Assembly (NCBI GenBank): GCA_029560585.1
Contig: JAKQKQ010000133.1
Coordinates: 1-64,000 of the forward strand
Source: Verrucomicrobiota bacterium
Lineage (GTDB): Bacteria > Verrucomicrobiota > Verrucomicrobiia > JADLBR01
Length of the DNA stretch: 64,000 bases
Reading direction: 5' to 3'
The translations under genes were made by a program, and so were the position numbers. The notes below the pieces were generated by a model, which saw only the letters and a program-made list of their open reading frames with translations, ran no database searches and had not been told where the DNA came from. Below are positions 1 through 64,000 of the stretch, piece after piece; the stretch's first letter is position 1; every line of letters starts with the position of its first letter.

Positions 1-228
1 GCCTGCATATTTCACGCTTCCGCGTGAAATATGCAGGCTCAAAGGAAAACCGCGCTCCGAAGAACGCGACTTTGAAGGGTCTGGGGCCACCGGTCCGCGA
101 AACAGACTCCGCAACCGCGAAAAGACCCAGTCTTTGCCTGACCTTTCCCAATAAATGGCTTTCATGGCGCGGTTTTCCCAGAGCCCGGAATTTCACAGCC
201 GGCAGGCTGTGAAATATCCGGGTTAGCC
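1..228. repeat. Dispersed 228-bp element A, copy 1
   Basis: Matches 50333-50560 over the same length with no indels and about 19 substitutions (my count, roughly 92% identity). Each end is a hairpin: 1-39 pairs GCCTGCATATTTCACGC with its complement around a 4-base loop, and 184-222 pairs CCCGGAATTTCACAGCC with its near-complement around GGCA. The right border TTAGCC supplies the TAA stop of the minus-strand gene ending at 223. The left border coincides with the window edge, so its flank is unknown. No protein-like conservation is evident; an open frame through copy 1 is interrupted in copy 2. Confidence 0.9.
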
Positions 229-1092
229 CAAGAATCGGGTGGTGGGTGATCCGCCGGACAGGTGGGGATAGAACTTCGCGACGAAAGAGAAGAACCGCCG
301 CTTCGGCTCCTGTTCGCGCCATTCAGGAAAATGCGAGTTGAGATACCGGATCACGTTTCGCACCTGCTGGTGCGTGATCCCCCGGCATTTGGGCGATCGG
401 CTGGCGAGCGCAAAGAACTCTTCCACGGTATCCGCCTCGATGCGTGCCGCATCCGTCAGTAAACGATCCAGACTGCGCTGGCCGATGTTCGCCGGTGGCC
501 TCAGTCCCATCTCGGCGACCATCTGCCGTTGTCGCTCCGTCGGTGGGCCCACCTCGGCCAATTCCTCGGCTTCGGCGGCGGTTATGGTCGGCGTGTAGGG
601 GATACCCTTGGCATCTAGGATCACAAGGTAGTGGCGGAGCGAGGCCGACTCCAGGCGCCGCTTGGCTTCCGCGATGCTAATGCCGGCCGCCATGGGCAGG
701 CCCATCCGCTCCATCTTGCCCAAGAGGGCACGCCCCGCCGGAACGGTCTCTTCGGCGCGCGCGATCAACGCCGCGGCCTCCCGCCTGTTCAGCCGAGCCG
801 CTTCCCATGACGCCACGCCGAGAGCCTGCAGCCGAAGAACCTGGGCCGGCGTCACGGTATCGTCGCCCATCGTCTCCGACCTCATCTCTGATCGTCGTGC
901 AACCGGTGCCTCGTCCACGACCTCGGCCTTCAGCCTCTGAAGCAATTCTGGCATCGCCACCCAATCACTCTGGTACCCAAACCGCCCCACATCCCCGGCC
1001 AAAATCACCCCCTGCTCGAACTGAGCGAATACCTCGTCGGGCGTCAAGGGCCCAAACTGCGCCTCACCCCGCCTGATCCACACATCGTGCAC
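223..1092 (-). CDS. GYF_2-domain protein with repeated helical motifs
   Basis: This 289-residue soluble protein has no signal peptide. Residues 4-50 read as a GYF_2 (DUF4339) module: Trp5, then the FGPLTPDEVF motif, a G-x-I turn and a closing W. GYF_2 domains are common at the N-terminus of PVC proteins and are thought to mediate protein contacts. The rest holds three similar helical units of the form T-x-x-Q-x-x-x-(5)-G-L/V ending in an Ala/Leu-rich 'EAAALI'-like helix (about 80-115, 120-150, 180-215), then a basic C-terminus. Specific function is unknown. Its stop codon lies inside the border of repeat A. Confidence 0.7.
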   Translation of the reverse strand: MHDVWIRRGEAQFGPLTPDEVFAQFEQGVILAGDVGRFGYQSDWVAMPELLQRLKAEVVDEAPVARRSEMRSETMGDDTVTPAQVLRLQALGVASWEAARLNRREAAALIARAEETVPAGRALLGKMERMGLPMAAGISIAEAKRRLESASLRHYLVILDAKGIPYTPTITAAEAEELAEVGPPTERQRQMVAEMGLRPPANIGQRSLDRLLTDAARIEADTVEEFFALASRSPKCRGITHQQVRNVIRYLNSHFPEWREQEPKRRFFSFVAKFYPHLSGGSPTTRFLG

Positions 1093-1759
1093 TGGACCTC
1101 CACTGGACAGCGCCCCGACCTTGGCTCCGAGGTCGCCTCCTCCTGCTTAGTATAGCGAACCCCCTCCTTTAGCTCAATGGCCACAACACCACCCCTCACC
1201 CCGGCAGGCCTGTGAACAACTTGTGGAGAAGAATGCATCTACGACATTCCCGGATGCCCGCAGCGCGAATTGCAACAAGATCTATCAACAATAGAATTTT
1301 TGTGACCACTCAAACAAACAGATCATAATACATTGATTATAAGATACTTACGACGCATCCCTCAATTTTCTCCACCGACACCGTTCTCATGCCGGATCCT
1401 AGGGCTGAAGAACAGTCTCTGGCCGAGGGCATTTGAATAACTGCGCTATAGAAAGCGTTTTTGGACGGGCGATTATACCTATCATGCAACTTGTTACACA
1501 AATGCCTTGCGCCACCAGATCGGGCCAAACCCAGCGGACAGATTCTTTTTTTTGAACCCGCTACAGAGGGGGGGGTCTAATCTTACAGACAGTTCATTCA
1601 TTCTCCTCCTTGGTTGGCCCGAGCCGCAATGGCTCGGGCCTTTTTTTGTGGGGATGGCTGTGGCGATTGGGTCCGCGCGGGCGGAGGTGGGGCGCCGGTC
1701 GCTGGGGCACACTGCGGTCGGGCTTCTCAAAGCGCCCAAAGTTGCTACAGGAGACCCCG
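1093..1759. other. Gene-poor AT-richer intergenic region
   Basis: I see no convincing protein-coding gene here. Bases 1250-1500 are clearly more AT-rich than the surroundings. TTGCAA and TAGAAT hexamers 16 bases apart lie near 1269-1296. There is a G8 run near 1568-1575 and a perfect intrinsic terminator at 1616-1647. The terminator faces right and has no rightward gene upstream of it, so an untranslated RNA is possible. Confidence 0.5.
1616..1647 (+). terminator. Orphan intrinsic terminator
   Basis: A perfect 10-bp stem (GGCCCGAGCC pairing with GGCTCGGGCC) around the loop GCAAT is followed directly by seven T residues, the textbook Rho-independent form. The nearest annotated gene upstream points the other way. 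The terminator must therefore end a transcript beginning in 1093-1615, probably a small RNA. Confidence 0.85.
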
Positions 1760-2302
1760 GTGAGCCGGAACATCGTTTATTTTGATGTGGAAACCCAAAA
1801 GAGCCTGCATCAGGTGGGGGGCCACAGCCGGGTGCACGACCTCAAGGTTTCGCTCGGCGTCACCTATAGCGCGCGGGATCACGAGTATCGAATTTTTCTC
1901 GAGGATGAGGCGGGGCGGCTCGTGGACGACCTGTGCCGCGCCGACCTGGTCGTCGGCTACAACATCATCGGTTTCGACTACCGGGTGCTTTCCGCCTACG
2001 ACGTCCGGGATCTCAGCCAGCTGCCAACGCTGGACATGATGGTGGACCTCGAGAAGGCCGCCGGTTTTCGGCCCAAGCTCGAGTCGGTTGCAATGGCAAC
2101 GCTCGGGGTGGGCAAGACCGCCGATGGCGCGGATGCCCTCCGCTGGTTTCAGGAGGGCCGAATGGAGGAGATCGCCGAGTATTGCTGCTACGACGTCAAG
2201 GTCACCCGGCTCCTTCACGAGTACGGCCAAAGGCACGGCTGCCTGTTCTGCCTCGACCGGGTCGGCGACCGCCGGCTCAAGTTTGACGTATCGTGGGCCT
2301 GA
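1760..2302 (+). CDS. RNase H-like 3'-5' exonuclease domain protein (YprB/DnaQ-like)
   Basis: About 180 residues forming a stand-alone RNase H-like exonuclease fold. ExoI is visible as YFDVET (DxE) at the N-terminus, ExoII as GYNIIGFDYRVL (NxxxFD), and ExoIII as EYCCYDVKVT (YxxxD near the C-terminus), so all metal-binding acidic residues appear present. The GTG start is chosen because ACAGGAGA sits 6 bases upstream and the fold begins at once; longer in-frame starts would add an unrelated Trp/Arg-rich stretch. Such domains elsewhere accompany helicases, but none is adjacent here. Likely a nuclease of nucleic-acid metabolism, substrate unknown. Confidence 0.75.
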   Translation: MSRNIVYFDVETQKSLHQVGGHSRVHDLKVSLGVTYSARDHEYRIFLEDEAGRLVDDLCRADLVVGYNIIGFDYRVLSAYDVRDLSQLPTLDMMVDLEKAAGFRPKLESVAMATLGVGKTADGADALRWFQEGRMEEIAEYCCYDVKVTRLLHEYGQRHGCLFCLDRVGDRRLKFDVSWA

Positions 2303-2430
2303 CCGCGGGTTGTACCCGAAGCCCATTTTCTGCCTTGCTTTCGGCGGGCGCTTCCCTACAAAGAGTCCTTTTTAGCCCAGCGGAAACCTCTTCCCAGAGA
2401 AGACCTGAAAGCAAACCTGAAAACCAGCCT

Positions 2431-3552
2431 ATGACAACCATATCCTCATCCCGACTCGCCCGCCAGACCGCCGAGCGCCTGATCGGCTCACGTGCCGCGC
2501 TTCAGCGCACACCGGCCCTGCTGGGCTTCGATGGCTTCGTCGACCGAATCTACCACGCCGTGGACTCGCGGAAGTCGGCCACCGAGTACATCCCGGTGAA
2601 GACGCTCAAGGCGTTCGGCCACCGCATCGCCGGGGCCGCCGGCAAGAGCCTGAATGTCGAGATCGTCCTGCAGCAGACAAAGCTGGGGGGACAGGGTCCG
2701 ATCATGGCCTTCGCGATGTCGTCGCTCGGCGTGCCGGTGACATACTGCGGGATGACGGGCTACCCCAAGGTGCATCCGGTGTTCGGGGAGTTCGCCAAGC
2801 GGGCCAACGTCCTGGGCTTCGCGGACCCCGCGGAGACCGACGCGTACGAGTTTGCCGACGGTAAGATCCTCGTCGGCCGCCACGCCACGGTGGCGGAGGT
2901 GACCTTCGACAACATCCGCAAGCGGATCGGGGACACGACCTGGCGCAAGCTCTGGGACGCGGCCCGCTTTGTCGGCATCGGCAACTGGACGATGCTGCCG
3001 CACATGACCTCGGTCTGGAAGAAGATCCAGGCCGAGACCGCGGGCAAGGAGCCGGCCTTCCGGAAAATGATGTTCTTCGATCTTGCCGACCCCGAGAAGC
3101 GCGCGAAGGCCGATATCGCCGCGGCCCTCAAGACGCTGATGAAGTTCCAGGAGCAAAACGACGTCATCCTCGGGCTCAACGAGCGGGAGAGCCACCAGAT
3201 CGCCGGAGTGCTGGGCATCAAGGCGGGCGGCTCAAACGAGAAGCAGATCACCGACCTGGCGGCCAGGATCCGCGAGAAGATGAAGCTGCATTGCGTCGTC
3301 ATCCACCCGGTGAAATTCGCCGCGGCGGCGGACGCGAAGGGCGCGTATTCGGTGGTCGGGCCGTTCACGCCGAAGCCGAAGATCTCGACGGGGGCCGGGG
3401 ACCACTTCAACGCCGGTTTCTGCATCGGTTGCCTGCTGGGCTGCGAACTGCCGCAGTCATTGCAGCTCGGTGTGGCGACGAGCGGTTTCTACGTGCGGCA
3501 GGCCGCGAGCCCGAGCCGCGAACAATTGGTCCGCTTCCTGCAGACGCTCTGA
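2431..3552 (+). CDS. PfkB-family carbohydrate kinase
   Basis: A 373-residue cytoplasmic kinase of the ribokinase/PfkB superfamily, expected to phosphorylate a sugar or sugar-like alcohol with ATP. The N-terminus carries the substrate-side GFDGFVD segment. The C-terminal signature STGAGDHFNAGF contains the catalytic Asp in the GAGDxF anion hole. Length is slightly above the usual 300-340. The ATG follows a purine-rich leader with only a weak Shine-Dalgarno; the frame stays open upstream but adds no domain sequence. The substrate cannot be read from the sequence. A REP-like repeat follows the stop. Confidence 0.85.
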   Translation: MTTISSSRLARQTAERLIGSRAALQRTPALLGFDGFVDRIYHAVDSRKSATEYIPVKTLKAFGHRIAGAAGKSLNVEIVLQQTKLGGQGPIMAFAMSSLGVPVTYCGMTGYPKVHPVFGEFAKRANVLGFADPAETDAYEFADGKILVGRHATVAEVTFDNIRKRIGDTTWRKLWDAARFVGIGNWTMLPHMTSVWKKIQAETAGKEPAFRKMMFFDLADPEKRAKADIAAALKTLMKFQEQNDVILGLNERESHQIAGVLGIKAGGSNEKQITDLAARIREKMKLHCVVIHPVKFAAAADAKGAYSVVGPFTPKPKISTGAGDHFNAGFCIGCLLGCELPQSLQLGVATSGFYVRQAASPSREQLVRFLQTL

Positions 3553-3570
3553 TCGGGTTTGTCGGCCAGC

Positions 3571-3677
3571 TCGAAAATTCAGATGCCGGGCAGTAGGAGC
3601 CTGCTTGCAGGCGATCCCATGCGCGAATCGCGCGCAAGCGCGCTCCTACGCCGAATTTTCACTCCCGGTGGTGCCCC
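3571..3677. repeat. REP-like doublet (family C), copy 1
   Basis: The core at 3593-3649 is two head-to-head REP palindromes: GTAGGAGCCTGCTTGCAGGCGA and, inverted, a GCGCGCAAGCGCGCTCCTAC arm, so the whole unit folds into a long cruciform. Conserved flanks (TCGAAAATTCAGA at left; ATTTTC and CCGGTGGTGCCCC at right) also occur in the other full copies. Confidence 0.9.
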
Positions 3678-3764
3678 GAATGCTTGTCGGCAGGCGGCGA
3701 CGGGCGTTGAATTTCCCCATCCATCCCCTCTGGCGCCCGCCTCGGTTGGCGTGAGACCTACGGC

Positions 3765-4631
3765 ATGGGAGCCCGCATGAAATCCCCGTCGCCGCGATGC
3801 CACGTCGGCACCTGTAGCTGGTCGTTCGACGATTGGCGGGGCGCGTTCTACCCGCAAGACCTGCCGCGCCACGATTGGCTGCGGTGGTACGCCGCGCGCT
3901 TCACCGCCGTGGAGGCCGATTCCGTCTTCTACGGCCTGCCCGGCCCCGAGGTGCTGTGTCACTGGGCGGAGGCGGCCCCGGCAGGCTTTCGCTTCTGCGT
4001 GAAGGCGCCGAAGGCACTCACCCACGGACATCCGGTCGGCGGTGATCCCGACGCGCTGGGTGGATTCTTCGATGCGATGGGCACCTTGGGGGACCGCCTC
4101 GGCTGCGTGCTTTTCCAGTTCCCGCCGCGCCTCCGCGCCGACGCTCATTTCCAAGAGGTGGCGCAATTCATCGCCGACCTCCCTGCCGGTTTCCGATATG
4201 CGGTGGAGTTCCGCGACCGTTCTTGGGACGGCCACCGCATCGATGAAAAGTTGGCCGACAGGGGCGTGGCGCGCGTCTGGGACGACGCGTGCCCCGTCGG
4301 CGAGTGCGGTGCCTGCCTGCATCGGCCGCGCACCGCGCCGCACGCCTACGTCCGCCTCCTCGGGGATCTCTCCACAAAATATGACGCCTCCGGAGAATGC
4401 CGGCACCGCTACACTCGATTGATGTGGGACAGGGGCATCGAAATCGATGCCTGGGCCCAGCGGCTCCGAGCGGAGCATGGACTCGAGGAGATCTTCGTGC
4501 TCGCCAACAACCATTACGAGGGCTTCGCGCCGGCGACGGCCAGGCGCGTGGCCGCGGCCCTCGGCGTCCGGTTGCCAGAGCCACCGCCTGAACCCAGCCC
4601 GCCCGTCCAGGGCGAATTGTGGGCCGGATGA
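3765..4631 (+). CDS. DUF72 (YecE-like) family protein
   Basis: 288 residues (or 284 from the next Met at 3777) matching the DUF72 TIM-barrel family. Visible landmarks are the N-terminal VGTCSWSFDDWRGAFYP, the VEADSVFYGLP strand, FRFCVKAPKALTH, the LFQFPP motif, AVEFRDRSW and the late FVLANNHYEGFAPATA. The family resembles endonuclease IV-type barrels but has no proven activity. The gene is free-standing between a repeat and the exported pair that follows. Confidence 0.9.
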   Translation: MGARMKSPSPRCHVGTCSWSFDDWRGAFYPQDLPRHDWLRWYAARFTAVEADSVFYGLPGPEVLCHWAEAAPAGFRFCVKAPKALTHGHPVGGDPDALGGFFDAMGTLGDRLGCVLFQFPPRLRADAHFQEVAQFIADLPAGFRYAVEFRDRSWDGHRIDEKLADRGVARVWDDACPVGECGACLHRPRTAPHAYVRLLGDLSTKYDASGECRHRYTRLMWDRGIEIDAWAQRLRAEHGLEEIFVLANNHYEGFAPATARRVAAALGVRLPEPPPEPSPPVQGELWAG

Positions 4632-4647
4632 GGGGGCCACCCCCACC

Positions 4648-4675
4648 TTGATTTTCCGAACGAACCGACTAGACT
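4648..4675 (+). promoter_or_regulatory. Predicted sigma70-type promoter, leaderless
   Basis: TTGATT and TAGACT are 16 bases apart, and the ATG at 4683 lies 7 bases after the -10. The expected start of transcription therefore falls on or beside the start codon. No Shine-Dalgarno is visible upstream of that ATG. Confidence 0.5.
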
Positions 4676-4682
4676 GCGCCTT

Positions 4683-5375
4683 ATGCGTTTTCTCCTCGGG
4701 CTCGCGCTGTCGCTGGCTCTGGCGTGCCCCACTTCCTGGGGGCAGGCCGAGGAGCATATCGTCGTGAGCGGCGGGCCCGCCCTTCGAAAATGGGAGAAGT
4801 CCAAGGAGCGCACCCACGATGTCTTCTGGGGCAATTTCGTCGAATCGGCCCTGATCCGCCTCGGCGAACTGAAATCCAAGGCCAAACCGGGCGACCAGTT
4901 CGGGTGGCTGGTCTTCAAACCCAGCTATGTCTCGCGCTCCCGCGAGGACCGGCAGGATCTCCTCTCTATCGTCCAGCAGAAGGCCAACGCGATCGGCGTG
5001 GCGCTCTACTGGTTCGACACGACCGACCAGCTCATCAACTATATCAACCGGGGCAAGGATAGGTCACAGTTGCCCGTGGGAAGCCTCGACTACTTCGGCC
5101 ACAGCAACAAGGTCAATTGGATGTTCGACTACAGCAACGACCTCGACGGGTGCTCGACTGCTTACTTCCACACCCGCGATCTTCCGCGACTTGAGAGCAG
5201 CGCCTTCGCACCGGATGCCGAGGCCAAGAGTTGGGGATGCCACTCCGGCGAGTACTACTCGCAGAAGTTTTTCGACCTGACCGGCGTCAAGATGTGGGGT
5301 GCCGTCGGAAAGACCGACTACTCGCGCGGCGGCCTGCCGGTCCTTTCGACCGAGGGAGGACGGTGGACCCAGTGA
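4683..5375 (+). CDS. Exported protein with possible caspase-like His/Cys pair
   Basis: 230 residues with a clear Sec signal peptide (MRFLLGLALSLALACPTSWG, cleavage near residue 21). I do not recognise a named family. Two short conserved-looking blocks stand out: LDYFGHSNKVNW at about residue 138 and SWGCHSGEYYSQKF at about residue 182. A His at the end of one strand and a Cys at the end of the next, each followed by small residues, resembles the dyad layout of caspase-fold (CHAT/C14) proteins, but this is inference. The stop overlaps the start of the next gene (GTGA), so the two are probably translated together. Confidence 0.6.
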   Translation: MRFLLGLALSLALACPTSWGQAEEHIVVSGGPALRKWEKSKERTHDVFWGNFVESALIRLGELKSKAKPGDQFGWLVFKPSYVSRSREDRQDLLSIVQQKANAIGVALYWFDTTDQLINYINRGKDRSQLPVGSLDYFGHSNKVNWMFDYSNDLDGCSTAYFHTRDLPRLESSAFAPDAEAKSWGCHSGEYYSQKFFDLTGVKMWGAVGKTDYSRGGLPVLSTEGGRWTQ

Positions 5376-5911
5376 AATACTGCATCCCCGCCGCCGCCCT
5401 GGTCACGCTGCTCGTTGGCTGCGCCACCACCGGCACCGGCACCGGCTCCATGGGCGGTGTCGATCTCGCGCAGCTCAACGCGAACCCCCCCGCCTATTGG
5501 ATCGGCCACCGCGTCTACAACCCGAAATACCAGACGTGGGGCTACGTGAAACGCCCCGAGGACACTTGGAGCAAGAGTTTCCCCATAGTCCTGTACGAAC
5601 ACGAGGCTATGGCCCCGGACCGCAGCATGGAGAGCCGCGGCGCGGACCACAACTTCCAGTACAAGCTCTATGGCCACTTCTGGGACAAGAAAGGCTACGA
5701 GCCCGTCCTCAACCGCCTCTTCCCCGTCTTCGTGTTGCAGAGCTTTGAGCCGATCGGCGACGCCGGCGAACTCAACCTGCCCAAGATGAATCGCCGCATC
5801 GTCCAGGAGCGCGAATCCACCGCCGCGTCCCGGAGTTCCGGCGTCACATCCGGCCAGCAGCGCTCACGCCGCAGCAGCGGCGGCGCCTCCTACGAGCGCA
5901 TCGATTACTAG
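5372..5911 (+). CDS. Lipoprotein of unknown function
   Basis: About 179 residues. The N-terminus VKYCIPAAALVTLLVGCATT contains a lipobox (LVGC), so it should be lipidated and held at a membrane. A Ser/Arg/Gly-rich tail of about 30 residues precedes the stop. GTG at 5372 overlaps the TGA of the previous gene and has GGAGGA 11 bases upstream; GTG at 5363 is an alternative. The coupling to the exported protein upstream suggests a shared complex or function. The TAG stop is the first element of repeat B1. Confidence 0.7.
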   Translation: MKYCIPAAALVTLLVGCATTGTGTGSMGGVDLAQLNANPPAYWIGHRVYNPKYQTWGYVKRPEDTWSKSFPIVLYEHEAMAPDRSMESRGADHNFQYKLYGHFWDKKGYEPVLNRLFPVFVLQSFEPIGDAGELNLPKMNRRIVQERESTAASRSSGVTSGQQRSRRSSGGASYERIDY

Positions 5912-6046
5912 CCAGAAACTTCGGGCGCTGTTCGCGGCCGCGGCTCGTGCCCCGACCCAGGATCCGGGCTGGGAGGGCTTTGGACTGCGGTGGCGCGCGA
6001 AGCGCGAGCCGGGGCCATCGGCTTCGGCTCCGCCCCCAGAAGTTTC
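5908..6046. repeat. CTAG-bounded element B, copy 1 with truncated G insert
   Basis: Starts CTAGCCAGAAACTTC, fused to the stop codon of the lipoprotein gene, and reaches CCCCAGAAGTTTC near 6046 (GAAACTTC/GAAGTTTC inverted repeat). Compared with the compact copy at 50555-50652 it has an internal insert beginning near 5958 that contains TTTGGACTGCGGTGGC, the left end of element G, but not G's right arm. The right outer end of B is degraded. No gene lies between here and 6190. Confidence 0.75.
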
Positions 6047-6189
6047 CCCATGAACGATGCGGCGCCCTCGGGCTCCCCTCCCCCCGCGCACCCATCCGTC
6101 TCCTTTAAATGCTCCACTCCGCTCAAAAAACCATTGCAAGGCGCAAGGATCGGCGAGCAAGATGGTCGGATCCAACCAGGAGCCATCCC

Positions 6190-7512
6190 ATGAGCATCCC
6201 CAACGATTCCAAATTGAGCGCCCAACCGTCCCGCCGGGTCTCCCGGAGGGATTTTCTAAAGACCTCCGCCGCCGCGCTGGGCATGCCGGCCATCATCCCG
6301 GCATCGGCGCTTGGCCTGGGCGGGACCACGCCGCCGAGCGAGCGGATCAATTTCGGCATCATCGGCTTTGGGCCACGCGCCAGTTCCCTCGTGCCCCTTT
6401 TTCTTCAGGAGACCGACCTGCAGGCGCGTGCGGTGAGCGACTGCCAGCCGGACCGTCGCGAGGCCGCGAAGGCGCTGGTGGACGGCACCTACGGCAACAA
6501 GGACTTTGCGATGATCCCGGACTTCCGCGAGCTGCTCGCGCGCCCCGACATCGATGCGGTGTACATCGCGGCCGGGAATCGCTGGCACGGGCTGGGCTCG
6601 ATCTACGCGATGCGCGCGGGCAAGGACGTTTACGCCGAGAAGCCCGTGAGCCTGTCCATCGGGGAGGGGCGCGCCGTCGTGGAGACCGCCGAGAGATTCG
6701 GCGCCATCTATCAGGGGGGACACCAGCGCCGATCGATCGATTCCTGCCGCTTCGTCGCCGACGTCGTCCAGAGGGGCATGATAGGCAAAGTCAAGCGGGT
6801 CATCCTGCGCTGCTGGGCGGGCGGCACGATCAAGGAGATCAAGCCCTGTCCCGTGCCGGAGGGTTTCGATTACGACCTCTGGCTCGGCGGCACGCCGTGG
6901 CACCCATTCAGCTGGGAGCGGGTGAAAGGCTGGAGATATTTCTGGGACACCGGCGGCGGCATGTACATGGACATGAACTGCCACTGGACCGACCTGCTGG
7001 CCTTCTGCCTAGGCCGGGACGATACGAGTCCCGTCGAGTACCAGCCCATCAGCTCGGAGTTCGCCGCCGACGTCGCCAGCGAGACGCCGCTCACCTGCGA
7101 GGTCAACGCCCGATATGCGGACGGCGTCGAGGTCCTGATCCAATCCAAGGGCACCTTCCAAGAACGGCTCTTCCGCATCGAGGGCGACGAGGGCTGGATC
7201 GAGTTCTGGGACGACAACGGCACTGTCAAGGCCCAGCCCGAATCGATCGTCCGGTATCGCGCGATCACCACGCGCTCGTACACGGAGGCAGGCGGCCACA
7301 TCCGGAACTTCCTCGATGGGATCAAGCTGCGCCGCCCGACCATCGACCACCCGCTGGCCGCGCACCGCGCCACGGTGACCATGCATGTCTCAAACCTCTG
7401 CGTCCGCCTGGGCCGCCCCCTCCGCTGGGACCCGGTGAAGGAACGTTTCCACAATGACCCCGAGGCCGACCGCATGATCGCGCGCGCGCTGCGCCCGCCG
7501 TGGACCGCCTAA
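6190..7512 (+). CDS. Tat-exported Gfo/Idh/MocA-family oxidoreductase
   Basis: 440 residues. The N-terminus carries a twin-arginine signal (SRRDFLKTSAAALG), so the folded enzyme is exported. A Rossmann domain follows (INFGIIGFGPRASSLVP; IDAVYIAAGNRWHG; the family's AEKPVSLS motif with its conserved Lys), then the C-terminal Gfo/Idh/MocA_C sheet domain with Trp-rich segments (WLGGTPWHPF, YFWDTGGGMYMDMNCHW). This family oxidises or reduces sugars and polyols with NAD(P). Multiple Tat versions per genome are typical of PVC polysaccharide degraders. Start chosen for CAGGAG 8 bases upstream. The next gene follows within 40 bases and may share the transcript. Confidence 0.9.
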   Translation: MSIPNDSKLSAQPSRRVSRRDFLKTSAAALGMPAIIPASALGLGGTTPPSERINFGIIGFGPRASSLVPLFLQETDLQARAVSDCQPDRREAAKALVDGTYGNKDFAMIPDFRELLARPDIDAVYIAAGNRWHGLGSIYAMRAGKDVYAEKPVSLSIGEGRAVVETAERFGAIYQGGHQRRSIDSCRFVADVVQRGMIGKVKRVILRCWAGGTIKEIKPCPVPEGFDYDLWLGGTPWHPFSWERVKGWRYFWDTGGGMYMDMNCHWTDLLAFCLGRDDTSPVEYQPISSEFAADVASETPLTCEVNARYADGVEVLIQSKGTFQERLFRIEGDEGWIEFWDDNGTVKAQPESIVRYRAITTRSYTEAGGHIRNFLDGIKLRRPTIDHPLAAHRATVTMHVSNLCVRLGRPLRWDPVKERFHNDPEADRMIARALRPPWTA

Positions 7513-7550
7513 GAACACAGATCGATCCCAACCGGAAGGAGCGCCAGACA

Positions 7551-9584
7551 ATGAAACGTTTTCTCAAGACCCACTTGGCCGCGATGCTCGGATGCGTTTT
7601 GCCAGCCGCATGTGTGGCGGCGACCAGCACCGCAGACATCGAAAAGGCTGTCGCCTCGCTGTCCGCCTACGAGGATGCGAGGGACTTCTCGGGCCTCCGA
7701 ACGATCGAGGCCATGCTGCGCACGGAACCCTCGGGCTCGCCCGCCCTGCGTGACCTGGAGCAGCGCCTCGCCGCCCTGGTCGCCGGCCAAGCCACGAACG
7801 AGGGCAAGACCGAGGCCTGCAAGATCCTCTGCGTCATCGGCGGCGACGCCTCGTTGGCGCCCCTGGCAAAACTGCTCGAGGACGAAGCGCTCGCCGAGAT
7901 CGCGTGCCTCGCCCTCAGCCATTATCCGGCGTCCGCGGACAATGTCCTCCGGGAGGCGCTGCCGCGCGCGAAGGGCCGAGGGGCCATCGCGATCGCCAAC
8001 CTCCTGGGCGAACGCCGCGTGTCCGGTGCGGTCTCCGCGCTTTCCACATTCGCGAAAGAAACCGGCCCCGCTGCGGCCGATGCCGCCGCCCTGGCGCTTG
8101 GGAAAATAGGCACGCCCGAGGCCGCCGCCGCGCTGGCCGAGATGCGCGCCGTCCAGCAGCCCCGCCTGTGCGTCCTCATGGGATCCTTGCGCTGCGCACA
8201 GCGACTCGTCATCACGGGCAAGAGCGAAGACGCCGACGCGCTCTGCGAGCAACTCCTCAAACCCGACTATCCCCTCCACGTCCGCCGCGGCGCCTTTCTC
8301 CAGCGCTGCCACTTGACGCAGGGAAAGCCCGCCGACCTCATTCTCGCGCTGCTCAAATCGGGCCCCGAGGACCTCAAGGGTGCCGCGATCGCCGAGGTGG
8401 CCTCGATCAAGGACCGGGGCGAGTTGGACAAAGTGCTCGCGGCCATGCCCGGTCTGCCCCCGCAGGAACAGTCGCTCCTGGTCGAGGCGCTGGGACGCAT
8501 GACGCCCGGCTGGGTTCGCCCCACCGTGCTCAAGGCCGCGGCATCCCAGGAGCCGGGGCTGCGCCTCGCGGCGCTCTCGGCCCTCGCGCGCGTGGGCGAC
8601 CACACCAGCGTCCCGGCCCTCGTCTCGGCCCTCACGACGGCGACCGACCCGCGCGAACGCTCCGTCGCGCTGCTGGCCCTGCGCGACGTGCCCGGCGATG
8701 GGGCCGGCAAGGCCCTCCTCGCCGCGGCTGAAAAGGCCGACGCCAAAGATCAGGCCGAGCTGATAGGCGTGCTGGCCGACCGCGGCGTCGCGGCCGCCGT
8801 CCCCCTCATGCAGGCCGCATCGCAGGCGCCGGAACCCGCCCTCCGCCGGGCGGCGCTCCGCGGCTTCGCGTTCCTATCCGGCCCCGAAACTTTCCCCGCC
8901 CTGATCGACATGTTCCTCGCGCACGCCGGCGATCCCTCCAGCGGCGACTTCGAGCGCGCGATCGTCATCCTCTCCGAGAAGATCGAACCCCCTTCCGCGC
9001 GAACCGATCTCCTGCTCAAAACCTGGGACGCCAAACCCGATACCGCCACCCGAGTCGCACTGGCCCGCGTCCTCGGCGCGCTGGCCACCGACCCCGCGCT
9101 GGAGAAACTCAAGAACTCCCTCGGCGACGGCGACGCGGCCGTCCGCGATGCCGCGATCCGCGCGCTCATCGCGTGGCCCGACGCCCGCGCGCTCCCCGCG
9201 GTCGAAGGCATCGCTCGCGATGGCACTGATGACAAGTACCGCGTCCTCGCCATCCGCGGACTCACCGAGACCCTGAAACGGGACCTCGGCAGGCTCGCCA
9301 AACTGCTCGGGGAGGTGCTCGCCAAATCGCCCTCGCAGCCCGTGGCCAAAGAGAGCCTCGCCGCACTCGCCCAGATCCCCCACCCGATCGCCGTCAAGAC
9401 CGCCGCGACGAAACTATCGGACCCCGCACTCCAAAACGACGCGGTGGTCGCGATCCTCACCACGGCCGAACGCATGAAGCCCGAGCATCTTCCCGCGGTT
9501 AAGGCCCAGATCGAGGCCGCCCTCAAGGTCGCCGACCCATCCCTCCGGCCGCGCCTCCAGGGACTGTTGGACAAGACCCGGTAA
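7551..9584 (+). CDS. Exported HEAT-repeat protein
   Basis: 677 residues: a signal peptide (MKRFLKTHLAAMLGCVLPAACVAA), then Ala/Leu-rich alpha-helical repeats for most of the length, recognisable as HEAT/PBS-lyase-like units (for example VSALSTFAKETGPAAADAAALALGKIG, LRLAALSALARVGDHTSVPALV). No catalytic domain is seen. Such solenoids act as protein-binding scaffolds; the partner is unknown. GGAAGGAG lies 10-13 bases before the ATG. It follows the Tat oxidoreductase closely in the same direction, so co-transcription is likely. Confidence 0.85.
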   Translation: MKRFLKTHLAAMLGCVLPAACVAATSTADIEKAVASLSAYEDARDFSGLRTIEAMLRTEPSGSPALRDLEQRLAALVAGQATNEGKTEACKILCVIGGDASLAPLAKLLEDEALAEIACLALSHYPASADNVLREALPRAKGRGAIAIANLLGERRVSGAVSALSTFAKETGPAAADAAALALGKIGTPEAAAALAEMRAVQQPRLCVLMGSLRCAQRLVITGKSEDADALCEQLLKPDYPLHVRRGAFLQRCHLTQGKPADLILALLKSGPEDLKGAAIAEVASIKDRGELDKVLAAMPGLPPQEQSLLVEALGRMTPGWVRPTVLKAAASQEPGLRLAALSALARVGDHTSVPALVSALTTATDPRERSVALLALRDVPGDGAGKALLAAAEKADAKDQAELIGVLADRGVAAAVPLMQAASQAPEPALRRAALRGFAFLSGPETFPALIDMFLAHAGDPSSGDFERAIVILSEKIEPPSARTDLLLKTWDAKPDTATRVALARVLGALATDPALEKLKNSLGDGDAAVRDAAIRALIAWPDARALPAVEGIARDGTDDKYRVLAIRGLTETLKRDLGRLAKLLGEVLAKSPSQPVAKESLAALAQIPHPIAVKTAATKLSDPALQNDAVVAILTTAERMKPEHLPAVKAQIEAALKVADPSLRPRLQGLLDKTR

Positions 9585-9604
9585 CGGATTCAGACCTCGC
9601 CCGA

Positions 9605-9654
9605 GCAGAAGCCTGCTCGCGGGCGATTCGAATCGAGCGCAAGCGCGCTCCTAC
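9605..9654. repeat. REP-like doublet (family C), degenerate copy 2
   Basis: AGCCTGCTCGCGGGCGA, an AT-rich centre (TTCGAATCGA), then GCGCAAGCGCGCTCCTAC. It keeps both REP arms but lacks the conserved outer flanks and the left GTAGG. Confidence 0.7.
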
Positions 9655-9703
9655 CCACGCGCACAAACCCGCGGCGTTTCCCCCGTTTGGCGGATCGCTG
9701 CGG

Positions 9704-11197
9704 TCATCTCTTCTGCACCGGCGGGTAGGGTCGACCGCCGACCAGGCGCTCGCCGTCGGAGAAACCTTCGGGCCTTCCGGCCAGTCGCTGCACGAGGCGC
9801 CCGCGCCACTGTTTCACCGCCGGGAGCTTGGATAGGTCATGCTCCTCGCGCGGGTCATGGTCCAAGTCGAACAGTTGCTCGGCGCCATCATCGGGGCGCC
9901 AGATGTATTTGAAGTGACCATCGGTGAGGGCCTGAAACGCCTGGGACTTGCCGTAGCAGGGCGCGTGCTCGAAGTGCAGCCACTCGCGCGAAATACGCGA
10001 TTCGCCGCGCAGCACGGGCACGAGATCGATGCCATCCGCGGCCTCGGGTCGCTTGGCGCACGCCAGATCCAACAGCGTGGGCAGGATGTCTTCCAGGCAG
10101 ACCGGCTGATCGCATCGCGCGCCGCACTTGAAACCCAGCGCCGGTGAGCCGACGATGATGAAGGGGATGTTGGCAGAGCCTTCGTACGGTTCGCACTTGC
10201 GGAAATAGCCGTTGTCGCCCAGCAGTTCGCCGTGGTCAGACGTGGCCACGATCACCCAGGGCCGGCCGGCCCTTTCGCTGCGCGCCTTGAAATCGGCAAG
10301 CAGCGGGCCGACTTGCTCATCCAAATGCTCGATCAGCCCATAATAACCAGCCTGCGCACGGCGCAACGTCTCGCCCTCCAACAGGATCCGGTGCCCGTTC
10401 TTGTCGCCGGTCGACGACAGCGCCGCCCAATCAACCCAGTCGCCGCGCGCCGGTGGCGGCAGATCTTTCCCCATGTACACGTCGAAATACTTCTTCGGCG
10501 GAAACAGCGGCGGATGCGGCGCGTAAAACGATGCCGTCAGGAATAGCGGCTGACCGCCCGGTGTCCCGGCAACCACCCGTCGAGCCTGCCGCACGATCCA
10601 GGCGGTGGGGTGCAGATCGTCCGCGAGCGGCCATGGCGCCGCGGGCCACCGATTGCAGTCCACCCCGAGTTGCGCGATCACTTTCCGGATCCCGCCAGCC
10701 TCTGGCGCGGCCTTCTTCAGGTCAGTGTCGTAATCGTCGTCCGCAACATAGGTCGAGCCGAGCATCTGTTTCTGGTACCCGCAGGTGCCGCTCTCGGCCA
10801 ACTGGTGCATGTTGCGGCCAACCAGGACCGTCGCATAACCGATATCCGCGAGCGATCCGGGCAGGGTTCGCGAGGTGATCGGCCTGGCACCATATCCGAC
10901 CACACCGCTGGCCTGCGGGGACGTGCCGGTCATCAGCGCGTACCGCGCCGGGATGCACGACGGCACGGTCGAATACGCCCGGCGAAACAGCATCCCCTCC
11001 CGGGCCAATTCGTCCAGTCGCGGTGTCCGCACGGCCGGGTGCCCGAGAACCGACAGGCAATCGCCCCGCATCTGATCCGGCATGATGATCAAGATGTCGG
11101 GCGACCCTACCGCGCCCGCGGCGGACAGACGGCCTCCGACGGCCAACGATCCGCAGGCCGCGGCGATCGCCAGTATTGCGGATACCAATGCTTTCAT
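9704..11197 (-). CDS. Exported sulfatase (arylsulfatase family)
   Basis: 497 residues from the ATG at 11197, which has AAGGAAAGG just upstream; the signal peptide runs over about the first 28 residues. The alkaline phosphatase-like core starts DILIIMPDQMRGD (metal-binding Asp). Residues 81-85 are CIPAR, fitting the C-x-P-x-R motif whose Cys is converted to formylglycine, so an anaerobic or aerobic maturase is needed elsewhere. The second metal site is visible in VIVATSDHGELLGD. Expected to remove sulfate esters from polysaccharides in the periplasm or outside. Divergently arranged from the acetyltransferase gene. Confidence 0.92.
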   Translation of the reverse strand: MKALVSAILAIAAACGSLAVGGRLSAAGAVGSPDILIIMPDQMRGDCLSVLGHPAVRTPRLDELAREGMLFRRAYSTVPSCIPARYALMTGTSPQASGVVGYGARPITSRTLPGSLADIGYATVLVGRNMHQLAESGTCGYQKQMLGSTYVADDDYDTDLKKAAPEAGGIRKVIAQLGVDCNRWPAAPWPLADDLHPTAWIVRQARRVVAGTPGGQPLFLTASFYAPHPPLFPPKKYFDVYMGKDLPPPARGDWVDWAALSSTGDKNGHRILLEGETLRRAQAGYYGLIEHLDEQVGPLLADFKARSERAGRPWVIVATSDHGELLGDNGYFRKCEPYEGSANIPFIIVGSPALGFKCGARCDQPVCLEDILPTLLDLACAKRPEAADGIDLVPVLRGESRISREWLHFEHAPCYGKSQAFQALTDGHFKYIWRPDDGAEQLFDLDHDPREEHDLSKLPAVKQWRGRLVQRLAGRPEGFSDGERLVGGRPYPPVQKR

Positions 11198-11321
11198 CGC
11201 TCGCCTTTCCTTATCCTCGCATTCTCCTCGATAGGGAAGCAGGATCGCGATCCTCGATCTCAAATGCGCCCACCCTCACGCTCGACATTCTCTGCCCCGG
11301 GTAGGATCATGGTGGCGATCT

Positions 11322-12257
11322 GTGAAAAAGAATGTCCTCCTCAATCGCCTGCTGCCAGTCGATCACGAGGCGACGGCCCAGCTGCTGCACCGATCGCTGG
11401 TCCACTGGTATCAGACGCATCTGAATCTGGGCGCGCGCTATGGCACCAGCCACGAGCCCTTCCTGCTCTTCCCGCAGGTCTACGAGGCGCTCGATCCAGG
11501 CCAAGCGATCGCGGCGCGGGATGCGGAACGAAAAGAGCTGCTGGGCGTGTGTTTCGTCCATCCGCGGGAAACGCACGTCTCCGTGGGCATCGTGGCCATC
11601 GCGCCCGACGCGGCCGCGCACGGCGTCGCGCGGGCCATGATGGAACAGGCGGTGGAGCTCGCCCGCTCGTCGCACAAGCCACTGCGCCTGGTATCCAGCC
11701 TGCTGAATCTGGACTCGTTCTCGCTCTACTCGCGGCTCGGGTTCGTGCCCCACACGATGTATCAGGACATGACGGTCGAGGTGCCCGCGGCTGGCCTCGC
11801 GGCGCACATGCCCCCCGGCGCCGACCGGGTGCGTGAGGCCCGGCCCGATGAAGCCGCGCGGCTGGCGGATTTCGAGTGGGAATTACAGGGCATCCGCAGG
11901 GAGCAGGATTATGCTTTCTTCCTCCGCAACGATGTCGGTTCCTGGAAAGTCTGGGTGCTTGAAAGTGCCGCCGGCCTGGATGGCTTCCTGGTTGCCAGCC
12001 ACCATCCGACGTTCGGAATGTTCGGGCCGGGCGTCGCGCGCGATGCTGAAACAGCGGAGGCGCTCTTGTGGCGCGCCCTGGATGCCCGACGTGGCCAAAG
12101 CCCCCTGTTCCTTGTCCAGTGCTCGGCCACAGATCTGATCCATACGCTCTACGGCTGGGGCGCCCGCAACGCCGAACTCCACGTCGCGCAGGCGCGCGGC
12201 CCATTCCCAGAAGCCCGCGGCATCGCCTTCCCCACTTTCCTGCCCGAATCCGCGTGA
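11322..12257 (+). CDS. GNAT-family acetyltransferase, two-domain
   Basis: 311 residues from a GTG start. The first half is a GNAT domain: RKELLGVCFVHPRETHVSVGIVAIAPDAAAHGVARAMMEQA fits the acetyl-CoA-binding loop and helix, and SFSLYSRLGFVP is the usual final motif. The second half repeats the general plan more weakly (an acidic REARPDEAARLADFE start), as in tandem GNAT proteins where only one half binds CoA. Substrate unknown. It shares its direction with the amidohydrolase starting 20 bases downstream. Confidence 0.8.
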   Translation: MKKNVLLNRLLPVDHEATAQLLHRSLVHWYQTHLNLGARYGTSHEPFLLFPQVYEALDPGQAIAARDAERKELLGVCFVHPRETHVSVGIVAIAPDAAAHGVARAMMEQAVELARSSHKPLRLVSSLLNLDSFSLYSRLGFVPHTMYQDMTVEVPAAGLAAHMPPGADRVREARPDEAARLADFEWELQGIRREQDYAFFLRNDVGSWKVWVLESAAGLDGFLVASHHPTFGMFGPGVARDAETAEALLWRALDARRGQSPLFLVQCSATDLIHTLYGWGARNAELHVAQARGPFPEARGIAFPTFLPESA

Positions 12258-12277
12258 TCTACCAGGAGTGCCCCCTC

Positions 12278-13408
12278 ATGAAACGACCACTGGCCCCCAC
12301 CTCACGGCGCGATTTCCTCAAGACGTCCTCCGGCGCGCTTGCGTGGCTTGGCGCGACAGGCGTTTTGCATCTCGGTGGCGCGACCGACACCCGGGGCAAT
12401 GGTCCCGCGCAGGCCGGGCGCCTGTTCACCCTGGCCGACATGCCGCGCATCGACGTCCACGCGCACATCCTTTCCGACTGGAAAGTCATGGATGAATTCA
12501 TGGCGCTGCGCCAGGCGCTCAAAGGGCAACTCGGCGTGGAAATGGCCATGTGGATCAGCCTCGGTTCCAGAAAGAATCCCGATCCTCCCGACATGGACGA
12601 GCTGCGCGCGCGCTACGACGGGCGGATCCAGTTCTGCATCTTCGATTACGAGATCAAGGACGGGCTGAGATTCTCGCCGCAAGATCTCCTGAAGTGGCAG
12701 GCGCGGGGTGTCATGGGATTCAAGTTTTATCCCGGTTGGGAGCCCGGGGTGCAGATCGACCACCCCGCCAATGATCCCGTCTTTGCCGCCATGGATCAGA
12801 TCGGCATGGTCGCGGCTTCGCCCCACGTGGCGAATCCCTGCGGGACGCACGGCAGGCGCACCGAGTGGTTCGCAGAGCCGGTGGAGTTCTGGCGGCAACA
12901 GCGCGCTTGGGAAAACGTGGTGCGGAAATACCCGCGCCTGATCATCGTCAACGCCCACATGCTCTGGCTCTGCTGCTCCGACGAACAATTGGATTGCCTG
13001 CGCTATATGCTCAAGAGCTATCCCAATCTGAATATCGATCTGGCCACGACCCCCGTCTTCCTCCACCCCGTCGGACGAGACAACCTGCGCGAATTCATGC
13101 TCGAGTACTCCGACCGAATCCTCTTCGGGACGGATGTTGGCAGCTCCTGGTTCGTTCCGGAATTGGACAAGCGATTTCCCAGAGCGTCGGAAAAGGTGCA
13201 GCAGTATCGGCGGTACTTCGATTTCCTGGAAACGGACCAGGAACTGCCCAGCGGCATCAAAGACGAATGCAAGATCCGGGGACTGGCGCTGCCGCAGGAA
13301 GTACTGGAGAAGATCTATTTCCGAAATGCCATGCGCCTCTACCCCCACGTCGGTGAGATCCTGAAACGCCTCGGTTATTTCGGGGATCAGAAGGCGCCCG
13401 AGTCCTAG
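12278..13408 (+). CDS. Tat-exported amidohydrolase (Amidohydro_2-like)
   Basis: 376 residues with a Tat signal (SRRDFLKTSSGALAWLG). The metal-dependent amidohydrolase fold is shown by IDVHAHI near residue 64 (H-x-H), RGVMGFKFYPGW (strand with Lys), LIIVNAHMLW and ILFGTDVGSS near the C-terminus (the conserved Asp). Substrate cannot be read; members include decarboxylases and lactonases. AGGAG lies 11 bases before the ATG. Same direction as the GNAT gene, 20 bases away, so probably one operon. Confidence 0.85.
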   Translation: MKRPLAPTSRRDFLKTSSGALAWLGATGVLHLGGATDTRGNGPAQAGRLFTLADMPRIDVHAHILSDWKVMDEFMALRQALKGQLGVEMAMWISLGSRKNPDPPDMDELRARYDGRIQFCIFDYEIKDGLRFSPQDLLKWQARGVMGFKFYPGWEPGVQIDHPANDPVFAAMDQIGMVAASPHVANPCGTHGRRTEWFAEPVEFWRQQRAWENVVRKYPRLIIVNAHMLWLCCSDEQLDCLRYMLKSYPNLNIDLATTPVFLHPVGRDNLREFMLEYSDRILFGTDVGSSWFVPELDKRFPRASEKVQQYRRYFDFLETDQELPSGIKDECKIRGLALPQEVLEKIYFRNAMRLYPHVGEILKRLGYFGDQKAPES

Positions 13409-13473
13409 CGTCGGCCGTTTGCCCCACACTCCACGACACCACCCACTCGAAGTCAGCCGCATCCTGGCATCCC

Positions 13474-13503
13474 TTGACGGTTTGCTTCGTCAGGCCGTAT
13501 GTT
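13474..13503 (+). promoter_or_regulatory. Predicted promoter of kinase-DUF1080 gene
   Basis: TTGACG and TATGTT are separated by 18 bases, 22 bases before the ATG at 13525, which also has a purine-rich Shine-Dalgarno (GGGAGTGAGG). Confidence 0.45.
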
Positions 13504-13524
13504 GTTGTGATTGGGAGTGAGGCC

Positions 13525-15909
13525 ATGGTCGATCTTGAGGGGCAGACCTTTGCCGGCTTCGAGATCATCTCGAAACTTGGCCAAGGCGGCATGGGTGCCG
13601 TCTACAAGGCTCGGCAATCGCTGTTGGACCGTCTGGCCGCGCTGAAAGTGATGGCCTACCAGCTGGTGAGCGAACCGGGCTTCGTGGTGCGCTTCCAGCG
13701 TGAGGCGACCGCCGCTGCCAACCTCAGCCACCCCAACCTAGTGCAGGTCTACATGGCCGGGGAATGCGAGGGAACCCACTACATCGCCATGGAGTTTGTG
13801 GAGGGAGAATCCCTGGGGGATCGGCTCAAGCGACACGGGAAGCTCGACCCCCGGGAGGCGATCGCAGTGACCGTGTACGTGGCCCAGGCCCTGCAATACG
13901 CATGGAACACGGCCCGGCTGATCCACCGGGACATCAAGCCGGACAACATCTTCCTCTCGGCCAAGGGGGAGGTCAAGGTCGGTGACCTGGGGCTGTCGAA
14001 GTCCCTGGGCGGCAGCACGATGGAGTTGACCAGGACCGGAATGATGGTGGGCACGCCAGATTACATCAGCCCGGAGCAGGCGCGGGGCGTCAAGGACATC
14101 GACTTCCGTTCCGATATCTACAGTCTTGGTTGCACGCTCTACCGCATGCTCACCGGCCGCCCGCCCTACGATGGCGGCGACGCCATGGGCGTCATGATGC
14201 GCCACGTCCACGACCCCCCGCCAGCGATATTTAAGGTGTGGCCGCAGTGCCCGGTGCCGCTGGGGCTGCTGGTGGGCAAGATGCTCGCCAAAGATCGCAC
14301 GGCGCGGCACTCGAGCTACGAAGAATTGATCTCGGACCTGCTCTTCGTCCACGACAAGCTCAGGGCTGAGCAGGCCCAGGCGCCGCCGATCTCGCCGTGC
14401 CCGCCGATTCCTTCGTCCCCCCACGCCTATACGCCTCGGGTGGCCACCCCGCGGATCCCGAAGGCGCCCACGACTGCGCGGCGCCGACCCGTCCCCCTGC
14501 CGGCCATCATCGGTGGCACCACCGCCTTGGTCGCGCTCGCGGGCATCCTGCTCTGGGCCCCCTGGAAACAGGGACCCGCCGCAGTTACGCCCCGCCCGGT
14601 CGCCGAGACCGCCGACGCCGGCTTTCACCCGCTCTTCAACGGCACCGACCTCACCGGCTGGATGGTGCGCGACCCCCGGCGGAGGGACGCGTGGCTCATC
14701 CGGGACGGCGAGCTGATCAATCCCGGAAAGAGCACCGATCTGATTTCAGAGGAGAGCTTCGGCGATTTCGAACTGCGCCTCGAATTCAAACTCCCACCTG
14801 ACGGCAACAGCGGCGTCTTCCTGCGGGGCCTCTACGAAATACAGTTGGCGGACGATGCCGGTCGACCACCGACGCCGTTGATCAGCGGCGGCGTCTGGAG
14901 CCAAACCGCCCCGGCGGTGAATGCGGCGGGTTCGCCTGACGCATGGCAGACGCTGGATTGCACGCTCGTGGGCAACGCCGCTACCGTCGTCCTCAACGGC
15001 CAAAAAGTGCTCGACGCCGCCGAATTGCGGGGCCCCACGAAGGGCGGACTGGACGCGGACCCGGGCAAGTCGGGACCAGTTGTGCTCCAAGGGCGAATCA
15101 GCGGCGTCGCATTTCGCAACATCCGCATCAAACCGCTGGGAGCAACCTCCCCCACCGCCGTCGCGTGGATTCCATTGGACATCTCCGACGCCTGTTCCGC
15201 AGATGTCATCAGCACCGCTTTCCGCCCAGCCGCAGATCCGTTCACCTTCAACGGCGGAACCCTGGCAACCACCAGTTGGCTGCGAAAAAATGGTTTCCCA
15301 CAACCGGGATTACCAGACGACGGCAGCGTTCAAATCCCCGGCACCGCACCGCCGGGATCCTTCCGCGTCAAGATGCCACCGGGCAGAAACGCCGCGCTGC
15401 TCTCCGGTCCGCAAGGCCCATTTCCACAACCAGTTACCGTCGAATTGACCGCCGACGAGCGCCGCCGTTACGCCGAAGTCGCCATCCTGCACGTCACATG
15501 CTGGGGCGATGGCACCCTGCGCGCTCTCCTGCACTATGAAACCGGGGCCGATTCAACCGTCTCGATCCCACTCTGCGACTGGTTTCCCGGTGCCAGAACG
15601 GTATCGCCAGCCGGGCTCCAGGTCGCGGTCGCCTCCCATGATACCCATCCGACCGGTGGCAAACCCATGGAAATGTTCGCCCAGCGAGTCCCCACGGATC
15701 CTCGGCGAAAGCTCTGCTCCCTGACCTTCTCGATTGGCTCGCTCAGGCCGCCAAAAGGATATTCAGACCGAGATGCCCGCAGCCGATTCACCACCGGAAT
15801 CTTCGCCATCAGCGCCCGTCCCGCCGCAAAGTCCTGGAAACAGGTCAGCGGTGCCAATGTCCCTAGCAACGCCGAAGAATCGGGCCAAGCGCTGCGTGTC
15901 CAACGGTGA
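13525..15909 (+). CDS. Membrane Ser/Thr protein kinase fused to DUF1080 sensor/lectin domain
   Basis: 794 residues. Residues 10-285 are a Hanks-type kinase: glycine loop GQGGMGAVYKA (19 onward), AALKVM (ATP-binding Lys), HRDIKPDNI (134 onward), DLGLSKS in place of DFG, and GTPDYISPEQ. After a Pro-rich linker a single membrane helix lies near 325-346. Residues about 366-540 match DUF1080 (3-keto-disaccharide hydrolase / concanavalin-like fold: LFNGTDLTGW, GNSGVFLRGLYEIQ, WQTLDC, DGQKV-like strand). The last 250 residues are unassigned and beta-rich. Predicted topology puts the kinase in the cytoplasm and DUF1080 outside, suggesting a glycan-sensing receptor. Start chosen by Shine-Dalgarno and fold onset. 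Confidence 0.88.
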   Translation: MVDLEGQTFAGFEIISKLGQGGMGAVYKARQSLLDRLAALKVMAYQLVSEPGFVVRFQREATAAANLSHPNLVQVYMAGECEGTHYIAMEFVEGESLGDRLKRHGKLDPREAIAVTVYVAQALQYAWNTARLIHRDIKPDNIFLSAKGEVKVGDLGLSKSLGGSTMELTRTGMMVGTPDYISPEQARGVKDIDFRSDIYSLGCTLYRMLTGRPPYDGGDAMGVMMRHVHDPPPAIFKVWPQCPVPLGLLVGKMLAKDRTARHSSYEELISDLLFVHDKLRAEQAQAPPISPCPPIPSSPHAYTPRVATPRIPKAPTTARRRPVPLPAIIGGTTALVALAGILLWAPWKQGPAAVTPRPVAETADAGFHPLFNGTDLTGWMVRDPRRRDAWLIRDGELINPGKSTDLISEESFGDFELRLEFKLPPDGNSGVFLRGLYEIQLADDAGRPPTPLISGGVWSQTAPAVNAAGSPDAWQTLDCTLVGNAATVVLNGQKVLDAAELRGPTKGGLDADPGKSGPVVLQGRISGVAFRNIRIKPLGATSPTAVAWIPLDISDACSADVISTAFRPAADPFTFNGGTLATTSWLRKNGFPQPGLPDDGSVQIPGTAPPGSFRVKMPPGRNAALLSGPQGPFPQPVTVELTADERRRYAEVAILHVTCWGDGTLRALLHYETGADSTVSIPLCDWFPGARTVSPAGLQVAVASHDTHPTGGKPMEMFAQRVPTDPRRKLCSLTFSIGSLRPPKGYSDRDARSRFTTGIFAISARPAAKSWKQVSGANVPSNAEESGQALRVQR

Positions 15910-16002
15910 CCCTGATGGCCGAAACCACAGGGGCGTCCCAAAAAACGGCGCGCCGCAAACGGCGACATCGCCCCGAAACGACCCGGACCCGGCCAACCCA
16001 AG

Positions 16003-16030
16003 GGATGTCAAGAATCGAGAGTTGACCCCA
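16003..16030. repeat. Short repeat D, copy 1
   Basis: A 28-bp block beginning GGATGTCAAGAATCGAGAG and ending TTGACCCCA is identical to 45297-45324. Both copies stand a short way upstream of a gene on the plus strand. Confidence 0.8.
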
Positions 16031-16124
16031 CTTTTCGTCGATTATACGTTTCGAGGCCATTGGCCGGATCGCCAGACCACATGCCGGAAAACACGTCGCC
16101 CCGGCGGATCGCTAAAAGAAAAAT

Positions 16125-16152
16125 TTGTAGTGCTTTATAGTTGCGCTAATAG
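16125..16152 (+). promoter_or_regulatory. Predicted leaderless-type promoter of redox operon
   Basis: TTGTAG and TAATAG are 16 bases apart, and the ATG at 16160 follows 7 bases after the -10. No Shine-Dalgarno is present. Confidence 0.4.
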
Positions 16153-16159
16153 TCCCCGC

Positions 16160-17392
16160 ATGAAATCCACCACCCACCCCACCACCACTCGTCGCGGCTT
16201 TATCCGGGCGGCCGCCGCGGCACCCGTCGGCCTCGCGCTGGCGCCGACCATGGCCGCCCCCGTAGCCAGCGCGGCTTCCCCGGGGCCCGCGGGATCGGGG
16301 CCGCTCCCCACGAGGCAACTCGGCAAGAATGGCCCGCAGGTCTCGATGTTGAACATGGGGGGCATGATGGTGTGCCTCAGCCCTGAGTACATCGACATCG
16401 CGTGGTCCATGGGCATCCGGTATCTGGACAACGCCGACTGCTACGTGAAGGGCAACTCCGAGACGTTCGTAGCGGGGTGGCTGGCCAAGCACCCAGAGCG
16501 ACGCAAGGAGGTCTTCATCGCCACCAAGGACCACCCCAAGAAGGGACCGGAGCAACTGCTCGAGATGATCGATCACCGCCTTGAGCGCATCGGCACCGAT
16601 TACCTCGATGCGTTCTATATCCACGGCATCAGCCCGAAGGAATACGGGGAGGAATCCCTGGAGTGGCCCAAGAGCGACCGGTTCAAGAGGGTCGCCGAAA
16701 AACTGAAATCGTCCGGCAAGGTGAAGATGGTCGGGTTCACGTGCCACGACGCGCGCCTGGTGGACTACCTCGAGGCCGCGGCCCAGGGCGGCTTCGTGGA
16801 CATCATCATGCTGAAATACACGCCGTTCTTCACACCCGGCGATCCGCTGGATCGCGCACTGGACGCCTGCCACAAGAAGGGCATCGGGCTCGTCGCGATG
16901 AAGACGATGCGCAACCTGAAGGACGTGCCGCAGCGGCTGCCCGAACTCGACAAGCTCGGCCTCACGACGCACCAGGCCGTGCTGCACGCGTGCTGGAGCG
17001 ATCCGCGGATCTCGTCGGTCTGCTCGATGCTCAACAACGTCGGCGAGATCGAGTGCAACACCACCGCCGCGCGCACCTACAAGGAACCCCTGAAGCTCTC
17101 CCACATCAACCTCCTCAAACAGACCATCCTGGCCCATCGCCGCACGATGTGCCCGGGCTGCCCATCCTGCGACGCGGCTGCCGCGACGACGGGCCTGGCG
17201 TTCCACGACATCGCCCGCTACGTGACCTATTACGAGCAGGACGGCAACATCGACGCCCGCGAGATGTACCGCGAACTCCCCGCCGAGGCCCGCGATGCAT
17301 CGGCCGTCGATCTCGAGGCGCTCCGCGATGCCTGCGCCTTCCGCACGGATTATCCGGATCTGATGCGCCGGGCGCAGAGCTATTTCGCCTGA
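16160..17392 (+). CDS. Tat-exported aldo/keto reductase with C-terminal Cys cluster
   Basis: 410 residues. The N-terminus TTRRGFIRAAAAAPVG is a Tat signal. A TIM-barrel aldo/keto reductase follows: YLDNADCYVKG (catalytic Asp and Tyr region), VFIATKDH (Lys) and DAFYIHG (His). The C-terminal tail has CPGCPSC, reminiscent of the Fe-S-binding tails of the Fe-S aldo/keto reductase subgroup, though it is short for a full 4Fe-4S motif. First gene of a tight set with a membrane-anchored protein, a DUF362 protein and a polyferredoxin, which suggests electrons flow from or to membrane Fe-S carriers rather than only NAD(P). Confidence 0.85.
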   Translation: MKSTTHPTTTRRGFIRAAAAAPVGLALAPTMAAPVASAASPGPAGSGPLPTRQLGKNGPQVSMLNMGGMMVCLSPEYIDIAWSMGIRYLDNADCYVKGNSETFVAGWLAKHPERRKEVFIATKDHPKKGPEQLLEMIDHRLERIGTDYLDAFYIHGISPKEYGEESLEWPKSDRFKRVAEKLKSSGKVKMVGFTCHDARLVDYLEAAAQGGFVDIIMLKYTPFFTPGDPLDRALDACHKKGIGLVAMKTMRNLKDVPQRLPELDKLGLTTHQAVLHACWSDPRISSVCSMLNNVGEIECNTTAARTYKEPLKLSHINLLKQTILAHRRTMCPGCPSCDAAAATTGLAFHDIARYVTYYEQDGNIDAREMYRELPAEARDASAVDLEALRDACAFRTDYPDLMRRAQSYFA

Positions 17393-17395
17393 GTT

Positions 17396-18550
17396 ATGAC
17401 CGCCATATCCACCGCGACCAAGAAACCGTTCAAGCGAACGGCAGTGCCGCGGGTGGAGAGGATCGCGAGCGTCGTCGTGCTCGTACTTCTGGCCGGGGTG
17501 GCGGCCGCGGTCTGGCAAGTGGGGCGTCACTACGATCCCGGCCGCTACGCCCTGCGCATCGATGCGCTGAAATCGACGGCGACCGCGGTCGAGGGCAAGG
17601 CGTCCACCCTACAGGCAGAGTCCGCCGACCATTCGGGGCCCGGCGGGGCGCTCGCCGCAGGACCAAGACCGGCCGAAGATGAAGAAACGATGGGCCACGA
17701 GGCGAATGCCGCGCCCGCGGCCACCAAGTCACCCGCAGCCGAGCCGATGGAGCCGGCCGTCGCCGGCGTCAGCCCGATGTCCCCGACGGAATCCTACAAC
17801 CCGGATAATCTGTACGAGAAAATCGACGGGCGCGCGCCGGCCTATCTCGGATTCAACTGCCTCGGGCTCCGGTGCCGATCATTTGCGGTGGCCGCGGCAC
17901 CCGACAGCTACATCGACGTGTTCGAGTTCGCGCACGACACGCCGGTGAACGCGTTCGGCATGTTCGCGCTCGAGCGCGACCCGGATGGCAAGGCGCTGGG
18001 ATTCGTCACGGATGGCTACGCGAGCGGCGTGGGTTTCTATTTCCGCCAGGGGACCCACTACGTGCAGGTGATCGCCTCGGACGAGAAACCCCAGACGCTC
18101 GCGCTGGCCCGCGCCCTCGCCGAGGAGCGCGCCAGGGCGCTGCCCGCGGCGGACGAGAGCCTCGGGGCCCGCCGCCGCCTGCCAGCCGCAGGATTGGTCG
18201 CCGACAGCGTGGCCTACGTGAAGGAAAACGCACAGGGACAGGCTTTCCTCAAGGATGTTTTCCAGGCCACGTACGAATTCGAGGGCAAGAAGGTGTCATT
18301 TTTCGTCATGGTCGCAAAACCTGGCGAGGCCACCGCGGCGTGGGCCTCGTACCGAACGTTCTGCGAACGCTTTGGCAAGGTCACGGTGCTGCCCCCTGTC
18401 GCGGGCGCCCAGCTCTTTCAGGCCGAGACGTTCGGCTCATGGAAGACCATCTACCAGAAGGATGGCGAGATGGGCGGCACCTTCGACGCCGACGATCCCG
18501 GCAAGGCCCGGGGCTTCGTGGAAAACTACTTGGGGGGACAGCTCAAATGA
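17396..18550 (+). CDS. Membrane-anchored periplasmic protein (DUF6599-like)
   Basis: 384 residues: a basic N-terminus, one membrane helix at about 24-44, an Ala/Pro-rich linker to about residue 125, then a globular domain beginning YNPDNLYEKIDGRAPAYL. That opening, 'LY-x-x-I-(D/N)-G-x-A', resembles the DUF6599 family, which I recall only loosely, so the name is tentative. No catalytic motif is seen. It starts 3 bases after the aldo/keto reductase stop and overlaps the DUF362 gene by 4 bases (ATGA), placing it firmly in one operon. Confidence 0.75.
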   Translation: MTAISTATKKPFKRTAVPRVERIASVVVLVLLAGVAAAVWQVGRHYDPGRYALRIDALKSTATAVEGKASTLQAESADHSGPGGALAAGPRPAEDEETMGHEANAAPAATKSPAAEPMEPAVAGVSPMSPTESYNPDNLYEKIDGRAPAYLGFNCLGLRCRSFAVAAAPDSYIDVFEFAHDTPVNAFGMFALERDPDGKALGFVTDGYASGVGFYFRQGTHYVQVIASDEKPQTLALARALAEERARALPAADESLGARRRLPAAGLVADSVAYVKENAQGQAFLKDVFQATYEFEGKKVSFFVMVAKPGEATAAWASYRTFCERFGKVTVLPPVAGAQLFQAETFGSWKTIYQKDGEMGGTFDADDPGKARGFVENYLGGQLK

Positions 18551-19551
18551 CGGACGGACCCACGGGGGGCATCGCGGGCATCAGCCGTCGAGAATTCATG
18601 GCGCGCGCCGGCGCCACCGCGGCGCTGATCGGCGGATCCGTGGCGGGCGGGATCTCCCTCTGGCAGCGCAAGCATTTCGTGCCGGGCTTTCAGGAGGAGC
18701 GCGGACTCCAGCTCCCGAGTTTCGCGCTCGCCCAGGACAAGGCTTTGCCCTCGATGGCGATCGCCCACGGGACCGACCACGACTCCACCATCCGCGCGGC
18801 CATCGGGGCGCTCGGCGGCATGGGCCGGTTCATCCAAAAAGGCGACGTGGTCATGATCAAGCCCAACGTCGCGTTCGACCGGCCGCCCGCGCTCACCGCA
18901 ACCACGCACCCCGACGCGCTCCGGGCCGTCGCGCGCCTCGTGCGCGAGGCCGGCGCCTCCAAAATCCTCGTCGCCGATAACCCCATCAACAGCCCGGCGG
19001 GCTGCTTCCTCAAGAGCGGCCTCCGCGACGTGGCCAACGAGCTCAACCTCGATCTCCTCTACCCCGAGGCCGGCCGGTTCTCGCCGCTCGAACTGGACGG
19101 CGAGATCCTCCGCCACTGGACTTTCTTCCACGAGCCATTCAAGCGGGCGACCAAGGTCATCGGCGTCGCCCCCTGCAAAGACCACAACCTGTGCCACGCG
19201 TCGATGACCATGAAGAACTGGTATGGCCTGCTGGGCGGTCGCCGGAACCAGTTCCACCAGCACATCCACAGCATCGTCTCTGACTTCGCCCTGATGATGA
19301 AACCCACGCTCGTCGTGCTCGATGGCATGAACGTGCTGATGAAAAATGGCCCCACCGGCGGGCGCCTCTCGGACGTGAAGCGCGTGGGCACTGTCGTCGC
19401 CGGCACCGACATGGTCGCGGTCGATAGCTATGGCTACAGCAACCTCATGGGCCGCGATCTCGCCGAACTGACCTACATCCACAAGGCACACGACCGCGGC
19501 CTCGGGAACAAGAACTGGAAGGATGCGAATTTCAAGGAAACCCACGCCTGA
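18547..19551 (+). CDS. Tat-exported DUF362 protein
   Basis: 334 residues. The Tat signal is SRREFMARAGATAALIGG. The DUF362 domain is visible from GDVVMIKPNVAFDRPP, through VARLVREAGASKILVADNP, to the Met/Asn-rich HNLCHASMTMKNWYGLLGG and VVAGTDMVAVDSYG. DUF362 proteins often carry or sit beside ferredoxin domains; here the Fe-S part is a separate gene (19561). Function is not established for the family. Translationally coupled to the gene before it, 9 bases from the gene after it. Confidence 0.88.
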   Translation: MTDGPTGGIAGISRREFMARAGATAALIGGSVAGGISLWQRKHFVPGFQEERGLQLPSFALAQDKALPSMAIAHGTDHDSTIRAAIGALGGMGRFIQKGDVVMIKPNVAFDRPPALTATTHPDALRAVARLVREAGASKILVADNPINSPAGCFLKSGLRDVANELNLDLLYPEAGRFSPLELDGEILRHWTFFHEPFKRATKVIGVAPCKDHNLCHASMTMKNWYGLLGGRRNQFHQHIHSIVSDFALMMKPTLVVLDGMNVLMKNGPTGGRLSDVKRVGTVVAGTDMVAVDSYGYSNLMGRDLAELTYIHKAHDRGLGNKNWKDANFKETHA

Positions 19552-19560
19552 TAGCGCGCC

Positions 19561-21120
19561 ATGAAGATCCGCAACGCACGCCGCATCTCGCAGGGATTCT
19601 TCTTCACGCTATTCCTGTTCTTTGCCGTCGTGTCCGACCTGCGGTACATGAAGGGGTACCCGATCTCCCTGTTCCTAGAACTCGATCCCCTCGTGGCCGT
19701 CGCCACGGCGATCACCACCCACTCGGTGTACAAGGGCCTGCTCTGGAGCCTCGTGCTGCTGGTGCCGACGCTGCTGCTCGGCCGGATCTTCTGCAACTGG
19801 ATCTGCCCGTACGGGACCCTGCACCAGATCACGGGCTGGCTCTTCGGCAAGGGCCGGGCCGAGGAGCGCGAGCGCATCGAGGCGAACCGCTACCGCTCCA
19901 TCTATCAGGTCAAGTACCTCATCCTCATCGGCATGATCGCCGCGGCGTTCTTCGGGAGCCTCCAGATAGGCCTGCTCGACCCGATCTGCCTGTTCCATCG
20001 CTCGATGACCACCGCGATACTCCCCGGACTCAACCTCGCCTTCCCCTCGACCTTCTACGTGCGGCAGTACTTCCACGTCGGCGCGTGGGTCATCGGTTTC
20101 CTGCTCTTGGCGCTGGTCGCCATGAACATCGTGATCCCAAGGTTCTTCTGCCGCGTCCTCTGCCCCCTCGGCGCATTCCTGGGCGCCACCTCAAAATTCT
20201 CCCTCTGGCGGATCGACCGGGACCCGCACAAGTGCATCGACTGCGACCTCTGCCTCAAGAATTGCGAGGGGGCCTCCGACCCGCACACGCAATTGCGCAA
20301 GAGCGAGTGCTTCGTCTGCTTCAACTGCATTGAGGACTGCCCGACCGATGCGATCTCGTTCAAATTGTTGCCGGACCTGCAGCGCGAGATCAGCGCCCCG
20401 GCGGTGCCCGCGCGGCGCGCGGTCGTCGGCGGCTTGCTAGGGGCGGCGTTCTTCGGATTCGGGCGCGCCTCGGGCGCATCCGACAGGAACTACGAGAAGA
20501 AGGTGATCCGGCCGCCGGGCTCGGTCGAGGAAAAGGAGTTCTTGGAGCGCTGCATCAAGTGCGACCAGTGCATCCGCGTCTGCCCGACGAACGTCCTCCA
20601 GCCCAGCTTCCTCGAGGCGGGCCTCGAGGGCATCTGGACGCCGATCCTCAACATGAAGCTCGGCTATTGCGAGCTGAACTGCACCCTCTGCGGGCAGGCC
20701 TGCCCGACCGGCGCCATCCAGCGCATCACGATCGAGGAGAAGACCGGCGTCGGCGCCGCCGCCGAGCAGGGCCCCGTGCGGCTCGGCACGGCGTTCTACG
20801 ACCACGGCCGCTGTCTGCCGTGGAGCATGGAGACGCCGTGCGTCGTCTGCGAGGAGGTCTGCCCCACGTCGCCAAAGGCCATCTATTCCCGCGAGGTCAC
20901 GATCACCCGGCGCGATGGAAAACCAATCACGCTCCGCCGCCCGTACGTCGATCCGTCGCTCTGCATCGGCTGCGGCATTTGCGAGCACGAGTGCCCGGTG
21001 ACCGACGAGGCCGCGATCCGCGTCACCGCGATCGGCGAGACCCGCTCGCGCGACAGGCGCCTGCTCATGGACGGCGGCAACACCGGCGCCGTGCGTGACC
21101 TCAGCCGCCGGGAACGCTAA
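19561..21120 (+). CDS. NapH/MauM-like membrane polyferredoxin
   Basis: 519 residues joining two modules. Residues 1-215 form a NapH/CcoG-like membrane part with about five helices and the paired cytoplasmic motifs CNWICPYG and CRVLCPLG. After it come 4Fe-4S motifs [57 protein letters not shown] and [12 protein letters not shown], split by a basic hydrophobic segment (about 278-305) that looks like an internal signal anchor. The second half resembles NapG/MauM. A NapH-NapG fusion would move electrons from the quinone pool to clusters beside the Tat-exported enzymes of the same operon. Last gene of that operon. Confidence 0.9.
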
Positions 21121-21131
21121 TCTTCCCCCCA

Positions 21132-21335
21132 GTGAAACCGCAACCCGCCACGCGCATCCGGACCTGCCGAGCCTGCGGCAGGCGCTACGAATACCCCCTG
21201 AAGGGAAACCTCGCCACGAGGCACCACTGCGACGAATGCGTCCATGTCGCCCCCGATATCCGCAGGATCGTAGAAAAACTCTCGGCCCGGATACAGGCCC
21301 TCGAGAAGGCGCTGGAAATGCAAGGCGGCGGCTGA
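21132..21335 (+). CDS. Small zinc-ribbon protein with coiled-coil tail
   Basis: 67 residues from a GTG start. Four cysteines in CRACGRRY and HHCDEC form a likely zinc ribbon, followed by a 30-residue amphipathic helix (IVEKLSARIQALEKALEM). The size and Cys spacing support a genuine gene although no clear Shine-Dalgarno is seen. It lies 11 bases after the polyferredoxin stop. Function unknown; such ribbons bind nucleic acid or protein. Confidence 0.55.
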   Translation: MKPQPATRIRTCRACGRRYEYPLKGNLATRHHCDECVHVAPDIRRIVEKLSARIQALEKALEMQGGG

Positions 21336-21356
21336 ACTTGAACCCCCAAAGAAACC

Positions 21357-21420
21357 CGTAGCCGTGGCATGGGCATCCTGCCCATGGCCCAGCCCCACGG
21401 CCAGGATGGCCGTGCCATTG
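21357..21420. repeat. REPIN-like inverted doublet (family E)
   Basis: Two hairpins, CATGGGCATCCTGCCCATG and CACGGCCAGGATGGCCGTG, stand in opposite orientation inside outer TGGCA/TGCCA ends. The whole unit can fold as one long stem or as two short ones. This is the architecture of REP doublets but a different family from C. Confidence 0.7.
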
Positions 21421-21491
21421 TCGCGACAAACTTAACCTCCCGCCATTCGTGCCGCCCCCAATCCTTGGTCCTGTGGGCGCCAAAGCGCCGG

Positions 21492-21519
21492 TTGAACGGG
21501 CCGACTTCCGCGATAGACT
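21492..21519 (+). promoter_or_regulatory. Predicted uvrA promoter
   Basis: TTGAAC and TAGACT are 16 bases apart. The same -10 and spacer appear upstream of 4683. The ATG at 21532 is 12 bases beyond the -10, so the leader would be only about 6 bases. Confidence 0.5.
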
Positions 21520-21531
21520 TTCCATTCGCCC

Positions 21532-24500
21532 ATGTCTGGCACGGGAGCCATCATTGTCCGCGGCGCACGGCAGCACAACCTCAAGGGGGTTGATGTCGCC
21601 ATCCCGCATCATTCCCTGACGGTGGTGACGGGTCCCAGTGGCTCGGGAAAATCCTCGCTGGCCTTCGATACGCTCTACGCCGAAGGACAGCGCAGGTACG
21701 TCGAGACGTTTTCGCCCTACACCCGGCAGTTCCTCGAACGGATGGACAAGCCGCGGGCCGACGCCATCGAGGGGATCCCCCCGGCCGTGGCCATCGAGCA
21801 GGCGAACAACGTGCGCACGGCCCGAAGCACCGTCGGCACAATGACGGAGATCGCCGATTACGTGAAGATGCTCTTCCCTCGGGTGTCGCGCCTGACCTGC
21901 CCCAAGTGCGGGGAAGAAATCCGTCCCCGCGGCCCGCAGGAGATCGCGGAAATCCTCGCGCGCGACCATCCCGGCCGCGAGGGGCTCATCTTTTTCGAGG
22001 TGCCATTCCCGGAGGGGACGGCTCTGCCCGAGGCGCTGGGGTTCATTCGCGCGCAGGGCTACCAGCGCGTCCTCGAGGGCGAGGCGGCCCTCAGGATCGA
22101 CGACCTCCTGGCGGGGGCGTGCCCGGATGCGCTCAGGCGGCCCGCGGGGGATGGCGGCGGTTATCGGATCGCGGTGGCGCAAGATCGCCTCGCGATAGGC
22201 GGCTCGCCGCGCGCGCGCCTGATCGAATCGCTCGGGACCGCCCAGCGCCTCGGCAAGGGGCGTGTCGCGATCACCCTCGATGGGGGCGAGACCATGCTTT
22301 TCTCCGACCGGTGGGAATGCCTGCGCGACGGCATCACGTTCCGGCGCCCCGTGCCAGGCATGTTCAGTTTCAACAATCCGCTCGGCGCCTGCCCCACATG
22401 CCGCGGTTTCGGTCGCACGATGGACATCGACTACGACCTCGCCATCCCCGACGCCTCGCGCTCGCTCAAGGACGGCGCCGTGAAACCCTGGCAGACCGGC
22501 GTTTCGCGCGAGTGCCAGGACGACCTGATGCGCGCCTGCCACAAGCGCGGCGTGCCAGTGGACATCCCCTTCCGCGACCTTTCCGCCCGGCACCGGAAGT
22601 TTGTCATCGAGGGCGACAAGGCCGTGGACTGGTATGGCGTGCGGGGATTCTTCGAATGGCTCGAGTCCAAATCCTACAAGATGCACGTGCGGGTGTTTCT
22701 CTCGCGCTACCGCGCCTACCGGACCTGCCGCGATTGCGGGGGCCGACGCTTCCAGCCGGAGCCTCTGAATTTCCGGATCGGTCCGGCGGGCCTTTCCATC
22801 GCGGAGGTGAACGCCCTGCCGATCCGCGATGCCGTTCAGCTCTTCCGCGATCTGCCGCTCCCGGCGGGCGACGACGCCAGCGAACTGCTGCGCGACGAGG
22901 CCCTGTCCCGCCTCAACTACCTCGCCGAGGTCGGACTGGGCTACCTGACGCTGAACCGCGCCACGCGCACGCTCTCCGGCGGCGAGATCCAGCGCGTGAA
23001 CCTCACCACCTGCCTCGGGACATCGCTGGTGAATACCCTCTTCGTCCTCGACGAGCCCAGCATCGGACTGCACCCCCGCGACACCGGAAGGCTCCTTGGC
23101 ACGATGCGGCACCTCCGCGACATGGGAAATACCGTCCTGGTCGTCGAGCACGACGAGCAGATCATGCGCGCCGCAGACCACATCCTGGACCTCGGCCCCG
23201 GCCGCGGACGCTGCGGGGGCGAGGTCGTCTTCCAGGGACCGCCCGATAGGCTTGAGCGCAACAGGCGCTCGCTCACGGCCGCGTACCTCCGGGGCGACCG
23301 GGCCGTGCCAGTCCCCGCAAAACGCCGGCACACCGATCCGGCCCGCGCCCTGCGCATTCGGGGCGCCCGCCAGAACAACCTGAAAGGCATCGATGTCGAG
23401 GTGCCGCTCGGCGCGCTCGTGTGCTTCACGGGCGTGAGCGGCTCGGGCAAGAGCACGCTGGTGCGCGAGGTGCTGTTCAAGAACCTGCTGCGCGCGCGCG
23501 GCCAGGCGATCGAGGAACCGGGCACCGCGGATTCGGTCGAGGGCGAGGGGTTGCTCGGCCAGATCGTGATGGTGGACCAATCCCCCCTGACCCGCACGCC
23601 GCGCTCCAACCCCCTGCTCTACACCGGGGCCTACGACCGTGTCCGCGAACTCTTCGCCACGACCGAGGAGGCGCGGCGGCAGGGCCTCAACGCCTCGGCG
23701 TTCTCGTTCAACGCGGGCGTCGGCCGTTGCGAGCGCTGCAAGGGCATGGGCTACGAAAAGATCGAGATGCAGTTCCTCACCGACCTCTTCGTGCGCTGCC
23801 CCGAGTGCGAGGGGCGCCGCTTCCAGCCGCACGTGCTCGCCGTGCGCTACGCGGGCCGGTCGGTCGGCGAGATCCTCGACATGACCGTCGAGGAAGGGCT
23901 CGCCTTCTTCCGGGACCGCGTCCGCGAGGCCGAGACCGCCCGCGAGGCGGGGGACGCCGCCGCCGTCGCCAAGGGACTGGCGCTGTTGACCGACGTCGGC
24001 CTCGGTTACCTGACGCTCGGGCAACCGCTCAATCAGCTCTCCGGCGGCGAGTCACAGCGCATCAAACTCGTGGGTCATCTGGCCGAATCACACAGGCCGC
24101 GCGCGCGCAAAGGAGACCACGATGGCGCGGGGCGCGGCGATCTGCTCATCCTCGACGAGCCCACGACCGGACTTCACTTTGACGATGTCCGCGCCCTGAT
24201 GGCGGTGCTCCAAAGACTCGTCGATGGCGGCGATTCCGTCATCGTGATCGAGCACAACCTCGAGGTCATCAAGGGCGCGGACTGGATCATCGACCTCGGC
24301 CCGGAGGCCGGTGATCAGGGCGGCGAGGTCGTCTGCCGCGGCACGCCAGAACAGGTTGCCCGCCATCGCGCCAGCCACACCGGCCGTTTCCTGCGCAATG
24401 TGTTGCCGGGGGCCGCGCCGCCCCGCGCCGCCGCCCTGAGCCTCCGGGAGAAAGCCCCCGCCCTGACCAATGGCCGCGCCCCCCGCATCGAGATCCGCGG

Positions 24501-27135
24501 CGCACGCCACCACAACCTCAAAGATATCTCGGTGGGCATCCCCCTCGACGGCATGACGGTGCTCACCGGCCTGAGCGGGTCGGGAAAGAGCACGCTGGCC
24601 TTCGATATCGTTTTCGCCGAGGGCCAGCGCCGCTATCTCGACAGCCTCAACACCTATGCCCGGCAGTTCGTCCAGCAGTTCGAGAAGCCCGACGTGGATC
24701 TCATCCGCGGCATTCCGCCGACTGTCGCGATCGAACAGCAGACCACGCGCGGCGGCGGCAAGAGCACCGTGGGCACCGTCACCGAGATCCACCATTTCGT
24801 CCGGCTGCTGTTCGCGAAACTGGGCGTCCAGCACGATCCCGACACCGGTGAGTCGGCCGTCCGCCAATCCCCCGAGGCCATCGGCCGCGCGTTGGCAAAA
24901 CTCGCCGGGCGGCGCTGGCTGTCCCTTCTGGCGCCGCTGGTCAAGGCCCGCAAAGGTTTCCACACCGAGGTCGCCAAGTGGGCGCAGGCGAAGGGCTACG
25001 CCCTGCTGCGCGTCGATGGCCGCTGGATCGAGCCCGCGGCGTTCCAGCGACTCGACCGCTTCAAGGAACACCGCATCGACGTGGTCGTCGGCGAATACCG
25101 CGCCTCCCTGAAACCCGCGATGCGCGCCCATCTCGTCCGCGAGGCGCTCCAGCTGGGCAAGGGGACCCTGTACGCCCTCGACAGGGGCGAGCGCGAGCAG
25201 GTCTTCAGCACCCAGCTCTATTGCCCCGGGACGGGCCGCTCCTTCGAGGAACTCGACCCCAGGCTGTTCTCCTTCAATTCCCCGCACGGGTGGTGCCCGA
25301 AATGTCAGGGCTATGGCACCTTCGCCGAAGTTTCCCTCGACGCCGGCGACCCCCTCGAGCGCGAATTGGAGCTGGAGGCCAAGCGCGAGCGCGCCGACGA
25401 GGCAGAGATCAAACCGTGCCCCGAGTGCTCCGGGGAGCGGCTGAATCCCGTCGCGCGGGCCGTGCGTTTTCAGGGCCATGGCATGGGCGACATCGGGCGC
25501 ATGAGCGTCTCCGAGGCCCTCGCCTTCTTCGGCCGGCTGCGCCTCCGCAGTCGCGACGCCGAGATCGCGCGCGACATCCTCCCAGAGATCATCCAGCGCC
25601 TCCGCTTCCTCGGGGAGGTCGGGCTCGGGTACCTCCAGCTCGGTCGTGGCGCCCGCACCCTCTCCGGCGGCGAATCCCAGCGCATCCGGCTCGCCGCCCA
25701 ACTGGGCTCCAATCTGGAGGGCGTCCTCTACGTGCTCGACGAGCCCACCATCGGGCTCCACCCCCGCGATAACGAGCGCCTGCTCGACATCCTTGGCCAA
25801 CTGAGGACCAAGGGCAATTCCCTCCTCGTGGTCGAACACGATGAGGCGACGATGCGCGCCGCCGATCACATCATCGACCTCGGCCCCGGCGCGGGCATCG
25901 CCGGCGGCCGGATCGTCGCCCAGGGCGCGTGGCGCCAGATCGCCGCCGACGAACGCTCCATCACGGGAACGCTGCTCGGCCAGCCGCTCGCGCACCCGCT
26001 CCGGGGCAGCCGACGCCCCACCGGCAACGGCCCGTGGCTGGAGATCTCCGGCGCCCGCGCCAACAACCTCCGGGACCTCGACTTTCGGCTGCCGCTCGGT
26101 CGCCTCGTCCTGCTCACGGGGGTCAGCGGCTCGGGCAAGAGCACGCTCATGCGAGAGGTCCTCATGCCGGCGGTGGTCTCCGGATTGCGGCGGCGCCGTT
26201 CGATGGCCGGCAGGAAGGGTGCCACCTGGCGCTCGATCTCGGGCGCCGAGGGCATCACCGCCGTCTACGAGGTGGACCAGAGCCCCATCGGCAAGACGTC
26301 GCGCTCCACGCCCGCCACTTACACGAAAATCCTCGACGACATCCGCGCGCTCTTCGCCGGATTGCCCGAATCCCGCACCCGGGGCTACTCGGCAGGGACG
26401 TTCTCTTTCAACAGCAAGGGCGGCCGCTGCGAGGCGTGCGAGGGTCAGGGCGCCGTCAAGGTCGAGATGAATTTCCTGCCATCCATGTACGTGCCGTGCG
26501 AATCCTGCGGCGGCCGCAGGTTCTCCGACGAGGTGCTCGATATCCAGTTCAAGGGGCGATCGATCGCCGATGTCCTGGCGATGGGCGTGTCCGAGGCGAC
26601 CGAATTCTTCTCGGCCCATCCCCGCATCCATCGCGCCCTGAAGCTGCTCGATGAGACGGGGCTCGGCTACCTGACCCTCGGCCAGCGCAGCCCAACGCTC
26701 TCGGGTGGCGAGGCCCAGCGCCTCAAGCTCGTCACCGAATTGGCCCGCGCGGAATCCGGGAAATTCCTGTATCTCCTCGAGGAGCCCACCATCGGCCTGC
26801 ATCTCGCGGATGTCCAGCGGCTCCTGGACGTGTTGCATCGGCTCGTCGATGGGGGCCACACCGTCGTGGTCATCGAACACCACCTCGACGTCATCGCCGA
26901 GGCCGACCACGTCATCGACCTCGGGCCAGAGGGCGGCGCCGACGGCGGCCAAATCGTCGCGGCGGGGACACCCGAAGAGATCGCCCGCTGCGCCCAATCC
27001 CACACCGGGAGGTTCCTCCGCGAAATCCTCAACCGCCCCGAAGGATCCGCCCGGACGCCATTCCAACGGGCGGCGAAAGAAGAAAGAAGCCGGGACCCGA
27101 AAATCGGGTTGACCCGCTCGCGCCGTCATCCATAA
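21532..27135 (+). CDS. uvrA: Tandem (double-length) excinuclease ABC subunit UvrA
   Basis: 1867 residues, about twice a normal UvrA, with four ABC modules. Walker A motifs start at residues 34 (GPSGSGKS), 634, 1013 and 1530 (all G-x-SGSGKS). Each half repeats the UvrA plan: LAF-x-EGQRRY, a zinc-finger Cys pair set, LSGGE-x-QR signatures and Walker B segments LDEPSIGLH, LDEPTTGLH, LDEPTIGLH and, in the last module, LLEEPTIGLH, where the usual Asp is Glu. UvrA finds helix-distorting DNA lesions and hands them to UvrB. Fused double UvrA is known in Chlamydia and other PVC bacteria. Followed 25 bases later by mreB. Confidence 0.97.
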   Translation: MSGTGAIIVRGARQHNLKGVDVAIPHHSLTVVTGPSGSGKSSLAFDTLYAEGQRRYVETFSPYTRQFLERMDKPRADAIEGIPPAVAIEQANNVRTARSTVGTMTEIADYVKMLFPRVSRLTCPKCGEEIRPRGPQEIAEILARDHPGREGLIFFEVPFPEGTALPEALGFIRAQGYQRVLEGEAALRIDDLLAGACPDALRRPAGDGGGYRIAVAQDRLAIGGSPRARLIESLGTAQRLGKGRVAITLDGGETMLFSDRWECLRDGITFRRPVPGMFSFNNPLGACPTCRGFGRTMDIDYDLAIPDASRSLKDGAVKPWQTGVSRECQDDLMRACHKRGVPVDIPFRDLSARHRKFVIEGDKAVDWYGVRGFFEWLESKSYKMHVRVFLSRYRAYRTCRDCGGRRFQPEPLNFRIGPAGLSIAEVNALPIRDAVQLFRDLPLPAGDDASELLRDEALSRLNYLAEVGLGYLTLNRATRTLSGGEIQRVNLTTCLGTSLVNTLFVLDEPSIGLHPRDTGRLLGTMRHLRDMGNTVLVVEHDEQIMRAADHILDLGPGRGRCGGEVVFQGPPDRLERNRRSLTAAYLRGDRAVPVPAKRRHTDPARALRIRGARQNNLKGIDVEVPLGALVCFTGVSGSGKSTLVREVLFKNLLRARGQAIEEPGTADSVEGEGLLGQIVMVDQSPLTRTPRSNPLLYTGAYDRVRELFATTEEARRQGLNASAFSFNAGVGRCERCKGMGYEKIEMQFLTDLFVRCPECEGRRFQPHVLAVRYAGRSVGEILDMTVEEGLAFFRDRVREAETAREAGDAAAVAKGLALLTDVGLGYLTLGQPLNQLSGGESQRIKLVGHLAESHRPRARKGDHDGAGRGDLLILDEPTTGLHFDDVRALMAVLQRLVDGGDSVIVIEHNLEVIKGADWIIDLGPEAGDQGGEVVCRGTPEQVARHRASHTGRFLRNVLPGAAPPRAAALSLREKAPALTNGRAPRIEIRGARHHNLKDISVGIPLDGMTVLTGLSGSGKSTLAFDIVFAEGQRRYLDSLNTYARQFVQQFEKPDVDLIRGIPPTVAIEQQTTRGGGKSTVGTVTEIHHFVRLLFAKLGVQHDPDTGESAVRQSPEAIGRALAKLAGRRWLSLLAPLVKARKGFHTEVAKWAQAKGYALLRVDGRWIEPAAFQRLDRFKEHRIDVVVGEYRASLKPAMRAHLVREALQLGKGTLYALDRGEREQVFSTQLYCPGTGRSFEELDPRLFSFNSPHGWCPKCQGYGTFAEVSLDAGDPLERELELEAKRERADEAEIKPCPECSGERLNPVARAVRFQGHGMGDIGRMSVSEALAFFGRLRLRSRDAEIARDILPEIIQRLRFLGEVGLGYLQLGRGARTLSGGESQRIRLAAQLGSNLEGVLYVLDEPTIGLHPRDNERLLDILGQLRTKGNSLLVVEHDEATMRAADHIIDLGPGAGIAGGRIVAQGAWRQIAADERSITGTLLGQPLAHPLRGSRRPTGNGPWLEISGARANNLRDLDFRLPLGRLVLLTGVSGSGKSTLMREVLMPAVVSGLRRRRSMAGRKGATWRSISGAEGITAVYEVDQSPIGKTSRSTPATYTKILDDIRALFAGLPESRTRGYSAGTFSFNSKGGRCEACEGQGAVKVEMNFLPSMYVPCESCGGRRFSDEVLDIQFKGRSIADVLAMGVSEATEFFSAHPRIHRALKLLDETGLGYLTLGQRSPTLSGGEAQRLKLVTELARAESGKFLYLLEEPTIGLHLADVQRLLDVLHRLVDGGHTVVVIEHHLDVIAEADHVIDLGPEGGADGGQIVAAGTPEEIARCAQSHTGRFLREILNRPEGSARTPFQRAAKEERSRDPKIGLTRSRRHP

Positions 27136-27136
27136 G
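27109..27136 (+). promoter_or_regulatory. Possible mreB promoter inside uvrA 3' end
   Basis: TTGACC and CATAAG are 16 bases apart, 24 bases before the ATG at 27161, with the -35 inside the end of uvrA. Read-through from uvrA is also possible. Confidence 0.35.
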
Positions 27137-27160
27137 TGTAGATTCCCCTTTAGGTTGCAT

Positions 27161-28195
27161 ATGTTCAAGCGCCTCGCTGGCCTGTTTTCAACCAACATCG
27201 GCATCGACCTGGGCACCGCGAACACGCTGGTGTACATCCAGGGCCGCGGGATCGTGCTCCGCGAACCCTCCGTCGTCGCCATCGACACAGAGAATCGCAA
27301 CGTGGTGGCCGTCGGCGAGGAGGCCAAGCGGATGCTCGGCCGCACCCCCTCGAACCTCAAGGCGCTCCGCCCCCTGCGCGATGGCGTCATCGCCGACCAC
27401 GAGGTCACCGAGGCGATGATGAAGCATTTCGTGAAACGCGTGCACCGCGGGAAGAAATTCGCGTTCCCGGTCATGGTGATCGCGGTGCCCTCCGGCATCA
27501 CGCCGGCCGAGCGCAAGCAAGTCAAGACTTCCGCGCGAAACGCCGGAGCCCGCGAGGTCTATCTGGTCGAGGAACCGATCGCCGCAGCCATTGGCGTGGG
27601 CCTGCCCATCCACGAGGCGGCCGGCCACATGATCATCGACATCGGGGGCGGGACCTCCGCGGTCGCCATCCTCTCCATCGGGGGAATCGTCTTCAGCAGG
27701 GGCATCCGCGTGGCGGGCGACGAGATGGACGAGAGCATCGCCGCCTACATGAAGCGCGCCTATGGCCTCGTGATTGGCGAGCGAACCTCCGAGGAGATCA
27801 AGATCAAGATCGGCTCCGTCTTCCCACTGGAGAAAGAGATGACCATGGAGGTCAAGGGCAGGGACATCGTCTCCTCTCTCCCAAAGACCCTCTCCATCAC
27901 GTCGCAGGAGGTCCGCGAGGCGCTCCTCGGGCCCACCCGCATGATCCTCGATTGCGTCCGCATCTGCCTCGACCGCTGCCCGCCGGAATTGGCCTCCGAC
28001 CTCATCGACCGCGGCATCGTCCTCGCGGGCGGCGGCGCGCTGGTGCGCGGCATGGACCAGCTCATCGCCGAGGAAACCGGCCTGCCCGTCCACGTCGCCG
28101 AGGATCCGCTCAGCGCCGTCGTCGAGGGCACCGGGAAATTCCTCGATGACATACGCTTCCTGCGGCGCGTGGCCAGGGAGGAACCGGAGGGCTGA
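27161..28195 (+). CDS. mreB: Rod shape-determining protein MreB
   Basis: 344 residues, a normal MreB length. Actin-fold nucleotide motifs are clear: IGIDLGTANTLVYIQG (phosphate 1), MIIDIGGGTSAVAIL (phosphate 2) and GIVLAGGGALVRGMD (adenosine). The basic amphipathic N-terminus (MFKRLAGLF) suits membrane binding. MreB filaments under the inner membrane guide peptidoglycan synthesis. A TTG two codons upstream is an alternative start; the ATG with TTTAGG before it is preferred. mreC follows after 58 bases, the usual mre order. Confidence 0.97.
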   Translation: MFKRLAGLFSTNIGIDLGTANTLVYIQGRGIVLREPSVVAIDTENRNVVAVGEEAKRMLGRTPSNLKALRPLRDGVIADHEVTEAMMKHFVKRVHRGKKFAFPVMVIAVPSGITPAERKQVKTSARNAGAREVYLVEEPIAAAIGVGLPIHEAAGHMIIDIGGGTSAVAILSIGGIVFSRGIRVAGDEMDESIAAYMKRAYGLVIGERTSEEIKIKIGSVFPLEKEMTMEVKGRDIVSSLPKTLSITSQEVREALLGPTRMILDCVRICLDRCPPELASDLIDRGIVLAGGGALVRGMDQLIAEETGLPVHVAEDPLSAVVEGTGKFLDDIRFLRRVAREEPEG

Positions 28196-28253
28196 TCGCC
28201 GCCCCCCGCGCGACGATGCCCCACCGATCGAAAACGACACGCCCCACCGGACG

Positions 28254-29117
28254 ATGCGACTGAAGCTACAGATCGCCGCATTTATCCTCGTCATCGTGGC
28301 GATCTCCGTCGTGTTCATGATCCCGGCCGAGGACACCGTTGGCATCAAGACGCGCGTGCGCGAGAGCCTGGCTCCGGCTTTCAAATGGTTCTCGGGCATC
28401 CCGTCGCGCGCCGACCTCCTCGGCGAGAAACTCAAGCGCGCCGAGCGCCTCGAGCGCGAGAACGAGGATTTGCGCAAGGCCAACGCGAGGTTCCAGGCCG
28501 AGAACAACACGCTGCGCTCCTTCGAGAAAGAGAACACCGAACTGCGACAGGCCCTGAAATACAAAGAGGTCAGTCGCTTCGAGCTGGTCCCGGCCAGGGT
28601 CATCGCGCGCGAGCCATCCACGTGGTGGCAGTACGTGACGATCGACCGCGGCGAACGCGACGGTGTCGAACTCAATCAGGCCGTCGTCACCACCCAGGGA
28701 CTCGTCGGGAAGATCGCGTCTGTCTCGGCGACCACATCCAAGGTCGTGCTCCTCGGCGACGAGAACTGCCGGGTGGCCGCCACGCTCGAGGGCACCAACG
28801 AGCAGGGCATCATCATTGGCCAACCCACCGAGATGGGGGCGGTCCAGTGCCGGATGACGTTCATCTCGCGCACCGCCTCCATCGACGTGGGCCAGCTCGC
28901 CTTCACCTCCGGCCTCGGCGGCGTTTTTCCCCAGGGGTTGCGGATCGGCGAGGTCTCACAGCTGGTGCCCCTGCGCGACACGGGCGGCCACGGCCTCTAC
29001 CGCGAAGTCATCATCCAGCCCAGCGCCGACCTCGCCAAACTGGATTTCCTTTTTGTCGTCCTGCGCCAGAAGGAGGCCAAGGCCAATCCAAAGGCCCCGG
29101 CGCCCAAGGCTCGCTAG
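28254..29117 (+). CDS. mreC: Rod shape-determining protein MreC
   Basis: 287 residues. One N-terminal membrane helix (about 6-24) is followed by a coiled coil at about 55-105 (ERLERENEDLRKANARFQ) and the two-barrel MreC domain (ITIDRGERDGV-type segment, GLVGKI, VLLGDENCRVAA, FTSGLGGVFPQGLRIGEV). It links cytoplasmic MreB to periplasmic cell wall synthases. Its length matches the family. The TAG stop at 29115-29117 forms the left border of hairpin repeat H1. No mreD-like membrane gene is seen after it. Confidence 0.95.
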   Translation: MRLKLQIAAFILVIVAISVVFMIPAEDTVGIKTRVRESLAPAFKWFSGIPSRADLLGEKLKRAERLERENEDLRKANARFQAENNTLRSFEKENTELRQALKYKEVSRFELVPARVIAREPSTWWQYVTIDRGERDGVELNQAVVTTQGLVGKIASVSATTSKVVLLGDENCRVAATLEGTNEQGIIIGQPTEMGAVQCRMTFISRTASIDVGQLAFTSGLGGVFPQGLRIGEVSQLVPLRDTGGHGLYREVIIQPSADLAKLDFLFVVLRQKEAKANPKAPAPKAR

Positions 29118-29152
29118 GAATCTGTCGGATTTAGACCGACAGATTCCTCTAG
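29114..29152. repeat. CTAG-bounded hairpin H, copy 1
   Basis: CTAGGAATCTGTCGG pairs with CCGACAGATTCCTCTAG around a short loop, a 13-bp perfect arm. CTAG stands at both ends, and the left one contains the mreC stop codon. No T run follows, so it is not a classical terminator, though it could stabilise the mRNA 3' end. Related copy at 54716-54757. Confidence 0.75.
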
Positions 29153-29184
29153 CGCCGCCCTGGCGCGCCGCGGGCGGCGCCGAC

Positions 29185-29291
29185 TCGAAAATTCAGACAC
29201 CGAATCGTAGGAGCCTGCTTGCAGGCGATTCCATGCGCGAATCGCGCGCAAGCGCGCTCCCACGTCTCATTTTCTTTGCCGGTGGTGCCCC
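29185..29291. repeat. REP-like doublet (family C), copy 3
   Basis: Full copy with both flanks; core 29207-29263 differs from copy 1 by a C for T in the last arm (GCTCCCAC). Confidence 0.9.
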
Positions 29292-29303
29292 CTGCGGCGG
29301 GCC

Positions 29304-31475
29304 TCATCGTCCAGGCGGAACCAGTTGGATCAACCGCACGCTGTGGCCGGGCATGTCGAGATCGAAGGTGCATCGGCCCGCCTCGGCGGCGACCGCTTCG
29401 CCATCGCGGGTCTTGGGTGTCGCGGCGAGCTTGGAATACTTCGCGATGTTCTTGCGGAAAAGCGCCTCGCCGGGTTTGCCGAAAGTATAACCGACGGCGC
29501 CCTCGTAGAGCCCCGCGGTGGGCGAGGTCTTGATGCCCGCCGCCGCGCAGTCGGCCACAAAAGCCCGTGCCCAAGTGGCGTGGTCCGCGTCAATCGCCCA
29601 CTCGGTGACGCGCCACGCGGCGCCACGCGTCATCCGAGGATCCTCGAAAACTAGGCGAACGCCCTCGCGGACCTTGGGCTTGCGCAAGGGCCGGTGATTG
29701 TACACGAGGGCGAAGATGTCCCCGCCGTTCCGGCATCCGATGGCACCACAATCGGCCTGGGAGACAGCCTTGACCTCGACGGCGAGACGCCGCCCCCCGA
29801 CCATCTGCTGCATCAGCGCGATGACGCTGGCCCGTGGGTGGAGGACGCCGGAGGTGCTCTCCGACCATTCGTAGACATGGCGTATCCCGTGGCGAAACAC
29901 GCGGTCGGCGATCGCGGCGTAGAAGCTCGCGGCCCACTCGGTCGTGTCGCCGCCCCAGAGGCGGCGCCCATTTTCGTCGTGCAGCACCGCGAATTCCCCC
30001 ACGACCAGCGGCAGGTCGGCCAACTGCGGGTAGCGCGCGGCGCGCCCCCGGATCGCGGCGACGGCCTCATCGAAAACGGAGGTGGGTTCGCCGACGCGGC
30101 CATACCACGAGAATGAGAACCAGTCCATCCGCGTGCCCCGCACGCCGGTCACGGTGTTGGTGCCCGCCGCCGCGTGATCGATGATGTCCAGGCCCCACTG
30201 CTTTCGCGTCGCGGCGCCAAATTCACCCCCCGCGGGATTGAGGATGTTCCCCGGCCCGACCTTTGCCTCGGGCACCACCCGGTCGAGCGCGGCAACGGTG
30301 TGGTCGTAGTGCTCAAAGTACTGTTCCCGGGTTCCCGCCCAGTGACCGGGCGCCAGATCCGGTTCCGTTCCGACGCGGAACCACCATCGCGCGATGGTCT
30401 CGCGCCCGAAGGCATCGACCATCGCGCGCGCGGCCCCCTCGACGTACTTGCCCCACACGCGCACATCTTTCGCGGGCGCGGTGTTCCCGTAGGTATTCTC
30501 CTGCGGCGGATCGCTCATCTCGTAGGGCACGTTGTCCAGCACCGGCCACGGCACGAGGCCGCCATCCACCATCCCTTTGAGTTCGGCGATCATCCCCGTG
30601 AAATCCGCGCGGACCTCGCCAGCCGGACCGACGCCCCGAAACCAGTTGTTCGTGCCGCGGTACCGCCCGCCGAGGAGGTACACCGCATTGGCCTGTTTCA
30701 CGAAGGGCTGGCTGCGCGCCATCCTCCGCGCGTGGCCGTCGATCAGAAAATCCTGCGGCTTGTTGCAATTGGCCACGGTCCAGAACGCGTAACAATCGCC
30801 GATCTCTCGATCGGCGCGGACGGTGATCGTGCGCTCGCCGGGCTGCAGCCCCGGTATCGCGATCCGGCGCCCCGATAGGACGATGTTTTTCAGCAAACCT
30901 TTCCACGGCGACGCGTGCACCCGCGAGGCCACCTCGCATTTCGCCGGCCAGTTGGGAATCCGCCTGCCGCCCGCGACGCCCGCCAATCGCCCATCGATCA
31001 GCAACAGGAACTCCACCTCGTCGCCCTCGCCCTGCCACCCGAATTGCACCTGGTGCCATTCGCCGCGTTTCCACGTGCCCGACGCGGGATATCGGATTGA
31101 AGAGAAGTAGTCCTCGCCCCCTTTGTAGACCGCGATGAGACCCGAATCGCGAAAGAACAGGGTCACGTGCTGGTGCGGCCCCGAGGCCGCGTGGAACAAC
31201 GTCCTGTCGCCGGACGCGGGCCAATCGTCCGGGGTCTGGCACCGCAGCTCGATCGCGCCCGCCGTCGCGCCCACGACGCCCGCGGTCGGCAGCTCGATGC
31301 CCCCCTCCGAAAACTTCAGCGCGGAACCATCGGCTGAGGGGACGACTGCCACTCTCGCGTGCACGACGGATCCTTTTGGGAGCCGCTCCAGTTTCCCGGC
31401 ATCGATCCGCACCTCCCCCCGTGCCACCGCGTGGCCCCACGCCATCGCCATCGCACAAAAAAGGACTCGCCTCAT
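29304..31475 (-). CDS. Exported glycoside hydrolase (GH39-like) with N-terminal lectin-like domain
   Basis: 723 residues with a signal peptide (MRRVLFCAMAMAWGHAVARG). Residues about 25-210 look like a concanavalin/LamG-type jelly roll (ELRCQTPDDWPASGDRTLFH, WHQVQFGWQG). The catalytic part is a TIM barrel of the GH-A clan: RVGTEPDL gives a probable acid/base Glu at 371 and LVVGEFAV a probable nucleophile Glu at 494, the arrangement seen in GH39 xylosidase/iduronidase-like enzymes. A beta-rich tail closes the protein. The start has GGGAGGC upstream. Likely cleaves a plant or algal polysaccharide; exact substrate unclear. Confidence 0.75.
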   Translation of the reverse strand: MRRVLFCAMAMAWGHAVARGEVRIDAGKLERLPKGSVVHARVAVVPSADGSALKFSEGGIELPTAGVVGATAGAIELRCQTPDDWPASGDRTLFHAASGPHQHVTLFFRDSGLIAVYKGGEDYFSSIRYPASGTWKRGEWHQVQFGWQGEGDEVEFLLLIDGRLAGVAGGRRIPNWPAKCEVASRVHASPWKGLLKNIVLSGRRIAIPGLQPGERTITVRADREIGDCYAFWTVANCNKPQDFLIDGHARRMARSQPFVKQANAVYLLGGRYRGTNNWFRGVGPAGEVRADFTGMIAELKGMVDGGLVPWPVLDNVPYEMSDPPQENTYGNTAPAKDVRVWGKYVEGAARAMVDAFGRETIARWWFRVGTEPDLAPGHWAGTREQYFEHYDHTVAALDRVVPEAKVGPGNILNPAGGEFGAATRKQWGLDIIDHAAAGTNTVTGVRGTRMDWFSFSWYGRVGEPTSVFDEAVAAIRGRAARYPQLADLPLVVGEFAVLHDENGRRLWGGDTTEWAASFYAAIADRVFRHGIRHVYEWSESTSGVLHPRASVIALMQQMVGGRRLAVEVKAVSQADCGAIGCRNGGDIFALVYNHRPLRKPKVREGVRLVFEDPRMTRGAAWRVTEWAIDADHATWARAFVADCAAAGIKTSPTAGLYEGAVGYTFGKPGEALFRKNIAKYSKLAATPKTRDGEAVAAEAGRCTFDLDMPGHSVRLIQLVPPGR

Positions 31476-31832
31476 CCCACGAGCCTCCCGGCAGGCAGGG
31501 CACCCGTCAATGCCAGAGGACGGCCAGGCCATCATCTAGGCGCTGGCGTCTCACGGAGACGCCGCACAGCACTTGCCGCCCGCATCAGCCGGGAGGGACG
31601 CCGGCCCCGGCGTCCGCGATTCACCAGCCGCGCGACACCTGGGCCAACCCGGCCCGCGAGGCGAGCGTGTCTCAAAACCTCTGAGCCGAGCCACCTGGCA
31701 CAGGCGGCCTACAAATTTTGTAGGGCATCTCTGTGAGATGCCGTGCATTGTCGCGCGCCGCACACCATTGGAAGTCCCCTCTATAGTCAGATGGCATTGA
31801 TTGTTGGATGTTCCGTGTTGGGCGTTTGAGTT

Positions 31833-31862
31833 TTGAGACAGCCTCAGGCCGCGGGCCCTCCC
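31833..31862. repeat. Short repeat F, copy 1
   Basis: TTGAGACAGCCTCAGGCCGC continuing GGGCCCTCCC. It matches 59908-59937 on the opposite strand with one substitution. A shorter, more diverged copy lies at 31966-31995 (TTGAGACAGACTCAGTCCGG). Confidence 0.75.
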
Positions 31863-31965
31863 CAGGATGCCCGCATGGCGCGCCCAAGATCTTGTGGGGC
31901 GTCTCCGTCAGTTGCCCAAGTCGTCATGTCCCTCGAAGCGCCAGGGCCCATGGAACGGTCTTGTC

Positions 31966-31995
31966 TTGAGACAGACTCAGTCCGGCGTCCCTCCC
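31966..31995. repeat. Short repeat F, diverged copy 2
   Basis: Shares TTGAGACAG-CTCAG and the CCCTCCC end with copies 1 and 3 but differs in the middle. Confidence 0.6.
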
Positions 31996-32145
31996 ACACG
32001 CAGAACGATGGCGTGGCCGGGGTTTCCTGAACGGCCCGCTAACTGACGCCCGCACCGTCCGCCGCCGATATCTCGCGAAACCTCTGGGTCGCCAGCGCAG
32101 CTTTGGACTTCGCGCCGGGCACCACGCCTGTAGGATCGCGACCCG

Positions 32146-33738
32146 ATGGTCACAAGATCGCAGGTTGCGGTCATCGCGCTGCTCACGGGCGCCTGCCTGC
32201 CGCTCCAGGCCGATGCCGGGGACATTCGGCCGGTGTTCGACGAGGAGGTGGCGCGTTTTTCGTCGCTGGCGAGAGGCCCGCGCGCCGAACTGCGCGCGGA
32301 GGCCGCGGAGGGCTTCGGCCTCATGCGGCACCACGCGGGGGAGGAGTCGCTGTTGCCCCTGGTGCGCGATTCGGATGCGGACGTCCGCTCGGTGGCTATC
32401 GAGGCGCTGGGGCATTGTGGGATGCGGCGGGGGATCGCGGCGCTCGCGGGCGTGGCGGCGACGGGCAGCCGCGAGGAACGCCGACTGGCGCATATCGCCC
32501 TGGAGCGGATGACGGGCACATCGTTCCCCGAGGACCAGCCGGGGGCGTACGCGGCATGGCTCGCGGCGGACGGATGGGACGCGAAGGAGGATCGTCTCCT
32601 CGCGGCGATCGAGGGAAGGGACCCCGGCGCCAGAATGCGGGCGCTGGTGGCGCTGCGATTCGTCGGGAGCGGGCGCGCGGAGGACCGGCTGCTCGCGCGC
32701 GCGGGGGGCCAGCCTCGATTCAACGGCGAGGAGTTCCGCCATGCGGTGCGCGCGCTCGAGCGCATAGGATCCGCGAAGGCCTTGCCATTTCTCGCGGGGC
32801 TGGCGACAGCCTTCCCGGACACCGCATGGGCGCTCGGCCAGATCGGCGGTCCCGGGGCCGATGCCGCGCTGCAGCACGCTCTGGCGAGGTTTGGTTCGCG
32901 CCGGGTGGATGCGACCGTGAACCTGGACCGCCTCGCCTCGACGAATTGCGCGGTCCACATCCCGATGCTCATTCGATCCTTCGGGTTCGCCATTTTCCGC
33001 AGCGACACCGACGAGCTGCATCGTCCCCCGCACGCGGCGCAGCGCGCGGCCGCCAATCTCATTCTCCGCAGCGGCGAATCGCAGAGGGTCGTGGACCTCG
33101 TGCTCAAGGAGGTCGAGGGGACGCGCAAGGATGAGGAGACGCCGGAGCGCTGGCGCGGGGTGCTCGCCGCAATGCGGGAAGAATTGAAGGCCGGATTCTG
33201 GCGCAACGATGGCCGCACCGAAGCCGACCCGCTGGCGGCCCTCCCGCACATCATCCGTGACAAGGCCTTCGTGCCAAGGTTGCGCGCGCTGCTGCGCCAC
33301 CCCGCCGTCATCGTGCGCATCTATGCCGCCGAATGCCTGGGTGCCCTCGAGGCCAACGAGGCCATCCCCGACATGCTGGCGGCGATCCGGGAACCGTATC
33401 CTTTCGCCGACGAGGTCCAGCAAGTCTCCGGTAAGCACCGGGAGATGAGCCAGGGCGTGCGATGGAAAGGCTATCTCTGCATGGCGCTGGGTCGGCTCGG
33501 CGGCGAGGACGCGCGCGTCGCGCTTGAGGTGCTGGCCGCCGATCCCGCCGTGCCTCGGGATGTGCGGTTCGGCGCGGTGACTGGGCTCAGTTTCATCGGT
33601 TCGAAGAAATCCTTGCCGGTGCTCCGCAAGGCGGCCGGGACGGACATCGTGTGGACCATTCGCGGGGCAGCCGCGGATGCGGCGAGAGAGATCGAGTTTC
33701 GGGAGGCGGCCGACGTGGCCATGGCAAAACATGAATGA
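32146..33738 (+). CDS. Exported HEAT-repeat protein
   Basis: 530 residues with a short signal peptide (VIALLTGACLPLQADAG) and then HEAT units: LLPLVRDSDADVRSVAIEALGHCG, GSAKALPFLAGLA, LRALLRHPAVIVRIYAAECLGALEANEAIP, VALEVLAADPAVPRDVRFGAVTGLSFIG. No enzyme motif. The stop overlaps the start of the next gene, which also begins with HEAT repeats and continues into a c-heme protein, so the two probably act together at the cell surface or in the periplasm. Confidence 0.8.
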   Translation: MVTRSQVAVIALLTGACLPLQADAGDIRPVFDEEVARFSSLARGPRAELRAEAAEGFGLMRHHAGEESLLPLVRDSDADVRSVAIEALGHCGMRRGIAALAGVAATGSREERRLAHIALERMTGTSFPEDQPGAYAAWLAADGWDAKEDRLLAAIEGRDPGARMRALVALRFVGSGRAEDRLLARAGGQPRFNGEEFRHAVRALERIGSAKALPFLAGLATAFPDTAWALGQIGGPGADAALQHALARFGSRRVDATVNLDRLASTNCAVHIPMLIRSFGFAIFRSDTDELHRPPHAAQRAAANLILRSGESQRVVDLVLKEVEGTRKDEETPERWRGVLAAMREELKAGFWRNDGRTEADPLAALPHIIRDKAFVPRLRALLRHPAVIVRIYAAECLGALEANEAIPDMLAAIREPYPFADEVQQVSGKHREMSQGVRWKGYLCMALGRLGGEDARVALEVLAADPAVPRDVRFGAVTGLSFIGSKKSLPVLRKAAGTDIVWTIRGAAADAAREIEFREAADVAMAKHE

Positions 33739-36217
33739 GGAAGGACCGTCTCCCGCGGAGAGGCAGGGCCGCCGGGAGGCAGGCATCCAAAAAACCTCCG
33801 CGCCTCTGCGGCTCCGCGGGAGGCCATGTGTTGCAAAGGCGCGGGCCTGCCTGCCGTGGGCGATTTGCTCTTTGGGTCTTTGCGTCGTCGCGGGATATGC
33901 GCAGGCACCCGCGCCGGGCCCGCCATCGCCCGCGCCGCCGAATCCTCTCCTGCCGCTGTACCAGGCGGCGGTCAAGGGCCGCGACCTCGGCGCGGCGGTA
34001 CGATTGGCACGATCGGGAAAGGATGCCGAGCCTCTCCTTCGCCAGGGGCTGAAACACCCCGGCCCCGAGGCAGCACTGTTCGCCTGCGCGATCCACGAGC
34101 ACCCCGCTCCCGCGCTCGCCCCGGAACTGCGGGAACTGCTCGGCTCGTGGAATCAGGTCGCGGGCTACTGGGCGGCCAAGGCCCTGGGCCAGATGAAGGA
34201 CGCGGGTTCGGTGCCCGCCCTCGCGGCGCAATTGGCGTCGCAGCCCAATGGCTATTGGGAACTCAGCCGCGGCAGGCAGAAATGGCTGTTCAACCAACAG
34301 GGAGCCCAGCAGTTCAAGCAGCCGGAACTCGCGCCCCAGGGCATGCCCAACATCCGCGTCGCATACGCATCCCTCCTCGCGCTCGGGGACATCGGCGGAC
34401 CGGAGGCGGTGGCGACGTTGCGCAGGGCCCTCCAAAGCGACCAATATCTCGTGCGCTGCGCCGCCGCCAGGGCCCTCGGGCAAGTGCGCTCACCGGAAGA
34501 CCTGGCCGTCCTCCGCGGCCTCGCCGCGCGCGACCCGGCGCTCGTCGTGCGCGATGCCGCCGCCGAAGCCGCCTCGAAGATCGACGGCACATGGTCCCCG
34601 CCCGTCGCCGAGCCACCGCCCATGCCCCCCGCCCTCGTCTTCATCAAGGCGAAGAATCGATCCGAATCCAACCTCGGCTTCCGGGACTCCTACTTCTTCC
34701 CCAAGACGCCGTGGTACGGCTGGGGCGAGAACCTATTCCTGCTGAGCCCGGTCGCGCCCGATGGCGCGGCCAGGAACCTCACCGCCCTGACCAACGGCGC
34801 GGTGCAGGGCCCCGAGGTCTCCTTCGATGCAAAACGGATCCTCTTCGCCATGCGCCGGGATTTTGCGAAGGAGGGTTTCCACATCTTCGAGATGAATGCC
34901 GATGGCTCGGGCCTGCGCCAGCTCACCTCCGGCCAGTGCAACGATGTCGATCCGCAATACTTGCCCGATGGGCGAATCGCTTTCTCATCCGACCGCGCCG
35001 GCTATCAGGAGTACTACCATCAGGAGCGCTCGCGCGCGATCTACGTCATGAACCCCGACGGGTCCGGGATCCAGCAGATCACTTTCAACCCCAATCAGGA
35101 TTATGAACCGCTGGCGCTCTCGGACGGGCGCATCGTGTACGGCAGCTACCGGTTCTACGCCCAGGACGGAAGCCCCGGGCCGCTTCCCGGCGACAATTTC
35201 ATGCAGCGCATCGAGACCGTGCTGCGCACCGTGCTGCCGGATGGTTCGGAGGACGCCCCGTTCTATGGCGCGGGCCGGGGCTCGTATTACACGCCGATGC
35301 GGCCCTCGCCGATCGCGCTCCAGTATTCCGGCTGGCACAGGAGGGGCTTTCACATCGGGGTCTCGATCAGCCAGCCACGCCAGTTGCCGGACGGCGATAT
35401 CGTCTGCGTCACGCCGGCCGGGCTCACCGTCATCGACCGGGCGCTCGTGCCCTTCGACTGCGAGCGACCCCTCTTCCCCGAAGTGCTCAACCTGGCGGGC
35501 GGCGAGGAAGTCTACATCCACAACCACGACGACATGAACCCCGTTGGCCGCTACACGACGCCGTATCCCGCCGGCGGGGACTGGGTTTTTGTCTCCCACG
35601 CCCCTTGGCACCGCCTCGGCAATGACGCCTATGGAATTCATCTGTTCAATCTGCGCACGCGGGAATCTCGGCCGATCTACGACGATCCCGCCCTGAGCGA
35701 CATCGAGCCGGTGCCGCTCGCGCCCCGGCCCCAGCCGGCGGTGCGACGTTCGGCGCGCGAGTCATCGGGCGCGACAAATGGCCTCATTTATTGCAACTCG
35801 GTTTTTAATTCCGATCTCCCCTACGATCGCGGGGCCGCGCGTTTCGTCCGCGTGCTCGGCGCGGAGTTCCAGCCCGCCTCGATCAACGCGAACGCGTCTT
35901 TCCGGAGCCGGCTGCTCGGCACCGCGCCGCTCGAGGCCGATGGCTCATTCTATTTTCGGGTGCCCGCCGATACCCCGCTCCGCTTCGAGCTGCTCAACGC
36001 CAACGAGGACGTCCTCGTCCACGAGACTGAATTCCACTACATCAGGGGCGGCGAGACCAAGGGATGCGTCGGCTGTCACGAGCCCCCGCGCCGAACGCCA
36101 CCGAACGCCCGCCCTATCGCGATGGCCCACCCACCGGCCAATGCGCTCCCCAAGCGCGGCGACCTCATCTTCCAGGGGCGCCCCGAGCACACCTACAATC
36201 TCATCTTCAGGGAATGA
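33731..36217 (+). CDS. HEAT / TolB-propeller protein with C-terminal heme-binding HZS_alpha-like domain
   Basis: About 828 residues. The signal peptide is preceded by an unusually long basic lead; a later start is possible but none has a better ribosome site. Residues about 70-290 are HEAT repeats. Then comes a TolB/WD40-like propeller (FHIFEMNADGSGLRQLTSG, DPQYLPDGRIAFSSDR, IYVMNPDGSGIQQIT). The end, LEADGSFYFRVPADTPLRFELL followed by CVGCH at 779-783, matches the middle domain named after hydrazine synthase alpha with a c-type heme site. Hydrazine chemistry is not implied: this architecture is widespread in PVC bacteria without anammox. Overlaps the upstream HEAT gene. Confidence 0.8.
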   Translation: MNEEGPSPAERQGRREAGIQKTSAPLRLRGRPCVAKARACLPWAICSLGLCVVAGYAQAPAPGPPSPAPPNPLLPLYQAAVKGRDLGAAVRLARSGKDAEPLLRQGLKHPGPEAALFACAIHEHPAPALAPELRELLGSWNQVAGYWAAKALGQMKDAGSVPALAAQLASQPNGYWELSRGRQKWLFNQQGAQQFKQPELAPQGMPNIRVAYASLLALGDIGGPEAVATLRRALQSDQYLVRCAAARALGQVRSPEDLAVLRGLAARDPALVVRDAAAEAASKIDGTWSPPVAEPPPMPPALVFIKAKNRSESNLGFRDSYFFPKTPWYGWGENLFLLSPVAPDGAARNLTALTNGAVQGPEVSFDAKRILFAMRRDFAKEGFHIFEMNADGSGLRQLTSGQCNDVDPQYLPDGRIAFSSDRAGYQEYYHQERSRAIYVMNPDGSGIQQITFNPNQDYEPLALSDGRIVYGSYRFYAQDGSPGPLPGDNFMQRIETVLRTVLPDGSEDAPFYGAGRGSYYTPMRPSPIALQYSGWHRRGFHIGVSISQPRQLPDGDIVCVTPAGLTVIDRALVPFDCERPLFPEVLNLAGGEEVYIHNHDDMNPVGRYTTPYPAGGDWVFVSHAPWHRLGNDAYGIHLFNLRTRESRPIYDDPALSDIEPVPLAPRPQPAVRRSARESSGATNGLIYCNSVFNSDLPYDRGAARFVRVLGAEFQPASINANASFRSRLLGTAPLEADGSFYFRVPADTPLRFELLNANEDVLVHETEFHYIRGGETKGCVGCHEPPRRTPPNARPIAMAHPPANALPKRGDLIFQGRPEHTYNLIFRE

Positions 36218-36232
36218 CGGGCGGGCACTGAC

Positions 36233-36324
36233 CCGAAAATTCAGACACCGGAGCCTGCTTGCAGGCGATTCGAATCGCGCGCAAGCGCGTTCCCACGTTC
36301 TATTTTCTTCCCCGGAGGTGCCCC
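36233..36324. repeat. REP-like doublet (family C), shortened copy 4
   Basis: Has both arms and the right flank, but the left GTAGG of the core is deleted and the centre is shortened. Confidence 0.8.
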
Positions 36325-36437
36325 GCCGCGCGGGTCCGAGGCGGGGCCAGACGAATGTCATTCCCTCGGCGAAGGATGACTGGCATACTGGCGATGTTTT
36401 GGAAAATGTCGCTGCCGACATCTCCGGCCGAGGGATA

Positions 36438-36635
36438 ATGGTGGGCATCCCGTGCTTCGATGAGGCGGGGACCATCGGCAAGGTGGTCGCCGATTTTCGC
36501 CGGGTCCTGCCCGGGGCAAAGACCCTGGTTATCGATAACGGCAGCGGCGATCGCACCGGTGAACGGGCGAGGGAGGCGGGAGGATTTCCTGACCCATATG
36601 CGGCGAAGGGGCTGAGCGGGAGGAGTCATGGATAG
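36438..36635 (+). pseudogene. Truncated family 2 glycosyltransferase remnant
   Basis: 65 codons beginning MVGIPCFDEAGTIGKVVADF and containing LVIDNGSGDRTGERA, the first nucleotide-sugar-binding strands of a GT-A fold. It stops where a DxD-containing region should follow, and its end overlaps the start of the intact GT2 gene at 36628. A working enzyme would need at least 200 more residues. Probably a decayed or partly deleted gene upstream of the glycosyltransferase cluster, close behind REP copy 4. Confidence 0.65.
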
Positions 36636-37632
36636 GCAGCAGATCTTCCTGTCGCTAGTCATTCCCGTTTTCAACGAAGAGCAGACGCTGCCGCTCCTCT
36701 TTGCCCGGATCGATTCGGCGCTCGCGGGCCCGCTCCGTGACATGGGGACCATCGAGGTGGTGCTCGTGGACGACGGCAGCGCGGACCGGAGCTGGGAACT
36801 GATCGGGGCGCGATGCCGCCAGGACGCGCGCTGCACCGGGGTTAGACTGTCCCGGAACTTCGGACAGCAGGCGGCCCTGACGGCCGGGCTGGAGGCGGCG
36901 CGTGGCGAGGCCGTCGTGAGCCTCGACGCGGATCTGCAGGACCCGCCGGAGGTCATCCCGGAGATGGTGGCCATGTATCGCAAGGGCTACGACGTCGTGT
37001 ATGGGACACGCCGCTCGAGGGGAACCGAGCCCTGGCTCAAGCGCGTGACCGCGGCGGGATTCTACACGCTCATGGAGCGGATATCGGGCGTGCGCATCGC
37101 CCGGGCGACGGGCGATTTCCGGCTGATGAGCAGGCGCGCCCTGACGCATCTGGCATCGCTCCGGGAAACGCACCGGTTCCTGCGGGGTCTGGTGCCGTGG
37201 ATCGGACTGGCACAGACGCGCGTCCTCTATGACCGCGGTGACCGGATCGCCGGCACGACGCATTTCCCGCTGCACAAGATGATGATGCTGGCCTTCGACG
37301 GTATCGCATCGATGTCCGTCGCACCGCTCAGGTTGGCCTTCCTGATGTCGGTGCTGCTGTTCGCCATCTGCGTGGGCTACATCGGGGTCACGGTCGTCAA
37401 GTTCTTCGTTTTCGGGGTGCCGATGGTGCCGGGATGGACCTCGCTGATGGCGACGGTGACGATCTTCGGGACCATCCAGTTGGTGCTGCTGGGCATTTTT
37501 GGCGAATACATTGGGCGGATCTACGAGCAGGTGAAACAGCGACCCATCTATCTGGTGAGCGAAGTGATATCGGGGGGCAAGGGGGACGAAGCCCCGACCG
37601 GCACGAGAGGCGACCCGCCGGCGCGCGGGTGA
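36628..37632 (+). CDS. Membrane family 2 glycosyltransferase (GtrB/ArnC/DPM-like)
   Basis: 334 residues. The GT-A domain has LVIPVFNEEQTL, VLVDDGSADRSW, LSRNFGQQAALTAGLEAA and DADLQDPPEVI (DxD). Two membrane helices (about 232-254 and 268-292) and the IFGEYIGRIYEQVKQRPIYLV tail are hallmarks of enzymes that transfer a sugar to polyprenyl phosphate. Likely feeds sugar for cell-surface glycan or lipid modification. First intact gene of the cluster to 40564; methyltransferase follows after 21 bases. Confidence 0.92.
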   Translation: MDRQQIFLSLVIPVFNEEQTLPLLFARIDSALAGPLRDMGTIEVVLVDDGSADRSWELIGARCRQDARCTGVRLSRNFGQQAALTAGLEAARGEAVVSLDADLQDPPEVIPEMVAMYRKGYDVVYGTRRSRGTEPWLKRVTAAGFYTLMERISGVRIARATGDFRLMSRRALTHLASLRETHRFLRGLVPWIGLAQTRVLYDRGDRIAGTTHFPLHKMMMLAFDGIASMSVAPLRLAFLMSVLLFAICVGYIGVTVVKFFVFGVPMVPGWTSLMATVTIFGTIQLVLLGIFGEYIGRIYEQVKQRPIYLVSEVISGGKGDEAPTGTRGDPPARG

Positions 37633-37653
37633 TGGGAAGGGGAGGTGCGGGCG

Positions 37654-38457
37654 ATGAGCTCCGAGCGAATCCGGGGGGAGGAGGCATTCCATGACGCATG
37701 GGCCGCGGGGGAGCGCGTCGAGGGAATCTCGCTCAAGGCGATGTTCGAGGGCTGCACCGCGGTAGAGCACCACTACATCCTGGGCCGGCTGGGTGAAATG
37801 CGGGGCCGCAAGTTGCTTGACGTGGGGGCGGGTCTTGGGGAGACATCGGTGTATTTCGCCAGGCGGGGCGCGGAGGTGACGGCATCGGACGTCTCCGGGG
37901 GAATGCTTCAGTTTGCCGGAGCGCTGGCGGCGCACCACGGGGTGACGATCGGCCTGGTGCAGGCGGCGGCCGACGCGCTGCCATTCCCGGATGGGTCTTT
38001 CGACATCGTGTATATCGCCAATGCGCTGCACCATGTGTCGGACATCCCGGCAGCGGTGCGCGAACTGCACCGCGTGCTGCGGCCCGGCGGCACCTTCGTC
38101 TCCATCGATCCGATCGCATACAATCCCGCCATCAACGTGTATCGGCGGATGGCGATGGGCGTGAGGACGGAAGACGAGCACCCGCTGCGGCGCGCCGACG
38201 TGGCGGCGATCCGGGAACCGTTCTCGCGCTCCGAGGTCCGCATGTTCTGGCTGCTGGGCCTTTTGCTCTTCGCGAAATTCTTTTTCGTGGATCGCGTGGA
38301 TCCGAATGCCGACCGGTATTGGAAGCGGATCTTCCGCGTGGAGCGGCAGATCCGATGGTGGTTCCGGCCACTGGCGGCGCTCGATCGCGTGCTGCTGAGC
38401 GTCCTGCCGCCGCTGGGCTGGTGGTGCTGGAACGTGGTGGTGGTGGCGCGGAAATGA
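37654..38457 (+). CDS. Class I SAM-dependent methyltransferase
   Basis: 267 residues. Motif I is LLDVGAGLGETSVYFA, motif II-like ASDVSGGML and motif post-I ADALPFPDGSFDIVYIANALHHV, a Methyltransf_11 pattern. Two hydrophobic C-terminal stretches (RMFWLLGLLLFAKFFFV and VLLSVLPPLGWWCWNVVVV) suggest membrane contact, fitting a lipid-linked substrate. Start at 37654 is 9 bases after GGGAAGGGGAGG; a GTG at 37645 is the alternative. Confidence 0.88.
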   Translation: MSSERIRGEEAFHDAWAAGERVEGISLKAMFEGCTAVEHHYILGRLGEMRGRKLLDVGAGLGETSVYFARRGAEVTASDVSGGMLQFAGALAAHHGVTIGLVQAAADALPFPDGSFDIVYIANALHHVSDIPAAVRELHRVLRPGGTFVSIDPIAYNPAINVYRRMAMGVRTEDEHPLRRADVAAIREPFSRSEVRMFWLLGLLLFAKFFFVDRVDPNADRYWKRIFRVERQIRWWFRPLAALDRVLLSVLPPLGWWCWNVVVVARK

Positions 38458-38498
38458 AGCACCTCCCAAATGCGCCGGCGGGGGAAAATCTCTGATCG

Positions 38499-38528
38499 CG
38501 GGCGGCACGGAACGCCCGCCGCTTTTTG
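38499..38528 (+). terminator. Probable intrinsic terminator
   Basis: GCGGGCG and CGCCCGC pair around an 8-base loop, with five T residues shortly after. It follows the methyltransferase gene and may separate it from the glycosyltransferase gene at 38690. Confidence 0.5.
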
Positions 38529-38689
38529 AGCCCTGTTCGTCCCCCGCAGCCGGGCAGGGCCCCCCGACCTGATAGAGGGTTCCTCGATTGTTCCAGCATA
38601 GAATCAGAGTCGCCGACAGGGCGCAAAGGCTTCCCTGTTTTCTACTCGGTTTGTGGAAAACAGCGGGTAGGCTTACACCCCAAACACGA

Positions 38690-39859
38690 ATGGCTACAGC
38701 TGGCGATGTCGAACTTTCCGTCGTACTGCCCTGCCTCGATGAGGCAGAGACGGTGGCCCGGTGCGTTGAGACGGCGAAAAGGGCGCTCGAACGGACCGGC
38801 GTCTCTGGCGAAGTGGTGGTGGCGGACAATGGCAGCCGCGACGGGTCGGCGGAACTGGCCGCACGGGCCGGGGCGCGCGTGGTGTGTGTTCCCGAGAGGG
38901 GCTATGGCAGTGCCCTGATGGGGGGGATCGCGGCATCCCGCGGGCACTTCGTCGTGATGGGCGACACGGATGCCAGTTATGATTTTGGCGAGATCCCGAA
39001 GTTTCTGGATGCCCTGCGGGCAGGGAACGAGCTGGTGATGGGCTGCCGCTTGCCGGCGGGCGGTGGCCGGGTCGTGCCCGGCGCGATGCCGTTGATGCAT
39101 CGGCTGTTTGGCAATCCCGTTTTCACGTGGCTGGGTCGGCTGATGTTCAAGGCGCCGGTTCATGATGTCTACTGTGGGCTGCGGGGTTTCACGCGCGGAC
39201 TATACGAGCGGCTCGGGTTGCGCTGCACCGGCATGGAGTTCGCGACCGAGATGGTCATCAAGGCCAGTCTCCAGGGCGCTCGCGTGGCGGAGGTGCCCAT
39301 CACCCTGTACCCGGATGGCCGCAGCGCGCATCGGCCACACCTCAAGACGTTCCGCGATGGCTGGCGAACACTGAGCTTCTTCCTGATGTGCAGCCCGAGA
39401 TGGTTGTACCTCATCCCGGGCGTGGGGCTGGTCTTGGGCGGCCTGGCGGGATATGCGGTGGCATTGCCGGCCGTGCATCTGGGAAATGCCGTCTTCGACG
39501 CGCACACGCTTCTCTTCGCGAGCCTGGCCATTCTGACAGGGTATCAGGCGATGATGTTCGCGGTATTCGCAAAGACCTTTGCGACCAGCGAGGGCATCCT
39601 GCCGCCGGACCAGTCCTTCCAGCGCGCGTTCAGGCTCTTGAACCTCGAGCGCGGGCTGCTGGCGGGGTGTGCGGCCCTGGCCGCGGGGATCGCATTGCTG
39701 GGTGCGACCGTCTTCCGCTGGTGGGAGGCGGGATTTGGCCGACTCGACTACGCCAGCACCATGCGGATTGTGGTTCCGGGCGTGACGCTGGCCGCGATCG
39801 GAATCCAGACCTTGTGGTCGTCATTCTTTGTGGCGATCCTGCGGATGAGGCGGAGGTAA
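38690..39859 (+). CDS. Family 2 glycosyltransferase with C-terminal membrane helices
   Basis: 389 residues. GT-A motifs: LSVVLPCLDEAETVARC, VVADNGSRDGSAELA, GYGSALMGGIAASRG and MGDTDASYDF (DxD). About four membrane helices fill the last 140 residues. The layout resembles polyprenyl-phosphate glycosyltransferases with extended membrane parts. The ATG at 38690 is placed at the onset of the domain; upstream in-frame sequence is not domain-like. The following methyltransferase starts 3 bases after its stop. Confidence 0.88.
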   Translation: MATAGDVELSVVLPCLDEAETVARCVETAKRALERTGVSGEVVVADNGSRDGSAELAARAGARVVCVPERGYGSALMGGIAASRGHFVVMGDTDASYDFGEIPKFLDALRAGNELVMGCRLPAGGGRVVPGAMPLMHRLFGNPVFTWLGRLMFKAPVHDVYCGLRGFTRGLYERLGLRCTGMEFATEMVIKASLQGARVAEVPITLYPDGRSAHRPHLKTFRDGWRTLSFFLMCSPRWLYLIPGVGLVLGGLAGYAVALPAVHLGNAVFDAHTLLFASLAILTGYQAMMFAVFAKTFATSEGILPPDQSFQRAFRLLNLERGLLAGCAALAAGIALLGATVFRWWEAGFGRLDYASTMRIVVPGVTLAAIGIQTLWSSFFVAILRMRRR

Positions 39860-39862
39860 GGA

Positions 39863-40564
39863 ATGACGCCAGTGGGCGAAGGCTCGGCATTTGATGGTTA
39901 TGCCGCGGATTATGAGGCGGCGCTCGCATGCGGCCTGCGCCTCACGGGCGAGAGGCGGCAGTACTTTGCAGAGCAACGAGTCGCTTGGCTCAAACGAAAA
40001 CTGGCGACCCTGGGGGCAGCACCGGGTTTCGTGGTGGATTTCGGATGTGGCGACGGGGCCACGTTGCCCATCCTGGCGAAGATGTTGAACCCGCGGAAGT
40101 TGGTGGGGCTAGAGCCATCGATCGCCTGCCTGGAGCGCGCGCAGGCGGTCGCCGAGCGGAAGTGGGCGGTCCTCGGGCCGGACAAGTTCGAACAGCGCGG
40201 GAAGGTGGATCTCATCTATTGCAATGGCGTAATGCACCATGTCGCCCCCGCCGATCGACCGGGGATGCTGGGTCTCTTGCGGGAAATGCTGCGCCCGGGC
40301 GGCCTGCTCGCCCTCTGGGACAACAATCCGTGGAATCCCGGCACGAGGTGGGTCATGCGCCGAATACCGTTCGATCGGGACGCCATGCCGATCCCGGCTA
40401 GCGCCGCCCGCTCGTTGCTGGAGCGCTGCGGGTTTTCGGTGCTGGGCGTCGATCACCTCTTCCTGTTCCCGAGGACGCTCCGCTGGTTTCGAGGTCTGGA
40501 GATCCCCCTGAGTGGGCTCCCCCTCGGAGGGCAGTATCTCGTACTGGCCAGGCGGGGCGACTGA
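39863..40564 (+). CDS. Class I SAM-dependent methyltransferase
   Basis: 233 residues with motif I VVDFGCGDGATLPIL, motif II GLEPSIACLERA, and VDLIYCNGVMHHV / LREMLRPGGLLALWDNNPWNP. Soluble. Placed directly after the glycosyltransferase, so it probably methylates the glycan or its lipid carrier. Confidence 0.88.
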   Translation: MTPVGEGSAFDGYAADYEAALACGLRLTGERRQYFAEQRVAWLKRKLATLGAAPGFVVDFGCGDGATLPILAKMLNPRKLVGLEPSIACLERAQAVAERKWAVLGPDKFEQRGKVDLIYCNGVMHHVAPADRPGMLGLLREMLRPGGLLALWDNNPWNPGTRWVMRRIPFDRDAMPIPASAARSLLERCGFSVLGVDHLFLFPRTLRWFRGLEIPLSGLPLGGQYLVLARRGD

Positions 40565-40698
40565 ACCGATGACCCCCACCCACGCAGGTGGCTGCGGCAC
40601 CGGGCACTTGACGTCGGCATCCTCTTCGTCTGTCATCTATAACACGTGTTGGAAGAACACATAAGGCCTGGGCCCGTCGGCCCGCGCCGGAGAGAGCT

Positions 40699-42414
40699 AT
40701 GCTGTCACCAAGATTGATGCGGCGACTACGGAAGTGGTTTTGGCCGTTTGTTATAATCGTGTTCTGTGTCGGTGGCGCGGGGTTCGTCTTGGCGCTCAAT
40801 TGGCTCAAACCCGAATACCATAAGATCCGCGCCAACATGTATAATGACAGCGCGCGGAAATTCCTTCAGCAGGGGGATGCCAACTCTGCGCGGATCCAGC
40901 TGCAGAATTCATTGCGCCACGACCCCGAGCGATCCGAAACCTGGGGCATGTGGGGCGAAATCCTCAGAAAACAGGGTGACAAGCAGTATCTTTTCTTCCT
41001 CGCGAAAGCATACGAACTGAATCCGAATGACGAGAAGGCCGCGATCACGGCGCTGCGTGCCTGCGTGGAGAACCGTCGGGCCGATGTCGCCAACCTCCTT
41101 CTCCAGAAGATCCTCAAGACCTTCAGCAACAACGCCGAGATCTGGCACCTGACGGGTGTTCTTTTTCTCTCGCAGCAACGCTACCCCGAGGGATACCAGG
41201 CCCTCAACAAGGCCCGGGAACTGGCCCCCGAAGACCTGCGCATCCAGGTCTCGATCGCGACCCTGGAACTGGTCTCCAGCGATCCCGCAATTTCCAAGCG
41301 CGGGCGAGCGAAGCTCGAGGAGCTCCGGTCCAAGCCGGAATTCTTCGCGGCGGCGACGCAGTCGCTCGCCGAGGCCACCTCGGTGCAGGACCCCGCCGCC
41401 GCGGTGAAACTGTGGGAGGAGGTCATCGCGAAAGCCCCCGATAACTGGCCCGCCCGACTCCGGCGCCTGGACCTGCGCCGGAAGATCGATGCGAGTTCCG
41501 CGCAAGCGGAGCTCGACGCATTGTGGAAGCTCGCGAAGGACGCCCAGCAGAGGCGCGACCTCGTCGTGCGCACCGGTTCGTGGCTGGGACCCGAGGCCGC
41601 CATGCGACGCCTGGAACTCATGGAGCCCGCAGAAAGGGAGCAGCCGGAAACCCGCCTCATCGAGCTGGCGGTATTCGCGTCGCAAAACCGCTGGGAAGAG
41701 GCCGCGGAAATGGCCAGGTCCGAGACCAAAAAGATTGGCACGCCGGAGCACCTGCTGAATTTCTGGCTCTGGCTCTGCCGCGCCCAATTCCAGCTCAATG
41801 ATGGCCCGGCGGCCCGGATCACGATGCGAAGCGCGACGCAGCTGGTCGGCAACGACCACCAGTTGGCCTTCAGGGCCGGCGACACCCTCGAGCGGTGGAA
41901 CATGCCCGCGCAGGCCCTCGATTTCTACGCGATCGCAGAGACATCACCCACCCGCCTCAAGCTCCTCGCCCTGACTCGCAACCTCCGGATACACGAACGC
42001 CAACGAGACACCGACAAGATGCTCGAATGCTATGACAAGATGCTGACGGTCTTGCCCGGCAATCTCGTCATCAAAAACAACACCGCAGCCTTGCTCCTGC
42101 TCGGCAACAAAGATCTGGAGCGGGCACTGGGCCTCGCCAAGGAGGTCTACGAACAGAAGCCGGACGAGGCCAATGTGGCCGACACCTACGCGCGGGCCCT
42201 CGCCCTCAACGGCCGACCCCAGGACGCGCTGACGATCTACGCAAAAATGCCCGCCGAAGGACTCAAGCAAAGCGCCATCCGGCTGCATTATGCGGACGCT
42301 CTCAGGCTGGCCGGAAAATCCGCCGAGGCCAAACAGCAGGTGGCCGATCTCGATCCGCAGGCGCTGCTGCCGAAAGAGCAGGCCATCCTCAAGAGCATCA
42401 AGCTGTCGCAGTGA
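40699..42414 (+). CDS. Membrane-anchored TPR-repeat protein
   Basis: 571 residues: one N-terminal membrane helix (about 14-34), then TPR-type helical repeats (RKFLQQGDANSARIQLQNSLRHDP, NAEIWHLTGVLFLSQQRYPEGYQALNKARELAPEDL, YARALALNGRPQDALTIYAKMP). TPR proteins of this shape often scaffold polysaccharide export or exosortase systems; the cluster upstream agrees with that but no exosortase is seen. The 134-base gap before it contains a perfect palindrome AACACGTGTT (40641-40650) that could be an operator. Confidence 0.8.
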   Translation: MLSPRLMRRLRKWFWPFVIIVFCVGGAGFVLALNWLKPEYHKIRANMYNDSARKFLQQGDANSARIQLQNSLRHDPERSETWGMWGEILRKQGDKQYLFFLAKAYELNPNDEKAAITALRACVENRRADVANLLLQKILKTFSNNAEIWHLTGVLFLSQQRYPEGYQALNKARELAPEDLRIQVSIATLELVSSDPAISKRGRAKLEELRSKPEFFAAATQSLAEATSVQDPAAAVKLWEEVIAKAPDNWPARLRRLDLRRKIDASSAQAELDALWKLAKDAQQRRDLVVRTGSWLGPEAAMRRLELMEPAEREQPETRLIELAVFASQNRWEEAAEMARSETKKIGTPEHLLNFWLWLCRAQFQLNDGPAARITMRSATQLVGNDHQLAFRAGDTLERWNMPAQALDFYAIAETSPTRLKLLALTRNLRIHERQRDTDKMLECYDKMLTVLPGNLVIKNNTAALLLLGNKDLERALGLAKEVYEQKPDEANVADTYARALALNGRPQDALTIYAKMPAEGLKQSAIRLHYADALRLAGKSAEAKQQVADLDPQALLPKEQAILKSIKLSQ

Positions 42415-42430
42415 GCCCGGATCTCCGGCG

Positions 42431-43513
42431 ATGCGCCGCCAAACCTCACCCGTGAAGACCCGACGCAGCGAAGCGCCCGCCGCTCGCCGGGGCGACGAGG
42501 GGTGGATGCGCCGGGCGATGGCGCTGGCGAGGCGCGGCGTCGGTCTGACTTCGCCCAATCCCGCCGTGGGGGCTGTTCTGGTGCGCGGGGGGCGAATCAT
42601 CGGCCGGGGCTGGCACCATCGCGCCGGCGGGCCGCACGCGGAGATCGTGGCCCTCGCGGATGCCCGCCGGAACCGCCTCCCGACGCGCGGCGCCACCCTG
42701 TACGTCACTCTCGAGCCATGCTCGACACACGGGCGGACGCCGCCGTGCACCGACGCCATTGCGGCGGCCGGCGTTCGCCGCGTGGTCTATGGGGCCACCG
42801 ACCCGAACCCGAGACACCTCGGCCGCGCCCGGCGCATCCTCACCCGCAGGGGGGTTACGGTCACCGGCGGGGTTCTCGGGGAGAACTGCGCGGCGCTCAA
42901 CCGCGCATTCAACCGATGGATCACCACGGGCCGCCCCTGGGTGATCGCGAAGATCGCCATGAGCGCAGACGGGCGCATCTCACCGCCGCCAGGCCGACCA
43001 AAGAGGATCACGTCGGCCGCCGCCCTGCGCCGGGCACATGAGCTCCGGCTCTGGTCCGATGCGATCATCGTCGGGGCGGAGACGGTGCGCTCTGACGATC
43101 CCGCGCTCACCGTCCGACTCTGCGACCGCGCCCGCCAAAAGCCCCAACCATGGCGAGTGATCATGACCCACTCCGGCCGACTGCCCAAGAAAGCTCGCCT
43201 CTTCACCGACGCCCACCGGGAGCGCACCCTCGTTTTCAGAAATCGTCCATGGGCCCACGTGCTCAAGGATCTCGGCCGCCGCGGCGTCACCGCCGTTTTG
43301 CTCGAGGGCGGGGGAAAACTGCTCGCCACGGCGTTTGAGGCCAACTGCGTGGACGAGATCGCTTTCTTCATCGCGCCGCGCATACTGGGTGGCGAGACGC
43401 TGGCCATCGGGGCGAGGCGGTTTTTTGGTCGCGGCCTGGCGGTGCGGGAGTTCCTCGTCTCGCGCCTGGGGCCAGACGTGCTACTGCAGGGCTATGTTCA
43501 CAGGACTGGTTGA
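42431..43513 (+). CDS. ribD: Bifunctional pyrimidine deaminase/reductase RibD
   Basis: 360 residues, normal for RibD. The deaminase domain has the zinc site PHAE (His69, Glu71) and EPCSTHGRTPPC (Cys97, Cys106). The reductase domain follows with AKIAMSADGRI, VGAETVRSDDPALTVR and VLLEGGGKLLATAF. It carries out the second and third steps of riboflavin synthesis from GTP. Overlaps the riboflavin synthase gene by 20 bases. No FMN riboswitch fits in the 16-base gap upstream, so control must lie further up or be absent. Confidence 0.96.
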   Translation: MRRQTSPVKTRRSEAPAARRGDEGWMRRAMALARRGVGLTSPNPAVGAVLVRGGRIIGRGWHHRAGGPHAEIVALADARRNRLPTRGATLYVTLEPCSTHGRTPPCTDAIAAAGVRRVVYGATDPNPRHLGRARRILTRRGVTVTGGVLGENCAALNRAFNRWITTGRPWVIAKIAMSADGRISPPPGRPKRITSAAALRRAHELRLWSDAIIVGAETVRSDDPALTVRLCDRARQKPQPWRVIMTHSGRLPKKARLFTDAHRERTLVFRNRPWAHVLKDLGRRGVTAVLLEGGGKLLATAFEANCVDEIAFFIAPRILGGETLAIGARRFFGRGLAVREFLVSRLGPDVLLQGYVHRTG

Positions 43514-44108
43514 AGGCACCGGAAGAATCGAGTCTCTGGAGCGACGATCGGGCGGCACGCGCCTGATTGTCAATGCCGGCCATATCGCCGCCGGCCTCAG
43601 GGAAGGGGACAGCGTCGCCGTCAACGGCTGCTGCCTGACGGTCGTCCTGGCCGACTCGGATCGGCTCTGTTTCGACGTGTTGAACGAGACCCTGCGCAGG
43701 ACCAACCTCGGCGACATCCGGCCCAGTGGCCTCGTCAATCTCGAGCGGGCTTTGGCCGCGAACGCCCGCCTGGGGGGGCATTTTGTCAGTGGCCACATTG
43801 ACGTCGCCGCCCCGATTCTCACGTGGGAACCCAGTGGCCCAGACTGGGTTCTCGATGTCGCCATCCCGGAGGGTGGCGACCGCTACGTTGTCGAGAAAGG
43901 CAGCGTGGCCATCGACGGCATCAGCCTTACGGTCGCCGCCGTCGAGCGGGGCCAAATGCGCATCTGGATCATTCCCCACACTCGCGAGGTCACCGCCCTA
44001 GCCGAACGTCGCCCCGGCGACCGCGTCAATCTCGAGTTCGACATCCTGGCAAAATACGTGGAAAAAATCTTGGCCTGCCGCGCCGATCCGCCGATAAAGG
44101 GGGGGTGA
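43494..44108 (+). CDS. ribE: Riboflavin synthase (alpha chain)
   Basis: 204 residues. The start MFTGLVEGTGRIES is diagnostic, and the two lumazine-binding repeats are visible (DSVAVNGCCLTVV and GSVAIDGISLTVAAV). It converts two 6,7-dimethyl-8-ribityllumazine into riboflavin. Begins inside ribD and ends in a GTGA overlap with the next gene. The ribBA and ribH genes needed for the rest of the pathway are not in this window. Confidence 0.96.
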   Translation: MFTGLVEGTGRIESLERRSGGTRLIVNAGHIAAGLREGDSVAVNGCCLTVVLADSDRLCFDVLNETLRRTNLGDIRPSGLVNLERALAANARLGGHFVSGHIDVAAPILTWEPSGPDWVLDVAIPEGGDRYVVEKGSVAIDGISLTVAAVERGQMRIWIIPHTREVTALAERRPGDRVNLEFDILAKYVEKILACRADPPIKGG

Positions 44109-44824
44109 CAGAAAAGGCTGACGCGCTGAGGAACCTCCTGATCCTGCAAGAGCGGGACCAGCGTGTCAGGGAATTGCGCCGGCAACTCCAGGCCCTGCCC
44201 AGAGAGAAGGATTCCCTTGAGGCCCGGATCAAGGACCGGGGTGCCGCCCTCCAGCAGCACCGGCTCGACGCCCAGCACGTCGAGACACAGCGCAAGGAAC
44301 TTGACCTCGAGGTCCAATCCCACAAGCATCAGATCGCCAAGTACAGGCAGCAGCAACTCCAGACACGAAAGAACGACGAGTACGCCGCCCTGGGCCATGA
44401 GATCGAGCGGGCCGAGAAGCGCATCGTCGAGATCGAGGACCGCGAGCTTGACCTCATGGAGAAATTCGAGGCTGCCCAGAAGGCCGTTGCCTCCGAGAGC
44501 GCCCAGGTGGCCGAGTTCGAAAAGGCCGTCCGGGCCCAGATCGCCGACGTCGAGAAGAAGCTCAGGGCCGTCGAGGCCCAGATCGCGGAGGCCGAGGCCG
44601 AGCGCACAACCGCCCGCGCCGGGGTTGCCCCCGACATCCTTAAACGCTACCAGCGGATCCTCGACCATCGCGGCGACGCCGCCCTTGTCCCCCTCGTTCA
44701 TGGTTCGATCTGTGGCGGCTGCCACATGAAGGTCACGTCCCAGACCTCGCTCGATGTCAAGGCCGCCCGCGGCATCGTCGCCTGCGAGAACTGCGGCCGC
44801 ATCCTGTACGAGCCGGGGGAATAG
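44105..44824 (+). CDS. Coiled-coil protein with C4-type zinc ribbon (CT398-like)
   Basis: 239 residues, GTG start overlapping the riboflavin synthase stop. Residues about 10-170 are heptad-rich coiled coil (RELRRQLQALPREKDSLEARI, KYRQQQLQTRKNDEYAALGHEIERAEKRI). The C-terminus has CGGCHMKV and CENCGRILYE, the C4 zinc ribbon. This is the conserved family typified by chlamydial CT398, whose role is uncertain and possibly linked to transcription or secretion. Translational coupling to riboflavin synthase is probably only operon economy. Confidence 0.88.
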   Translation: MTEKADALRNLLILQERDQRVRELRRQLQALPREKDSLEARIKDRGAALQQHRLDAQHVETQRKELDLEVQSHKHQIAKYRQQQLQTRKNDEYAALGHEIERAEKRIVEIEDRELDLMEKFEAAQKAVASESAQVAEFEKAVRAQIADVEKKLRAVEAQIAEAEAERTTARAGVAPDILKRYQRILDHRGDAALVPLVHGSICGGCHMKVTSQTSLDVKAARGIVACENCGRILYEPGE

Positions 44825-44865
44825 GTCACCCCGGTTCCCGCTGGCCAAAGCGTCCGTTTCGGGCG

Positions 44866-45120
44866 ATGTTCTCCCCCATGAAAGGCCAGTTCCACGGCCA
44901 TGAGGTGATGCGGATGATGATCGAGAGCGGCGCGGCCTACACGAGGGCAAGCCTGCGCGATGCGATCATCGGCCGATTTGGCGAGGGAGCCCGATTCTAC
45001 ACCTGCTCGGCGGACGGCATGACCGCCGACCAGATCATCGCGTTTCTCGAGGCCCGCGGAAAGTTCGTGGGGCTGGGCACGGGCTTCTCAACCTCGCCGG
45101 ACAAGATCTGCGACCACTGA
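44866..45120 (+). CDS. YecH-family probable metal-binding protein
   Basis: 84 residues, or 80 from the Met at 44878. The FHGHEVMRMMIES opening, FYTCSADGMTADQIIAFLEARGKF middle and CDH end fit the small YecH/DUF2492 family, with conserved His and Cys that probably bind metal. No Shine-Dalgarno decides between the two starts. Single gene between the riboflavin operon and the IclR gene. Confidence 0.8.
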   Translation: MFSPMKGQFHGHEVMRMMIESGAAYTRASLRDAIIGRFGEGARFYTCSADGMTADQIIAFLEARGKFVGLGTGFSTSPDKICDH

Positions 45121-45296
45121 CCCGGATATTTCCCGCGTGCGCGCGGAATAGAACGGCTCCCAGATCCTTGCTCGTGCCACGCGAACTCGACCCCCGCCAC
45201 GACCCCAAGCCCACGGCCCTGTGCCCAAGCGCGCGACATAGAACATCCCCGCCGCCCCCCGGGGCACCGCCATCGGCGCGCGCCCCAACATCCAAC

Positions 45297-45324
45297 GGAT
45301 GTCAAGAATCGAGAGTTGACCCCA
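45297..45324. repeat. Short repeat D, copy 2
   Basis: Identical over 28 bases to 16003-16030, 12 bases before the -35 of the IclR gene promoter. Confidence 0.8.
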
Positions 45325-45336
45325 ACATCCAAGTGT

Positions 45337-45365
45337 TTGACTCGTAGTCATATTATCTATATATC
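45337..45365 (+). promoter_or_regulatory. Predicted leaderless-type promoter of IclR gene
   Basis: TTGACT and TATATC are 17 bases apart in a sharply AT-rich stretch, and the ATG at 45373 follows 7 bases later without a Shine-Dalgarno. Confidence 0.5.
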
Positions 45366-45372
45366 AATTTAC

Positions 45373-46176
45373 ATGAAATCGGGCGCGGTTGTCTCCCCCT
45401 CGAGTTTCAGCGTCCCCAATCTCGATCGGGCGCTGTCGATCCTGGAGCTGCTGCGGACGCGTCCAGAGGGGCTGACGCTGAGCGAGATCGCGCGCGAGCT
45501 GGGCCTGCCGCGAAACAGCGTCTTCCGGATCGCGAACACGCTGCTGATGCACGAGTACGTCGAGCGGGACGACGAGACGCGGCGGCTCGCCCTCAGCCAG
45601 AAGCTGTTCGGCATGGCATACAGCAGCGCGTCGTCGGCCACGCTGATGGAGAGCGCGATCGGCGCGATGCGGGACTTGCGGGACGCGGTCAAGGAGACGA
45701 CCATTCTGAGCGTCATGGCGGGCGACGAGTGCCTCGTGTTGGAGCAAGTGCCGGGGCTTCACCCATTCCGCTTCGTGTGTGACGCTGGGCTGCGGCAGCC
45801 GCTGAACGCGTCGGCCTCGCCAAAGGCGTTGCTGGCTTTCATGGAACCGGGCGACCGCGAGAAGGTGCTCCGCGCGGCGCGCTTCCGCAGGTGGACCCCG
45901 GCGACGATCACGGACAAGGGGAAGTACCGCGCGCACCTGCGAAAGATCCGCGAGCGGGGGTTCGCGCTGGATGTCGGCGAGCACATGGAGGGCGTGAATT
46001 GCATCGCGGCCCCGATCCTGAACCGGCAGGGGCTGCCGCTGGCGGCGGTCACGGTGATCGGGCCCTCTTTTCGGCTCGCGGCCGGCGCGCTCCCGCGCGT
46101 GGGGCGCATCGTTCTGGCCCACACCGAGAGGATCTCGCGACATTACGGGCATGGCTTGGTTAGCCCCCTCAAATGA
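45373..46176 (+). CDS. IclR-family transcriptional regulator
   Basis: 267 residues. The N-terminal winged helix-turn-helix spans about 12-75 (LDRALSILELL, LTLSEIARELGLPRNSVFRIANTL). The C-terminal effector domain has the usual ETTILSVMAGDECLVLEQV, NASASPKALLAFM, FALDVGEHMEGVNCIAAPI and AAVTVIGPSFRL. IclR regulators usually control catabolic operons in answer to small acids or sugars. The next gene starts within or just after its end, so the regulator likely controls its own transcript and that neighbour. Confidence 0.93.
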   Translation: MKSGAVVSPSSFSVPNLDRALSILELLRTRPEGLTLSEIARELGLPRNSVFRIANTLLMHEYVERDDETRRLALSQKLFGMAYSSASSATLMESAIGAMRDLRDAVKETTILSVMAGDECLVLEQVPGLHPFRFVCDAGLRQPLNASASPKALLAFMEPGDREKVLRAARFRRWTPATITDKGKYRAHLRKIRERGFALDVGEHMEGVNCIAAPILNRQGLPLAAVTVIGPSFRLAAGALPRVGRIVLAHTERISRHYGHGLVSPLK

Positions 46177-46229
46177 ACTTCACAGAATCAGTTGGGTCGG
46201 CATCCCGAAGGCCCGAGAGGGTGAGGGCA

Positions 46230-49200
46230 ATGATCGTGCGCTGGGCTTCCGGTATTCTCCTGTCGGCCCTCCTCGCGACATCGCAGGGCGCCACGGGGTT
46301 GACGCAGGGGCGATTCGGCCAAGCGCTGGACGCGAGGCAGGGTTCCGCGCGCGTGGATCCGACTCCGGCGTACGGGGTGCTTCCGCTGACGTTCGAATGC
46401 TGGGCGCGACTCGAGAGCAGGGCGGGCTACAACGTGATCGTCGCGCGCGATTCGAAGGAAGCGCCGGGCCACTGGGAGCTTTTCACGATGCCCGGCACGG
46501 GCCTCCTCTGCGCGTATCTTCCGGGGCGGCAGCCGAATCACGCGCGCACGGGATCCGATGTCGCCGATGGCAAATGGCACCACATCGCGGCCGTGCTGGA
46601 GCCCGACCGGATCCGCCTCTATGTCGATGGCGCGGCGAAATGCGACCAGCCGCTGGCGGGACCATCGGCACCGGTCTCGCCCAAGGCATTCTGCATCGGA
46701 AGCCTCGTGGACGGGCAGTTCGCCTGCAGCGGCGTCATCGATGAGGCGCTCCTATCCACGGGCGCGCGACCGATCAATGGCGTGCCCACCGCCGCGCCCG
46801 CACCGGACGCCACCACGCTGGGGCTCTGGCATTTCGACGCCTCCGATGGCGGCCAGTTCGCGGACGCCTCGGCACTGGCGCGCGCCGCGCGCTTCGCCAC
46901 CGTGAGCCGTTCCGGCGGGGGGCGATCGATCCCAAAGATGAGCGCGGCCCTCCAGCCGCTGCCGCCCCCGCAGGACACCGCCCCGGCCCGCGCGGCGCTG
47001 CGCGAGGTCTCCGCGCGCCTGGCACTCGCGTCGGTCAACGAGTCGACCTTCCGCGACGCCGTTCTGCGCGAGTGGCTCTATGATTTCAAGTGGATCGGCA
47101 AACTCGAGTATCCCGAGAGCCGGAAGCCCTGGTGCCCGACGAGCGAGGCGGACATCGAGCGCCAGACCTACGACCGGCACTCGCTGATCTGGCCGGAGGA
47201 TGGTGGGCCCGTCGGCACCGTGCTGCGCCGGACCCAGGCGCTCGCGGACAACCTCGGACGCGCCGGCGCGAGCATTGCCGCACCGCTGCGCGATCTGGAG
47301 AAACTGCGATCCGCCTATCTGGCATCGGAACCGATGCCCGACTCGCAGGAATCCTTCGGGCTCTATCTCGCCGCCTGCGCGGTGCGCCGCCAGATCGCGC
47401 TATCGAATCCGTTGCTGGATTTTGATGGGATCCTGTGCGTGGCGCGCGGCACCTTCGCAGGTTCGGTTCGCTCGAATCCCACGACCGCCGACCCGCAGGG
47501 CGGACACTTTGCGACGCAATACTTCGGATGCACCGCCTTGCCCGGGGGCGGCCTTTACGCCATCGGGAACTGGAAGGCGGCGCCGCGCGTGGTGGACGTG
47601 GTCCGGGATGCCATCGTTCAAAACGGCCGCCTCAAGGGGCGCAGGCTCGACCATGGTGCGTTCGCCACGCCGGACCTCTCGTTCGATGGCCGATCGATCA
47701 CCTTCGCTTGGACCGACAACGCCGAGCACGAGTGGGGCTTTGGCACGAAGTCCTGTTTCCACATCTTCCGCATCAACGCCGATGGCACCGGGCTCGTCCA
47801 GCTCACCGACGGCCCCTACAACGATTTTGACCCCTGTTGGCTGCCGGACGGCCGCATCGCCTTCATCTCCGAACGGCGCGGGGGCCATATCCGATGTTTC
47901 GCCGCCTACCTGAAGGTCCGCACGTACACGATGTTCTCGATGTCGGCCGACGGCTCCGATGTCCGGCCAATGAGCTATTTCGAGACCAGCGAATGGAATC
48001 CCACGGTCAACAATCAGGGCCAGGTCGTGTTCACCCGCTGGGACTACACCGACCGCGAAAATTGTCTCGGTTCCCGGATCTGGCTCTGCCGCCCCGATGG
48101 CTCCGATCCCCGCGCTCCCCACGGCAACTACCCCCAGCCCTACCATACCTTTCCCGACCGACCGAAGCTCGAGACAGTCAATGGGCGGGAAATCGACGGC
48201 CGCATGGGCGCGCCGCTGGTCGAGGTGGGCATCCGCGCCATCCCGAATTCGCCGCTCTATATATTCACCGCGGCCCCCCACCATGGGGAGGTCTTCGGAT
48301 CGCTCTGCACCCTCGATCTTCGGACCCCCGACGACGGCCACATGTCGCAGGTCCACCGCATCACCCCCGAGGAACCATTCCCCGAGAGCGAGAACTCCGG
48401 ACGCAGGCACTACAAATACGGTAGCCCGTGGCCGCTGAGCGAAGACTTCTACCTCTGCAACGTCTGGGAGAACCTCATGCTCGTCGACCGGTATGGGAAC
48501 AAGGAGTTGCTGTGCGAATTGACTGCCCTGCCCTGCGCGCACGACGAGCGCCTGCGAATCATCGACCCGATACCGCTGCGACCCCGCCCCGTCCCACCGG
48601 CGGCCTTGCCCGATCGCGTCCGCCGCCAGGCCACGATCGCCGTGATGAACGTCTACGATTCCGACATGCCATTTCCCCCCGGCACCAGGATCAAGTGGCT
48701 GCGCGTCACCCAGAACATCCTCAAATCGAACCACGCGATGGGCGATCCCATGATCGGCTACGAGCGCGAGAACACCCCGCGCATCCCGCTGGGCGTCGTC
48801 CCCGTCGAGGAGGATGGCAGCGCGTACTTCGAGGCGCCGGTCGCCAAGGAGCTCATCTTCCAGGTCCTCGACGAGCATTATCGCGCCGTCCACTCGATGC
48901 GATCCGTAGCCTTCGCGCGCCCCGGCGAACAGCTCACCTGCCAGGGCTGCCACGAGCCGGTCCAGCGGGCCGCCGCCGTGGCGCGCCAGCCCCTGGCGCT
49001 GCGTCGCGCACCGTCACGGATTACCCCGGAAATCGGCCCCGTCGAGCCCATCAGCTACTACCGCCAGATCAAACCCATCTTCGAACGCTCCTGCGTGCCC
49101 TGCCACGCGGAAAAGAAGAATGGGCCGCAGGACATGAGCTACGAGGCCCTGAAGGAGGGCTACACCTTCTGGTTTTCCGGAGCGATGTTCCGCAACATCG

Positions 49201-50333
49201 CCAGCGATTATAGCGGTGTGCACGGCGGCTCCCGCACCATCCCCGGCCGCTTCGGCGCACTCAACTCGCGCATCGGTCGGGCGCTGTTCGACACGAACCA
49301 CGTCGCGGCCGTCTCGCCCGATGATCGCCACAAGATCGTCCTCTGGCTCGATTCGAATTCCCTGCGCCTCGGCGCCTACGTCCGCGAGGACGCCCAGTTG
49401 CGCGGGAAGCTGGTCTGGCCCGAGCTGGACGTCGATCCCGCGAACGTCGCCGGTACCGAATTCCGAGGCCCGCCGATGAAGGGCAATTTCTGGCACGAGA
49501 ACCTCTGGGGCACGCGGCCGATCCTGGCGACCAGCCACCTGTTGCGAAAAATCTTCATCCTCGACGAGGACGGCAAGGTCGCGTGGGACTACGACGCGAC
49601 CAATCCCCAGGACGTCTGGATGCTGCCCAACGGCAACGTTCTCACCACGCACCTGCGCGGCGTCCAGGAGGTCACGCGCGACCGCAAGATCGTCTGGGAA
49701 TATCGGGTTGAGGCGCCCAACGAGGTGCCCACCTGCCAGCCGTTGCCCGACGGGAATGTCCTGATCGGCATCGTCGGGGAATGCCGCCTCGTCGAGGTCA
49801 ACCGCCGGGGCGAGGTCGTCTTCCAACTCCCGCTCTCGACTACCGAAAGGAAACCCCACGCCCAATTCCGCATGTGCCGTAAGACGCCACAGGGCACCTA
49901 CCTCGTGCCGTTCACCGCCGAGGGCGCCGTGCGCGAGTACGCCAAGGACGGCGCGCAGCTGCGCGAATTCCCGCGCAAGCCGTCGCCCGTCTGCGCCCTC
50001 CGCCTCGAGAATGGCAATACCCTCATCAGCGCCGACCGATCCGTCACGGAGTACGATGCCGCCGGCAAAATCGCCTGGGAACTCACCGAGGACGACCTGC
50101 CCGACATCAACATCGCTGTTCTCGCGGGCGTCCAGCGCCTCCCCAACGGCAACACCGTCGTCTGCAACTGGGGCACCAAGACCGAGGGCGACAGGCTCGG
50201 GGCCCACATCTTTGAGGTCAGCCCCGACAAGCGCGTCGTGTGGCAGCGCGCCGGCAACGACATCGGCCAGGTGGCGCAGTGCCAGTTGCTGGGGTCCGAT
50301 CTCAGGCCGAGAGACGACGGCATATCCCGCTAG
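46230..50333 (+). CDS. Giant exported LamG / TolB-propeller / di-heme / PQQ-like propeller protein
   Basis: 1367 residues. Signal peptide (MIVRWASGILLSALLATSQG) with GAGGGTGAGGG upstream; an ATG at 46173 overlapping the IclR stop is an alternative. Order: LamG jelly roll (about 25-190, WHHIAAVLEPDRIRLYVDG); helical region; TolB-type propeller (FHIFRINADGTGLVQLTDG, DPCWLPDGRIAFISERRGG); HZS_alpha-like segment ending in CQGCH at 904; a second heme site CVPCH at 955; then a C-terminal propeller of 'PNGNVLTT', 'PDGNVLIG', 'ENGNTLIS' and 'PNGNTVVC' blades. Two c-type hemes imply periplasmic electron transfer combined with glycan binding. Its TAG stop is the left border of repeat A2. Confidence 0.85.
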   Translation: MIVRWASGILLSALLATSQGATGLTQGRFGQALDARQGSARVDPTPAYGVLPLTFECWARLESRAGYNVIVARDSKEAPGHWELFTMPGTGLLCAYLPGRQPNHARTGSDVADGKWHHIAAVLEPDRIRLYVDGAAKCDQPLAGPSAPVSPKAFCIGSLVDGQFACSGVIDEALLSTGARPINGVPTAAPAPDATTLGLWHFDASDGGQFADASALARAARFATVSRSGGGRSIPKMSAALQPLPPPQDTAPARAALREVSARLALASVNESTFRDAVLREWLYDFKWIGKLEYPESRKPWCPTSEADIERQTYDRHSLIWPEDGGPVGTVLRRTQALADNLGRAGASIAAPLRDLEKLRSAYLASEPMPDSQESFGLYLAACAVRRQIALSNPLLDFDGILCVARGTFAGSVRSNPTTADPQGGHFATQYFGCTALPGGGLYAIGNWKAAPRVVDVVRDAIVQNGRLKGRRLDHGAFATPDLSFDGRSITFAWTDNAEHEWGFGTKSCFHIFRINADGTGLVQLTDGPYNDFDPCWLPDGRIAFISERRGGHIRCFAAYLKVRTYTMFSMSADGSDVRPMSYFETSEWNPTVNNQGQVVFTRWDYTDRENCLGSRIWLCRPDGSDPRAPHGNYPQPYHTFPDRPKLETVNGREIDGRMGAPLVEVGIRAIPNSPLYIFTAAPHHGEVFGSLCTLDLRTPDDGHMSQVHRITPEEPFPESENSGRRHYKYGSPWPLSEDFYLCNVWENLMLVDRYGNKELLCELTALPCAHDERLRIIDPIPLRPRPVPPAALPDRVRRQATIAVMNVYDSDMPFPPGTRIKWLRVTQNILKSNHAMGDPMIGYERENTPRIPLGVVPVEEDGSAYFEAPVAKELIFQVLDEHYRAVHSMRSVAFARPGEQLTCQGCHEPVQRAAAVARQPLALRRAPSRITPEIGPVEPISYYRQIKPIFERSCVPCHAEKKNGPQDMSYEALKEGYTFWFSGAMFRNIASDYSGVHGGSRTIPGRFGALNSRIGRALFDTNHVAAVSPDDRHKIVLWLDSNSLRLGAYVREDAQLRGKLVWPELDVDPANVAGTEFRGPPMKGNFWHENLWGTRPILATSHLLRKIFILDEDGKVAWDYDATNPQDVWMLPNGNVLTTHLRGVQEVTRDRKIVWEYRVEAPNEVPTCQPLPDGNVLIGIVGECRLVEVNRRGEVVFQLPLSTTERKPHAQFRMCRKTPQGTYLVPFTAEGAVREYAKDGAQLREFPRKPSPVCALRLENGNTLISADRSVTEYDAAGKIAWELTEDDLPDINIAVLAGVQRLPNGNTVVCNWGTKTEGDRLGAHIFEVSPDKRVVWQRAGNDIGQVAQCQLLGSDLRPRDDGISR

Positions 50334-50560
50334 CCTGCATGTTTCACGCTTCCGCGTGAAACATGCAGGCTCAAAGGAAAACCGCGCTCCGAAAAACGCG
50401 ATTTTGGAGGGTCTGGTGCCACCGATCCCCGAAACTCACTCTGCAACCGCGAAAAATCCCAGTCTTTGCCAGACCTTTCCCACTAAATGGCTCTCATGAC
50501 GCGGTTTTGCCAGAGCCCGGAATTTCACAGCCGGCAGGCTGTGAAATATCCGGGCTAGCC
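50333..50560. repeat. Dispersed 228-bp element A, copy 2
   Basis: CTAG stands at both borders (50330-50333 and 50555-50558). The left hairpin reads ATGTTTCACGC/GCGTGAAACAT against ATATTTCACGC/GCGTGAAATAT in copy 1: two substitutions that preserve pairing. The right hairpin is unchanged. Element B2 abuts it and shares the CTAG. Confidence 0.9.
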
Positions 50561-50652
50561 AGATTCGTCCACGCGCCGGATTATTCAGGGTGAAACTTCT
50601 GGGGTCGGGGCACAATCCGCGCCCGCGAACAGCGCCCGAAGTTTCTGGCTAG
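50555..50652. repeat. CTAG-bounded element B, compact copy 2 (minus orientation)
   Basis: 98 bp with outer inverted repeats CTAGCCAG (50555-50562) and CTGGCTAG (50645-50652) and an inner pair GAAACTTC/GAAGTTTC. It lacks the G insert of the other copies, so it shows the uninterrupted element. Its right CTAG contains the stop codon of the sulfatase gene on the minus strand. With A2 it fills the whole 50334-50648 gap. Confidence 0.85.
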
Positions 50653-52112
50653 CGGTCCTGGGGCAACGCGCCCCGCCATCCGGCCTTGAGGGCAGCGGCG
50701 ATGGGGCCGATCTCGCCCGGCGTCACCGAGGCCGCGATATTGCGATTCTCCCCTGGATCGGACCGATGGTCGTACAGTTCCTTGGCGAGAACATCGCCAC
50801 CTGGGCCGCGCCACTCGGTATATCGGTAATGATCTGTGCGGATGGAGTATCCCATGGCGTCCCTGCGAGGGAACTGGCTAAAGGCGGCTGTCTTCCAGGA
50901 TCTCGCGGGTTCATCCAGCAGAGGGGCAAAGCTGAGGCCCTCCAGGTGCGGGGGCTTCGCTATCCCGGCGAGATCGCAAAGTGTCGGATAGATATCGACC
51001 AACTCGACAAGCGCGGAGGTGCGGGCCCCCGGCGCCTTTTGGCCGGGCGTGGCGCACAGGAGGGGGGCCCGGCAATCGAGCTCGAAGTTCGTGTGCTTGC
51101 ACCACATGCCGTGCTCGCCGAGCTTCCATCCGTGGTCGCCCCAGAGGACCACAATGGTGTTCTCTTCGAGCCCCAACCGCTTCAGTTCCGCCAAGACCCG
51201 GCCGATCTGGGCATCGGTGAAACTGACGCAGGCCAGATACCCGTGGATCAGGGTCAACGCCAGGTCATCCGGCAACGCGCCCTCCTTCGGGATGCCCTGG
51301 TAGTGGCGCAACTCCGACCAATCGGTGGCCGCGATGGGGGGACAACCCTCGGGCAGAGAGGGATTGCCGGCCATCCTCAAGGCCGCGCGATCATACAGAT
51401 CCCAGTATTTCTTGGGGGCGACAAATGCGAGGTGGGGCTTGTAGAAACCGACCGCGAGGAAAAAGGGCTGGCCCTTGAGTTGGCCGAGGACCTCGACGGC
51501 GCGGTCGGCGGTCTCGCCATCGGAGTAGGCATTATCAGGGAGATCGGCACACTCAAATGCGGGGCCTTTGACACGGACCTTGGCGGTGGGCTTGCCCGCC
51601 CTCTTGACCTTGGCCTTGGCCGCCGCGAGCAACCGTTTGGTGAGTTCTCGGTTTTCGGTCGTCGCGTAATGAGGCGCCCTTGGGTACCAGGGCGGATCCG
51701 ACCATGATCGAGGGGCGTCCTCGAAACCGTTGTGGAACACCTTGCTCAGGGAAACGGCCCGGTAGCCGTTCTCCTTGAAGTGTCCCGGCAACGTGGCGAT
51801 TTCCGGCAGGGCGGCCCTCAGATCGGTCAGGTTGTCGCACACCCGGGTGCTATCGGGTCGGCATCCGGAGAGCAGGCTCGCGCGAGTCGGACCGCAGACG
51901 GCCTGCTGGCAATAGGCGCGTTCGAATAGCGTGGCCCGCGAGGCCAGCGCGTCAATGTTCGGGCTCTTGACGATGGCGTTGCCGTAACAGCCCAGCTCGG
52001 GACGCAGGTCATCTACAGCGATCATCAGCACGTTGGGGCGCGCCGGCTGGGCCACGCCCGGGGGTCCATTCCACACCGCCGCCAAGAAAAGGAGCCCCGT
52101 GGGTAATCTCAT
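50649..52112 (-). CDS. Exported sulfatase (iduronate-2-sulfatase-like)
   Basis: 487 residues with a signal peptide (MRLPTGLLFLAAVWNGPPGVAQ). NVLMIAVDDLRPELGCYG gives the paired metal Asp. Residues 73-77 are CGPTR, the formylglycine motif with the LLSG continuation. WGDHGWKLGEH is the second metal site, a spelling typical of the iduronate-2-sulfatase and choline-sulfatase branch. Expected to desulfate a uronic-acid-containing glycan. The start is set at the signal peptide, since the frame remains open upstream for 100 codons of non-domain sequence. Divergent from the HAD gene. Confidence 0.92.
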   Translation of the reverse strand: MRLPTGLLFLAAVWNGPPGVAQPARPNVLMIAVDDLRPELGCYGNAIVKSPNIDALASRATLFERAYCQQAVCGPTRASLLSGCRPDSTRVCDNLTDLRAALPEIATLPGHFKENGYRAVSLSKVFHNGFEDAPRSWSDPPWYPRAPHYATTENRELTKRLLAAAKAKVKRAGKPTAKVRVKGPAFECADLPDNAYSDGETADRAVEVLGQLKGQPFFLAVGFYKPHLAFVAPKKYWDLYDRAALRMAGNPSLPEGCPPIAATDWSELRHYQGIPKEGALPDDLALTLIHGYLACVSFTDAQIGRVLAELKRLGLEENTIVVLWGDHGWKLGEHGMWCKHTNFELDCRAPLLCATPGQKAPGARTSALVELVDIYPTLCDLAGIAKPPHLEGLSFAPLLDEPARSWKTAAFSQFPRRDAMGYSIRTDHYRYTEWRGPGGDVLAKELYDHRSDPGENRNIAASVTPGEIGPIAAALKAGWRGALPQDR

Positions 52113-52235
52113 GTCGTAATCTTGCCCGCGTCCGGTCCGAAACCGCGAGCAGATTCCAGATTCCCTCGAGAGCACCGCAAGGGCCCTGCAGTGATCGCCA
52201 CGCTTGTCGCCTGCTGTATGGTATCTTCCTGCAAC

Positions 52236-52883
52236 ATGAGGGGTCTCAGGGCAGTGGTTTTTGACATGGATGGCGTGATCGTCGACAGCGAGCCGCGCCA
52301 CGAGAGGGCCTTCCGCGAGGTGTTCGCCGAGATGGGCCACGCGGAATCGCACGGCATCGATTTCCCCTCGTATTACGGAAAATCGGACCGCTCGCTGTGG
52401 CTGGATTTCATCGAGAAGCACAAGCCCCCGCAGCCCATCGAGGAACTGATCGATTGGAAGCAGCGCCGATTTCTCGAGATCATCCGGCGGGAACAGCCCA
52501 TCTTCGCGGAGGTCCCGCCGCTGGTGGAGAAATTATCCCAGCGGTACCAGCTGGGGCTCGCATCGGGATCGCTCCACGCGGTCATCGATGTGGTCCTCGC
52601 GCTGCGGGATCTCCGGCGTTTTTTTCCGGTGGTCGTGAGTGCCCAGGATGTGCCGCACGGCAAACCGGCGCCCGACGTCTTCCTCCGCGTATCGGAGCTG
52701 ATCGGCGTTCCGCCGGAGGAATGCTGCGTGATCGAAGACTCCGCTGCGGGCGTGGAGGCCGCGCGAAGCGCCGGGATGACCGTGATCGCCATCACGAACT
52801 CACTGCCCGCCATCCAGCTCGTCCGCGCCGACCATGTCGTCGCCACGTTTCTGGAGATCGAGAGCCTGCTGGTTCGCGAGTAG
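52236..52883 (+). CDS. HAD-superfamily phosphatase / beta-phosphoglucomutase-like
   Basis: 215 residues. Motif I FDMDGVIVDSEP (Asp10 nucleophile, Asp12), motif II LGLASGS, Lys in HGKPAPDVFL, and motif III VIEDSAAGVEAARSAGM. The cap after motif I is the helical type of beta-phosphoglucomutase relatives. It may act on a sugar phosphate released by the surrounding glycan-degrading enzymes. A possible -10 (TATCTT at 52222-52227) lies close to the ATG, which has no Shine-Dalgarno. Confidence 0.9.
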   Translation: MRGLRAVVFDMDGVIVDSEPRHERAFREVFAEMGHAESHGIDFPSYYGKSDRSLWLDFIEKHKPPQPIEELIDWKQRRFLEIIRREQPIFAEVPPLVEKLSQRYQLGLASGSLHAVIDVVLALRDLRRFFPVVVSAQDVPHGKPAPDVFLRVSELIGVPPEECCVIEDSAAGVEAARSAGMTVIAITNSLPAIQLVRADHVVATFLEIESLLVRE

Positions 52884-52950
52884 ATCCCGCGCCTCCCACG
52901 AAAGCGCCAGGGGACTGGCGCACTCCATGACGCCTCGCATGTGCCCTGGC

Positions 52951-53046
52951 AGATTCAGATGCCAGGCAGTAGGAGCCTGCTTGCAGGCGACTCGACTCGC
53001 GCGCAAGCGCGCTCCTACGTTCCATTTTCACCCCCGGTGTCGCCCC
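52951..53046. repeat. REP-like doublet (family C), copy 5
   Basis: Core 52969-53018 with a shortened centre (GACTCGACTCG) but both REP arms and flanks intact. Confidence 0.88.
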
Positions 53047-53240
53047 CGCGCGCCGGGGGCGGATAACGGCCTTCGACCCTGCCCATGCCGAACGCTAAAT
53101 CGCCCACGGCGATCGGCTGCACCACGCCAGCCGATATCCTCGCCCGCCGTGGCGCTCCCCCTCGCTCACCTGCCAACGCCCGAATCTGTCCGCAATTGGC
53201 TTCTGCGGTTTCTGAGTCTGGGCTTTGTAAAAAATCTGGG

Positions 53241-53246
53241 TATACT
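53241..53246 (+). promoter_or_regulatory. Probable -10 box, leaderless-type
   Basis: TATACT ends 7 bases before the ATG at 53253. No convincing -35 and no Shine-Dalgarno are seen. Confidence 0.45.
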
Positions 53247-53252
53247 CTCGCC

Positions 53253-54719
53253 ATGCGCCATACCCCCTTCGTCCGCCGCATCCGTTCATCCCTGGCTCTT
53301 CTCTCATTGGCCGCATTGCAGTCCGCTCCCGCCGCACCACCCAACATCGTGTTCGTGCTGTCGGACGACCACAGCGCGGCCTTTGTGGGGTGCTTCGGCA
53401 AGGCGGAGATCCGCACCCCCAATCTGGACAAATTCGCCGCAGAGGGCGTGCGCTTTGAGCGGGCCTATGTCGCCTGCCCGCAGTGCGTGCCATCGCGGGC
53501 CGCCCTCATGACCGGCCGATCGCCCGTCGCCATCCAAATGACCCGATTCAGCGCGGCCCTCCCCCGCGAGGTGCCCGCCGCTCCCGACCTGCTCCGAAAG
53601 GCGGGCTATTACACCGGCATCGTGGGCCGCACATATCACCTCGATGGCTCCGAGGGGCCGACGCCCGAGACCAACGCGGTGATGGAGAAGCACGGCCTGC
53701 GGACGTTCAAGGACCGCGTCGATTTCCTGCACAAGGGCTCCCAGGAAGAAGGCCTGCAGAAGATGGAAGAATTCTTCGACCAGGCGCCGAAGGGCAAACC
53801 TTTCTTCCTGTGGGTCGGTTTCAGCGACCCGCATCGGACCCTGGACAAGAATGCCATCCCCCAGCCACACGATCCCGCGAGCCTCAAACTGCCCCCCTAT
53901 GTTCCAGACACGCAACTGCTCCGCGAGGATCTCGCCCGCTATTGTGACGAGGTCGCCCGGGCCGACCGCGATTTTGGCCGCGTGCTTGCGGCGATCGAAA
54001 GACATGGGCACACGGGCGACACGCTGGTCATATTCATGGGCGACAACGGCGGCGCTTTGATCCGCGGCAAAGGCACCCTGTACGAGACCGGCATCCGTGT
54101 GCCCCTCATCGCCCGATGGCCCGGGAATCCGAAACCGGGTCGAGTCTGCCGCGATCTCATCTCCGGCGAGGACATCACCCCCACCTTCCTGGATGCCGCT
54201 GGCACAGAGATACCAGGATCGATGACCGGCCGGAGCTTCGCCCCCGTAATTCGGGGCGAGGGGGCATACGCGCCCCGCGAATTCATATTCGCCGAACGGG
54301 GCCCCCATGGATCGGGCCTGCCCACCAACTCCGCCGCCTTCGACCTCGGGCGCGCCGTCGTCAGCCCCACCCACAAACTGATCTACAACGCCATCTGGCA
54401 AATCCCCTACTCCCCGGTCGATTTCTCGGGGGACGCATTCTGGAAGGAAATAGAGGGCATGCACGACGCCGGCAAACTCGACCCGAAGATCGACGAATTG
54501 CTGTTCCGTCCCCAGCGCCCGATGTTCGAGCTCTTCGACCTGGCGAATGATCCCCACGAGATGAATGATCTCGTCGGAAAACCCGAAGCCGCCAAGGTCG
54601 AGCACGCCCTGAAGGCCGCACTCCAGGACTGGATGATCCTCGAGCGCGACCACATCCCCCTGCCGATCCCGACGGTCAGGGGAAAGGCCAAGGGCGCCGG
54701 AAAGAAAAAGCGGCTCTAG
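53253..54719 (+). CDS. Exported sulfatase (heparan N-sulfatase / arylsulfatase-like)
   Basis: 488 residues with a signal peptide (RRIRSSLALLSLAALQSAPAA). NIVFVLSDDHSAAFVGCFG carries the metal Asp pair. CVPSR at 78-82 is the canonical C-x-P-S-R formylglycine motif followed by AALMTGRSP. FMGDNGGALIRGKGTLYETGIRVPLIARWPG is the second metal region, of the sulfamidase/arylsulfatase sub-type. Lys/Gly-rich C-terminus. Third sulfatase of the window, from a different branch than the other two. Its TAG stop is the left border of hairpin H2. Confidence 0.92.
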   Translation: MRHTPFVRRIRSSLALLSLAALQSAPAAPPNIVFVLSDDHSAAFVGCFGKAEIRTPNLDKFAAEGVRFERAYVACPQCVPSRAALMTGRSPVAIQMTRFSAALPREVPAAPDLLRKAGYYTGIVGRTYHLDGSEGPTPETNAVMEKHGLRTFKDRVDFLHKGSQEEGLQKMEEFFDQAPKGKPFFLWVGFSDPHRTLDKNAIPQPHDPASLKLPPYVPDTQLLREDLARYCDEVARADRDFGRVLAAIERHGHTGDTLVIFMGDNGGALIRGKGTLYETGIRVPLIARWPGNPKPGRVCRDLISGEDITPTFLDAAGTEIPGSMTGRSFAPVIRGEGAYAPREFIFAERGPHGSGLPTNSAAFDLGRAVVSPTHKLIYNAIWQIPYSPVDFSGDAFWKEIEGMHDAGKLDPKIDELLFRPQRPMFELFDLANDPHEMNDLVGKPEAAKVEHALKAALQDWMILERDHIPLPIPTVRGKAKGAGKKKRL

Positions 54720-54757
54720 CGGCCTGTCGGACCTTGCCAAGTCCGACAGATTCCTAG
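54716..54757. repeat. CTAG-bounded hairpin H, copy 2
   Basis: CTAGCGGCCTGTCGGAC pairs with GTCCGACAGATTCCTAG. The first CTAG contains the sulfatase stop, and the second is shared with element B3. Confidence 0.75.
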
Positions 54758-55028
54758 CCAGAAACTTCAGGCACTGTTCGTGGGCGCGGATCGTGCCCCG
54801 ACCCAGGATCCGGGCCGGGAGGGTTTTGGACTGCGGTGGCAGAGTCCGGCCGCAGCCGGACGGCGCCACCGCTTTGGCAGCGCGCGAAGCGCGAGCCGGG
54901 ACCATCGGCTTCGGCTCCGCCGGAGGCAAAAGCGGTGTCGCCGCTTCGCTCTGCCACCGCAGTCCAAAATGGCCCCGCCCCCAGAAGTTCCATCATGAAT
55001 AATCCGGCGCGTGGACGAATCTGGCTGG
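54754..55028. repeat. CTAG-bounded element B, copy 3 with complete G insert
   Basis: Outer ends CTAGCCAG (54754-54761) and CTGGCTGG (55021-55028, one mismatch); inner GAAACTTC/GAAGTTCC. The segment 54795-54979 is absent from the compact copy at 50555-50652 and contains element G. The right end AATAATCCGGCGCGTGG is shared with the compact copy. Confidence 0.85.
54824..54969. repeat. Element G, 146 bp with 21-bp perfect terminal inverted repeats
   Basis: The left arm 54824-54844 (starting TTTTGGACTGCGGTGG) is the exact complement of 54949-54969. The interior has further small hairpins such as TCCGGC/GCCGGA. It lies inside element B3. A related unit stands alone at 59983-60085, and a truncated one inside B1. 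Confidence 0.85.
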
Positions 55029-55035
55029 CGCTAAC

Positions 55036-55139
55036 TCGAGAATTCAGACACCGAATCGTAGGAGCCTGCTTGCAGGCGATCCCATGCGCGAATCGCGCGC
55101 AAGCGCGCTCCTACGTCTCATTTTCATCCCCGGTGGTCC
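55036..55139. repeat. REP-like doublet (family C), copy 6
   Basis: Full-length; core 55058-55114 is identical in its arms to copy 1. It directly follows B3, so the gap 54720-55162 consists almost wholly of repeats H2, B3 (with G) and C6. Confidence 0.9.
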
Positions 55140-55162
55140 GGCAGCCGCCGGATGGGATCTTC

Positions 55163-56116
55163 TCACGCCGGGCCCAGGAGCTTGCGCACCTCGTCAAACT
55201 CGTGCCGCGCGACCGCGGCCGGGTTGTCCCCGCCGCTGGCCTCGCATGAGAGATAGCCTTTGAAGCCGACCTTCTTCAGGGCGTTGAACAAGGGCCGATG
55301 GTCCACGTTTCCCTCGTTCAACGGCGCGCGCTTGAATCGGCCCGCGGGATAATCGTGGGCAACGGCGTCATCGGCGGCGGCCTTCACCATGTCTTTGACA
55401 TGCACGTGGAAGATCCGGTCGCCCAGCACCTTGACCGATTCCTCGCCGTAGATATCCCCGGTGATGTGAAGGTTGCCCGCGTCATGGATGACCCCGAAGT
55501 TTGGCCGATCGACCAGATCGATGATCTTGCGGGCCATCGCAACGGTTTCGCAGTACTGGCCAAAATGGATCTCCGCAACGATCCGCGAGCCATGCTTCGT
55601 GGCCCGGTCACATGCCGCGCCGAGCCACGCCGCGACGACGCGCGCCTCGTCATCCCGATACGCGCTATTCTTCAGCCGCCCGGCCGTCACCTTCAGCAGC
55701 TTGCAGGACATCCGGTCACCGATGTCCAGAAACCTCTCGACATCCTCAAGCCCCTTCGCCCGCTGCCGCTCGTCGGTGAGAACGTTCCCGCCGAGCGTCG
55801 TGTAGATCAGGCAGACGGCAACATTGTGGTCACCGGCCATTCTCTTGATCTCGTCGGCCCGTTCCGCGGAACAATTCAAATCGAGATGATTCGCTCCCAT
55901 CCCGACTTGGATCTCGATGCCATCGTACCCGATCTTGCCCGCACATTCGATCGCCGCCTCCAAGGGGGAACCCTTGAACATCCCCGAAAACATCGCGATC
56001 TTCAGACGGCCGCCCACGTCGGTCGCCCCCATGGCCAATCCCGAAGCCGCCGCCGCGACGGGAATCCGCGCCAGAAACTCCCGGCGCCCCATTGATCGTC
56101 TTTCGTTTGAAATCAT
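55163..56116 (-). CDS. Tat-exported sugar phosphate isomerase/epimerase-like TIM-barrel protein
   Basis: 317 residues; Tat signal GRREFLARIPVAAAASGLAMG. The xylose isomerase-like (AP endonuclease 2) barrel shows AIECAGKIGYDGIEIQ, IVAEIHFGQYCETV, FGVIHDAGNLHITG and FHVHVKDM, with the metal-binding Glu/His/Asp residues in place. Typical of PVC Tat-exported epimerases of unknown substrate. AAGGAG is 9 bases before the ATG at 56116. Forms a pair with the next Tat enzyme on the same strand. Confidence 0.9.
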   Translation of the reverse strand: MISNERRSMGRREFLARIPVAAAASGLAMGATDVGGRLKIAMFSGMFKGSPLEAAIECAGKIGYDGIEIQVGMGANHLDLNCSAERADEIKRMAGDHNVAVCLIYTTLGGNVLTDERQRAKGLEDVERFLDIGDRMSCKLLKVTAGRLKNSAYRDDEARVVAAWLGAACDRATKHGSRIVAEIHFGQYCETVAMARKIIDLVDRPNFGVIHDAGNLHITGDIYGEESVKVLGDRIFHVHVKDMVKAAADDAVAHDYPAGRFKRAPLNEGNVDHRPLFNALKKVGFKGYLSCEASGGDNPAAVARHEFDEVRKLLGPA

Positions 56117-56216
56117 ACAGTCGCTCCTTCAGTTCAGGCCATTGCGGCAGAATTCACTTTCAAAACACCCATCGCGGGCGATGGCTCGCTTTTCGGCAAC
56201 CCCGGGTGCGAGGCCC

Positions 56217-57284
56217 TCACCCGCGCCAGGGCCTCGGCCTCGACTTGAGACCGGCCAGCACATCCCTGGTGATCTGCGCGTCCTCGGCAATCTGGAAATC
56301 GAACATGCCCGCAAGGACGAAGTCGGCGCCATTGGAGAAGGCGTACTTCAAGGCGTCCCGAGGCGGGATGGCGCCGGCGGCCATCACCTTGAATGCGATC
56401 CACGGCTTGGTGACGCCCCTCATGAATTCGGCGGTCTCCTCGGGATTTCCGCACCAGTATCCCGGCACCTCGGAATAGTCGGCCTTCAGGTCACTGTTCG
56501 GATGCCGCTCCTGCCGCTGCCTCATCGCCGCGAGTTCCTCCACCTTGGGCGCGTTCGCGTACTTGAGGTGATGGAAGGTCTTCACATAAAAATCCAACGG
56601 GAACTTCTCTTTCTCGCAGTGCTGGACCACGTCGAGCCCGTGGCTTGCCACGCCGGCGGGCACCCCACTGGCGCTGATGACGTTCAGCAACTCGCCGACC
56701 AGGGCCCCCTTGCCCTGATTTACTAGGGGCCCCGCGAGCATCCCCGGGACGTAGAGCGCGTCCGCGCCGCCGTCGATCAGGCGCGGCACGACCCGGTTGT
56801 AGGCCTCGAGATTGTCCACCCGTTTCCCGTCGGTGTCGATCCACGGCGCGATGATCCATTTCATCTTGCCGCCGCGCTTGTCGCGGTACTGCTTGAACAG
56901 CCCCTCGATCTTCGGGTCGCTGTGCGTGATGAAGGTATTGACGCCGTTTGCTTCGGCGGCGGCGAACGTGTCGAGTATCTTCTCGTCGGTATTGTAGTGG
57001 CGCGAGAGTTCGTTCACATAGCGCAAGTCGCGGCTGTGCATGTAGAACGTGATGTGGTTGGTGCCCAACATCAGACGCCCCAACTCCAGATCACCGATCT
57101 TGCCCTTCGGAAGCGCCCCGGCGCCCTCGGGGCCGCCGGTGGCAGCGGCTGCGATCGAAGGCGCGCCCATGGCCGCCGCGGCACCGCCGCAGATCAGCCG
57201 GAGGAAATCCCGGCGGTGTGCGACGCCGGCCGGCGTCGCGGTGCCTCGGGGCACGGGTCGATCAGAACATGGGCTCGGGTGCAT
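56217..57284 (-). CDS. Tat-exported TIM-barrel protein (aldo/keto reductase-like)
   Basis: 355 residues with a Tat signal HRRDFLRLICGGAAAAMG. The body is a barrel: LELGRLMLGTNHITFYMH, FAAAEANGVNTFITHSD, GADALYVPGML, GVPAGVASHGLDVV and a C-terminal ANGADFVLAGMFDFQIAEDAQI-like strand. I can name only a general aldo/keto reductase or dihydrodipicolinate-like barrel relationship. A strong AAAGGAG sits before the ATG. First gene of the leftward pair with 55163-56116. Confidence 0.75.
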   Translation of the reverse strand: MHPSPCSDRPVPRGTATPAGVAHRRDFLRLICGGAAAAMGAPSIAAAATGGPEGAGALPKGKIGDLELGRLMLGTNHITFYMHSRDLRYVNELSRHYNTDEKILDTFAAAEANGVNTFITHSDPKIEGLFKQYRDKRGGKMKWIIAPWIDTDGKRVDNLEAYNRVVPRLIDGGADALYVPGMLAGPLVNQGKGALVGELLNVISASGVPAGVASHGLDVVQHCEKEKFPLDFYVKTFHHLKYANAPKVEELAAMRQRQERHPNSDLKADYSEVPGYWCGNPEETAEFMRGVTKPWIAFKVMAAGAIPPRDALKYAFSNGADFVLAGMFDFQIAEDAQITRDVLAGLKSRPRPWRG

Positions 57285-57312
57285 TGCGTCTCCTTTCGCC
57301 AGCGATCCACGA

Positions 57313-57341
57313 AATCCAATGACATCGGGGACGTATGTCAA
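57313..57341 (-). promoter_or_regulatory. Predicted promoter of leftward Tat enzyme pair
   Basis: On the minus strand TTGACA (complement at 57336-57341) is 17 bases from TGGATT (57313-57318). The -35 is perfect, the -10 weak. About 29 bases upstream of the ATG at 57284. Confidence 0.45.
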
Positions 57342-57422
57342 ACTCACAATTCCGTGGCGCCACTTGGGGCAACATGTTTCAAGGCGTGCGGCCGCGGCGG
57401 ATGTCAGGCAAACTCCCCGATC

Positions 57423-58925
57423 GTGAAGACACCGACCTCCGCCCTCCCCGCCATCGCCCTCGCCACCGTATTCCTGTGGGCGGCGGCGCAGTTTTCGCCA
57501 GCGGCCTCGCCAGAGCCGACGCGGGTGCCGCTGTTGCGGGCGGTGGACCTCAACCTGGGCGAGTCACAGGAGGTTATCCTCGCCGATGGATCCAAGGCGC
57601 GGGTCAAATTACTGGCGCTCGAGGAGACGCGCGACCCGATCCGGGACGCCGTCCGCCTCGCGCGCGTTGAGGTCGACGTCAATGGTCAAACCGCAACGCT
57701 GGACTCGGCAAACTACAGCCTGCCCATCACCATCGGCGGCGCGCAGATCGATTGCCCGATCACCAGGGGATACCGCTCGAACAGCCACCGCGACCCGTGG
57801 GGGCTGGAGAAAGACGCGCGATTGCGGCTCTGGCCCGCCGGGTCGCCGTGGATCGAGCCCGGCACGTTTGTCTTTCCGCTCAAGCAGCGCTGGTTTGCCA
57901 GCGGCACCCAGATGGCCAACGAACCAGTATTCGTCGATGGCGGCGAAGTGCCATCCAACAAGAAGATCTATTACCACAACGACCTGGACTTCGGCGGATG
58001 CGAGGGCATGGACGAAGTCGTGGCCGCCACCGATGGCCTCGTCGTGTCCGCGGCCAAGGAGACCCTGCCCGGCTACGAGGAGGCGCCCGTCAGCCCGCGC
58101 GGTGACGTCGTCTACATGCTCGACGACCGCGGGTGGTACTACCGCTACAGCCACCTGTTTGAGATCGACACCGCCATCCGCCCCGGCGCGACCATAAGGG
58201 TGGGCCAGCGCATCGGCCTGCTCGGTAAAGAGGGCGCCAGCGGCGGCTGGGCACACCTGCATTTCGGTATCAGCAGCCTCCAACCCTCCGGCAAATGGGG
58301 CACGCAGGAGGCCTACGCGTTTGCCTGGCAGGCGTACGTTCGACAGCACGTGCCGAAGGTACTCGCGGTCGCCCGCCCCCATCGGGTGGCATGGGCCGGC
58401 GATACGGTCGTCCTCGACGGCACGAAGTCCTGGTCCGCCGCCGGGGAAATCAAGACCTTCCAATGGGCCTTCACCGATGGCACCACCGCCGCCGGCCCGC
58501 GGATCGAGCGGGCCTATGATCGGCCCGGCACGTACAGCGAGATCCTCAAGGTCACCGATGCCAGTGGCGCAGTCGCCTATGATTTTGCCGTCGTGCAGAT
58601 ACTGGATAAAGCCCACCCCGAGCTCCTCACCCCTTCCATCCAGGCGGCCTACGCGCCCTCGCTGCAGACCCGCGCCAATCAGACAATCACGTTCAAGGTC
58701 CGCTCCTTCCGAACGACCCACGGCGGAGAATCCTGGGACTTTGGCGACGGCAGTGCGCCCGTCACGGTCAGGTCCGACGGCTGTGTCAAGGCGCTGGCAA
58801 GGGACGGCTTCGCCGTCACCGAGCACCGTTTCGCCAGGCCCGGCGACTACATCGTGCGCGTCGAGCGCAGCAATGAGCGCGGCGACAAAGCGATCGCCCA
58901 CCTCTGGGTGCCCGTGCAACCATGA
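57423..58925 (+). CDS. Exported M23-family metallopeptidase with PKD-like domains
   Basis: 500 residues from a GTG at the onset of a signal peptide (LPAIALATVFLWAAAQ). The LytM/M23 domain has YHNDLDFGG (His185, Asp189) and AHLHFGI (His278, His280), the full zinc and catalytic set for a Gly-Gly or peptide cross-link endopeptidase. Two PKD-like beta domains follow (about 310-385, VVLDGTKSWSA; and 410-500, WDFGDGSAPVTV), which often bind carbohydrate. It may cut peptidoglycan or a secreted protein. The following gene starts 31 bases later. Confidence 0.88.
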   Translation: MKTPTSALPAIALATVFLWAAAQFSPAASPEPTRVPLLRAVDLNLGESQEVILADGSKARVKLLALEETRDPIRDAVRLARVEVDVNGQTATLDSANYSLPITIGGAQIDCPITRGYRSNSHRDPWGLEKDARLRLWPAGSPWIEPGTFVFPLKQRWFASGTQMANEPVFVDGGEVPSNKKIYYHNDLDFGGCEGMDEVVAATDGLVVSAAKETLPGYEEAPVSPRGDVVYMLDDRGWYYRYSHLFEIDTAIRPGATIRVGQRIGLLGKEGASGGWAHLHFGISSLQPSGKWGTQEAYAFAWQAYVRQHVPKVLAVARPHRVAWAGDTVVLDGTKSWSAAGEIKTFQWAFTDGTTAAGPRIERAYDRPGTYSEILKVTDASGAVAYDFAVVQILDKAHPELLTPSIQAAYAPSLQTRANQTITFKVRSFRTTHGGESWDFGDGSAPVTVRSDGCVKALARDGFAVTEHRFARPGDYIVRVERSNERGDKAIAHLWVPVQP

Positions 58926-58956
58926 GGATCGACCAACGGATAGCCAGGGGGACGCG

Positions 58957-59889
58957 GTGAACACAGAACCACTGGCGGGCTCGCAGCGCGCATTGATCCT
59001 CTTCCCAGTCGGCGGATTGGGCAACCGCCTCCGGGCCACGGCCTCCGCACATATCTTGGCCGAGGAGGCCGGACGCGCGTTCTACCTGAACTGGATCCCC
59101 GATCCCACCTGCAACGCGCGCTGGGACGATCTGTTCCTCAATCGGTTCCCGGCTTTCCCCTCCGATATGGAAACGCTGCGCGCGTCCCACCGCCTTCACT
59201 GTGGCGACGCACACGGACGGTTGCCCGAAGACACGGTCAAGGCGATCCTCGATGACCCCCGCCCCGTGGTCGCCATCTCCACCGGCCAGCAGCTGCGCCC
59301 ACCCCACCGCGACGATTTCAAACAGAAGAAGTCCGAATTCTACAGGGCCCTGATTCCGATCGGGCCGATCGAGGAGGAGGTCCGACGTTATCTCGAGCGC
59401 GTGGATGTCCCCGCCATGGTGGGTGTCCACATTCGCCGCGGCGACCTGATCTCCGACAAGGGCGCCAACCCCTTCGCCATTTCGCCGATCGGCCTCTTCA
59501 TCCAAGCCTGCCGCCGGGAACTGGCGTCGAGGCGGGCCCCCGGTCTCTTCCTCTCCACAGACTCCCCCCGCGACGAGCGCGCTTTGCGGCAGGCCTTTGG
59601 GTCCCTCGTGCACAGCAGACAGGGCATCGCGCTGGACCGCGTTTCGGTCGCGGGAATCCGCGATGCCCTCGTGGACTGGCTGCTGCTTTCCCGCACGCAG
59701 TTTGTCATCCGTTCGTACTTCAGTTCCTTCAGCAAAGAGGCGTGCGCCGTGCGCGGGATCGAATCCCACGTGATCTATCGCGAGCGGCCTGCGCCCCTGG
59801 GGTTTCTCTCGGATCTGGCCCACAGGCCGAGATGGCAGTTGGCGCGCGTCCTGTCGGCCATCGCGCGGATCATCCGGCGAAAATTATAA
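58957..59889 (+). CDS. Fucosyltransferase-like (NodZ / GT-B) protein
   Basis: About 310 residues from a GTG with AGGGGGA upstream. LFPVGGLGNRLRATASAHILA is the N-terminal GDP-binding motif of alpha-1,6- and O-fucosyltransferase relatives, and VGVHIRRGDLI is their HxRRxD motif (GDP-fucose pocket). No membrane helix or signal. It would add fucose or a related sugar to a cell-surface glycan, although no partner glycosyltransferase adjoins it. Same direction as the M23 gene. Confidence 0.72.
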   Translation: MNTEPLAGSQRALILFPVGGLGNRLRATASAHILAEEAGRAFYLNWIPDPTCNARWDDLFLNRFPAFPSDMETLRASHRLHCGDAHGRLPEDTVKAILDDPRPVVAISTGQQLRPPHRDDFKQKKSEFYRALIPIGPIEEEVRRYLERVDVPAMVGVHIRRGDLISDKGANPFAISPIGLFIQACRRELASRRAPGLFLSTDSPRDERALRQAFGSLVHSRQGIALDRVSVAGIRDALVDWLLLSRTQFVIRSYFSSFSKEACAVRGIESHVIYRERPAPLGFLSDLAHRPRWQLARVLSAIARIIRRKL

Positions 59890-59907
59890 GTGTGGACCGA
59901 TTCCGCC

Positions 59908-59937
59908 GGGAGGGCCCGCGGCCTGAGTCTGTCTCAA
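59908..59937. repeat. Short repeat F, copy 3 (minus orientation)
   Basis: Reverse complement reads TTGAGACAGACTCAGGCCGC then GGGCCCTCCC, one substitution from 31833-31862. Confidence 0.75.
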
Positions 59938-59982
59938 TACCCGATCGTCCCAGGGGGCGTGGCACTTAGATGGACACACCAG

Positions 59983-60085
59983 TTTTTGGACTGCGGCGGC
60001 AGTGCCGCCGCTTTCAACAACCGGCGGAGCCGAGTCGTCGCTTCGCGACGTGCCAAAGCGGTGGCGTTGCCACCGCGCTCCAAAG
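59983..60085. repeat. Element G relative, stand-alone copy
   Basis: Starts TTTTTGGACTGCGGCGGCA and ends CCGCGCTCCAAA; the ends are an imperfect inverted repeat. Two strong internal palindromes: GCGGCGGCAGTGCCGCCGC and GCGGTGGCGTTGCCACCGC. Confidence 0.7.
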
Positions 60086-60165
60086 GAAGGATCGCGCCAC
60101 GCATGGCGTCGTGGCCGACCGGAGAATATTCTTCAACGGGCTGTTAGCCACCTGGGGTCGGCCGG

Positions 60166-62451
60166 TTACGGCAACGGCGGCAGCTTCGCGCTGTAGTGCA
60201 CCGCGCGGTGGCGGTTGTCGTCGAACGCGAAATGCAGCCATTGCCGATCCTTGCTGACGAAACCGTCGGGATAATTGATGCGGCCCTTGGGTCCGTCGCA
60301 TGACTCTTTGTGGAGCACGCGCTGGTAGGGCCACGTCCTCATGCCATCGAAACTGATCCAGAGGGCGAGCGGGCTGCGGTGCCTCGAATTGGGATTGTGC
60401 AGCATCGCCACCGCATCGCCACCGAGCGGATAGAGCGTCGCCTTGCTCCCCGGATTGGGCACTTGCGTGATGGACGCAAACTCGGGCCACGTCCTGCCGC
60501 CATCCTTGGATTCCGCGCGATAGAGCACGCCGCCGAGGCCATCCGCGCGGATGATCATGACGATGCGGCCATCGCCAAGCTCCACGATGTTATTCTCCGC
60601 CCATCCGAAGTAGCGGTCGTTCGGCGTCAGGCGGATGTCGCCATGCTCGGCCCAGGTCTTCCCACCATCGCCACTGATGAGAACGCCGTTGCGCGGGTTG
60701 GTGAAATCGCGATCGAGCGGCGCGCGATCCCGCTGGTCGTCCGGCCCGACGTAATGCTGGAAGGGCAGCATGATGCGGCCATCCCGCGTGACGATATGAT
60801 TGCGGATGAACGTGCGCTCCCTGAGCCGACCCGGGACTTCCTGGGGCTTGCCCCAAGTCTTGAACGAATCATCGCTCGTGAGGAACCACGAGCGCCAGTC
60901 ATTCGCCCAGTGCTTGGAGTGCGTGGAGAAGAACAGGGTGCATCGCCCATCGCGCACCATCAGTTCGGTGGGGCCCTGGCCGATGGTCTTGCCCTCGCGC
61001 GGGAAGCCCACGTCAAAACGCTCCAGGGGCGTCCATGTCCTCCCCTGATCGGTGCTGCGCGTGACCCCCGTGTAGTTCAGCGGTGACGGTTCGGTGTCGC
61101 CGCCGGCCAATATGAAGAGGATCCATGTGCCATCGGGCAGCTCGCGCAGGGTGGTGTCGCACACCATGCTGTTCGGCTTCACGCCATCGTAAGGGACGCT
61201 GCTGCGGTCCTGTTTCGCGTCCCCGGACGCCCGCGCGGCCCACTTTGCGTCGGGCCGAATGGATTTCGGCACGACGGGCGCGCGCGCCTTGTTGACCAAC
61301 ATGCGCGGCCTCGCACCGGGCGACACAAATTTGCCCGCGCGCACGTCTTCCTCGCGAAATTTCGCCAGCATGATCTCGGCGTCCGTGTGACGGTTCCAGT
61401 CATAGAGGATGTGGATGAGGCCGTCGGGGGCCTGGAGGCCGTCGGGATACGAGACCTCGGCGCGATCATCGAGCAGCAGCCCCCTGCCCCATGTCTTGCC
61501 ATCATCGTCGGAAAGAAATGCCATCATGCTGGAACGCCGTGGCAGGCGCACATCGATCGGGCCGTTCTTCACTAGGAGCAGATTGCCGGAGACCAGGCGC
61601 CGGATGAAGAATCGCGCGCTCACGTTCTGGATCGCGGATGTCTGCGGCTGGCTCCACATCCGCCCCGCGTCCGTGGAAAAACTCTCGCTGATGCCTTTCT
61701 TGGTCCGCGCCAGCATCCAAAGCCTCCCGTCTCGCAACTCGACGATCATGTGTTCGTCGAAGTCCGTCTCGGGAAACGCGACGCCGCCGCGCCGCGTCCA
61801 AGTCTTGCCCTGATCGGTGGACGCGAAGACATTGGCCATGCGGATGGGGTCGAGATCGTGGTGCGCGTCCTTGAGGATGGCGGGCCCGATCCGGTCGCGC
61901 GTCCAGAGGGACACGGGCAGTAGCCAGTCGCCGTTGGACAAGACCGTGGGCTTGTTCAGGGTGCACCCATCGGCAAACCGAACGGGTTTCGACCACGTCG
62001 GCTCATCGGCATCGGGATTCTCGCAAGTCATATACCAGTCGCCGCACCGGCCATCGAAATAGCCGAGGCTCTGATCAAAGAAGAGCCACAGGCGCCCCGA
62101 CGGATCGGTCCAAAGGTTGCCGACGAGGGCGCGGCGCTGCGGCGCGTTTGACGGATCGGTCGGATCGATCACCACCCGGGGTTTCGACCACTTTGCGCCG
62201 CCATCGTCGCTGGTGGCGAGCATGAAGAAACCGTTCGGGCTGTCGCCATTGCCCACCCAGCACGCCCAGAGGCGACCCTTCGGCGTGCGTTCGATGCCAA
62301 TGATCATGTTCCCGACCCGCACCCCATCATCGTACTCGGGTCCGGGCGCGGTGTTTACCACTGGCGGCTCAAGCGCCAAGTCGAGCATCGCCTTGTCCTG
62401 CGCAACGCACGCGGCGGAAACGAGAAATACGAATAGTGGCAATGTTCGCAT
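60166..62451 (-). CDS. Exported tandem BNR-repeat (sialidase-like) protein
   Basis: 761 residues with a signal peptide ([18 protein letters not shown]). At least eight Asp-box motifs S-x-D-x-G-x-x-W or close variants occur ([56 protein letters not shown]), spread over two six-bladed propellers of about 370 residues each. The F/Y-R-I-P motif of true sialidases is not visible, so it may hydrolyse another glycan or only bind. Stands alone on the minus strand, convergent with 58957-59889. Confidence 0.85.
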
Positions 62452-62983
62452 GATCAATCCAAGGGATCGCTGCATCGGCCCAGAATGCCGGTTCGGCGGC
62501 CCGTTGAAAGACATCTCCAGTCGGCCACGACGACACGCGGGGCCCGATTCCGCCGCACCACAAGACGCGGGACATCGTCCAGGATGCTGGACAAGGGCGC
62601 CAGCTTATGGGGTGCGGCGCGCGATCGCGCCGCTCTTGCGAGCCAACGGAATTTTCGAGCTAGATCCCATGCCTGACTTAACGTTTTCATGATAAACAAG
62701 TTACGCTCGTAAATATTTCACGACTTGCGTCTTACTTCAAGTGAAATTCCTCTCGATCTGGTACCCGTTAGCAGCCTTTGGCAATCCGGCTGTCATATTC
62801 TGTCATGGGGCTTGAGGGACGTGGGCACATCCGTTGACGCGCCGCATACCTGTATATGCGCGAGGGTGATTCCAGGGGCTTGTCGCTTCGGGTGGGTGCC
62901 TGAAGGTGCGGCGGGATCTGTTCCCTGCCGTTGCGGCCATCCGCACAAGACCGTGGGAAGCGCGCGCCCGGGAGAATCACCAG
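62452..62983. other. Intergenic region, AT-rich centre
   Basis: No gene I can support. Bases 62640-62760 are AT-rich and contain an imperfect inverted repeat ATTTCAC (62715-62721) / GTGAAAT (62741-62747). This is the junction between chromosomal-type genes and the mobile-type module to the right, but no direct repeat marking an attachment site is visible. Confidence 0.4.
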
Positions 62984-63208
62984 ATGAATGATGGCGACGC
63001 GAGGAAGACGGATGGCGGGGACAATGGGCGCGAGACTGAAACACCCAGTCGGCTGTGGAAGGTGGCGGACGTGGCGGCCTACGCGCGGTGCAGCCCGCGG
63101 ACGGTGGGCAACCTGATGGTCGCCGGGCTTCCATTCATCAAGCTCGGCCATCTGGTGCGCTTCGAGCCGCGCGCAGTGGCGAGGTGGATGGCGGGCGAGC
63201 GCAGGTAG
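62984..63208 (+). CDS. Excisionase-type helix-turn-helix protein (HTH_17)
   Basis: 74 residues. After a polar, disordered N-terminus comes LWKVADVAAYARCSPRTVGNLMVAGLPFIKLGHLVRFEPRAVARWM, the compact MerR-like winged helix of HTH_17/excisionase proteins. GGAG lies 9 bases before the ATG. Such proteins sit in integrated elements and plasmids and control excision or replication genes. It faces a RepA-like ATPase gene across a repeat-rich gap. Confidence 0.8.
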   Translation: MNDGDARKTDGGDNGRETETPSRLWKVADVAAYARCSPRTVGNLMVAGLPFIKLGHLVRFEPRAVARWMAGERR

Positions 63209-63595
63209 CGGGACTGGGGGTGCCCCGGCGTCGCCGCCGTTCATTGCGCAATGAACAGGAATGATACATCCGTACACCCGCCGGCGGACGGCCGATGGAC
63301 GGACCGGGACGCCGGCTGCGCGATAATACGCATGTATGCGCACTCCTGGGCCGGGGGCATCCGCGGATCGGCCGGATGGGCCGCCGGTGCGCCCCGGTGA
63401 GGGCCCGGTGAGGGCCCGGTGGCCCGTCCGTCCAGAAACCCACTTATTGGACAACCTCCCGGGCACGTCGTTCCGTCGTCCATCTTGTCTTGTCCAATAA
63501 CCCCCCTTTAGGGGGGTATTGGACAAGTGGACGACGGGCGTCCAGAAATCCTTGGACAAAGAATTCTTGGACAACGCCGCGGGGGGGGGCGGGCC
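63209..63595. repeat. Iteron-like TTGGACAA repeats and long palindrome
   Basis: TTGGACAA occurs at 63447-63454, 63519-63526, 63552-63559 and 63567-63574, and inverted at 63490-63497. Two of them form the arms of a palindrome at 63489-63527: CTTGTCCAATA, then C6 and G6 blocks around TTTA, then TATTGGACAAG, with one bulged A. GTCGTCCA/TGGACGAC flank that palindrome. CGTCCAGAAA occurs at both 63427 and 63539. The gap holds no gene. Confidence 0.75.
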
Positions 63596-64000
63596 TCAGG
63601 GCCGGGCCCGCGAGTACGAGCCGCGGCCCTCTTTGAGGATGCGGCCCGCCGCCAGGAGCCTCGAGACGATGGCGTAGAAGGTCTGGCGGCTCCTGATGCC
63701 GTGGGCGTCGGCGACGGCCTGGAACCATTGGCCGGCGCTCATGCCGCCCTCGTCGAGCAGTTCGAGCACCTCGTCGGCGGGCACCGACTCGGGCCGGCCG
63801 GCCCTGCGCAGCCTGCCGGCGTCCAGGGCGGCGGCGGGCCGGAACAGGGGGAAGTCCCAGCGGACGACGAATGGCTCCATGTGGGGGAAGTTCCTGAGCG
63901 TGGCCTCGGCGGTGTAGCAATAGGGCTCCTCGTGCGGGGTGAGGGTCAGGATGGAGTCCGGGTCGCGGGCGTAGACCCCGGAGCCGCCGATGCGGTCCAT
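63596..64000 (-). CDS. C-terminal part of RepA-like AAA ATPase (AAA_25), runs off the window
   Basis: 134 residues seen; the N-terminus with Walker motifs lies beyond base 64000. GSGVYARDPDSILTLTPHEE followed by TLRNFPHMEPFVVRWDFPLF is the closing part of RepA/AAA_25 helicase-like ATPases found on plasmids and integrated elements. The last 65 residues (VLELLDEGGMSAGQWFQAVADAHGI through GRILKEGRG) look like a winged helix that could bind DNA. Next to iteron-like repeats and an excisionase-type gene, it suggests a replication module. The Met at the window edge is probably internal. Confidence 0.7.
   Translation of the reverse strand: MDRIGGSGVYARDPDSILTLTPHEEPYCYTAEATLRNFPHMEPFVVRWDFPLFRPAAALDAGRLRRAGRPESVPADEVLELLDEGGMSAGQWFQAVADAHGIRSRQTFYAIVSRLLAAGRILKEGRGSYSRARP

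Follow-up and report, generated by a model that had tools for sequence, protein, structure and literature searches.

The placement of a replication origin directly behind a primase-helicase gene is already known from Streptococcus thermophilus phage Sfi21, the SaPI/PICI islands, and the archaeal plasmid pRN1. The database record of Sfi21 annotates a 302-bp non-coding origin (a 'phage-encoded resistance' element) 3' of the primase-helicase genes, which has been described as activated by infection (PMC6356513); GTAAC repeats of either orientation surround its AT-rich centre. In the pri-rep-ori module of SaPIs and PICIs, the origin lies directly 3' of the replication gene, the iterons form two sets, and the primase is sometimes fused (PMC6092414); as cited in PMC7581432, the C-terminal domain of SaPI Rep recognises the origin. 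Similarly, the SCCmec helicase Cch2 uses its C-terminal domain to bind AAGTG repeats; these belong to a putative origin 3' of the helicase gene, where the primase CCPol-MP also primes (PMC7581432). In pRN1, a stem-loop 3' of the PrimPol-helicase gene is needed for replication and is conserved in structure, not in sequence, and a similar stem-loop has been reported for phage BIP-1/BPP-1 (PMC4234260). The AEP primase of RSF1010 acts at the specific sites ssiA and ssiB (PMC4538821).

The DNA analysed here (the window) comprises the first 64,000 bases of contig C201, which is 80,785 bases long and belongs to a 7.06-Mb assembly of 336 contigs. At its right end, the minus strand carries the C-terminal 134 codons, with the predicted winged-helix tail, of a helicase gene (63596-64000) that as a whole encodes 347 aa and reaches contig position 64639. 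The sequence-only reading of this stretch had recognised a RepA-type ATPase, and this assignment is borne out by the match of the whole gene to AAA_25 (E = 3e-27) and by matches of homologues to RepA structures; the gene also matches PHROG 2597 'DNA primase' (1.4e-52). In sequence searches, a fused homologue of 641 aa from the same genome (L008) retrieved RepA (PDB code: 1g8y) at 1e-3 and PrimPol (PDB code: 6zp9) at 9e-4. The AlphaFold model of another homologue (L052), which has a mean pLDDT of 57.6 with a confident helicase and C-terminus, matches RepA (PDB code: 1nlf) with a Foldseek E of 1e-10 and ends in a C-terminal winged helix (pLDDT about 84-90). As judged from these alignments and this model, the window helicase is of the RSF1010-RepA type and ends in a winged helix.

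Upstream of the helicase gene, beyond the window and in the same direction, follow a PrimPol (archaeo-eukaryotic-type primase) gene (contig 64611-65552), a 141-aa ORF (contig 65549-65974), and a 71-aa HTH gene (contig 65971-66186), all on the minus strand. A second HTH_17 gene lies on the plus strand (contig 66703-66984). With these four genes, the right flank differs from ordinary chromosome. The longer reading frame of the window PrimPol gave no Pfam or PHROG match alone and no PDB match, and was recognised by profile comparison only: it aligns with fused PrimPol domains (hhalign, E = 1.6e-5) over the E-D, SGGKSLHGW, and R motifs. Among the 19 genomes searched, no close relative of it was found beyond its own genome. 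The locus carries the parts of a phage replication module of the PrimPol plus RepA-type (AAA_25) kind, namely a RepA-like helicase domain, an adjacent AEP/PrimPol as a separate gene, and, as in most of the related loci compared, a 3' array with a hairpin. On the other side of the array, an HTH_17/excisionase-like gene (62906-63208, plus strand) is convergent with the helicase gene, and both neighbours are those named earlier. The start of this gene is uncertain, with an in-frame ATG near 62984 as a possible alternative; its match to Pfam HTH_17 (E = 1.7e-4) is worse than the curated cut-off, and it matches PHROG 66 'excisionase and transcriptional regulator' at 6e-7.

Directly 3' of the helicase stop codon, five copies of TTGGACAA lie within 128 bp (63447-63574), and the cluster with its palindromic pair, as previously noticed, is real. 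The first iteron-like site (63447-63454, plus) is outside the hairpin, the second (63490-63497, minus) and the third (63519-63526, plus) form its left and right arms, and the fourth (63552-63559) and fifth (63567-63574) follow on the plus strand. Dinucleotide shuffling leads one to expect 0.76 copies of TTGGACAA per whole 64 kb, compared with nine observed in the window, of which five are clustered; the short repeats are thus clustered beyond chance, as in an iteron origin. Genome-wide, 144 copies occur in 7.06 Mb versus 176 for a reversed-pattern control. The octamer is therefore not common across the genome, which would have spoken against the earlier reading; what stands out is the clustering, not the word as such. 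The hairpin built on the site pair 63490(-)/63519(+) has 17-nt arms that are 94% complementary and a core of CCCCCC-TTTA-GGGGGG (CCCCCCTTTAGGGGGG). By self-match and folding, its pairing extends to 63473-63537 around the apex CCCTTTAGGG, and it is a putative origin initiation hairpin. DNA folding of the 153-nt region gave -41.7 kcal/mol, versus -21.9 +/- 2.9 for shuffled sequences (z = -6.9). No Rfam RNA, tRNA, or att site at a tRNA was found within the 64-kb window. The array and stem-loop together span 63428-63580, from behind the helicase stop codon to before the HTH_17 gene. They probably serve as the replication origin for an integrated element, phage-derived or phage-like, that encodes PrimPol and a RepA-type helicase, and the winged-helix tail of this helicase would bind the origin.

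The extent of this element is less sharply marked. A palindrome, GTTCATTGCGCAATGAAC, is located at 63239-63256; its core, TTCATTGCGCAATGA, occurs in the genome at 63240 and contig 66272 only, and the TTCATTGCGCAATGAA pair flanks a 3.03-kb replication module. A clear att duplication marking the element ends was not found. The region had been read as the replication region of a plasmid or an integrated element, and of these the integrated element stands and the plasmid does not, since the contig continues with other genes on both sides and no relaxase was found among the ORFs scanned. The PICI/SaPI set of int, rpr/stl, xis, pri-rep, ori, and packaging genes in conserved order was not found either, and the helicase type differs too. 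When three integrases encoded elsewhere in this genome served as tblastn queries, no integrase was detected anywhere on the 80.8-kb contig. The ORFs scanned to the right of the window include no packaging gene, and no relaxase or virion gene was seen near the element. Searches with the window helicase gave pattern matches and no relative among viral contigs. A plasmid collection yielded a single distant match. Given the lack of an integrase in this search, the element appears to be decayed or reliant on others, and the best reading is that it is small or decayed.

It is possible, and should be taken seriously as the less probable case, that the window copy is a dead remnant in which an ancestral origin has become functionless. 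This possibility agrees with our main explanation for the family, but not for the window copy. The window copy may be dead or decayed because no integration, transfer, or virion gene is near it, and the replication genes are the only ones present; however, the PrimPol and helicase frames are open with intact catalytic motifs, and the hairpin is well preserved. Under the main explanation, the window copy may still be active at present.

Several other features were observed around the element. A 782-aa protein with BNR/sialidase-like repeats (BNR_2, 6e-63) is encoded beside it on the minus strand (60166-62514). The last 40-140 bp of radC are repeated serially downstream of radC on several contigs (C201 at 69955, 74609, and 75844; L008 at 3205-3282 and 4875-5011; several copies in L108 on C68), a pattern that would fit repeated integration at the 3' end of radC with partial att copies left behind. 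At about 67083-67339, C201 carries a conserved non-coding block of 257 bp that contains the inverted words ACTTTACAC...GTGTAAAGT. Several copies, with 82-94% identity, are present in the genome and a congener, on C170 (L098), C68 (L102), and C234 (L104) and in G001 (L097, L099, and L101), and an HTH_17 gene is nearby in two cases only.

The DNA after the stop codon was compared in 47 related loci, which come from the source genome, from further members of its class, and from phages. These comprise 38 loci from Verrucomicrobiota genomes and nine Bacillota phages and include several near-duplicates. Two class-mates of the source genome have loci that are identical across the compared flank to loci in named Chthoniobacterales/Spartobacteria records (L056 = L064 and L057 = L044), which places the host probably within the Verrucomicrobiota. 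Within 220 bp 3' of the gene, 6-mer clustering exceeded z = 3 in 70% of loci versus 2% of controls (p about 3e-16), and self-complementarity did so in 57% versus 4% (p about 5e-16), the controls being 94 random windows from the same loci. In most 3' flanks, copies of a short word of either orientation surround a hairpin, and different elements use different words. Examples, with further words in other loci, are TTGTCCAA in the window, GTCTCAAA in L050, L051, L042, L058, and L077, AGTCCCAA in L043 and L054, GTGCCAAA in L052, GTGTCAAA in L068, CCGCCA in L049 and L067, CTTTCCAG in L047, TTGTCCCT in Streptococcus phages Javan535 and Javan355, and TTTCATTTC in Bacillus phage BCJA1c. Irrespective of the arm sequence, CCCTTTAGGG is a frequent hairpin apex in Verrucomicrobiota, and the apex word CCTTTAGG was found in 11 of 38 flanks compared with none of 690 control windows. 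An adjacent array was not obvious in L044/L057, L055, L056/L064, L059, L075, and L079, and in L072 and L080 the array is displaced a few hundred bases downstream. Most of the phage loci retrieved have a RusA resolvase among the downstream genes and a DEAD/ResIII-type helicase among the upstream ones.

Two further loci deserve mention in their own right. L010 (C170, 8727-9300) was rejected as an AAA_25 relative, its helicase being DUF3987; this element has its own integrase and an analogous array with the word AATCCCACACAATT and arms of 30 and 24 nt. Since this array lies beside a DUF3987 helicase, the layout is not restricted to AAA_25 helicases. Contig C1 of G341 carries four related primase-helicase genes with identical scores at 4499454, 4535174, 4570894, and 4606614, spaced exactly 35,720 bp apart, which represent either a tandem array of four elements or an assembly artefact.

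The repeat word and the helicase tail change together. In a partial Mantel analysis of the 33 array-bearing loci, some of which are related so that the comparisons are not fully independent, repeat-word similarity correlated with similarity of the winged-helix tail when the core was controlled (r = 0.475, p = 0.0005), but not with the helicase core when the tail was controlled (r = -0.12). The tail-word correlation was 0.28 (p = 0.0005) without near-duplicates and 0.63 (p = 0.0015) in the nine phages alone. For eight residues only, those of the putative recognition helix, which were chosen by eye from the alignment, the partial r was 0.36 (p = 0.0002).

These results bear on an alternative in which the TTGGACAA sites form an operator or att-proximal control region, bound by the HTH_17/excisionase-like protein for transcription or excision. 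Small HTH proteins are frequent binders of short repeats, the HTH_17 gene adjoins the array in convergent orientation, and PHROG 66 takes in both excisionases and regulators. Nevertheless, we regard this alternative as unlikely. The sites are flanked by the ends of two genes, and no promoter-like match was found there; arrays hold the same position after homologous helicase genes with other neighbours, phages included; and no TTGGACAA array accompanies the HTH_17 copies on C170 and at C201:66703. Moreover, the repeat word tracks the helicase tail across loci, and the HTH_17 product, to which the sequence-only reading had tied the sites, is probably not their binder. It is most improbable that the hairpin is a bidirectional terminator with the repeats as by-products of the palindrome, as the convergent gene ends and GC-rich stem might suggest, since the hairpin at 63473-63537 lacks the T run typical of terminators, three of the five sites are outside the stem, the downstream gene is co-directional in L008/L009 and the phages, and the arms vary around a conserved apex.

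A replication origin bound by the helicase tail remains our preferred explanation. The clearest case of a joint change of tail and array is a natural exchange. L091 and L092, which come from different genomes, are 98-100% identical over the tail and array. When either is compared with L093, DNA identity is about 94-98% in the helicase core. It drops to 0.5-0.8 in the final ~300 bp of the gene, is about 0.4 in the array (the first ~150 bp 3'), and past the array is again about 95% or more; the words in the divergent block are TCCCGC in L091/L092 and GCACCAC in L093. Both L092 and L093 are within one complete genome. This is a natural cassette exchange of tail and array. Some covariation is to be expected from linkage alone, since the array directly follows the tail, but linkage would not make the divergent block begin where the winged helix starts and also stop where the array ends.

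A proposed mechanism can be described as follows. The winged-helix tail would recognise TTGGACAA, and several bound copies of the tail may load the hexameric helicase ring at the stem-loop. PrimPol would then start synthesis at or near the apex, using the stem-loop or adjoining melted DNA, after which the host or phage replisome would extend. Sfi21, SaPI Rep, SCCmec Cch2, pRN1, and RSF1010 lend support to these steps by analogy. Tail and array would constitute a matched specificity cassette that differs among elements. The chances seem evenly balanced that, across Verrucomicrobiota PrimPol/RepA-helicase elements and Bacillota phages, winged-helix tail and array form an exchangeable specificity cassette with a near-constant priming apex (CCCTTTAGGG-like in Verrucomicrobiota), that this cassette is swapped for compatibility in one cell, and that a helix-to-word code can be read from it, for example R at residue 3 with GTG-Y-CA versus A or S with GTCTCA.

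The open-access literature yielded no prior description of a RepA-helicase array family in which the array varies, the apex stays nearly constant, and the tail can be exchanged. The position just 3' of the PrimPol/RepA helicase offers a rule for finding the origin in many prophages and integrated elements. It also extends to RepA-type helicases an origin layout that the PICI authors held to be unique to PICIs (PMC6092414). With the natural set of tails and words, including the cassette swap within one genome, both the winged-helix recognition code and the grounds of compatibility can be tested directly.

In comparison with the known systems, Sfi21 shares with the locus studied here a PrimPol gene, a helicase gene, a non-coding origin that directly follows the stop codon, and an inverted repeat; however, it has a D5/DUF5906-type helicase with a Pox_D5 C-terminus, not an AAA_25/RepA one, and its origin has an AT-rich centre instead of a GC-cored hairpin. 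The SaPI/PICI modules also use another helicase type, and an AT-rich region, not a hairpin, separates their iteron sets. SCCmec Cch2/CCPol-MP differs in its helicase and in the use of an A-family polymerase as primase. RSF1010, with RepA helicase, RepB' primase, and RepC initiator, resembles the locus in combining a RepA-type helicase with an AEP primase; its initiator is a separate protein, whereas here this role would fall to the winged helix that forms part of the helicase. The window has the stem-loop of conserved structure 3' of PrimPol-helicase genes that is characteristic of pRN1, but pRN1 has an SF3 helicase, no such iteron array has been reported for it, and its GTG motif is dispensable. 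The module would therefore work like the pRN1 origin without being a member of the pRN1 family, since its helicase is of the RepA/RecA type. Overall, the locus is best described as a replication module of PrimPol and RepA-type helicase together with a putative origin, which would work like the origins of SaPI and Sfi21; it is neither a PICI nor a plasmid.
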